NCBI GenBank assembly: GCA_021735645.1
Contig: JAIPGP010000034.1
Span: 1-35,024 of the forward strand
Length of the DNA stretch: 35,024 bases
Reading direction: 5' to 3'
DNA from: Candidatus Cloacimonadota bacterium
GTDB taxonomy: Bacteria > Cloacimonadota > Cloacimonadia > Cloacimonadales > TCS61
Part shown: positions 1 through 35,024 of the stretch, one piece after another
How positions within the stretch are numbered: the first letter of the stretch is position 1
Layout: each line of letters begins with the position of its first letter
Made by a program: the position numbers and the translations under genes
Notes under the pieces: generated by a model
Databases searched by the model: none
Seen by the model: only the letters and a program-made list of their open reading frames with translations
What the model was told of the DNA's origin: nothing

Positions 1-48
1 ATATTGCTTCTGAAATTCAAAGAAACTTATCGTTTCATAATGTTTCAT
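1..48 (-). CDS. IS1595-family transposase, N-terminal 16 codons (partial)
   Basis: Reading the complement from 48 gives MKHYETISFFEFQKQY and continues off the window. IS1595-family (ISXO2-like) transposases commonly begin with such an F-x-x-F-x-K-x-[FY] segment just before a zinc ribbon and a DDE-type catalytic domain. The start is well supported: GGAGGT lies 6 bp upstream of the ATG. Only the N-terminal tip is visible, so neither catalytic residues nor integrity can be judged. Confidence 0.7.
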   Translation of the reverse strand, partial: MKHYETISFFEFQKQY

Positions 49-112
49 TAATAGACCTCCATTGAATATTTGATAGCAAATTTCCACCGAGTAATCTTAT
101 TGTCAAGTTTTA

Positions 113-134
113 CGGAGACAGCCGGATAGTCATT
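113..134. repeat. Terminal inverted repeat of the left IS1595-type element
   Basis: The 22 bp here match the 22 bp at 34895-34916 (opposite strand) at 18 of 22 positions, including an unbroken 12-base block (AATGACTATCCG read inward). In element orientation this is the transposase-proximal 5' end. The exact tip cannot be set because the flanks are AT-rich. Confidence 0.65.
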
Positions 135-173
135 TTTAATTAACTAAAACAATCCAATACTATCTCACCCAAC

Positions 174-1829
174 TCAGAATCTGGTTTCCAGCCCAAAATG
201 CACAATACCCTCCAGCGGGTTTTTAAAGCCCTGCTCTGCATTAGGCACTGCAAAATCCAAAACGAGCTGACCCACTGGCGTTACGGTGCGTAAACCGCAA
301 CCAATACTGTAAATAGTTTCATTACCATTTTGCAAACTCTCAATATTTCCGACATCGGCGTTGAGAGAAAGCCTTGCCTCTTCACTTAATATATATCTGA
401 ATTCCAGATTCAGCCAGCCTACCCGGAAACCGGCATACTGCTTCTCCAGAAAACCCCTGATGCTATTTGAGCCACCTGCCTCAAATTTGTCAAACTCTGT
501 TATTCCTTTATTCTCAATCAGGTTATAATTCAGCCCGGCACTTACCACCCAGCGCCCCGTTAAAGGAATCAATTTCTGGTAATGCGTCTCTGCTGCCTGC
601 CTGCCGCTTTTAGCTTCGCCAGCCCGGCTCCAGATATAATAATATTTGAGTGACCAGGCATAACCAGTTTGCGGGTTGCGGGGATGGTCCAAACTGGAAA
701 ATCTCCAGAATACTCCCGCTTTATTGAACTGCGTTTCATCAATGAGCACAGGTCTCCGGGAGCCGGGATAGATGTCTTCCCGCTCCAGATAAATACCAGT
801 CTGATTGAATAGATCATACCAGTAAACCTCCAGATCATAGCTTACTTCTATCCAGGTGCTGTCCATTTCTTCACGGTATAATTGAATATCTGCCCCCACT
901 GGATAGTCCCAGCCACTTTCATGGTAATTGAGCTCGATAGCTGTATGCTGCCTCTGTCTATTCTCCCAGAAAAAGCCAGCACTACGGTCTGTTCCCCCGA
1001 GGTTTTGAAAATTCACGTCAATGTAGCCGGTAAATCTGCCTTGGGCATCAACACTGTTGTCATAGCCCACTAACCCTGAGAAAGCTGTCATATTGCCTTC
1101 CGAAATCTCATATAGCAAGGTGCTGGCATCCACCGGCACTATCTGGCAGGATTTGATATAGGGACGGGCAAGCAGATTACTTGCTGCCTGCTGGAGCTGG
1201 AAAGGAGTAGGCGTTTCTATCTCACCCAGGCGGCTTAGCTGCAGAATTGTTTTCTTTTTTGTTACTTTATTTCCCCGCACAATGTTCCGAGTAAAGCGGC
1301 AATAGTCACCTTCACGAATCCTGAGCATTACCACTGCCTGTTCTTCTTCCAGAGCGATGTTTTCTATTTCTATCTGGGCAAAATAAAAGCCTTGCTGATT
1401 GTAATAACCGGTCAGTTCTGTGATGTATTGAGGAAGATCTCGCAGGAAAACAAGGGGCGATTTAAGTTCTCTGCTCAGCTTATCAGTTGTCAGGTAATTA
1501 TTACCGGTAAACAAAATTTCTGACACAAGTATTTCACTGCCTTCATCTATCTGGACTAATACTTTCAGGGTAGATTTTGATAGTACTATTACTTCCGGCA
1601 GCATCACTTTCGCCAGATAATAGCCTTTCTTACTATATAATTCAGCGATTCGCTGCATATCTTCCAGCATGATCTGCTGGTCATATTCCATGCCTGTATA
1701 AGAGATCATCACTGCCTGGATATCAGTGTCACTCAACATCAAATTCCCGCTGAATTCCAGTTCCACTATCTCTATAGCAATAAGACTGCCTGCTATCAAT
1801 AAAATGATTATGATGAGAAATACTTTCAT
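174..1829 (-). CDS. Omp85-superfamily outer-membrane protein, TamA-like (three POTRA domains plus beta-barrel)
   Basis: The protein is 551 aa with an N-terminal signal peptide (hydrophobic residues about 3-18). Three POTRA-like domains follow (about 19-97, 98-175, 176-245), then a C-terminal barrel of about 300 residues. The barrel carries the Omp85 signature GGSNSIRGF near residue 455 and ends in a terminal phenylalanine (LETRF), as outer-membrane barrels do. Three POTRAs and this length match TamA (about 577 aa) better than BamA (five POTRAs, about 800 aa). Family members insert or translocate proteins at the outer membrane; the substrate here is unknown and no TamB-like gene lies nearby. 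The ATG directly abuts the ispG stop codon, so the two genes are probably co-translated. It is the last gene before the IS end at the left edge. Confidence 0.87.
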   Translation of the reverse strand: MKVFLIIIILLIAGSLIAIEIVELEFSGNLMLSDTDIQAVMISYTGMEYDQQIMLEDMQRIAELYSKKGYYLAKVMLPEVIVLSKSTLKVLVQIDEGSEILVSEILFTGNNYLTTDKLSRELKSPLVFLRDLPQYITELTGYYNQQGFYFAQIEIENIALEEEQAVVMLRIREGDYCRFTRNIVRGNKVTKKKTILQLSRLGEIETPTPFQLQQAASNLLARPYIKSCQIVPVDASTLLYEISEGNMTAFSGLVGYDNSVDAQGRFTGYIDVNFQNLGGTDRSAGFFWENRQRQHTAIELNYHESGWDYPVGADIQLYREEMDSTWIEVSYDLEVYWYDLFNQTGIYLEREDIYPGSRRPVLIDETQFNKAGVFWRFSSLDHPRNPQTGYAWSLKYYYIWSRAGEAKSGRQAAETHYQKLIPLTGRWVVSAGLNYNLIENKGITEFDKFEAGGSNSIRGFLEKQYAGFRVGWLNLEFRYILSEEARLSLNADVGNIESLQNGNETIYSIGCGLRTVTPVGQLVLDFAVPNAEQGFKNPLEGIVHFGLETRF

Positions 1830-2888
1830 TTATTCCATATCTGCCCGGATAAGTGCCACCAGTTCAGTTACTAAATCTCTTTCAGCTACTTTTTTCACTA
1901 TCTCACCCCGGCAAAAGAGAAGTCCTTCCCCGATGCCGCCAGCCAGACCAAAATCTGCTTCTTTGGCTTCTCCGGGTCCATTAACTATGCAGCCCATCAC
2001 TGCCACCCGCAGATCATGGTCTTTAAATTCCTCCAGGGCAGCTTCCACTTCTCCGGCAATCTTCACCAGGTCTATTTCCGTTCTGCCACAGGTGGGGCAG
2101 GAAACTATCTCCAGTCCTTTGCGCATTCCCAGAGTCTGCAATATCTGCCTGCCCACCAGCACTTCATCCACCGGATCAGAGGTAAGGCTTACTCTGATAG
2201 TATCGCCTATCCCCTCTTCCAGCAGGATTCCTATCCCGATGGAGCTTTTTATGGTTCCCCGCAATTTGAGACCTGCTTCAGTAACGCCCAGATGCAGCGG
2301 ATAATCCACTCTTTTTGAGAGCAGCCTGTAGCTTTCCTGCATCAGAGGCACAGTAGAAGCTTTCACAGATATTTTCATCTCTTCATAACCTGCCTGCTCC
2401 AGAATATGCACGTGCACTAAAGCACTTTCTACCAAGCCTGCCGCTGTCATGCCATATTTACGCAGAACATCCTTATCCATTGACCCGGTATTCACACCTA
2501 TCCGAATGGGTAATTTACGTTCCCTGGCAGCTGCCACCACTTCTCTCACCCGCGATTCGCTGCCAATATTCCCGGGATTCAGACGCAAGCCATCTACACC
2601 GGCTTCAATTGCTGCCAGTGCCAGCTTATGGTCAAAATGAATGTCTGCTATCAGTGGAATTGAAATTGATCTTATGATCTCCGGCAGTGCATTTGCCGCT
2701 TCCTGATGATTTACCGTAACCCTGATTATCTCACAGCCGGCTATCTGCAACCTTTTTATCTGGTTAATAGTTGCCTGAGCATCTGCGGTTGGTGTATTAG
2801 TCATGGACTGGATAGTAACCGGATTATCTCCGCCCACCCAGACATTGCCAACTTTGATTGCTCTGGTCTTTTTCCTGATAATTGTCAT
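1830..2888 (-). CDS. ispG: 4-hydroxy-3-methylbut-2-enyl diphosphate synthase (IspG/GcpE)
   Basis: This 352-aa protein is a full-length IspG. It reduces methylerythritol cyclodiphosphate to HMBPP, the penultimate step of the non-mevalonate isoprenoid pathway, using a [4Fe-4S] cluster. The N-terminal TIM-barrel part shows the family motif VGNVWVGGDNPVTIQSMTNT. The C-terminal cluster domain has SCPTCGRTEID (Cys about 264 and 267) and GCIVNGPGEAKEAD (Cys about 299). The ATG overlaps the upstream gene's stop by 4 bp (ATGA), and its own stop abuts the next ATG. Isoprenoid synthesis has no obvious link to its repeat-protein and Omp85 neighbours; lipid carrier supply for the envelope is only a guess. 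Confidence 0.97.
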   Translation of the reverse strand: MTIIRKKTRAIKVGNVWVGGDNPVTIQSMTNTPTADAQATINQIKRLQIAGCEIIRVTVNHQEAANALPEIIRSISIPLIADIHFDHKLALAAIEAGVDGLRLNPGNIGSESRVREVVAAARERKLPIRIGVNTGSMDKDVLRKYGMTAAGLVESALVHVHILEQAGYEEMKISVKASTVPLMQESYRLLSKRVDYPLHLGVTEAGLKLRGTIKSSIGIGILLEEGIGDTIRVSLTSDPVDEVLVGRQILQTLGMRKGLEIVSCPTCGRTEIDLVKIAGEVEAALEEFKDHDLRVAVMGCIVNGPGEAKEADFGLAGGIGEGLLFCRGEIVKKVAERDLVTELVALIRADME

Positions 2889-5356
2889 TCCTGTTTATCC
2901 TGATATATTTTGACCATAGTCCTGATAATAAAAGATTCATCATCTGCCATCTGCAAAAACGCTGCTTTACTATCCTCACGATCAAGTGAAAGCAGACTGC
3001 GAGCTGTAACTACTCTTCTTTTTTCGCTATCTGCCTGGCAGTATGCAGTTAATATCTGCACGCTTTCGGCACAATTCAGTTCTCCCAATGATCCCAACAC
3101 GGCATTAGTATATTTATCTTCTTCCAGGAAGGGTTTAAAAAGGTCAATATAGGTGGAATCACCCTTTTCAGCTATTATGCCTATGCAGTGCTTTGCCACC
3201 AGGCTGTCAGGATTTTCCAGTTGCTCAATGGCATAGGGAATCAATTTATCTGTTTTCTTATTAAATTCACTGATCGCCCGGTAGGCTAAGCCGCTTTTTG
3301 TACCAATTTCATTTTCGGCAATATAGGCAGCAGCTTCTTCATCTCTGCTCAGCAGTATCTCACCTGCCCGTTGCACGGTCTGCTGATTGCTGCCCACGCC
3401 CCAGCCGGCTGCCAGTTCCCATATCTCTTTGATTGCTGCCAGACTGTCCACTTCCGCTGCCTGTTCTTCTGCCATCTTTGCCACTTCTTTTTCTTCTACA
3501 ACTAACAAAGTATCCAACCCTATCCCATAATAACCACGGCACCAGAAACTGTCATTGGCACAATTCTCCACCGGGTATTTATCATTTCCACCAGTATCCA
3601 GAAATATGCCTATGCCTCCGGTTCCACGTGCGACTCTGCTGTAGCCATAATTATTAACTTCCTGCCGCTGGTAGCTGTCATCTCCAGATCCATCTAAAAA
3701 TATGGTCACTGAGTTTGTGAGAGCCACACCATTACCGCCTTCCACAGAATAATGATCATTTCCACTGCGATCGATCAAAAAACCCACTGCCCAGTCATGA
3801 GCAGCTCCCTGACCCGGTCCATGCTTGCTGTAATAATGGTCTTCTCCCGCACCGTCATATAAAAATCCCGCTGCCAGATGAATACCGCTGCCCTGCGGGT
3901 AATATACGGAGTCATAATAATCATATCCCTGTTTATCATAGATAATTCCCAGAGCATACCAGTAGGCAACCGCCTGCGAATACACTCCTCCCGTATAATT
4001 ATCATTGCCATCTTCATCATAGATCATACCTATCCCACCTGCCAGGTCAGGACGCATGCCAAAGCCAAAACCCTGAGAAAGCGACCGGTAATCCAAAGGT
4101 GCCAGGGGAACATGCAGATATTTACCACCTGCATAATAATTATCAAAGCCCTCATAATCGATGATAGCTCCAAAACCTAATGTGCTGCCAAAGCCTTCGC
4201 CATATTGCGTTACGCGGTAACTGTCCCTGCCGGCTTCATCAACTAATAGACATATCCCAAAGGTGGCTGCACCGCCACTGTGCAATCCCAGATTATAAGT
4301 ATCATTTCCTGCCACGTCCCATAATTCGGCATATCCCCATATTGCCGATACTGAATAATCTGCTCCGGTATATACGTCATCTCCCTCTGCATCATAAAGG
4401 ATGCCAATTCCGCCTTTTACACTCACCAGCCCTGCTATCTCATCATTATGATAATAATCGTCTCCGGCAAAATCAAGCTGCCAGAAATAGGGCTGACGTG
4501 ACCAATCCGTTTCCAGTCTGCCTAAATAGGTGTCATTACCCTGCGGATCATATATAAAGGCATAATCCTTCTCTACCAGGTCAGATTGTGAACTGCCAAT
4601 CCGCATTAGTCCATAGCGAGATTTATATTCCCGAGCCTGAGAATTAGCCAAAGGACGATTTTCCAGATAATGCTTCATCACTTCAAAGCCGGCCCGATTA
4701 ACTATTGTCGCCTGAAACAGCATTCCCAGATCAATCTTTTCTATCAAGGCTATCAGACTGTCAGACTCAATGCTCTCCGGTTCTGTGATCTCATACTTTT
4801 CGTAATAGGCATTGTATTCCAAAGAATCTTCTGCCTCACTCCATAAACTGGTGCTCAAATATTGCCAAAGCTCCAGATCGCTCTGATTACACTGGCTAAA
4901 CGCCTGCTGACGCAATATCTCACACTCGTCCCACACCATCTCCACATAGCCAAATATTCCTTCCTGACCATTTACTTCGATTAAATAGTAATATTCAAAT
5001 TCTTTCTGCTTTTCCTGAAATAGTTCCTGATAAGCATAATTATCAGATTCCGCCTCCCAGGCAAGCACTGGCATTATATCTGCCAGCAGCTCTACCCGCT
5101 CTTTGCTCTCCATCTTCTCAGCCAGTCTATCGACAAAAACGGGATATTCCAGAGGGTTATTGAGCACCTTCAGCATCTGCGGTATTTTAAATTTTGTGCC
5201 ACTGGACCAGTCTTTCAGAAAGTTCAAAGAATTAAGCTCTAACCCGCTTCTGGTGAGCATGATGTCCAGCATCTCCCGATCCTGATCAGTCAAAGTTTCT
5301 GCTGCTGCGAGGTTAATAAGAAAAATAAATAATAATAAAAATAGTGTTTTTTTCAT
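2885..5356 (-). CDS. Exported protein with about 12 D-x-x-G-x-D-x-Y repeats and a HEAT-like C-terminus, function unknown
   Basis: I do not recognise a named family. From the ATG at 5356 the protein is 823 aa with a classical signal peptide (MKKTLFLLLFIFLINLAAA). An ATG 15 bp further upstream, inside the nitroreductase gene, is possible, but its extra residues (MEFLI) spoil the basic signal start. Residues about 270-590 hold about twelve units of 25-35 residues, each centred on D-x-x-G-[ND]-D-x-Y (for example DPQGNDTY, DAEGDDVY, DEDGNDNY, DGSGDDSY), with glycine-rich linkers. The regular Asp/Gly/Tyr spacing suggests a solenoid or beta-roll that may bind cations; this is inference. Residues about 650-823 are helical, with HEAT-like features and alternating acidic and basic stretches. 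It sits 2 bp after the nitroreductase stop and overlaps ispG by 4 bp. Confidence 0.8.
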   Translation of the reverse strand: MKKTLFLLLFIFLINLAAAETLTDQDREMLDIMLTRSGLELNSLNFLKDWSSGTKFKIPQMLKVLNNPLEYPVFVDRLAEKMESKERVELLADIMPVLAWEAESDNYAYQELFQEKQKEFEYYYLIEVNGQEGIFGYVEMVWDECEILRQQAFSQCNQSDLELWQYLSTSLWSEAEDSLEYNAYYEKYEITEPESIESDSLIALIEKIDLGMLFQATIVNRAGFEVMKHYLENRPLANSQAREYKSRYGLMRIGSSQSDLVEKDYAFIYDPQGNDTYLGRLETDWSRQPYFWQLDFAGDDYYHNDEIAGLVSVKGGIGILYDAEGDDVYTGADYSVSAIWGYAELWDVAGNDTYNLGLHSGGAATFGICLLVDEAGRDSYRVTQYGEGFGSTLGFGAIIDYEGFDNYYAGGKYLHVPLAPLDYRSLSQGFGFGMRPDLAGGIGMIYDEDGNDNYTGGVYSQAVAYWYALGIIYDKQGYDYYDSVYYPQGSGIHLAAGFLYDGAGEDHYYSKHGPGQGAAHDWAVGFLIDRSGNDHYSVEGGNGVALTNSVTIFLDGSGDDSYQRQEVNNYGYSRVARGTGGIGIFLDTGGNDKYPVENCANDSFWCRGYYGIGLDTLLVVEEKEVAKMAEEQAAEVDSLAAIKEIWELAAGWGVGSNQQTVQRAGEILLSRDEEAAAYIAENEIGTKSGLAYRAISEFNKKTDKLIPYAIEQLENPDSLVAKHCIGIIAEKGDSTYIDLFKPFLEEDKYTNAVLGSLGELNCAESVQILTAYCQADSEKRRVVTARSLLSLDREDSKAAFLQMADDESFIIRTMVKIYQDKQE

Positions 5357-5358
5357 AA

Positions 5359-5919
5359 TTAAAAATTCCATTTTTCCTTTGTGATAATTTGTTCTTTTGC
5401 CAGTCTTTTATTGCTTCCGGCAAAGCTCTTCGCTGCAATACTGTATAAACTCTTTTTATCCCTGGGATAGCCAAAAGGACTGATTCCCACCACGCGTATA
5501 TTATCAGGGATTCCCAGATACTTGCGCACGCTGCCTTCATTGAATGCTGCCAGCCAGCAACTGCCTATCCCCAGGCTCCAGGCTGCCAGCATCATCTGCT
5601 GAAATGAGATTGCCGTATCCACCAGATAATAATCCTGACCATTGAGTTTTGTCGAACGCTTTGGCTCAGCACATGCTACTATCACTACCGGTGCTCCGGC
5701 AATAAAGAAATTCACGGTTCCCAAAAGCCCGATATGACGCGCAAAGCTCTTGATATTCGACCTGTCCTGCAGCACTATATAGCGCCAGCACTGCCTGTTT
5801 TGTGCCGAAGGTGCCAGCCTGCCTGCTTCCAGTATGATCTCCAGTTCAGAGTCTTTAATCGGCTCCTCAGAAAAATCCCGTACACTATGCCGTGATAAGA
5901 TTATTTCATGCAATTCCAT
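5359..5919 (-). CDS. Nitroreductase-family FMN oxidoreductase
   Basis: This 186-aa protein is a small member of the nitroreductase fold, a flavoenzyme using NAD(P)H to reduce nitro compounds, quinones or similar acceptors. The N-terminus carries the FMN-phosphate motif SRHSVRDF (about 9-16), followed by APSAQNRQCWRY (about 36-47), both typical. The middle segment has the usual conserved stretch ending in GIGSCWLAAF. The gene is somewhat shorter than NfsA/NfsB-type enzymes and its substrate cannot be told from sequence. It is the first gene of the run leading to the repeat protein, ispG and the Omp85 gene; 71 bp separate it from the gene upstream. Confidence 0.88.
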   Translation of the reverse strand: MELHEIILSRHSVRDFSEEPIKDSELEIILEAGRLAPSAQNRQCWRYIVLQDRSNIKSFARHIGLLGTVNFFIAGAPVVIVACAEPKRSTKLNGQDYYLVDTAISFQQMMLAAWSLGIGSCWLAAFNEGSVRKYLGIPDNIRVVGISPFGYPRDKKSLYSIAAKSFAGSNKRLAKEQIITKEKWNF

Positions 5920-5990
5920 AATTACTCCATTAATAAGTCAAATACTCGAGAATCCAGCCAAAGGTCAATTCAAAATTCAAAATTGAATTT

Positions 5991-7859
5991 CTACCACTTC
6001 ACATCGCCAGGCTTGATAGCCCGTAAGCTGTCCTGGCCGATTTGCTCCTCCTGCCAGTAGCGGAAAAATATCTTAGCTTCGCCCTTATTACTGAAATCAA
6101 CAAATAATAAAAGATAGCCCTGGTCAGAATAGGTAGTTGAATAATAGTCCTGATGCATCTGAATAGCATATATGGGCAGCGTGCTACTGCGTTTGATCAA
6201 TTCTGCATCACGAAACTGGATATTGATATATTTATTATTGGCAAACACGTCGTACTTTAAATGGGATATGTATTCCTCTTTGGTATATTCAGTCATAACC
6301 ACTTTATGTTCCAGTTTATTGTTCAATTCCCGCTGCAGGTTTTCCGGCACTTTCTCTGTCCGCTTCACATAGCCGGCAAATATCTTGGCACTGTCAGCAA
6401 AAACATCAGCAATCAGATCAGCTTCCTGGGTATTGAAGATCGTCTTATAATACTCCATGAAGTTAATCCCCAGGAGGCGTTCCTGCAAGTCTTTTGATTT
6501 CTCGTTGCGTTCAATTGCATCATCAATATAGCTATCTTCCAAAGCAAAATTCACCCAACTGATCCTGCCGTCTTCATAGATAAAACAAAGCTTCTCCACT
6601 ACTACTTTCTTATTCACGTCATTCAGTTTATATACAACAGGGACTGATCGCACCTGCACCTGATTCTCCAGATTCAAATACTGGATGGTGAAATCCTCTT
6701 CATATATACTGATCTCACCATATTCCGTGAGTTTGCGGAACTGCTCATAACCGCCTTTGGTAAAATATTCCCGCACATCATCATACTTATCTTTCCGCAA
6801 ACTTTCTATCACTTCGTCCATGATATTTTTCAGACTCTTCTTTTCTCCTCTTGCCAGTTTAGATTCTGCCCGGAATTCTTTTGCTTCTTCATATTTTATC
6901 TTTGCCGGTTTTGCTCTCTCTTTTCCGGGTAGCTCAATCATTTTCTGGTTCGTGTAATCCGCTGTATAAATAAAACCGTTCAAAGCTTTCAGCTCAGGGT
7001 CCATTAGTTTGTTCTGCCTGTTTGCCCCTTTTCCGTAATCAATTTTTACCTGAATCTCCTCGGCTGCCTCACAAAAAGAACACACCAGGTCAATCCTGCC
7101 CATTCCGTCCAGAATATTACCTTCTATCTGGTCATTTCCGTCAAAATAGCAATAGCGCAGATTACTGATCGTGGCTCCTTTATAATATGCCTGCACATTT
7201 ATCCGCTTATAATTGCCTAAAACCCTCATATTACCAGATTCAAATGTGATCCCGGCTAAAGTCTCCCTAATCTCCTGATCAAGCTGCATCTTCAGATTCT
7301 TCGCTTTATTTTCAATACAAACTTTTATCGTATCCTGCCCCGGATGACTGGTGATCAATAAAAGTCCGCTGTAAAAATCCAGTAATGCCCGATTAATATT
7401 TAAATCCTCCCGATTATGCCTGCCTCTAAACAAAAACTCCTCTGCTCGCTGCTTCCTGCTGGCAAACAACTTGTCCTTTTCACTACGTTTTATAAATTTA
7501 TAAACAATATAATTCTTATTCTTTTTAGTAGGTGGTATAAATATTCTCCCTGTCTCCTTCAAAAAAGAACCAGAGTAAGTATTAACGATCCGAGCCGCAT
7601 ATTCATTCAATTCCACTTTCTCTTTTCCAGCAGTATTAGTCTTATTGATCTCCTCCCACTGACTCCTGAAACGGCTCTCCACCACCACCGATATCTGCTC
7701 ACTAAGATTTGTCAGAGCCGTCTGCTCAGCTACTTCATAATCCTCAGCTTCTCCCCGACCCCAGATATATTCATCACTACTCATTAATTCGCTTTCATCT
7801 ATCGCCAGTAAACTGCTGACTACCATTAGAATTATCAAAACTAATATTGTTTTCCTCAT
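5991..7859 (-). CDS. Exported LPP20-like domain protein, function unknown
   Basis: The 622-aa protein has a cleavable signal peptide (MRKTILVLIILMVVSSLLA) without a lipobox cysteine, so it is probably periplasmic and soluble rather than a lipoprotein. Residues about 30-110 resemble the LPP20 domain: GRGEAEDYEVAEQTALTNL then EQISVVVES, the pattern of an alanine-rich helix packed on a sheet. The middle (about 130-330) shows no motif I know. The C-terminal half (about 340-615) has two stretches that look like NTF2-type alpha+beta folds, which is a weak impression. The ribosome binding site (GGAG) sits right behind the stop codon of the upstream nuclease gene. A second, truncated copy of the first 80 codons lies at 8942-9184. 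Confidence 0.72.
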   Translation of the reverse strand: MRKTILVLIILMVVSSLLAIDESELMSSDEYIWGRGEAEDYEVAEQTALTNLSEQISVVVESRFRSQWEEINKTNTAGKEKVELNEYAARIVNTYSGSFLKETGRIFIPPTKKNKNYIVYKFIKRSEKDKLFASRKQRAEEFLFRGRHNREDLNINRALLDFYSGLLLITSHPGQDTIKVCIENKAKNLKMQLDQEIRETLAGITFESGNMRVLGNYKRINVQAYYKGATISNLRYCYFDGNDQIEGNILDGMGRIDLVCSFCEAAEEIQVKIDYGKGANRQNKLMDPELKALNGFIYTADYTNQKMIELPGKERAKPAKIKYEEAKEFRAESKLARGEKKSLKNIMDEVIESLRKDKYDDVREYFTKGGYEQFRKLTEYGEISIYEEDFTIQYLNLENQVQVRSVPVVYKLNDVNKKVVVEKLCFIYEDGRISWVNFALEDSYIDDAIERNEKSKDLQERLLGINFMEYYKTIFNTQEADLIADVFADSAKIFAGYVKRTEKVPENLQRELNNKLEHKVVMTEYTKEEYISHLKYDVFANNKYINIQFRDAELIKRSSTLPIYAIQMHQDYYSTTYSDQGYLLLFVDFSNKGEAKIFFRYWQEEQIGQDSLRAIKPGDVKW

Positions 7860-7872
7860 GAAATATTCACTC

Positions 7873-8913
7873 CTAAATATTACTATTTTCTTTTTTTTTC
7901 ATTAACTCATTTTCTAATTCTTCGATTGAAGGAAGTTTTGTCTTGATATTATCAGGAATTGCGTCAGTCAATTTATATTCGCTTATACCGATTGGCTTAT
8001 TTATATCCCTAAGTGCATACTCAGCTACAATTCTATCCTTCTGCTTGCAAAGTAAAATCCCTATTGTTTGATTATCTTCCGGATTTCTAAACTGACTATC
8101 AACTGCTGATAAATAAAAATTCATTTTCCCAGCATATTCTGGCTTGAATTTTCCAGCTTTTAACTCTATCACTATGAAACATCTCAGCTCCAAATGATAA
8201 AACAACAAGTCAATGAAATAATCAGTTTCACTTATTTCGATTTTATATTGACTGCCAAGAAAAGCGAATCCCTTACCTAATTCTAATAAAAATTTTGTAA
8301 TGTTTTTTATAAGCTCATCTTCAATTGCTTTTTCTAAAGCATCATCTTGAAGTTTTAGAAAATCAAAATTATAAGGATCCTTTAATGTTTGAGAAACCAG
8401 TTTTGATCGGTCTTCCGGTAAAGTATTAGCAAAATTATTGATTGATTTTCCCATCTTACCAAATAGATTATTTTTCATTTGAATTTCTAATGTATCACGG
8501 TTCCATCCTTTCTTAATTACTTCATTACAATAGAATTCTGCTTCCTCAATATTCTTTACCTTTGATATTATTAACCGGTTATGACCCCAGGGTATTTGTG
8601 CCACAGCCTGTGGCACAAATTGATACTTCTGAGAATAAAATAAAAACCATTGCCTTATTGCATATAAGTTTCTACGTGAAAAACCCTTAATTTCTGGAAA
8701 TTCACTGCGTAAGTCAACTGCTACATGCTCAATAAAGCTATTACCCCAATCCGATAGCTTCTGCTTTTCATAGAGTTCCTTCCCTAACTCCCAGTAAAGC
8801 TCAAGAAGCTGAGTATTGATGGTCAATGCAACCCTTTGCCTTACTAAATGGATTTTCGATTTTAACTCTGATATCCAGGTGAAATATTCACTTTTATTAA
8901 AAGTATCACTCAT
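7873..8913 (-). CDS. YhcG-type PDDEXK nuclease-domain protein (DUF1016)
   Basis: This 346-aa protein matches the YhcG family. An N-terminal helical DUF1016_N region (about 1-150) includes GFSRRNLYAIRQWF and IPWGHNRLI, both hallmarks of the family. A C-terminal PDDEXK nuclease-like domain has FIDLLFYH (acidic residue about 213) and the catalytic-type FIVIELKAGKFKPEYAGK (E-x-K near residue 230). Family members are often linked to restriction or defence loci and mobile DNA, but their biochemical role is poorly defined. Here the gene stands alone between a truncated and a complete LPP20-like gene, and its stop overlaps the leader of the latter. The shine-dalgarno-like GGAG is 13 bp from the ATG, rather far. 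The setting suggests an acquired gene. Confidence 0.88.
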   Translation of the reverse strand: MSDTFNKSEYFTWISELKSKIHLVRQRVALTINTQLLELYWELGKELYEKQKLSDWGNSFIEHVAVDLRSEFPEIKGFSRRNLYAIRQWFLFYSQKYQFVPQAVAQIPWGHNRLIISKVKNIEEAEFYCNEVIKKGWNRDTLEIQMKNNLFGKMGKSINNFANTLPEDRSKLVSQTLKDPYNFDFLKLQDDALEKAIEDELIKNITKFLLELGKGFAFLGSQYKIEISETDYFIDLLFYHLELRCFIVIELKAGKFKPEYAGKMNFYLSAVDSQFRNPEDNQTIGILLCKQKDRIVAEYALRDINKPIGISEYKLTDAIPDNIKTKLPSIEELENELMKKKENSNI

Positions 8914-8941
8914 ACTAAATATTTATCTCCTTTTGTTTTTA

Positions 8942-9184
8942 TCAAACCTTACCAGCCATATTCGTCTTATTGATCTCCTCCCACTGACGCCAGAAACTGC
9001 TTTCCACAACCACAGATATCTGCTCACTAAGATTTCTCAGCGCTGTCTGCTCAGCTACTTCATAATCCTCAGCTTCTCCCCTACCCCAGATGTAATCTTC
9101 ACTCCCTGTGAGTTCGCTTTCAGTCATTGCCAGTAAACGACTAACCACCATTAGCAACGAAATCAATATCAAAAATCTCTTCAT
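8942..9184 (-). pseudogene. Truncated 5' copy of the LPP20-like gene
   Basis: The 80 codons here duplicate the start of the gene at 5991-7859. Signal peptide, the segment YIWGRGEAEDYEVAEQTAL, NLSEQISVVVES and QWEEINKTN all recur, and much of the DNA aligns base for base. The reading frame ends after NMAGKV, where the full gene continues as NTAGKEKVELNEY. About 540 codons are missing, and the nuclease gene starts 28 bp further on. It keeps its own ribosome binding site (GGAG 8 bp before the ATG), so a short exported peptide could still be made. A gene remnant left by duplication and insertion is more likely than a functional gene. Confidence 0.7.
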
Positions 9185-9248
9185 CTATTATCTCCTATAT
9201 TTTAATAAATCATTTCATTATTTGAATACTGTCCATAATGTCTTTACC

Positions 9249-10760
9249 CTAAAAATGCACATTAATAATTGGGAAAAATGGCAGTGCGCCTCCTTTGCCA
9301 TCTTTAACTATATTTATTACTCCAATCTGAACTCCCTTCAGCTTCTTTGTATAATTAATCACTCCTATTTGAACTCCCACTACCGTATCTGTATTAACAT
9401 TCCAGTTTGCTATGGATACCCCATAGCAGTTTTGAGAAATACTGCCAGAAAACAATCCCAATAATACCGTATGAAAAATGAATGGTTCCTGATCATTTGT
9501 ATAGAAACCTGAGTGTAATCCAATTTGGTGAATACCTCCAATAGCAACCCCATGGATATCTCCTAAGTAAAAATCTAACACAACTCCCGAAAGAGCAAAT
9601 CCATGAAACTCATTACCTCCCACAGCAATGTTACCAATAGCCATCCCAGTAAACTCGCCAGCAAGAACACCATTTGTACTGATCCCTATTCCCTTAAACC
9701 TACTACTCAATACTCCAGCTCCACCAATTGCAACTCCAGTAAAATCACCCTTATCTTCAACGTCTATTGATAAACTATTCCCAGCGAAAAATGGATTTAT
9801 ATCCAACCCTACAAATTTCTTATATCCAGGTGAATAAAAAACTGGTAATTTAATCCCATGAAATTCTGCATCGTGGTCTGGAATCAATCCTATTCCATAT
9901 TTAATCTTTTTACGATAATCTCTAAATAATTCTAATTTATATTCTTCATATTCTTGAGAAAACAGTTCCTGCTTCTTATAATCAGAATACTGTGGAATAA
10001 TTATCTTAACTTTTGCATCTTTAGAATCACTTACAGCAATCAACTCTTTTCCTGAATGTCTTAACTCATTATTAACAAACAAAACACATTCTGAAAAAGG
10101 AGCAAAGTACTTTTTGTAGAATAAATTAATATTAGTGATAGCATTTTCTGATATACTAATGTCCTGACAGTAAACTTTAGTCTTTCCCTTTTTCAAACAA
10201 AGAGAATATTCACCTGCCTGACTGGTGAAATAGGTGGCATTGTCTTTTTCAATAATAATCTCTTTATCACTATCTTTCTTATCATATAGACAAACTTCCA
10301 GTTCCTGCTCCAATTCTTTTGGAATATTAGCAGTAAATCCACCAATAAATTCATTTTCAATTATCATTGTCTCTTCATTATCTAGTTCAACATCACCAAA
10401 CAATCTCAAAACATAAGTTTTCTCTGATATTAATTCTTCAGGGAAACTGTATTTTATTGGAAGATATTTCTCTGATGGAGCTATAGTAACAGATTGTTCC
10501 CATTTACTGATATAGAAATAGATGATCTTCTCCGTTTTCTTTTCCCGCTGAAAGACCTCTACATCAGTAAGATGCACATCCCCTGCCAGATTATGCTCAA
10601 TTCTGATCAAAGTACAATTATCACCATTGCTGTCAACTACTGGTGAAACGCTGCCATGCATATCAAGATTATCTATCGCAAATGAACGAACTTCCAAGCC
10701 CTCGGCATATAGCCCTAAAATAATAAATATAAATAATATAACAAAACTTACCTTCCTCAT
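9249..10760 (-). CDS. Surface-repeat protein, PEGA-less paralog (LA_2272-type repeats)
   Basis: This 503-aa protein is the shortest of three adjacent paralogs. It shares with the other two a signal peptide (MRKVSFVILFIFIILGLYAEG) minus the last residues, and a conserved N-terminal domain to about residue 125 (FAIDNLDMHGSVSPVVDSNG, YFYISKWEQ, YLPIKYSFP). Unlike them it has no PEGA modules and passes straight to the NIPKELEQELEV segment (about 145). From about residue 300 a repeat region begins with GIKLPVFYSP and continues as glycine/hydrophobic units such as FTGVAIGGAGV, FTGMAIGNIAV, VVGVQIGVINY and LKGVQIGVINI. These resemble LA_2272-type surface repeats, probably a beta-solenoid or barrel-like structure at the cell surface. 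Function unknown. The start is set by the conserved leader and GGGGG 4 bp before the ATG. Confidence 0.8.
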   Translation of the reverse strand: MRKVSFVILFIFIILGLYAEGLEVRSFAIDNLDMHGSVSPVVDSNGDNCTLIRIEHNLAGDVHLTDVEVFQREKKTEKIIYFYISKWEQSVTIAPSEKYLPIKYSFPEELISEKTYVLRLFGDVELDNEETMIIENEFIGGFTANIPKELEQELEVCLYDKKDSDKEIIIEKDNATYFTSQAGEYSLCLKKGKTKVYCQDISISENAITNINLFYKKYFAPFSECVLFVNNELRHSGKELIAVSDSKDAKVKIIIPQYSDYKKQELFSQEYEEYKLELFRDYRKKIKYGIGLIPDHDAEFHGIKLPVFYSPGYKKFVGLDINPFFAGNSLSIDVEDKGDFTGVAIGGAGVLSSRFKGIGISTNGVLAGEFTGMAIGNIAVGGNEFHGFALSGVVLDFYLGDIHGVAIGGIHQIGLHSGFYTNDQEPFIFHTVLLGLFSGSISQNCYGVSIANWNVNTDTVVGVQIGVINYTKKLKGVQIGVINIVKDGKGGALPFFPIINVHF

Positions 10761-10885
10761 TGTACCCCCGATAAATATTATTATTCAAATATTTACATTA
10801 AAACTATAATGTCAAACTAAATGTCCCCATTAAACCAATCTTCTGAATCAGGATTTACGAAATTTAAGATATTTACATGATTAAA
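10468..10885 (-). repeat. Conserved 5' cassette, copy 1 (N-terminal coding part, leader, promoter, upstream DNA)
   Basis: DNA of the first ~95 codons, the leader and about 120 bp upstream is nearly identical to 17097-17518 and very similar to 13732-14095. Similarity to copy 3 continues past the promoter into non-coding DNA (the shared block CTTCTGAATCAGGATTTAC); copy 2 diverges there. Conservation falls off sharply in the 3' parts of the genes. Confidence 0.8.
10787..10815 (-). promoter_or_regulatory. Candidate sigma-70-type promoter of surface paralog 1
   Basis: On the minus strand TTGACA (10815-10810) is followed after 17 bp by ATATTT (10792-10787), about 27 bp before the ATG. The same -35 hexamer, spacing and ATATTTGAATAATAATATTT stretch occur at the two sister genes, which supports function. 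The -10 is a poor match to TATAAT. Confidence 0.5.
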
Positions 10886-11469
10886 ATCTTCACAGTACAT
10901 TCTTTCGCGGTCTTAGCGGCTTTCGCGGTTAAACAATTCTTACATTACATTACATCTTCCGTGTGTTCAGTGTTTTCAGTGGTTGATAAATCTTACATTA
11001 CATTATGAGTTGATCTCAAGTTCCCGATAGATCGGGGCAGGTGTTTTCGATGAATACATCGCCTTAATCCGATATCTTATTGATGATCATCAGTATATTT
11101 TATTGATAGTAAAACGTACTATATAGTATAATGTGATTAATCTGGGAATATTTAGAAGTTTTTCTGTTTCATACTCTTGTAACCCACAGGGGAGCCACTC
11201 GGGAGCCACAGGGAGGATATTGGGAAGCGAAACATTGTTTAAAGTATTAATTTTCAGTTAATTATGAGATTTTTAGTCATTTTTAGATGGAATAATGGTT
11301 TTTGGAACGCTTGGATATTGTATTTTCTATTTAAGTTTTGGTTATTTTTAGCTTAAATCTTTTGAATTATCCTCTCTTTCATTATCGCTGCCACAGAGAG
11401 GGAGGAATATAGTCTAGAGCATTAGCTCACTTGATCTCATTCGCAATTGATAACAGATAAATAAATTTT
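10816..11469. other. Gene-free spacer with degenerate repeats
   Basis: No supported gene is present. The stretch holds phrases that recur at 17455-17712 (CTTCTGAATCAGGATTTAC; GGCTTTCGCGGTTAAA versus GGCTTTCGTGGTTAAA; CTTACATTACATT twice here). It also holds a hairpin CCCGAT-AG-ATCGGG at 11023-11036, a palindromic TACTATATAGTA near 11108, and the 11-bp tandem repeat at 11184-11216. A weak stem CCTCTCT/AGAGAGG (11371-11401) with a 17-nt loop lies downstream of the next paralog but has no T-run. Confidence 0.6.
11184..11216. repeat. Three tandem 11-bp units
   Basis: The units are CCACAGGGGAG, CCACTCGGGAG and CCACAGGGAGG. A related CCACAGAGAGGGAGG lies at 11390-11404. GC-rich islands in otherwise AT-rich spacer DNA. 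Confidence 0.6.
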
Positions 11470-14031
11470 TCATTTAAATATTCCCTGAATATTTATTAAA
11501 GGAAAATCTGGACCATTGTCAACATCGTTCCATAAGCCAATTTGAATACCATGTAGTTCTCCTGCATGATTATAGAAACCTATTTGAACTCCATAGAGTT
11601 CATTTTTAGTAAAATTCCCTCCTCCAATTGAAATACCATGGAAGTTTTCAGATCCTGCTAAACCTCCAATTGCAATACCATTGAAATTATCTGTCTTGAC
11701 ACCAAATCCTCCAATTGCAATTCCATTGAAATTATTTGCACCAACACCAATACCTCCAATTGCAATACCATTGAAATCATATGTACACACGTCACTCTCA
11801 CTCTCAATCTCCACGCTACCACCTAAAAGCCAATTGACCGCTATACCATTAAATTCTTTATATACTGGAGAATAAAATATTGGTAATTTAATTCCATAAA
11901 AAACAGCTTCTTCATTTGAAACTAATCCGATCCCATACCACCTTTTATAATAATCTTTCCCTAATTTCAGTTCGTAATCGGAATATTCCATTTTTAAAGT
12001 ATCTTTCCTGCAGAATCCTGCATATCCTGGTATCTTAAACTTCACGGTATTAATTTCATCATCACTTGCCAGCACAAGGTATTTCCCCCTGTCAGTAAGT
12101 TTACTATTTAGATACAACTGACTTATCTTAGATGGTGTTTCATATCTTCTAAAATAAGGTGTAATTTCTGGCTTGTTAGAACTTGTTATCTGAATTGCTT
12201 TCTGATATATCATATTTTTACCCTTCATAATACTCAAGCTATAAAATCCTGCTTTATCAACCAAATAATCATTATTTACTTTATAGAGTTTCACTTTCTG
12301 CATATCTTTGTCAAAAACTGCTACTTCTAATTCATTTTCTAATTCCTGAGGAATATTTACCGAGAAACCCAGCTCTGCTTTTAAAAGCTGAGGCTCTATC
12401 TTCTTTTTATCACCTTCTACTAATTCAATTGTGGCTTCATAAGGTAGATATTGAGGTTGAGTGATTTTCAACTCGTATTTCCCTATTGGAATATCAGAAA
12501 ACCGGCAAATACCAGTATCTTCATAATATTCGCAACTATCTCCACTTAATGTCACTTTTGCGTCTTTGGGTTCTGGATTCACCAATATTGTACCAGTCAT
12601 CGGCACTGGATAAAGCTCAAAATCCAAAGTATCTCCAATTAGAATGATTCCCTTTTTATGGGCAGGGTGGTGCTTTGCTAATTCAGCTCTTAAATTCAAG
12701 GTACGTGGTGTAAGTTTTACATCAACCAATTTTGTTATTTCCTTCTCATTAAGATATACTATTGCACCAGGCAAAGTCTTGATATTAACTGTGCCAAAGT
12801 TCTGCTCAGCCTGAAATATCACCTGCACTGTGGAGTCAGGCTTCAGGTCAATTGTCTGGTCAGCTATAATATAAAGCTCATGTTGCCCACTTATGGTATA
12901 TTTACCTTTCAATTGCCGCTTCAGGGTTAAAGGTGTTTTGCCCACATTATTTTTATTTATGATAACATCAAGATTAACTTCCGGTTCGGATACTATTACT
13001 AGCTCACCAAATTCAGAAATTGGTGTTAGTATTATTTTTTGTGTCTCCCCTGAACTCAAAACAATATTTTCAGTCTCCGTAGTATAAAACTCATTTTCTG
13101 CCCTGATTTTATACTTACCCAGTGCAAATTTATCAAGCTGCAAAGGAGTATTTCCTGTAGAATCCTCATTGATGAACACTGTCAGATTTTTCTCCGGTTC
13201 TGTAACAATTTCCAGATTGCCAAATTCAGGGATTGGATTTAAAGTAATCGGCATGGCTTTACTACGCTCAATATATATGGTATCTGCTGCACAACTGTAA
13301 TATATATGCTCAAACCGAAGAGTATGGGAACCGGACTTACATCTTTCCAGCTTAACAGGAGTTTTACCTATCAGAGATTCATCCAGGTACACAGCCATAT
13401 TCACTTCAGGCAGAGATATAATCTCAAGCTCTCCAAAATCCGGCTCTAGAACATAACTTTCCTCAACTTTGGAGCCTGATATATTAATCTGAGAGTTCAA
13501 AACAACATATTCGTCTAATTCTATCCTGATTGGATATGTGCCCGGAATAAAAAAATCACTCACAGGAGAAACACCTTTTAATCTGATTTTATTAATATAA
13601 ACTGTCGCACCTGCCGGTTCAGTAATGATAGTCACCGGAATATCTTCCAGTTCATCACCTTCTCCATCACCATACAATCTCAGCACATAGGTTTTTTCAG
13701 GTTTAAGATTTATTGGAAATGAATATTTAATGGGAAGATAGTTCTCTATGGAAATTGTTATATACTGCTCCCATTTACTAATATAGAAATATATAATATT
13801 ATTCCCTTTCTTTTCACGTTTGAACACCTCCACATCGAAGAGATGCACATCACCTGCCAGATTATGCTCAATTCTGATCAGCGCACAATTATCACCATTG
13901 CTATCAACTACAGGTGAAACGCTGCCATGCATATCAAGATTATCTATCGCAAATGAACGAACCTCTAAGCCCTCGGCAGATATTCCTAAAATAATAAATA
14001 TAAATAATATAACAAAACTTACCTTCCTCAT
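11470..14031 (-). CDS. Surface-repeat protein with six PEGA-like modules (LA_2272-type C-terminus)
   Basis: This 853-aa paralog has the shared signal peptide and N-terminal domain (about 1-130). Six PEGA-like modules follow (about 135-550), recognisable by IITEPAGATVYIN, EIISLPEVNMAVYLD, EIVTEPEKNLTVFIN, VIVSEPEVNLDVIIN, NIKTLPGAIVYLN and ILVNPEPKDAKVTLS, each followed by a G-x-TP-x-x-L or similar turn. PEGA modules are small beta-rich extracytoplasmic domains thought to sit at surfaces or bind wall components. A linker region (about 552-700) precedes C-terminal repeats from about 712: FNGIAIGGIGV, FNGIAIGGFGV, FNGIAIGGLAG, FHGISIGGGNF, LYGVQIGFYNH and LHGIQIGLWND, ending in PLINI like the sister proteins. 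These repeats are more regular than in the other paralogs. Exported and probably surface-exposed; function unknown. Confidence 0.82.
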   Translation of the reverse strand: MRKVSFVILFIFIILGISAEGLEVRSFAIDNLDMHGSVSPVVDSNGDNCALIRIEHNLAGDVHLFDVEVFKREKKGNNIIYFYISKWEQYITISIENYLPIKYSFPINLKPEKTYVLRLYGDGEGDELEDIPVTIITEPAGATVYINKIRLKGVSPVSDFFIPGTYPIRIELDEYVVLNSQINISGSKVEESYVLEPDFGELEIISLPEVNMAVYLDESLIGKTPVKLERCKSGSHTLRFEHIYYSCAADTIYIERSKAMPITLNPIPEFGNLEIVTEPEKNLTVFINEDSTGNTPLQLDKFALGKYKIRAENEFYTTETENIVLSSGETQKIILTPISEFGELVIVSEPEVNLDVIINKNNVGKTPLTLKRQLKGKYTISGQHELYIIADQTIDLKPDSTVQVIFQAEQNFGTVNIKTLPGAIVYLNEKEITKLVDVKLTPRTLNLRAELAKHHPAHKKGIILIGDTLDFELYPVPMTGTILVNPEPKDAKVTLSGDSCEYYEDTGICRFSDIPIGKYELKITQPQYLPYEATIELVEGDKKKIEPQLLKAELGFSVNIPQELENELEVAVFDKDMQKVKLYKVNNDYLVDKAGFYSLSIMKGKNMIYQKAIQITSSNKPEITPYFRRYETPSKISQLYLNSKLTDRGKYLVLASDDEINTVKFKIPGYAGFCRKDTLKMEYSDYELKLGKDYYKRWYGIGLVSNEEAVFYGIKLPIFYSPVYKEFNGIAVNWLLGGSVEIESESDVCTYDFNGIAIGGIGVGANNFNGIAIGGFGVKTDNFNGIAIGGLAGSENFHGISIGGGNFTKNELYGVQIGFYNHAGELHGIQIGLWNDVDNGPDFPLINIQGIFK

Positions 14032-14095
14032 TGTACCCCCATTAAATATTATTATTCAAATATTTATACCAAAACTCTCATGTCAAATTAAATGC
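13732..14095 (-). repeat. Conserved 5' cassette, copy 2
   Basis: Coding DNA for the signal peptide and N-terminal domain plus the leader and promoter match copies 1 and 3 closely (a run of over 150 bp before the ATG side is almost unchanged). Homology ends just upstream of the -35 hexamer. The downstream coding part (GEGDELEDIPV onward) resembles copy 3, not copy 1, giving a mosaic pattern. Confidence 0.78.
14058..14086 (-). promoter_or_regulatory. Candidate sigma-70-type promoter of surface paralog 2
   Basis: TTGACA at 14086-14081, 17-bp spacer, ATATTT at 14063-14058 on the minus strand, placed as in the other two copies, 27 bp before the ATG. The spacer differs from the sisters while the hexamers and the following AT stretch are conserved. 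Confidence 0.5.
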
Positions 14096-14256
14096 CAAAA
14101 TATCACTTCAAAATCAAGCGGATAGATGATAGACCTATCTATGCTTGTCCTGTATGTATTCATCAACAAGATACTGGGGATTCAATAGACATCACTATTG
14201 CACGAATGCAAAACTTACGCAAGTCAATTTATAGCGATTCCCAGTTCAAAATTTAA
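14092..14256 (+). CDS. Possible small CxxC protein or gene fragment, doubtful
   Basis: An open frame of 54 codons starts at an ATG at 14092 and fills the spacer between two surface paralogs, overlapping the 3' end of the next one by 11 bp on the opposite strand. It includes RPIYACPVC, a zinc-ribbon-like C-x-x-C knuckle with only one half present. No ribosome binding site precedes the ATG, and the frame starts right beside the sister gene's promoter. It could be chance or the remnant of a larger gene. I do not recognise it. Confidence 0.18.
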   Translation: MPKYHFKIKRIDDRPIYACPVCIHQQDTGDSIDITIARMQNLRKSIYSDSQFKI

Positions 14257-17200
14257 AATGTATCAGCGGGAATATATTTCTTTGAGGATAAGATCTTCCC
14301 CGCACTTTCTTTCCGTCACTAACATTTAGTAATCCTATCTGCACACCTTTCACTTTAGAGGCAAAATTTACCAGCCCTATCTGTACCCCAGTTAGCTGAC
14401 TGGAGGCATTTACAAGGCTTATCTGCAATCCTTTCATTGGTCCCACAACACTGCAAATAACTGAGATATTTATACCTGTATAATCTGACTTATAAGGTCT
14501 GTATGTGTGAAATCCCTTGTAAGATCCAACACAATAAGTCATAAGGCTTAATGAGATACCTTTCAATTCATTGCATAACAAAACACTTCCCACAGAAACA
14601 CCTTCAATTTTATTACAACCCATGTATCCACCAGTGAAAGCTATCCCTTTAAAATTACGATATCCTATATAACCACCTGCCAATGCAATTCCATCAAAGT
14701 CAGCTATTTTACCTTGATCAATAGGAGTTACTGCTGCCCCAGAAAAAGCAAATCCTTTAAAATCCTGTGAACCAGATAAAAATATGCTCAGGCAGGCACC
14801 TCGAAAACTGTCCATTGACCCAGAAACCAGTCCAGAAATTGCTACACCATTAAAATCTTCTGAACAAGTCGCCAAAGGACTTATGGCAAATCCGTTAAAT
14901 TCGCCTTTGAAATTACCTGGCAAAATACCGTACATTTTGCTGATATTTCCAGCATAAAATAGATTTGCTTCAATTCCATAAAATCTCGCATATGCTGGCG
15001 AGGATATTACAGGTAACTTAATACCATAAAATGTTTTATTATTCCATTGTTTTAATGTTACTGGTATACCATAAGCCCGTTGGAAATAATCTCTACTTTT
15101 AGTTAAACTATATTGGCTATATTCTTTTTTCAGTGTGATTTGCGACCGATAATCCGAAAATCGAGGCAGGACAATCTTCACTTTCGCAGTATTCTCACTG
15201 CCAACAACTAATAATTCCTTACCAATCCCCTTATACTTGTCATCTACGTAAAGTTTAGATTTTTCTGAAGGAGTGATATATTTCATATAACCCAGTTTTA
15301 AATTGGGAAATTGCTCACTGTTTATCTCTATCTTCTGGCTATATACAAGCTGCTGACGCCAAGATATCTCCAATTGATGTTCTCCACTTTCACCCACCAG
15401 GTACAACGTATCCTGCTTTGCCAGTTTCACTTCCCTTTTTCCGCTTTTGTTCAAATTATAGAGCTTAACAATTAATTCTTCTTGCAGCTCTGCCGGGATA
15501 TTCAAGCTAAATCCCAATTCAGCATCTATCATATCAATGGTCAGTTTCTGACGATCTCCTTCGGCAAGTATAAATTCATCAATCGTTTTCACATACGCAG
15601 GATGTTCCAGTTCAACCCTGTATTTCCCGACAGGAATATCTATAAATTTGCCTATCCCCTGGCTTTCATAGTATTCACCACTATCACCAAACAGTTTCAC
15701 ACTGGCATCTACAGGAAATGGATTGATCATCACAGTACCTGTCAAAGGCTGAGGTATAAGCTTGATATTTAGTTCATCACCTTTATGCAAAATTTCTTTT
15801 TTGACCGCATCTCCATGCTTGGCAAGTTCTGCCCGTAAATTCAAGGTTTGCGGCATTAACTTCTGATTATCCAGCTCTTGCAAAACTTCGCCATTTAAAT
15901 ACACTTTTGCTCCAGCCAGAGTTTCAATGCTTAATGTCCCAAAATTCTGCTGAGCACTCAGCACAACTTCTTTCTCTTCTGATGCAGCCAAATCAATTAC
16001 CTGATCAGCACAGCTATACAATTCATGTTTGCTGCTAATTTTGTATTTTCCCTCAATCTGTTTCTTTAAATCCAGGGGAGTTTTTCCCACAATCTCATCA
16101 TTCAAACTCACTTCAAAGCCAATTTCCGGCTTAGAACGGATAATAAGCCTCCCGAAATTTTCCTTTGGCTGAAATATTACGTTACGTTTTTCGCCAGATT
16201 TTAAACTTATGAACTGGCTTTTTGCCCTGTAATACTCATGTTCAACTTCTATATTATAATCACCTAAGGCATATTTATCAAGGTTTAATGGAGTTTTACC
16301 CACCTCCAACCCATCAATAAAAACCGTCATATTAACTTCGGGTTCTGAAACTATCTTCATATTACCAAAATCTGCTTTGACAGCAAATATTATCTTCTTA
16401 TCTTCTCCCCGGTCAAGCTTAAATACCTGTTCCTTGGCATAGTATTCTGCATGCTCCGCGCGTAGCCGATATTCACCAATTGCTGCCTTATCTATACTGA
16501 AAGGCGTGACACCCAGTTTCTGATTGGAAGCATAAACCGTTACATTCACTTCCGGTTCTGAAATAATTTCCAAATTTCCAAACTCCGGAATCGCTGTAAT
16601 TGTAATATTTTTGCTCTCACCTCGCCCCATATTAAATGTTATATTCTCACTACTGTAATACCTATGCTTAGTGCTGATAGTATATTCACCTGCTTTGCAT
16701 CGCTCCAGATTCAAAGGGGTATAACCCGCAGATTTGCCATTTAGCAGAATCTCAAGATTCACTTCCGGCTCAGAGATTATTTCTAACTCTCCAAAATCCG
16801 GCTGCAGAGTATAACTCTTTTCTACCCGCTCACCTGCTATCGTGATCTCTGAAACCATACTTACATATTCATCCAGTTCTAAGCGGATTGGATAAGTTCC
16901 TGAAATAAAAAAATCGCTAACTGGTGTCTTGCGAGAAAGCTTGATATCATTAATATATACCTCAGCTCCCTCTGGCTCTGTTATTATTAGTACCGGAATA
17001 TCTTCCAGTTCATCACCTTCACCATCGCCATATAACCTCATAACATAGGTCTTTTCAGGTTTCAATGGTTCTGGAAATGAATATTTTATTGGTAAATATT
17101 TCTCTGCTGGAGCTATAGTAACAGATTGTTCCCATTTACTGATATAGAAATAGATGATCTTATCAGTTTTCTTTTCGCGACGAAAAACCTCTACATCAGT

Positions 17201-17392
17201 AAGATGTACATCCCCTGCCAGATTATGCTCAATTCTGATCAGCGCACAATTATCACCATTGCTATCAACTACAGGTGAAACGCTGCCATGCATATCAAGA
17301 TTATCTATCGCAAGTGAACGAACCTCCAAGCCCTCGGCATATAGCCCTAAAATAATAAATATAAATAATATAACAAGACTTACCTTCCTCAT
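14246..17392 (-). CDS. Surface-repeat protein with seven PEGA-like modules (LA_2272-type C-terminus)
   Basis: At 1048 aa this is the longest paralog. After the shared signal peptide and N-terminal domain come seven PEGA-like modules (about 135-624): LIITEPEGAEVYIN, EIISEPEVNLEILLN, EIISEPEVNVTVYAS, KIVSEPEVNMTVFID, IIRSKPEIGFEVSLN, SIETLAGAKVYLN and MINPFPVDASVKLF. Modules 2-5 share EPEVN and a G-x-TPL-x-L-x-[KR] turn, so internal duplication is evident. A linker region (about 625-785) and divergent repeats from about 787 follow: FNGFAISPLAT, FNGVAISGLVS, FKGIAFTGGYM, LTGVQIGLVNF and VKGVQIGLLNV, ending in IHFKF. The extra module relative to the 853-aa sister explains most of the PEGA-region length difference. 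Probably exported to the surface; function unknown. It is the first gene of the minus-strand surface block. Confidence 0.82.
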   Translation of the reverse strand: MRKVSLVILFIFIILGLYAEGLEVRSLAIDNLDMHGSVSPVVDSNGDNCALIRIEHNLAGDVHLTDVEVFRREKKTDKIIYFYISKWEQSVTIAPAEKYLPIKYSFPEPLKPEKTYVMRLYGDGEGDELEDIPVLIITEPEGAEVYINDIKLSRKTPVSDFFISGTYPIRLELDEYVSMVSEITIAGERVEKSYTLQPDFGELEIISEPEVNLEILLNGKSAGYTPLNLERCKAGEYTISTKHRYYSSENITFNMGRGESKNITITAIPEFGNLEIISEPEVNVTVYASNQKLGVTPFSIDKAAIGEYRLRAEHAEYYAKEQVFKLDRGEDKKIIFAVKADFGNMKIVSEPEVNMTVFIDGLEVGKTPLNLDKYALGDYNIEVEHEYYRAKSQFISLKSGEKRNVIFQPKENFGRLIIRSKPEIGFEVSLNDEIVGKTPLDLKKQIEGKYKISSKHELYSCADQVIDLAASEEKEVVLSAQQNFGTLSIETLAGAKVYLNGEVLQELDNQKLMPQTLNLRAELAKHGDAVKKEILHKGDELNIKLIPQPLTGTVMINPFPVDASVKLFGDSGEYYESQGIGKFIDIPVGKYRVELEHPAYVKTIDEFILAEGDRQKLTIDMIDAELGFSLNIPAELQEELIVKLYNLNKSGKREVKLAKQDTLYLVGESGEHQLEISWRQQLVYSQKIEINSEQFPNLKLGYMKYITPSEKSKLYVDDKYKGIGKELLVVGSENTAKVKIVLPRFSDYRSQITLKKEYSQYSLTKSRDYFQRAYGIPVTLKQWNNKTFYGIKLPVISSPAYARFYGIEANLFYAGNISKMYGILPGNFKGEFNGFAISPLATCSEDFNGVAISGLVSGSMDSFRGACLSIFLSGSQDFKGFAFSGAAVTPIDQGKIADFDGIALAGGYIGYRNFKGIAFTGGYMGCNKIEGVSVGSVLLCNELKGISLSLMTYCVGSYKGFHTYRPYKSDYTGINISVICSVVGPMKGLQISLVNASSQLTGVQIGLVNFASKVKGVQIGLLNVSDGKKVRGRSYPQRNIFPLIHFKF

Positions 17393-17518
17393 TGTACCCC
17401 CGGCAAATATTATTATTCAAATATGTATATTAAAACTTTAGTGTCAACCTAAATGTCCCCATCCAATCAATCTTCTGAATCAGGATTTACAGGATTCAGG
17501 ATATTTGCAGGATTAATA
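17097..17518 (-). repeat. Conserved 5' cassette, copy 3
   Basis: Nearly identical to copy 1 (10468-10885) through the N-terminal coding part, leader, promoter and non-coding DNA beyond it, including CTTCTGAATCAGGATTTAC. The coding part just downstream instead resembles copy 2. Confidence 0.8.
17419..17447 (-). promoter_or_regulatory. Candidate sigma-70-type promoter of surface paralog 3
   Basis: TTGACA at 17447-17442, 17-bp spacer, ATATTT at 17424-17419 on the minus strand; same layout as the other two paralogs. Confidence 0.5.
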
Positions 17519-17951
17519 ATGATATCCCATTACAACCAACCAAGTTGGGAGTTACGGACGACCAATTCCACTTAAAAACTTCCTATAAGTCCTATACGAC
17601 ATATAGGACCTATAGGACCTATAACATAAATCCCATCTTCGGCATTACATTATCTTCTTTTCGCGGCTGTTCGCGGCTTTCGTGGTTAAATAAAATCTTA
17701 CATTACATTTATGAAGAGGTGACTTGTGACTGGTAATTGGTGATTAGTGTATCCAGACCTTATTATTCCGGGTTGCAATACATTTTTTACATTTTACATT
17801 AATACTCCCATTCACTATTCACCTCTTTTCCCATTCACGGTTAATCAGGGCTTTCGTAGCAGAAATTTATTTTTCATTGACATAAAGCCGTATAGTCAGA
17901 GGAGTGTTTTCTTGCTTATTAAAATGTAAGATGAAGTAATAAATATAATTT
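17448..17951. other. Divergent spacer between surface paralogs and ppdK, repeat-rich
   Basis: No supported gene. From left to right it holds the end of cassette copy 3, the TATAGGACC inverted/direct repeat (17582-17616), the phrases TTCGCGGCTGTTCGCGGC, GGTTAAATAAAATCTTAC and TACATTACATTTATGAAG that recur in the spacer at 10900-11005, and a bland AT-rich region before ppdK. A TTGACA at 17877 has no matching -10 at normal spacing. Confidence 0.55.
17582..17616. repeat. Inverted repeat built of CCTATA / TATAGG units
   Basis: Arms CCTATAAGTCCTATA (17582-17596) and TATAGGACCTATAGG (17602-17616) pair over 13 of 15 positions around a 5-nt loop (CGACA). The TATAGGACC unit is also tandemly repeated on the right arm. 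There is no T-run, so a terminator is unlikely. Confidence 0.65.
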
Positions 17952-17963
17952 AAGGAGAAGAAG

Positions 17964-20690
17964 ATGGAAAAGAAACGTGTTTATCTCTTTGGCGGAGGAG
18001 CTGCTGAAGGTAAAACGGAGATGAAAGAACTTTTGGGTGGTAAGGGAGCAAACCTTGCCGAAATGAATTTGATTGGCGTACCGGTACCTGCCGGATTCAC
18101 TATCACTACTGAAGTATGTACCGAATATCAAAAGATGGAATATGCCGAAGTGCAAAAACTTTTATGGGACGAATTAGGCAATGGCATCAAGCACATAGAA
18201 CAGATAATGGGCAAGAAATTTGGTGATCCTGCTAATCCGCTGCTGGTATCAGTGCGTTCCGGTGCCCGAGTATCTATGCCGGGCATGATGGATACAGTGC
18301 TTAATCTAGGGCTTAATGACGAAGTAGTGAAAGGACTGGCAGCTAAGAGTGGCAATGAGCGTTTTGCCTGGGACAGTTATCGCAGATTCGTGCAGATGTA
18401 TGGCGATGTGGTATTAGGCATGAAGCCGGAAGATAAAAATGACATTGATCCTTTTGAAGAGATCATCGAAAACATGAAAGAAGCTAAAGGCGTGGAACTT
18501 GATACGGAATTAACCTGCGAAGACCTTAAAATCCTGGTTGACCAGTTCAAAAAAGCCGTGAAAGGCAAAACAGGTCATGACTTCCCGACCAACCCCTGGG
18601 AACAATTATGGGGCGCAATCACCGCAGTATTTGACAGTTGGAATAATGACAGAGCTATTCTTTTCCGGAATATGTATAAATATTCCCATGACTGGGGCAC
18701 AGCCGTGAACGTGCAGGCAATGGTTTATGGCAATATGGGTGCAAACTCCGCAACGGGAGTGGCATTCACACGTGACGCAGCAACCGGAGAAGACCTATTT
18801 AATGGTGAATACCTGATCAATGCTCAGGGTGAAGATGTGGTTGCCGGAACACGTACACCGCAGCAGATAACTAAGACCGGCAGTCAGCGTTGGGCAGAAC
18901 TGGCAGAAGTATCCGAAGACGACAGGGCAGCAAATTATCCTTCTTTAGAAGAAACCATGCCCAAATTATACAAAGAACTTTGTGATGTGGAAACCAAACT
19001 GGAAAACCACTATTCAGATATGCAGGATCTGGAATTCACCATCGAAGACGGACGCTTATGGCTTCTGCAAACACGTACCGGCAAGCGTACTGGTGCAGCA
19101 ATGGTGCGGATAGCCATTGAGATGCTGGCAGAAGGAATGATAGACGAAAAGACGGCAATCATGCGGGTGGAACCAAATAAACTTGATGAGCTATTGCATC
19201 CTGTATTTGATCTGGAAGCCTTGAAGAAAGCGCATGTAATCGCCAAAGGTTTACCGGCATCCCCCGGAGCAGCAGCCGGACAGATAGTATTTTCCGCAGA
19301 AGAAGCGGTGGAATGGGCTTTAACGGGCAAGAAAGTGATACTGGTGCGTACAGAGACCTCGCCTGAGGATCTGGCAGGAATGAATATCGCTGAAGGTATA
19401 TTGACAGCGCGTGGCGGTATGACATCTCATGCAGCAGTGGTTGCCAGAGGCGAAGGCAAGTGCTGTGTATCAGGTGCAGGCAGCGTTAAAATTGATTATA
19501 AAGCAAAAACCATGACCTGTGATGGTGTGGTGTATAAAGAAGGTGCCTGGATTTCATTGAATGGAAGTAATGGCGAGATATACGAAGGCAAAATTATAAC
19601 CATCACACCGGAAGTCAGCGGCAATTTCAGCACCCTGATGGATATGTGTGATAAATACACGCGGATGTATGTGCGCACTAATGCTGACACCCCCAAAGAC
19701 AGTATAATTGCCCGTAAGTATGGGGCTAAAGGAATAGGACTAACCAGAACTGAGCACATGTTCTTTGAAGGCGAACGTATCAAGGCGATGCGTGAGATGA
19801 TACTGGCAGATGATGAAGCAGGACGCAGAGCAGCTTTACAGAAATTACTGCCCTTCCAGCGTGAAGATTTTGAAGGGATATTTACGGCAATGGACGGATT
19901 TGGCGTAACCGTGCGTCTTTTGGACCCGCCATTGCATGAATTTGTACCTCACGAAGCTAAGAATCAGCAGGAAATGGCAGATGAGATGGGTATCAGTCTG
20001 GCAGCGATCCAGCAGAAAGTGCAGGATCTGGCAGAATTTAATCCCATGCTGGGACATCGTGGCTGCCGTCTGGGTAATACCTATACGGAAATCACAGAGA
20101 TGCAGGCACGAGCTATCATAGAAGCAGCTGTGAACGTGAAAGCTAAAGGCATAGATGTTCATCCTGAGATTATGGTTCCCCTGATCGGAACAGTAGCAGA
20201 ATTTGAGATGCAGGAGAAGCTTATCAGAGACACTGCTGAAGAGGTTTTTGCTGAAAAAGGCAGCCGGGTGGATTATCTGGTGGGAACAATGATAGAAATC
20301 CCCAGAGCAGCTCTTACAGCTGATCTGATAGCTAAAAAAGCAGAATTCTTCAGTTTTGGCACTAATGACCTCACTCAGATGACATTTGGCTACAGCCGTG
20401 ACGATGCAGGCAAGTTCCTGAAAGTATATCAGGAAAAAGGCATCTTGAAAGAAGACCCGTTTGCCGTACTTGACCAGGAAGGTGTAGGTCAATTAGTAGA
20501 AATGGCAACCCGTTTAGGCAGATCAGTAAATCCTGAGCTGAAAGTTGGTATTTGTGGCGAACATGGTGGTGAGCCAAAAAGCGTGAAATTCTGTCATCGC
20601 GTGGGTATGAACTACGTAAGCTGTTCACCTTTCCGCGTACCAATAGCCCGATTAGCAGCAGCTCAAGCAGCTATAGAAGACACAAAATAA
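17964..20690 (+). CDS. ppdK: Pyruvate, phosphate dikinase
   Basis: The 908-aa protein interconverts pyruvate, ATP and phosphate with phosphoenolpyruvate, AMP and pyrophosphate, a central step in many anaerobes that use PPi-linked glycolysis or make PEP from pyruvate. The nucleotide-binding domain opens with FGGGAAEGKTEMKELLGGKG and VSVRSGARVSMPGMMDTVLN. The swivelling domain has the phosphohistidine motif GGMTSHAAVVARG (His about 488). The C-terminal PEP-binding barrel has GIGLTRTEHMF, GTNDLTQMTFGYSRDD and CGEHGGEP (catalytic Cys about 864). Length is slightly above the usual 870-880. The start is firm: AAGGAG at 17952-17957, 6 bp before the ATG. It is followed by a terminator and forms its own transcription unit. 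Confidence 0.97.
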   Translation: MEKKRVYLFGGGAAEGKTEMKELLGGKGANLAEMNLIGVPVPAGFTITTEVCTEYQKMEYAEVQKLLWDELGNGIKHIEQIMGKKFGDPANPLLVSVRSGARVSMPGMMDTVLNLGLNDEVVKGLAAKSGNERFAWDSYRRFVQMYGDVVLGMKPEDKNDIDPFEEIIENMKEAKGVELDTELTCEDLKILVDQFKKAVKGKTGHDFPTNPWEQLWGAITAVFDSWNNDRAILFRNMYKYSHDWGTAVNVQAMVYGNMGANSATGVAFTRDAATGEDLFNGEYLINAQGEDVVAGTRTPQQITKTGSQRWAELAEVSEDDRAANYPSLEETMPKLYKELCDVETKLENHYSDMQDLEFTIEDGRLWLLQTRTGKRTGAAMVRIAIEMLAEGMIDEKTAIMRVEPNKLDELLHPVFDLEALKKAHVIAKGLPASPGAAAGQIVFSAEEAVEWALTGKKVILVRTETSPEDLAGMNIAEGILTARGGMTSHAAVVARGEGKCCVSGAGSVKIDYKAKTMTCDGVVYKEGAWISLNGSNGEIYEGKIITITPEVSGNFSTLMDMCDKYTRMYVRTNADTPKDSIIARKYGAKGIGLTRTEHMFFEGERIKAMREMILADDEAGRRAALQKLLPFQREDFEGIFTAMDGFGVTVRLLDPPLHEFVPHEAKNQQEMADEMGISLAAIQQKVQDLAEFNPMLGHRGCRLGNTYTEITEMQARAIIEAAVNVKAKGIDVHPEIMVPLIGTVAEFEMQEKLIRDTAEEVFAEKGSRVDYLVGTMIEIPRAALTADLIAKKAEFFSFGTNDLTQMTFGYSRDDAGKFLKVYQEKGILKEDPFAVLDQEGVGQLVEMATRLGRSVNPELKVGICGEHGGEPKSVKFCHRVGMNYVSCSPFRVPIARLAAAQAAIEDTK

Positions 20691-20728
20691 TTAAGAGAGA
20701 ATTACTCTTTCTATAAAAGGAATAATAA

Positions 20729-20758
20729 AAAGCTCTCTGGCAACGGAGAGCTTTCTTT
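20729..20758 (+). terminator. Rho-independent terminator of ppdK
   Basis: AAAGCTCTC and GAGAGCTTT form a perfect 9-bp stem around an 8-nt loop, followed by CTTT. It lies 39 bp after the ppdK stop and only 10 bp before the next ATG. Confidence 0.75.
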
Positions 20759-20770
20759 CATATATGAAAG
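20755..20770. repeat. Perfect 16-bp palindrome spanning a start codon
   Basis: CTTTCATATATGAAAG equals its own reverse complement and contains the ATG of the nucleotidyltransferase gene (20764-20766). It directly follows the terminator stem. In RNA it could hide the start codon, or it could be an operator. The only shine-dalgarno-like sequence nearby (GGAGAG, 20745-20750) is inside the terminator stem. Confidence 0.5.
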
Positions 20771-21531
20771 CATTTATATTAGCAGCCGGGATAGGCAGGA
20801 GATTGCAGCCGCTCACTTTTGAGCTGCCAAAACCGCTAATACCCGTAAACGGCATTCCGCTTCTATGCTATACGCTGATGCGGCTCAGGCAGGCGGGAGT
20901 TAATCAGCTTATTATCAATACCTGCTATCTGGGCGAGAAAATAATCCATTTCCTGCATTATCATGCTGATTTTGGTTTTGAGATTCATATTTCTGAAGAG
21001 CGGGAGTTATTAGGAACCGGCGGGGGAATAAAGAACTGCCAGCACCTGCTGAAAGAACCATTTTTATTAATCAACGCCGATATTATCTGTGACATAGAAA
21101 TTGCTGACCTGATCAGCTTTTGGCAAAAAGATCAGCAAATGAGCCTGCTTGCTCTATCACATACCGGCACACCCAGCGTGGCAACCTGCGGGCAACTGGT
21201 AGCAGATTTCAGTGATCTCAGGAAGAGTGGACTGGCTGATGATCTTGCTTATACGGGAAATGCACTCATTATGCCGGACATCTTCGCCTCTCTGCCGGAC
21301 GGTGCTTCCTCGCTGGTTACTTCCGGCTTTATTCCGCTGGTGGAATGTGGTCAACTGGGTTTTTGGGAATATAAAAGCTGGTGGTTTGATCTGGGAACTT
21401 ATGAGCGACTGCAACAGGCAGAAAGATTTTTAAAGACAAAAAAAGATATAAATAAAATATTATCCAGCCTGAATACTGCACTTGATCAGGAATATCTGAA
21501 CTGGATGTATCGCGGTTTAATGGAGGTTTAA
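20764..21531 (+). CDS. Sugar-phosphate nucleotidyltransferase (MurU/mannose-1-phosphate guanylyltransferase-like)
   Basis: This 255-aa protein has the nucleotidyltransferase signature at its very start, KAFILAAGIGRRLQPLT and PKPLIPVNG, so the ATG at 20764 is fixed by homology despite lacking a normal ribosome binding site. GTGGGIKN and the metal-binding INADIIC (about 112-118) follow; a C-terminal WWFDLGTYERL segment ends the catalytic fold. The short length without a hexapeptide-repeat tail fits MurU (MurNAc-1-phosphate uridylyltransferase) and related NDP-sugar pyrophosphorylases; the sugar and nucleotide cannot be decided from sequence. Its stop overlaps the mraY start by 1 bp (TAATG), suggesting translational coupling and a role in UDP-MurNAc or other envelope-sugar supply. 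Confidence 0.85.
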   Translation: MKAFILAAGIGRRLQPLTFELPKPLIPVNGIPLLCYTLMRLRQAGVNQLIINTCYLGEKIIHFLHYHADFGFEIHISEERELLGTGGGIKNCQHLLKEPFLLINADIICDIEIADLISFWQKDQQMSLLALSHTGTPSVATCGQLVADFSDLRKSGLADDLAYTGNALIMPDIFASLPDGASSLVTSGFIPLVECGQLGFWEYKSWWFDLGTYERLQQAERFLKTKKDINKILSSLNTALDQEYLNWMYRGLMEV

Positions 21532-22649
21532 TGTTTTATCATTTGTTTGCACCTTTAGCTGACAGTGAATTGCTGGGTGTTAACCTTTTTAATGTGTTTC
21601 GCTATATAACTTTTCGGTCCGTGATGGCATTTATCACCGGACTGGTTTATACTCTCACGGTGGGACCTGTGATCATAAGACAGATCAAAAAGAAACAAGC
21701 TTTGGAACTGATCAGCGAGTACCTGCTTGAACTGGGACACAAAGATAAAGCCAATACTCCCTCAATGGGTGGGATAATATTCCTCAGCGGTGTATTGATA
21801 ACCTCTCTGCTCTGGAATAACCTTACAAATCATTACATAATTTTGATGTACCTGGTTACTATCTGGCTGGGCGGAGTGGGCTTTCTGGATGATTACCTGA
21901 AAAATATCAGGAAAGAAAAGCAGGGACTAATTGTCCGCTATAAATTACTGGGACAGATAATACTGGGGCTTTTTGTGGCCATGGTGCTGATCACCAGTCC
22001 AATTGATAAAAGCACAATAACCACCATCTGTATTCCCTTCTTCAAGAACCTGAGCCTGAACATCTTCTGGCTCTTTATACCTTTCACAGTGCTGATGATA
22101 GTAGGTACCAGTAATGGTACAAATCTAACTGACGGTTTGGATGGGTTGGCTACCGGCACTATCTCAATAGCTCTTCTGGGACTTGGTATTATGTCTTATA
22201 TCAAGGGTAATTTCATCAATGCGGGTTATCTGAACCTGGAATTTATACCTCAGGCAGGAGAGCTGACCGTGTTTATTGCTGCCCTGGTAGGCTCACTTCT
22301 GGGCTTCTTATGGTTCAATTGCAAACCAGCCCAGATATTTATGGGAGATACAGGTTCGCTGGCACTGGGCGGGCAACTGGCAGTGATCGCTATAATCCTG
22401 CGGGAAGAGATATTTTTTCTGATCATAGGAGGTATCTTTGTAGTGGAATCTCTCTCATCCCTGATCCAGATCAGGTATTTCCAATATACAAAGAAGAAAT
22501 ATGGCAAGGGTCGCTGGTTCTTTAAAATGGCACCCCTGCATCATCACTACCAGAAGAAAGGCTTTACTGAAGATAAAATAGTAGTCCGTTTCTGGATTAT
22601 TGCCTTAATGCTGCTGGCAATAGGTCTTTCTACTATAAAACTCCGTTAA
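21531..22649 (+). CDS. mraY: Phospho-N-acetylmuramoyl-pentapeptide transferase
   Basis: The 372-aa polytopic membrane protein (about 10 helices) attaches phospho-MurNAc-pentapeptide to undecaprenyl phosphate, making lipid I of peptidoglycan. The hallmarks are all present: FLDDYLK (aspartate pair), SNGTNLTDGLDGLATG (catalytic Asp region), GDTGSLALGG, and the MraY-specific APLHHHYQKKG near the C-terminus, which separates it from the related WecA family. A ribosome binding site (GGAGG) precedes the ATG by 4 bp, inside the end of the upstream gene. The gene is usually embedded in the dcw/mur cluster; here it has no mur, fts or pbp neighbours. Its stop codon lies one base from the stop of the convergent lipoprotein gene. 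Confidence 0.95.
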   Translation: MFYHLFAPLADSELLGVNLFNVFRYITFRSVMAFITGLVYTLTVGPVIIRQIKKKQALELISEYLLELGHKDKANTPSMGGIIFLSGVLITSLLWNNLTNHYIILMYLVTIWLGGVGFLDDYLKNIRKEKQGLIVRYKLLGQIILGLFVAMVLITSPIDKSTITTICIPFFKNLSLNIFWLFIPFTVLMIVGTSNGTNLTDGLDGLATGTISIALLGLGIMSYIKGNFINAGYLNLEFIPQAGELTVFIAALVGSLLGFLWFNCKPAQIFMGDTGSLALGGQLAVIAIILREEIFFLIIGGIFVVESLSSLIQIRYFQYTKKKYGKGRWFFKMAPLHHHYQKKGFTEDKIVVRFWIIALMLLAIGLSTIKLR

Positions 22650-22650
22650 T

Positions 22651-23217
22651 TTACTGCTTGCTTTTCCAGAGTCTGAATAAGTCCACAAAATCGTGGGCAT
22701 TACTCATATCATCATTCACAGAAGTTTTTATATAGAAATTTCTTACTTCGGGTGACCACATATAGACTGGAATTGACTCATTATCGGAAATTTTTTCTCC
22801 ATCAATTTCTATTACTGTCTCACTGATATCTCCGGTGTAATACATCATGGGTGAGCAATTGCATTGCTCATATCTAAAGAAGTCTGCAGCACTGTAATGA
22901 TCAAAGGTGAATTCCAGAGTGGCACAGATTTGTCCGTTTTCTTCATACAATTCTTTGCTGGTAACCTGATAATCGGGATTATCAGTCTCAAAGGTTTCTC
23001 CCCGCAGGTAGTCATCAATCAGTTCTTGAAAATCTGCAAAGGATACGTCTTCTCCCTCATCTTCTGCAGAAACCAGATTAATGTATTTTATAGAACCTGA
23101 GCCGGAACCATCCTCATTGATCGTGAACCGGTATTCCTTGAACTCAGTAGTGAGACAGCCGGTGAGGACCAGACTGATCAATAAAACCATAAAAAATCTC
23201 ATGAGCATTTTCTTCAT
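22651..23217 (-). CDS. Small lipoprotein, function unknown
   Basis: The 188-aa protein has a lipoprotein signal peptide with lipobox LTGC (Cys about 21), so it is lipidated and anchored in a membrane facing the periplasm. The mature part begins with a beta-rich stretch containing GSGSGSIKYINL, then acidic and aromatic sequence with a cysteine pair near residues 118-120 (YEQCNCSP). I recognise no family. AAGGAG 6 bp upstream fixes the start at 23217. It is the last gene of the minus-strand nqr block and converges on mraY with one base between stop codons, with no visible terminator. Confidence 0.7.
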   Translation of the reverse strand: MKKMLMRFFMVLLISLVLTGCLTTEFKEYRFTINEDGSGSGSIKYINLVSAEDEGEDVSFADFQELIDDYLRGETFETDNPDYQVTSKELYEENGQICATLEFTFDHYSAADFFRYEQCNCSPMMYYTGDISETVIEIDGEKISDNESIPVYMWSPEVRNFYIKTSVNDDMSNAHDFVDLFRLWKSKQ

Positions 23218-23247
23218 TTCTTACTCCTTAAATTCACTTTTTTTTGT

Positions 23248-23703
23248 TTAAGCAAAGAACAATTTAAAAATTAGATCAGGGTCTAACCTGTTTGGTGACC
23301 CTTTTCCTTCAAAGAAACCAAATTCTCTTATCATCTGGATATTTAATGGACACCAGCTGATGCTGATCTTTCTTTGAGGGTCATAATATTTTACAAATCC
23401 TTTGGGAGATGGCTTTTGTCCGCTAAATGGACTGACTACCTTCCCGCGAACTGACACATATTCCACAATTGCCCCATTTTCCAGGGTAATAATGCCATCA
23501 TAACTTTCAAATGCCTGATCTGTGATATCCTGTAATTTGTCCGCAATCTGCTCTTTAGTGATACCTAAATTATTCAATAAATGCAAATCTTCCTCAATGA
23601 TCTCATGATAATGTCGGTTATCATTACCCAGGAAGCCCTCCAGTGTAATTGATCCAGGCTGCATTTTTTCCTGGATTTTCTTTTCATCCGGTGTCTGTTT
23701 CAT
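23248..23703 (-). CDS. Conserved-looking hypothetical protein, soluble
   Basis: From the ATG at 23703 this is a 151-aa protein without signal peptide or membrane segments. A TTG 18 bp upstream is in frame, but GAGGG is well placed (about 9 bp) for the ATG. Residues about 15-75 look helical and acidic (GFLGNDNRHYHEIIEEDLHL, LGITKEQIADKLQDITDQAF); the rest looks beta-rich and ends in F-F-A. I do not recognise it. It lies 34 bp after the histidine kinase and 30 bp before the lipoprotein, so it probably belongs to the same transcript. Confidence 0.65.
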   Translation of the reverse strand: MKQTPDEKKIQEKMQPGSITLEGFLGNDNRHYHEIIEEDLHLLNNLGITKEQIADKLQDITDQAFESYDGIITLENGAIVEYVSVRGKVVSPFSGQKPSPKGFVKYYDPQRKISISWCPLNIQMIREFGFFEGKGSPNRLDPDLIFKLFFA

Positions 23704-23737
23704 AATTATTACCCTCTTCAAGCAGGTTTACTGCTCT

Positions 23738-25654
23738 TTAGTTACCATCATCCTGTTGAATTGCTATAGGAATTTTTAGAATAAATTCTACACCGTCATC
23801 CTTATTAGTCACATTCATCTTACCATGATACTTATTTTCTATAATAAATCGGCAGATATGAAGACCTAAACCTGTGCCTGCTCTTCCTCTGGTGGTGAAA
23901 TAAGGTTCAAATATCTTATCCAATATTTCATCCTTGATCACCTTTCCATTATTATGAATTCTGATTTTTATATATTCTTCATCACAATTCGATTTAATAA
24001 TTATCCGCTGATTATCAACCCCATGCCTTTGCATTGCCTCAAGTGCATTATTGATAAGATTCACAATCACTTGAGTAATTTCATTTGGATTTCCACTTAG
24101 ACTACATTCACTATCACCAATAATACTGATCTGAGCATTTTGTCTTTTCAGCATGTAATCAACCAGATTAATAGATTTCTCTATTGCTGTTTTCACACTG
24201 AAACTTGATAGATAATCAGTTTTAAAGAAATCTCTAAAGTCATTGATAGTATCACTCATATAATTGATCTGGCTCAAGATCATACTTGTCTGCTTTGCTA
24301 AAAAGCTATCATCAAGTTCATCAAAATTCCAGGCATCTTCTATTGATTGAGAAAGCACTCCTATGACATTTAAAGGCTGTTTCCATTGATGAGCAATAGA
24401 AGACAGCATCTCCCCCATAACTGCCATACGTGATTGAGAAGACAGCAGATTATCCTGATTATTGATTCGTTCTACAGCATCACTAAATTCCTGCTTTAGT
24501 TTGGTATGGATTAGATGCAACTCCTCAAGAGAACCACTCAGGTCATTTATCTGACTTTGCATAATTCGGTTTTTCTCATCAAGTTCTTGGTTTTTCAGCA
24601 TATATATCTGAGTTTTATGTTCTGCTTCCAGTTCATCGATCTTCTCATTATGCAAATTTTTGTAATGTGTTTTCATAAGTTCAATGTGTTTTAATAAACA
24701 ATCATTGGATTTTTGAAGTTCACCTGTATTGGAATATAAATTTGCATAAGCCAAAAGTACATTTGCCAGATTCTGGGGCAGATTTTCCCGCTCAGCTATC
24801 TCAAATGATTCATCCAGATATATCTTTGCTGTGTCATATTCTTCCAGCTCAATTAAGGTAGTTCCCAGGGCAGCTCCTGTTTCCGTGATCCTGAATACCT
24901 CATTAAGTTCAATAAACATTTCATAAGCCTGCTTATAAACATCACGCGCCTTTTCTTTCTGATCTAAAACGGAATATACCGTAGCAACATTATATAATGC
25001 CGAAGCCTCATCAACCGTGATATCTCTTTCTTTAAAATAGATGGCTGATTTTTGATAGATTTCCAGTGCTTCCTCATACTTTTTCTGGTTATATAGTACA
25101 TTGGCAAGATTCATTCGAATTGAATTCTGACTTGAGTTGTTTATTTCCAGAGCATTTTGCAAAGCCAATTTAAAATAGATTTCAGCTTCTTTCACTTCAC
25201 TCATTTGCAAATGCACTGATCCCAGATTGTTATAACAACTCATCAGCTCTGCTTTATCATTCAGTTCAAGATAAATATCTATAGCTTTCAGAAAGTTTTC
25301 TATTGCCAATGCATAATTATTCTGCTTATGAGTAATGCTTCCTTTCAAGTTGTAAGCTAATCCCATGGCAGATTTTATTTCTAGTTTACGGCTGCTTTCT
25401 AAAAGATGATTTGCCCACTGATCTGCTTTCACGTAATTGCCACCATAGAAATTTGCATAGGCTAAATGAACATAAGCACCCAGAATTATCCTGTCATCCT
25501 GCATTTCTTTGGCAATAGAATACGCCTTTCTTGCCTGTAACACGCTTTCTCGCGGGTCTGACTTGCATAGATATTTGGAATAATCCAGAATCGCAATAGC
25601 TTTCTCTCTACCTTCGGAACTTTCAATTTTATCAATAAATTTCTTTCTTTCCAT
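23738..25654 (-). CDS. Soluble TPR-domain sensor histidine kinase
   Basis: The 638-aa protein has seven or more tetratricopeptide repeats over residues about 1-320 (for example YNLKGSITHKQNNYALAIENF and CYNNLGSVHLQMSEVKEAEIYF-type units), a coiled coil at about 330-405, then a histidine-kinase core. The dimerisation box reads SSIAHQWKQPLNV with the phosphorylated His near 421. The ATPase domain has the N box NLINNALEAM, the F box FEPYFTTRGRAGTGLGL and a typical C-terminus. There is no transmembrane helix, so the input is cytoplasmic and probably sensed through the TPR region. No response regulator lies in the window. It starts 28 bp after nqrF, which suggests a link with the sodium pump. Confidence 0.9.
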   Translation of the reverse strand: MERKKFIDKIESSEGREKAIAILDYSKYLCKSDPRESVLQARKAYSIAKEMQDDRIILGAYVHLAYANFYGGNYVKADQWANHLLESSRKLEIKSAMGLAYNLKGSITHKQNNYALAIENFLKAIDIYLELNDKAELMSCYNNLGSVHLQMSEVKEAEIYFKLALQNALEINNSSQNSIRMNLANVLYNQKKYEEALEIYQKSAIYFKERDITVDEASALYNVATVYSVLDQKEKARDVYKQAYEMFIELNEVFRITETGAALGTTLIELEEYDTAKIYLDESFEIAERENLPQNLANVLLAYANLYSNTGELQKSNDCLLKHIELMKTHYKNLHNEKIDELEAEHKTQIYMLKNQELDEKNRIMQSQINDLSGSLEELHLIHTKLKQEFSDAVERINNQDNLLSSQSRMAVMGEMLSSIAHQWKQPLNVIGVLSQSIEDAWNFDELDDSFLAKQTSMILSQINYMSDTINDFRDFFKTDYLSSFSVKTAIEKSINLVDYMLKRQNAQISIIGDSECSLSGNPNEITQVIVNLINNALEAMQRHGVDNQRIIIKSNCDEEYIKIRIHNNGKVIKDEILDKIFEPYFTTRGRAGTGLGLHICRFIIENKYHGKMNVTNKDDGVEFILKIPIAIQQDDGN

Positions 25655-25682
25655 CTCACCACCAGTTTCTTTTTTATTTCAA

Positions 25683-26786
25683 TTAAAAACTATCATAGAA
25701 TATATCTGATTCTGATATTCCATATTCTTTTAACCCTTTTGAGACCGAATTGATCATGCCGGGGCTTCCGCAGAGATAAGCTTCGGTATTTTTACTGTCT
25801 CGTATCACATCTTTTAAATAGGGAGTGATATATCCTGTTTTCCCCTGCCACTTATCTTCTTCGCCGGGCTGGGATAATACCGGGTGATATTCAAAATCAG
25901 CCAGTTTGTTTTCAAATTCATATAAATATTCAGTTAAATAAAGATCCTCCTTACATCGAGCTCCAAAAAAATAAAAGATCTTTCGGGGAGAATTTATTTC
26001 CAGAAGCCATTCCAGCATGGATTTAATCGGAGCCATTCCTGAGCCACCGGCAATAAAAATAATGTCCTTATCGGTATCTCTTATATAGAAATCACCATAA
26101 GGGCCTGTGAATTCTACATCATCCCCTTCCTTAAGATATTCATGCACCCAGGTAGTGCAAATCCCCTTGGGAACCAATCTAATTATAACCTGCACCAGAT
26201 CAGTTGAAGATTGATTGGATGATATTGAATAGGCTCGCGATACAGATTGTTTTACTTTGCCATATCGGGCTGAATGGAGTTGTATATATTGTCCAGCCTT
26301 GAAATTTATTGTTGATGAATCCTTCAGATCAAGTGTCAATTCTTTTATATCGTGAGTATAATCCCTGATACTGGATACTTTTGCCTTAAATTTCCTGATA
26401 TTGAATATTGCCTCAGGTAGTTCAATTTTGATATCTTTTTTTATCTTAACCTGACAGGATAATCGGATATTTTCTGAAATTTCTTCTGGACTAAGAAATG
26501 GCTTCTCAGTTGGTAATAATGGTCCACCGCCTTCTATTACTTTGCATTTGCAGAATCCGCAACTGCCCCTGCCGCCACAGGCAGATGCCAGATAGATGTT
26601 ACGGCTATTCAAACTGCTTAACAAAGATGAACCGCCCTTTACCTTTTCCTGCCTTTTGCCATTGATATCAATATTACACTCACCATAGTCTGCCAGATAC
26701 CTTTCGGCAATCACCAGAAGCGCAGCCAGCACCCCTCCCATCACCATCATTATCCCAGTTGTCTGCAATACCAGAATTATCATCAT
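25683..26786 (-). CDS. nqrF: Na+-translocating NADH:quinone reductase subunit F
   Basis: The 367-aa protein is the NADH-oxidising subunit of NQR. One N-terminal membrane helix (about 3-27) is followed by a 2Fe-2S ferredoxin domain with ligands Cys70, Cys76, Cys79 (SACGGRGSCGFCKCK) and Cys111 (RLSCQVK). A ferredoxin-NADP-reductase module comes next: RAYSISS for FAD, IFIAGGSGMAPIKSML for nucleotide, and AYLCGSPGMI near the C-terminus. It takes electrons from NADH to FAD and the 2Fe-2S centre and on to the membrane subunits. It is slightly shorter than the Vibrio protein (about 408 aa). Two adjacent ATGs start the frame; the first follows AAGGGG closely. The 72-bp gap to nqrE holds an unusual duplication. 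RnfB and RnfC, expected in a RNF complex, are absent. Confidence 0.93.
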   Translation of the reverse strand: MMIILVLQTTGIMMVMGGVLAALLVIAERYLADYGECNIDINGKRQEKVKGGSSLLSSLNSRNIYLASACGGRGSCGFCKCKVIEGGGPLLPTEKPFLSPEEISENIRLSCQVKIKKDIKIELPEAIFNIRKFKAKVSSIRDYTHDIKELTLDLKDSSTINFKAGQYIQLHSARYGKVKQSVSRAYSISSNQSSTDLVQVIIRLVPKGICTTWVHEYLKEGDDVEFTGPYGDFYIRDTDKDIIFIAGGSGMAPIKSMLEWLLEINSPRKIFYFFGARCKEDLYLTEYLYEFENKLADFEYHPVLSQPGEEDKWQGKTGYITPYLKDVIRDSKNTEAYLCGSPGMINSVSKGLKEYGISESDIFYDSF

Positions 26787-26876
26787 CGCCCCTTATTGTA
26801 TGACCGCAATAGCGTGAGTCGAATTTCGTAAGTCTTGAATCGATATCATTGCCACCCCCTATTGTATAACTGCAAT
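26784..26876 (-). repeat. Duplicated nqrE 3' end with an 18-codon mini-ORF at the nqrE-nqrF junction
   Basis: On the minus strand, the end of nqrE (ATTGCAGTTATACAATA, stop TAG, then a G-run and ATG, 26876-26847) recurs 66 bp downstream as ATTGCGGTCATACAATA, G-run and the nqrF ATG (26810-26784). The first copy's ATG opens a frame MISIQDLRNSTHAIAVIQ (26849-26793), ending in the same IAVIQ as NqrE. Each copy has its own purine-rich ribosome binding site. This looks like an old short tandem duplication of a stop/start junction. Confidence 0.65.
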
Positions 26877-27446
26877 ACCGGAAAAACCGATAAAAGCTAA
26901 TGACATTATTCCGGTAATGATCAGCGTGATACCTGCACCCCGCAATCCGGCTGGAACCCGCTGTAATTTCAGTTTCTGCCGCAGTCCTGCTAAGGAGAGT
27001 ATTGCCAGCAGCCAGCCTAAACCTGCTCCTGCACCATAAGCAATCGACTGCAAAAAACTGTAGTTACGGATTACCATAAATAACGAAACACCAAATATTG
27101 CACAATTAACCGTTATCAAAGGCAGAAATATGCCCAGCGTATAATATAACACCGGCGAAAACCGCTCCACAAATAGCTCTGTCAATTGTACAAATGCTGC
27201 TATTACTATGATGAAAACTATATATTGCAGATAAATAATATCCAAAGGAACCAGGATCAGATGATATACGGCATAATTAATAGCTGTAGTGCACACTATC
27301 ACAAAGAATACTGCCACTCCCAGCCCGAATGAAGACTCCACCTCGCGGGATACTGATAGAAATGAGCACATCCCCAGAAAATTTGTAAGTAGAATATTAC
27401 TGGTGAAAATGGCAGCAAAAAATATCACAAAAGCATTTATTTCCAT
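26859..27446 (-). CDS. nqrE: Na+-translocating NADH:quinone reductase subunit E
   Basis: This 195-aa membrane protein has six predicted helices and the NqrE/RnfA pattern. The N-terminal half includes FTSNILLTNFLGMCSFLSVS with the conserved cysteine thought to take part in an iron centre shared with NqrD; a second conserved Cys (LITVNCAIFG) lies in the other half. The C-terminus PAGLRGAGITLIITGIMSLA matches NqrE more than RnfA. It is a core channel/electron-transfer subunit. It begins 6 bp after nqrD, with GAGGT about 8 bp before the ATG. Confidence 0.93.
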   Translation of the reverse strand: MEINAFVIFFAAIFTSNILLTNFLGMCSFLSVSREVESSFGLGVAVFFVIVCTTAINYAVYHLILVPLDIIYLQYIVFIIVIAAFVQLTELFVERFSPVLYYTLGIFLPLITVNCAIFGVSLFMVIRNYSFLQSIAYGAGAGLGWLLAILSLAGLRQKLKLQRVPAGLRGAGITLIITGIMSLAFIGFSGIAVIQ

Positions 27447-27452
27447 TATTAA

Positions 27453-28046
27453 CTACCTCTTTTTCCTTTTCCGGATTTCCACTAACCAGATCAGCATTGC
27501 CAGTAAGAAGAAAGCACTGGGTGCCATTACCATGATAGACCACGGAGTCCACCAGGTGCCCATTACCTGATAACCAAATATTGCTCCAAAGCCAAATATT
27601 TCTCTGATCAGAGAAATCAGCAGCAATACCAGCGTGTATCCCACTCCAGCCCCGATTCCGTCTATCATGCTGTCCAGCGGAGTATTTTTGATCGCAAACG
27701 CCTCTGCCCTGCCCATTATTATGCAGTTTGTGATGATCAATCCTACATAAGGTCCCAGTTGCTGACTCACTTCCGGCAGCACTGCCTTCAGAAATAGATC
27801 TACCAGAATTACATAAAAAGCAATGATAAAGGTCTGCGCCATCATCCGCACCCGCGGGGGTATCAAACTCCTGATTGCCGAGATTGTGAACATGGATAAT
27901 GCCAGAGTAAATATCACTCCCAGTCCCATCACCAAGCTGTTTTTCATCTGATTCGTTACTGCCAGTGCCGAACAGATGCCCAGTATTTGTGCCCAAATGG
28001 CGTTCTCCGTAAAAGCACTCTGGATAAATATCTGTTTTTTATTCAT
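27453..28046 (-). CDS. nqrD: Na+-translocating NADH:quinone reductase subunit D
   Basis: The 197-aa protein is a six-helix membrane subunit, paralogous in fold to NqrE and inserted in opposite topology. Family marks are AQILGICSALAVTN near the N-terminus and GLIITNCIIMGRAEAFA in the middle, both with the cysteines expected for the intramembrane iron centre between NqrD and NqrE. A basic tail (RKRKKR) closes it. The start overlaps the nqrC stop by 1 bp (TAATG), and nqrE follows after 6 bp, so the genes are tightly coupled. Confidence 0.93.
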   Translation of the reverse strand: MNKKQIFIQSAFTENAIWAQILGICSALAVTNQMKNSLVMGLGVIFTLALSMFTISAIRSLIPPRVRMMAQTFIIAFYVILVDLFLKAVLPEVSQQLGPYVGLIITNCIIMGRAEAFAIKNTPLDSMIDGIGAGVGYTLVLLLISLIREIFGFGAIFGYQVMGTWWTPWSIMVMAPSAFFLLAMLIWLVEIRKRKKR

Positions 28047-28723
28047 TATTTATCCCCTTTACTCTTTTTAGAAAAATACTGCTCATACAAAATCTTCAAT
28101 TTCTCTCGAACACCGGATACTACTGCTCTGCTGCTTACTGTAGCTCCTGTGATCTGACGTATCATTCCGCTGGCAGGCTGCTCATTTTCATCTATTAGTT
28201 TCAGTGTGACAAAACCATCAGCCTGCAGAATTGCTTTGCCGCTAAACTGCTCCTGAAACCATGCTTCTGTGATTCTTGCTCCCAATCCCGGGGTTTCGCC
28301 CTGATTAATCACCTTGATGCCTATATACTCACTAAAATCTGACTTGATAGCTACTAATAAATGAATTGTGCTCCATAATCCCTTTACGGAAACCGGAAAT
28401 ATATAGCCCAGCTCTTGACCTTCCCTGCTGAACTTATAATAATTGTATTCTGCATTCAAAGATTTCCTGACTATATAGGTCTTATACAGCTTACTGATCT
28501 CCTCTGCTTCCAGGGCAGCTAATGTTTTACCATTCAGCTCTGGTAATTCAGGAATAAATAAGCTCAGTAAACTGGTTTGCATACTCACTTCGCGAAACAT
28601 CTTCACTCTTTCTTTAGAAAGTTGATAAGACGTTGCCAGAATAAAAGTAAGTATCGCAGACAGGATGATCATAAAGAATACCGGGTAAAATCTGCTGTCT
28701 CTAAAACTCATCTTGTCACTCAT
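28046..28723 (-). CDS. nqrC: Na+-translocating NADH:quinone reductase subunit C (covalent FMN)
   Basis: The 225-aa protein has one N-terminal membrane helix (about 13-33) and a periplasmic flavin domain. It contains the GETPGLGARI motif (about 142-151) and the flavinylation motif ITGATVSS, in which Thr195 should carry FMN through a phosphoester bond made by an ApbE transferase. No apbE is in the window, so the enzyme must be encoded elsewhere. It passes electrons between NqrB and the NqrD/E iron centre. The ATG overlaps the nqrB stop by 4 bp (ATGA). Confidence 0.93.
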   Translation of the reverse strand: MSDKMSFRDSRFYPVFFMIILSAILTFILATSYQLSKERVKMFREVSMQTSLLSLFIPELPELNGKTLAALEAEEISKLYKTYIVRKSLNAEYNYYKFSREGQELGYIFPVSVKGLWSTIHLLVAIKSDFSEYIGIKVINQGETPGLGARITEAWFQEQFSGKAILQADGFVTLKLIDENEQPASGMIRQITGATVSSRAVVSGVREKLKILYEQYFSKKSKGDK

Positions 28724-29634
28724 TTACCTTTCCCTGCCCTGCTTGTGAAAGCATATTCAATGATAGGAGAAAATGTGTTACTTAAGAGAAGTGCAAACAT
28801 GAAACCTTCCGGGAAACTGCTGTACTTGCGAATCAGCACAACCAGAAAACCTGTCAGAATTGCATTTATCCAGATAACTGCCTTATGTTTAGGCATCGAT
28901 ACAGGGTCTGTGAGCATAAACACCATCCCGAACATCACACCTCCGGCAAACAGATAATAAAGAGGATTTTCGCCATATAAAATAAAACTGAAAACTAGAA
29001 ATGATATTATGCCCCCAACGATGGGCTGCCATTTGGCAGTTTTACTTATAATCAGATAAATAGCTGCTGCAATTATCAAAAGACTGGAAATTTCTCCCAT
29101 GCAGCCTGGAATATTACCAAAAAACAAATCTCCCAAACCGCTTACTCCATTTTCGGTCATCTCCGAAATCCGGGTAGCAGCCGTTAGTGCCTGCGGATTT
29201 GCCCAGCTGCCAAATCCACCCGGCAGTCTGGCAAAAGGCAATGTCCACTGCGTCCCCATCTGTTTAGGGAATGATATGAATACAAATATCCTGCCCACCA
29301 GAGCCGGATTAAAAGGATTCATCCCAAATCCGCCAAATACCATTTTGCCAAAAGATATGGCTACCACCGCTCCTACCGCCGCCATCCAGAACGGAATAGC
29401 TGGAGGCAGTATCAATGCCAGCAATGTCCCGGTAACCCACACAGCTCCACTTATCTTACCCGATTTCTGACCCCGCACAAACATATACTCCGTTAATACA
29501 GCAAACAAGTTTGAAACGGCAATCACAGCCACAACGCGCCAGCCAAACCGGAATACAGCATAGATGATTATGGGCACCAAAGCATAAAGCACTCTGTTCA
29601 TTACTTTCTGCTTCATAAAAAGATTTTTGAGCAT
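28720..29634 (-). CDS. nqrB: Na+-translocating NADH:quinone reductase subunit B (NqrB/RnfD family)
   Basis: This 304-aa polytopic membrane protein (about 8-10 helices) is the ion-translocating subunit of the complex. Signatures include FGGFGMNPFNPALVGRIFVF (about 100-119) and a flavinylation-like motif LTAATRIS, where Thr154 would take FMN. It is clearly shorter than Vibrio NqrB (about 410 aa) and nearer to RnfD in size, lacking the long N-terminal extension. Gene order B-C-D-E-F and the NqrF partner argue for NQR. No nqrA precedes it; the upstream gene is a flavoprotein of another family 36 bp away. AAGGA lies only 3 bp from this ATG, so a start at codon 7 is possible. Confidence 0.88.
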   Translation of the reverse strand: MLKNLFMKQKVMNRVLYALVPIIIYAVFRFGWRVVAVIAVSNLFAVLTEYMFVRGQKSGKISGAVWVTGTLLALILPPAIPFWMAAVGAVVAISFGKMVFGGFGMNPFNPALVGRIFVFISFPKQMGTQWTLPFARLPGGFGSWANPQALTAATRISEMTENGVSGLGDLFFGNIPGCMGEISSLLIIAAAIYLIISKTAKWQPIVGGIISFLVFSFILYGENPLYYLFAGGVMFGMVFMLTDPVSMPKHKAVIWINAILTGFLVVLIRKYSSFPEGFMFALLLSNTFSPIIEYAFTSRAGKGK

Positions 29635-29670
29635 GATTCCTTCCCGTGCGGTTTTATTTCCTCAAAAATA

Positions 29671-30657
29671 TCAATGCTTATATTTTGAAAAATATTTCAA
29701 GAATTGCGCCCTCTCATAAAATGCCGGGTCTTTAATATTTTCCTGGCTCAGTTTACCTCTGAATTCATCTATTGTCTGATAATTATGACTGCTCATCCAC
29801 AGCTGCAGAAATTCATTCGCTGCTTGCACTGCACCGATCCCTTCTGTATATAAACTACTCACCATCTGCACTGCCTGCGCACCCGCCAGCAGCATTTTCA
29901 CTACACCTATCCCGTCATGAACTCCTGTTGAGGTGCAGAGATCACAATCTGTCTTACCATACATGATGCCTGTCCAGCGCAGGGAATTATGAAACTCGGA
30001 ATGATGAGAAAAAATATCACCCGAGACCATTTCCAGCTTCTCAATATCTATGTCAGGACTGTAGAACCTATTGAACAGCACCAATCCTTTGATCCCTGTA
30101 AAGGATAGATCACGCAGCGACCTTGCCACATTCTCAAAATATGTACTTACTTTGATACTGACAGGAATGGTTGTCTCTCTGGCTATTTGACTGGCTATCA
30201 TCAGATACTCTTTGCGAATGGCTTCATCCAGCACTTTAGGGTCTGAAGGCAGATAAAATATATTCACCTCTAAAGCATCTGCTCCGGCTGCCGCTATCTC
30301 TCTGGCATAATCTGTCCAGGAGCCGTATCGATAACAATTTATACTCGCAATCACCGGTATGGACACAGCAGCTTTCATATCTTTGATCAATTGCAGATAG
30401 TTGTCTAAAACATGCCTTCTCTGAAAATATTCCATCATCTCATGGGCTTCAGGATATGAGTTCATGGCAGATTGTTCATCCAGCTCTCGTATCTCATTTT
30501 CTATCTGTTCCTCAAACAGGGAAGGCAAAATCACTGCTCCAGCACCCGCCTCTTCCAGTTTTTTTACCGTCTCTATTTCACGATTTAATCCACAGGAACC
30601 TGCAATAACAGGACTTTTTAATTCTAAACCCATATAAGTTATCCGGGTATTTACCAT
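29671..30657 (-). CDS. Dihydroorotate dehydrogenase-like flavoprotein, substrate unknown
   Basis: The 328-aa protein has the FMN TIM-barrel of the class 1 dihydroorotate dehydrogenase family: start LELKSPVIAGSCGLNRE, IPVIASINCYRYGSW, IPVSIKVSTYF, and a C-terminal phosphate-binding GVHDGIGVVKMLLAGAQAVQ. The orotate-binding N-x-SCPN loop expected after the glutamate is replaced by EVNIFYLPSD, so a role in pyrimidine synthesis is doubtful. Related DHOD-like genes in anaerobes often lie near pyruvate:ferredoxin oxidoreductase; none is seen here. It lies between a ferritin-like gene and nqrB, close enough for one transcript. GGAGG is 9 bp before the ATG. Confidence 0.82.
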   Translation of the reverse strand: MVNTRITYMGLELKSPVIAGSCGLNREIETVKKLEEAGAGAVILPSLFEEQIENEIRELDEQSAMNSYPEAHEMMEYFQRRHVLDNYLQLIKDMKAAVSIPVIASINCYRYGSWTDYAREIAAAGADALEVNIFYLPSDPKVLDEAIRKEYLMIASQIARETTIPVSIKVSTYFENVARSLRDLSFTGIKGLVLFNRFYSPDIDIEKLEMVSGDIFSHHSEFHNSLRWTGIMYGKTDCDLCTSTGVHDGIGVVKMLLAGAQAVQMVSSLYTEGIGAVQAANEFLQLWMSSHNYQTIDEFRGKLSQENIKDPAFYERAQFLKYFSKYKH

Positions 30658-30671
30658 CTTTTCATACCTCC

Positions 30672-31124
30672 CTAATTATTGCTCAATATATCCTGGTCAT
30701 ACAGCTTCTCAAATTGCAACTTGTGCCCGGTTTCTTCTTCTGCCAACCGGCTGAATACTCCTTCCGTTTCTGTGCCCTTGAATCTCTCTGCCAGTTCGGT
30801 ATATAGTGCTTTGGAAGCTTCTTCACGTTTCATCGCTACTATCAGTATATCCTGATAACTCAAATCTCCCTGGGGCTCCTCAGCTACCAGATACTCACTT
30901 ATCTGCAAATCCTCTACGCTTTTGTGTACTATCTTCTCCACTCCCTTATCAAGTATTGTAGTTAATACTGTGATATGACCACGTTCCATCATTTCCAGTT
31001 CCTTTAACATTGCCTTCTGACTCGTAAACCTGATCTTTTCCTGCAAAGATTGATAAAATTCTACTGCTTCACGTTCCCGCTCTATGGCAAATTCTATTAC
31101 TGCTTTAAAATCTTCACGCTTCAT
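30672..31124 (-). CDS. Ferritin-like (rubrerythrin-type) di-iron protein without rubredoxin domain
   Basis: The 150-aa protein is a four-helix bundle of the rubrerythrin/ferritin-like class. Iron-ligand motifs are visible in each helix: EREREAVEFY (helix 1), ELEMMERGH (helix 2, E-x-x-H), KREEASKALY (helix 3) and AEEETGHKLQFE (helix 4, E-x-x-H). It lacks the C-terminal rubredoxin knuckle present in the rubrerythrin at 31413-32000. A peroxidase or iron-handling role is likely but unproven. It starts the DHOD-like/nqr block, just after a strong terminator, with AAGGAG before the ATG. Confidence 0.85.
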   Translation of the reverse strand: MKREDFKAVIEFAIEREREAVEFYQSLQEKIRFTSQKAMLKELEMMERGHITVLTTILDKGVEKIVHKSVEDLQISEYLVAEEPQGDLSYQDILIVAMKREEASKALYTELAERFKGTETEGVFSRLAEEETGHKLQFEKLYDQDILSNN

Positions 31125-31192
31125 TGTATTTCTCCTTCTATTTTATTTATTCTTTTCCGCTTTTATATAAATCTTTGATTATTTAGTTTATA

Positions 31193-31224
31193 TTAGAAAA
31201 TGCTGCCTAAGCAGCATTTTCTAA
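31193..31224 (-). terminator. Strong hairpin terminator after the oxygen-defence operon
   Basis: TTAGAAAATGCTGC and GCAGCATTTTCTAA form a perfect 14-bp stem around a 4-nt loop, 35 bp after the rubredoxin stop. The A/T-rich outer stem makes it usable in both directions. It separates the oxygen-defence genes from the ferritin-like/DHOD/nqr genes. Confidence 0.8.
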
Positions 31225-31258
31225 TTAATAATCTCTCTATGTCACTGTTAAAATAAAC

Positions 31259-31399
31259 TTAGTCCATGGGACTAAATAAATCTTTGCCAACACCACATTC
31301 GGGACAAGTCCAATCTTCTGGCAAATCCTCAAATGATACATTGTTGTTCTCTGCCGGATCATAGATATAACCGCACGCATCACAGATATATTTCTGCAT
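31259..31399 (-). CDS. Rubredoxin
   Basis: A 46-aa protein, [20 protein letters not shown] at the start, with the two knuckles [10 protein letters not shown] (Cys6, Cys9) and CPECGVGKD (Cys32, Cys35) and the aromatic residues typical of rubredoxin. It binds one iron and carries single electrons. AGGAGG lies 4 bp before the ATG, and the gene starts 13 bp after the rubrerythrin stop. It is the natural electron donor for the rubrerythrin, desulfoferrodoxin and flavodiiron protein of the same operon. Family rubredoxins are usually about 52 aa; this one has a short linker. Confidence 0.95.
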
Positions 31400-31412
31400 A
31401 ATTCCTCCTACA

Positions 31413-32000
31413 CTAATAATTTTCGGTTAAAATTTCAAAATATGCCTTCGGATGTGCACATACTGGACACTCTTCCGGCGCTTCGATAGCTGATACTATG
31501 TGACCACATTTACGACATTGCCAGAACACCTTTCCGTCTTTTTTAAATACGGCAAGGTCCTTTACATTATTCCAGAGTTTACGATATCTCTCTTCATGAT
31601 GTTTCTCGATGGCTGATATCAGTTTAAAAAGTGTAGCCACATCAGGATAACCCTCTGCTAATGCAACCTCGGCAAAGTGAGGATAAAGCTCTGACCACTC
31701 CTCCTTCTCTCCATTAGCTGCATAGTCCAGATTCTTCAATGTGCTGTCCATAGCTACAGGATATCCAGCGCCATTGATCTCTACTACCTGCTCATTCATA
31801 CCATGCTTCAGCAATGCTTTAAAGAATAGCTTCGCATGTTCTTGTTCATTTCCGGCTGTTTCCAGAAAAATACCGCCTATCTGCTGATATCCCTCTTTCA
31901 TCGCTATTTTACTGTAAAAAGTATAACGATTCCTCGCCTGGGATTCTCCAGCAAATGCTTTCATTAAATTTCCTGCGGTTTGAGAATCTTTAAATTCCAT
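31413..32000 (-). CDS. rbr: Rubrerythrin
   Basis: The 195-aa protein is a full-length rubrerythrin that reduces hydrogen peroxide to water in the cytoplasm of anaerobes. The N-terminal di-iron bundle has [30 protein letters not shown] and [10 protein letters not shown]. The C-terminal rubredoxin-like domain has CRKCGH (about 161-166) and [11 protein letters not shown] (about 178-188). Electrons probably come from the rubredoxin gene next to it. A GGAG ribosome binding site precedes the ATG. It belongs to the operon running from the flavodiiron gene to rubredoxin. Confidence 0.96.
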
Positions 32001-32019
32001 TTCTACTCCTATCTATTTT

Positions 32020-32196
32020 CTATTTTGGTTCCCAATAACATCGCTTGGGAGATATTATTTCTTCGTCTTTCTTCAGTTCTTTCATCACTTTGTCAACTAC
32101 TGTTTTTTCCAGTCCACCCAGCTCAGCGATTTCACCGGCTTTCAAAGCTTTTCCAGCCTCATGCATCACCTTCAGGACTTTCTCTTTATCACCCAT
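32020..32196 (-). CDS. Small winged-helix DNA-binding-like protein with a conserved-type RCYW tail
   Basis: The favoured start is the ATG at 32196, one base after the desulfoferrodoxin stop, with AAAGGA 4-5 bp upstream; this gives 58 aa. Longer frames overlapping that gene exist up to 32241 but have no better signal. The sequence is a compact helix-turn-helix: VLKVMHEAGKALKAGEIAEL, then VVDKVMKELKKDEEI, then SPKRCYWEP. Small wHTH proteins with a C-terminal P-K-R-C-Y-[YW]-x-P motif occur in many anaerobes. A redox-sensitive regulator of this operon is an attractive guess because of the single cysteine, but nothing proves DNA binding. Confidence 0.72.
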   Translation of the reverse strand: MGDKEKVLKVMHEAGKALKAGEIAELGGLEKTVVDKVMKELKKDEEIISPKRCYWEPK

Positions 32197-32197
32197 A

Positions 32198-32584
32198 CTA
32201 TCCTTTCCACAATCCATGAAGATTACACCATTCCAGGGCATAAAGAATTTCTGATTTCTTCACCGGGAATTCTGCTTCCGGAGCATCTCCAGGGTTCAGC
32301 TCTTGACGAAATATCCCGCTGGTTGTATGAACTTCTATAAATTTGATGTAATGCTTCTCAAGCATGGGATGTGCTGCATTTTGACCTATCTTTACTAAAA
32401 CACCCTTATCGGTTTCCTGAATATAGGGTACATGCTTCTCTGTAGTTGCATCTTCTGTTTTTGCTTCCAGTTTTACCATTTTCTGACCGCAACAGGTCAA
32501 ATCCTTCGCTCCTTCATTGAGTACTTCTACCACATTACCACATACTTCACAGTAATAAATCTCACGTAATTCTGTCTTTTCCAT
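32198..32584 (-). CDS. dfx: Desulfoferrodoxin (superoxide reductase)
   Basis: The 128-aa protein reduces superoxide to hydrogen peroxide without producing oxygen. The N-terminal desulforedoxin-like centre I has YYCEVCG (Cys12, Cys15) and LTCCGQ (Cys31, Cys32). The catalytic centre II has the iron ligands in EKHVPYI, HPMLEKHYIKF and CNLHGLWKG. This makes it the two-centre (2Fe) class. Electrons probably come from rubredoxin. The peroxide it makes would be removed by the rubrerythrin and thiol peroxidase of the same operon. AAGGAG precedes the ATG. Confidence 0.97.
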   Translation of the reverse strand: MEKTELREIYYCEVCGNVVEVLNEGAKDLTCCGQKMVKLEAKTEDATTEKHVPYIQETDKGVLVKIGQNAAHPMLEKHYIKFIEVHTTSGIFRQELNPGDAPEAEFPVKKSEILYALEWCNLHGLWKG

Positions 32585-32594
32585 TATTTTCTCC

Positions 32595-33119
32595 TTAATT
32601 TTGGGTTGTTGCCGGCGGGGTAAAGACTCTTCCTGCCAGCTCTTTGTCTAACATCAAGATTCCATAACTATTATCACCTATCCGGTTCAAATGGTTTATG
32701 TAACCTTCCATACTTGATTCTTCCTCTACCTGCTCATCGACAAACCATTGCAAAAAACCCTTTGAAGCATGATCTTTATCAGATATGGCAATATCCATCA
32801 GTTTATTGATCAGCTCTGAGACAAATACTTCATGCTCGTAGGCAAGTTCAAATACTTCCAGAGCAGATTCAAAATCTGATTTAGGTTTTTCTATTGCTTC
32901 CAGATGAACTCTCGCTCCACGTTCATTCAAATACTGATAAAATTTCATCGCATGAAAGTGCTCTTCCTGTGCCTGAACTACAAAGAAATTTGCAAATCCT
33001 GGTAGATTCTCACTCTCCAGATAAGCTGCCATAGACAAGTAATAATATTCGGAAAATAGTTCCTTATTTATCTGATCATTAATTTCCTGGGCTAATTCTG
33101 CCGAAATTTTCATTTTCAT
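32595..33119 (-). CDS. ftnA: Bacterial ferritin (FtnA-type)
   Basis: The 174-aa protein is a non-haem ferritin that stores iron in a 24-subunit shell. Ferroxidase residues appear in INKELFSEYYYLSMAAYLE (Glu about 20), QAQEEHFHAMKFYQYL (Glu and His about 51-57) and VDEQVEEESSM (Glu about 130). By sequestering Fe(II) it limits Fenton chemistry, fitting its place between desulfoferrodoxin and thiol peroxidase. AAGGAG sits 7 bp before the ATG at 33119; a second ATG two codons later is less well placed. Confidence 0.94.
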   Translation of the reverse strand: MKMKISAELAQEINDQINKELFSEYYYLSMAAYLESENLPGFANFFVVQAQEEHFHAMKFYQYLNERGARVHLEAIEKPKSDFESALEVFELAYEHEVFVSELINKLMDIAISDKDHASKGFLQWFVDEQVEEESSMEGYINHLNRIGDNSYGILMLDKELAGRVFTPPATTQN

Positions 33120-33137
33120 TGTTTCTCTCCTTCTTTG

Positions 33138-33641
33138 TTAATTGTGAAGATGCTCAAGAACCGCTTCATAATCAGGTTCTTCCACTATCTCAGGTACTAA
33201 TTGCCTATATCCCACACTACCATCTGCTTCTATCACCAGCACTGCCCGTGCCAGCAGTCCCCGCATAGGTCCATCCACTATCTGCACCCCATATTCTCTA
33301 CCAAACTCTGCTGATCGGTACACGCTGAGGGTTTCCACATTCTGCAAACCTTCTGCTCCGCAAAATCTCGCCTGGGCGAATGGCAGATCTGCAGATATGC
33401 ACAACACAAATGTATCCGGAAGTTTCTCAGCAATAGCATTAAATCTGCGTACCGATGCCGCACAAACTCCTGTATCCAGACTCGGAAAGATATTCAATAC
33501 TATCCGACTGCCCTTATAAGCTGCCAATGCAGCATCACTGAGATCATTCCGCGTAAGTTTAAAATCTGGAGCAGTGCTGCCCATTTCCGGCAGCTCACCA
33601 CTCGTATGGATCACGTTTCCCTTTAAAGTTATTTCGCTCAT
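33138..33641 (-). CDS. tpx: Thiol peroxidase (Tpx, peroxiredoxin family)
   Basis: The 167-aa protein is an atypical two-cysteine peroxiredoxin. The peroxidatic Cys is in PSLDTGVCAASVRRFN (about residue 59) and the resolving Cys in ARFCGAEGLQN (about residue 93), the standard Tpx spacing. It reduces peroxides using thioredoxin or an equivalent donor, neither of which is encoded here. It is cytoplasmic; no signal peptide. The start at 33641 follows AAGGAG by 9 bp. It lies 16 bp downstream of the flavodiiron gene. Confidence 0.95.
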   Translation of the reverse strand: MSEITLKGNVIHTSGELPEMGSTAPDFKLTRNDLSDAALAAYKGSRIVLNIFPSLDTGVCAASVRRFNAIAEKLPDTFVLCISADLPFAQARFCGAEGLQNVETLSVYRSAEFGREYGVQIVDGPMRGLLARAVLVIEADGSVGYRQLVPEIVEEPDYEAVLEHLHN

Positions 33642-33657
33642 ATGTATTTAACTCCTT

Positions 33658-34833
33658 CTATTCTGTATATTTTACAATTTCTTTTTTTAACTGCTCAGAT
33701 GCTGCTGTCAGCTCGCTGGCATCCGGGATAAATTTCAGCTTTATAGGACTTAGACGCTCAAATTTCATTTCATCCAGTGCTTTGTCCAAAATAGGCACAC
33801 TCTGACCTCCCCAGCCGTAAGAACCAAATGCCAGACCTATTCTTCCCTTTGGTGCCAGTCCCTGCAAATAGGTCAAAAATGCTGCCATGGTCGGTAATAT
33901 ATTATTATTCAGTGTCGGAGATCCCAGACATATATATCTGGCATCCAGAATTGTGGTCATAAGATCAGATATGTGCGTCCCCTGCAGATTATGAAATTCT
34001 GCTGTCACTCCGCTTTCTGAAAATGTATTGCGTATCATCTTCGCCATCATCTCGGTAGAACCCCACATCGAGTCATATATTATCAATGCCTTTTTCGCTG
34101 TCCGGTTATTTGCCCAATTATCATACATAGCCAGAATCTCATTTATTCGCTCATGCCAGATCAGACCATGACTGGGCAATATCCATTCAATATCCAGTCC
34201 AGATACCGCATTCAGGGCTTTCACTACCTGGGCACCATAAGGTAATACAATGTTCGCATAATATTTCGCCGCTTCCTCTGCCAGTATCCCCAGCGAATAA
34301 TCATGATCAAAACGCTCCTGTGATGCTATATGCTGCCCAAAAGCGTCATTGGAAAACAGTATCTTGTCATAAGCTGAATAACTTACCATATTATCGGGCC
34401 AATGTACCATCGGCGTGGGAACAAACGCCAGCTCCCGCTTGCCAAGACTCAGGGTCATCCCACCTTTTACTACATTGATCGCCCAATCCTGCTTGAAATG
34501 CCTGTTAAGACCCTCTGCCCCCTTGGCAGTTGCATATATCTCTGCCTTTGGACAATATTTCAGTATCAATGGTAAACTGCCGGAATGATCCATCTCTATA
34601 TGATTTTGAATGATTATATCTATCTTGCCCGGGTCGATCACTGATTGTATCCGCTCAAGCTGCTCTTCAAACATGTAGCTCTTCACATTATCTATCAAAG
34701 TAATTTTCTCATCTATGATCAGGTATGAATTATAGGTAGAGCCACGCTGCGTAAGATACCCGTGAAAATTTCGTAAATTCCAGTCTATTGCACCCACCCA
34801 GTACACATTTTCCTTGATTTTTACCGCTTTCAT
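33658..34833 (-). CDS. fprA: Flavodiiron protein (A-type flavoprotein, FprA)
   Basis: The 391-aa protein reduces oxygen (or NO) to water (or N2O) at a non-haem di-iron site. The N-terminal metallo-beta-lactamase domain has the ligand set HIEMDHSGSLP (about 77-87), VHWPDN (about 143-148), NDAFGQH and PSHGLIW (about 221-227). The C-terminal flavodoxin domain has the FMN loop IIYDSMWGSTEMMAK (about 246-260) and GSYGWGG. There is no extra rubredoxin domain, so the separate rubredoxin of this operon is the likely donor. GGAGG is 4 bp before the ATG. It is the first gene of the oxygen-defence run and lies about 60 bp from the IS end. Confidence 0.96.
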   Translation of the reverse strand: MKAVKIKENVYWVGAIDWNLRNFHGYLTQRGSTYNSYLIIDEKITLIDNVKSYMFEEQLERIQSVIDPGKIDIIIQNHIEMDHSGSLPLILKYCPKAEIYATAKGAEGLNRHFKQDWAINVVKGGMTLSLGKRELAFVPTPMVHWPDNMVSYSAYDKILFSNDAFGQHIASQERFDHDYSLGILAEEAAKYYANIVLPYGAQVVKALNAVSGLDIEWILPSHGLIWHERINEILAMYDNWANNRTAKKALIIYDSMWGSTEMMAKMIRNTFSESGVTAEFHNLQGTHISDLMTTILDARYICLGSPTLNNNILPTMAAFLTYLQGLAPKGRIGLAFGSYGWGGQSVPILDKALDEMKFERLSPIKLKFIPDASELTAASEQLKKEIVKYTE

Positions 34834-34848
34834 TTTACCTCCACTTTC

Positions 34849-34877
34849 ATAATATAATTTTATTTCTTAATTTTCCA
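34849..34877 (-). promoter_or_regulatory. Candidate promoter of the oxygen-defence operon
   Basis: On the minus strand TGGAAA (34877-34872) and TATTAT (34854-34849) are spaced by 17 bp. It lies in unique DNA between the IS end and fprA. The implied start would fall at the GGAGG itself, so the leader would be very short. A weak call in AT-rich DNA. Confidence 0.25.
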
Positions 34878-34894
34878 TATTATTTTTTTATTTT

Positions 34895-34916
34895 AATGAC
34901 TATCCGTATAGCTCCG
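34895..34916. repeat. Terminal inverted repeat of the right IS1595-type element
   Basis: Counterpart of 113-134: 18 of 22 positions match, with the first 12 bases (AATGACTATCCG) identical. Confidence 0.65.
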
Positions 34917-35024
34917 CATAAGTAATTCCGCAAGAATTTGTACAAGCCGTAATTACTCTGTCTAATAACTCATTCTCATGAAATCTCCTATTCAACCTGT
35001 AGCAGAATTCATCAAGATATGACT
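34900..35024 (-). CDS. IS1595-family transposase, C-terminal 40 residues (partial)
   Basis: The complement from 35022 reads SYLDEFCYRLNRRFHENELL and 20 further residues to a TAG at 34900-34902. YLDEF-x-[FY]-R-x-NRR followed by a [LF]-x-DR-[LV] segment is the usual C-terminal end of ISXO2-like DDE transposases. The catalytic part lies outside the window. No frameshift is visible in the part seen. Confidence 0.8.
   Translation of the reverse strand, partial: SYLDEFCYRLNRRFHENELLDRVITACTNSCGITYAELYG

Follow-up and report, generated by a model that had tools for sequence, protein, structure and literature searches.

Tandem envelope-protein genes with zero, six and seven PEGA modules in a Cloacimonadota genome: candidate members of a modular stalk family

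Three neighbouring genes on one strand of a contig from a Candidatus Cloacimonadota bacterium encode exported proteins that share their two ends and differ in how many PEGA modules lie between them, which raises the question of how such a length series arose and what proteins of this build might do in the cell envelope. A reading made from the sequence alone (hereafter the sequence-only reading) had proposed repeated recombination at a surface-protein locus, serving variation in surface length or binding. The window analysed here is the whole of that contig (C23; 35,024 bases), which belongs to a draft genome of 3.77 Mb. All three genes are real, and the coordinates and lengths with which they had been called are exact (Table 1). 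The signal peptide, N-terminal domain (N-domain) and C-terminal repeat region are common to all three, as had been described. The N-domain spans ~108 residues, a post-stalk domain of ~145 residues is also present in all three, and the NCBIfam model for the LA_2272 repeat (NF047436; cut-off 25 bits) scores 31.7, 37.9 and 57.3 bits in genes 1, 2 and 3, respectively. A fourth full-length paralog of 699 aa with four PEGA modules lies elsewhere in the genome on contig C130, its LA_2272 repeat likewise above the cut-off, and the N-domain occurs with other ends at two further places, C111 (twice) and C149. In pattern scans of 84,980 genomes, which miss distant relatives, we found no relative of the N-domain, and only a Caldithrix stand-alone repeat protein matched the C-terminal region; a sequence search of the PDB with gene 3 gave no match. 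We consider genes 1–3 to be best explained as tandem representatives of a family of exported, modular cell-envelope proteins that has expanded in this lineage, an explanation in which, taken as a whole, we place moderate confidence.

Table 1 Features of the locus and members of a related protein group; positions refer to the window.
Feature	Position	Strand	Description
LPP20-domain gene, probable partner	5991..7859	(-)	622 aa, exported; weak Csd6/Pgp2-type NTF2-like C-terminal match
YhcG/DUF1016 PDDEXK nuclease-family gene	7873..8913	(-)	Between truncated and full LPP20 genes
Truncated 5′ copy of LPP20-domain gene	8942..9184	(-)	80 aa; 85% DNA identity over 206 bp
Gene 1	9249..10760	(-)	503 aa; signal peptide, N-domain, post-stalk domain, LA_2272-type repeats; 0 PEGA
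Gene 1 homogenised 5′ tract	10446..10885	(-)	~125 bp upstream to codon 105; ends approximate
Gene 2	11470..14031	(-)	853 aa; gene 1 architecture plus 6 PEGA/PEGA-like modules
45-bp tandem repeat	11620..11784	(-)	3.7 copies, 79% matches; gene 2 LA_2272-type region; Tandem Repeats Finder
Gene 2 PEGA array	12373..13635	(-)	66-aa first, three 71-aa middle, 66-aa and 76-aa tail modules
Gene 2 homogenised 5′ tract	13852..14101	(-)	~70 bp upstream to codon 60; ends approximate
Gene 3	14246..17392	(-)	1048 aa; gene 1 architecture plus 7 PEGA/PEGA-like modules
Gene 3 PEGA array	15518..16993	(-)	66-aa first, four 71-aa middle, 66-aa and 76-aa tail modules
Gene 3 homogenised 5′ tract	17078..17517	(-)	~125 bp upstream to codon 105, with gene 1; ends approximate
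Promoter-like TTGACA-16-CATATT, gene 3	17420..17447	(-)	Consensus match only
Members of the ~650-aa PEGA group			C99 (same genome as genes 1–3); G001 C92 (sister species); G015 C49 (another genus)

The module counts in the sequence-only reading are borne out by homology, which gives 0, 6 and 7 for genes 1, 2 and 3 and 4 for the C130 paralog. The Pfam PEGA model alone (PF08308; cut-off 20.8 bits) scores 149.3 bits in gene 2 and 159.6 bits in gene 3, with five significant stretches in each, and has no match in gene 1. The second-last, 66-aa module (M5 of gene 2, M6 of gene 3) receives no Pfam score by itself and was recognised by within-family homology; it is divergent, PEGA-like only, and poorly modelled in structure prediction. 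The array on C130 has, in order, modules of 66 aa, 71 aa (its one middle module), 66 aa and 76 aa. In the AlphaFold model of gene 2 most PEGA modules reach a pLDDT of about 70–80, and Foldseek matched the modules to Ig-like bacterial stalk and pilin proteins in the PDB (E 2e-12 and weaker).

Modules 2–5 of gene 3 had been thought to share an EPEVN motif and a G-x-TPL turn, as if copied from one another. The motif is present in M2–M4, but M5 reads KPEIG, and the turn fails in M3, which reads GVTPF. More importantly, recent copying is contradicted by the low identities and by the absence of a PEGA tandem array. The middle modules of gene 3 are 30–45% identical to one another in amino-acid sequence, those at equivalent positions in genes 3 and 2 are 48–52% identical, and M5 of gene 3, M4 of gene 2 and M2 of the C130 protein are 51–52% identical, so that modules in matching positions of different genes are as alike as, or more alike than, neighbours in one array. 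The best DNA pair among the middle modules is 59% identical, and Tandem Repeats Finder detected no PEGA tandem array over the three genes. Because identity follows position across genes, DNA identity does not exceed 59% and a tandem array is absent, the expansion of PEGA modules is old; the same evidence rules out a recent amplification. A recent duplication of length-determining units, as might be sought at a phase- or length-variable antigen locus, was likewise not found, there being no PEGA tandem DNA repeat. The sole tandem DNA array inside the three genes is the 45-bp repeat of gene 2, and it therefore may be that the C-terminal repeat region of this gene varies faster than its PEGA stalk. 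Gene 1 most likely lost a whole array at module boundaries, which is the simpler history because the post-stalk domain places gene 1 with gene 3; the grouping is weaker in the N-domain, and the repeats give no resolved grouping. Across the family the count runs from about 1 to 7. Paralogs and distant relatives do vary in module count, but the counts are fixed across two genera in one orthologous group of ~650-aa PEGA proteins, whose modules start at residues 207, 276, 346, 417 and 484 in all three genomes.

The 5′ ends of the three genes have a different history. When silent-site divergence was computed along aligned codons, pair by pair, pS came to 0.10–0.20 over the opening ~60 codons, a stretch that extends to ~105 in the pair of genes 1 and 3, whereas the remainder was saturated. 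For genes 2 and 3, for example, silent differences occupy 4 of 42 sites in codons 1–63 versus 388 of 505 beyond them (Fisher p 2e-18); the Fisher values, which run from 1e-11 to 1e-20, are descriptive, since the intervals were picked after the data had been viewed. The part of the gene 3 tract that is common to gene 2 covers codons 1–60 plus ~70 bp upstream. The C130 paralog, used as a control, has no such drop (28 of 42 silent differences in the 5′ codons versus 321 of 412 in the rest; p 0.12), which argues against a general DNA-level constraint on these codons. The straightforward reading is that the tract comprising the promoter region, leader, signal peptide and start of the N-domain has recently been overwritten among the genes by segmental gene conversion. 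Elsewhere in the genome, a tandem pair of 608-aa PEGA proteins on C111 (L075 879–4547) alternates between blocks of very low and of saturated silent divergence and reads as a clear conversion patchwork. Mis-assembly of the draft contig at near-identical 5′ ends is unlikely, because these ends are 84–96% identical.

The proposed recombination thus stands for the 5′ ends, where silent-site breaks are found, and for the heads, but not as recent copying within the PEGA arrays. The N-terminal DNA of gene 1 is indeed closest to that of gene 3 over ~370 bp (89.6% identity, versus 84.1% with gene 2), but over the first 60 codons the pair with the lowest silent divergence is genes 2 and 3. The GEGDELEDIP segment, taken to link genes 2 and 3 through recombination, is probably ancestral: the C130 protein has GEGEDINNIG, and gene 1 has no such segment, so that it gives no sign of recombination. 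Nor do the data demonstrate a mosaic across the whole protein, since in four-taxon tests the segments outside the 5′ tract all favour or do not reject ((g1,g3),(g2,C130)); a deep mosaic of all segments is accordingly unsupported. In Campylobacter fetus, sapA is controlled by an inverting promoter switch. A switch of this kind is unsupported here, where genes 1–3 lie on one strand and each has its own promoter-like site; those of genes 1 and 2, at 10788–10815 and 14059–14086, have the same offset as that of gene 3 and are, like it, consensus matches only.

DNA that is syntenic with two species of the same genus ends at 5931 and restarts at 17868, and the intervening 11.9-kb block (the LPP20 gene, the YhcG gene and genes 1–3) is absent beside the same flanks in both sister species, each represented by one genome. 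This comparison shows the block as an apparent species-specific island; in the sister species the flanks lie on different contigs, so that synteny might also be broken at this point.

Among 125 genomes of the phylum, 9 were found to carry LA_2272-type repeats, which sit on long PEGA proteins in this genome alone. In the other eight no long open reading frame was seen to hold the repeat (the longest being about 455 aa), and where read the proteins are short and stand-alone. The model of the C-terminal head has long antiparallel strands (pLDDT about 60) and no match in the PDB at E<=0.001. Genes 1 and 3, and the proteins on C130, C111 and C149, end in a C-terminal F with hydrophobic residues at -3 and -5, an outer-membrane-like signature; gene 2 ends in ...GIFK, without this signature. 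Other members carry other heads. In the C149 paralog (L076 520–3057) the N-domain and PEGA stalk are fused to a FadL/TodX-type barrel (PF03349, 1e-28), and another PEGA protein, on C47, has an FGE-sulfatase head (PF03781, 6e-54). Across the family, then, LA_2272 repeats, a FadL-like barrel, an FGE-sulfatase domain and a hydrophobic tail are shown to be exchangeable heads. We also observed an apparent second barrel fragment upstream of the FadL-fused PEGA gene on C149, and FGE-sulfatase-type C-terminal domains on the PEGA proteins of L080, L081 and L083 (C47, C147 and C118), with several tandem copies on C47.

When a protein has a barrel at its C-terminus, its N-terminal part ordinarily stays in the periplasm. 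For this reason, and given the FadL-type barrel on C149, a periplasm-facing stalk seems more likely than a surface-displayed one, an argument that draws on the barrel of one paralog and on the C-terminal signature. The surface location put forward in the sequence-only reading is doubtful, since the same N-domain and PEGA stalk end in an outer-membrane barrel on C149.

The gene downstream of the three encodes a probable partner. Its LPP20 score of 25.5 bits falls just under the cut-off of 25.9, and its score for Cds6_C, the Csd6/Pgp2-type NTF2-like domain, is 20.5 bits, below the Pfam cut-off of 27; matches to the two models are found in 12 and 8 of 17 family members, respectively. A profile of the family identified only LPP20 in the PDB (4kzs, 1.8e-6). 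Searching nine genomes with the LPP20 protein returned 16 genes, 10 of which have a PEGA gene no more than about 1.4 kb away, where chance would place such a neighbour beside about 1.5% of genes (computed in this genome); two of the remainder are at contig ends and four are without a PEGA neighbour. The arrangement extends to a distant genus (L202 4614–10137, on contig C101 of G095), in which an LPP20 gene is followed on one strand by two N-domain/PEGA proteins, 778 and 456 aa long. In Pgp2, peptidoglycan is bound by the NTF2-like domain (PMC8038945).

Taken together, our findings suggest a modular family of envelope stalks, anchored in the outer membrane, facing the periplasm, working with an LPP20/NTF2 partner and having converted 5′ ends, a reading to which we give roughly even credence. 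The head would consist of the post-stalk domain and, after it, LA_2272-type beta repeats whose C-terminus resembles that of outer-membrane proteins, and would sit in or on the outer membrane, with the N-domain and stalk facing the periplasm. The Ig-like PEGA modules, variable in number, would form a rigid stalk whose reach may be set by their number. The stalk proteins would be functionally linked to the LPP20/NTF2 protein of the downstream gene, a protein that may itself contact peptidoglycan, and the family would have diversified through module gain and loss, head swapping and segmental gene conversion. A bolder extension, which we put forward as quite doubtful, is a periplasm-spanning tether kit in which several kinds of outer-membrane head, PEGA stalks of 0–7 modules and a peptidoglycan-contacting LPP20/NTF2 partner are combined, with module number as the ruler that sets the gap from the outer membrane to the cell wall.

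The locus could instead encode surface-displayed adhesins, in which the head is held outside the cell by the stalk and module loss or gain, together with 5′ conversion, yields antigenic or length variants. Tandem paralogs with differing counts (and a C130 paralog with four modules), recent homogenisation of the 5′ ends, the annotation of the LA_2272 family as a surface repeat, the Foldseek matches to pilins and adhesins, and an island absent from sister species are each consistent with such a family. We nevertheless judge it unlikely: PEGA modules have not been copied recently, the FadL-type barrel on a paralog speaks for a periplasmic stalk, the LPP20/NTF2 partner likewise indicates the periplasm, a promoter-like site for each gene leaves no switching mechanism visible, and no host interaction is known.

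It is also conceivable, if on the improbable side, that these are ordinary old paralogs whose module numbers have drifted neutrally, as happens in many proteins with tandem domains, and whose 5′ similarity is routine concerted evolution without functional meaning. The spread of counts across the family, the fixed positions of one orthologous group in two genera and the long-standing divergence of the modules all speak for this reading. However, the conversion edges are sharp (codons 60 and 105) and bound a tract covering promoter region and signal peptide, and the rules of head and stalk recur across genera and together with LPP20. That the low 5′ silent divergence arises from constraint at the DNA or RNA level (promoter, leader, translation start) rather than from conversion is highly improbable; the tract does take in promoter-like sequence, leader and signal peptide, but the 5′ codons of the C130 gene, the control that disfavours this cause, show the same saturation as the remainder of that gene, and the tract ends at different codons in different gene pairs.

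The original description of PEGA (PMC2447325) was of a 70-aa domain present in surface proteins of archaea and bacteria. The arrays of genes 2 and 3 resemble PEGA domain proteins (PF08308) in scoring far above the Pfam cut-off, whereas gene 1 has no PEGA module, and the N-domain and LA_2272-type head lie outside the described domain. The C-terminal repeats of genes 1–3 and the C130 protein belong with the LA_2272 surface repeat, and relatives end alike; here, however, the repeat is a head on an N-domain/PEGA stalk, and elsewhere in the phylum set it was detected on no long open reading frame. The ~650-aa PEGA proteins, paired with LPP20 in the same gene order, share the N-domain, similar tail modules and the LPP20 neighbour, but have fixed module positions and a hydrophobic C-terminal tail in place of LA_2272 repeats. 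Ig-like stalk and pilin proteins of Gram-positive bacteria (Bacillus anthracis TIE, PitA) are alike in predicted module fold and tandem arrangement; the resemblance is one of fold only, with low global TM-scores, and a sequence relationship was not found. A literature search found the PEGA/LA_2272 combination in no paper, and for the combination, with its swappable heads and recurrent LPP20 neighbour, the nearest described elements are the PEGA domain and the LA_2272 repeat themselves. We found no established role for PEGA domains, although they are widespread. The neighbourhood of LPP20/NTF2 and N-domain/PEGA genes with swappable heads offers a testable handle on where PEGA stalks are located and what they connect, and the 0/4/6/7 series supplies, within a single genome, a ready-made range of lengths for tests of this kind.

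Several smaller repeats accompany these genes. The duplicated 5′ end of the LPP20 gene occupies 7624–7829 and 8949–9154 of the window, and a 13-bp sequence, tgaaatattcact, recurs in direct orientation near 7859 and 8881. The genome also holds 11 copies, within two mismatches, of a dispersed 23-bp repeat, AATCCTGTAAATCCTGATTCAGA, compared with none for the reversed control; this repeat is found upstream of gene 3 (17474–17496) and, with three mismatches, upstream of gene 1 (10842–10864), and it also occurs near PEGA genes on C120, C147 and C118.
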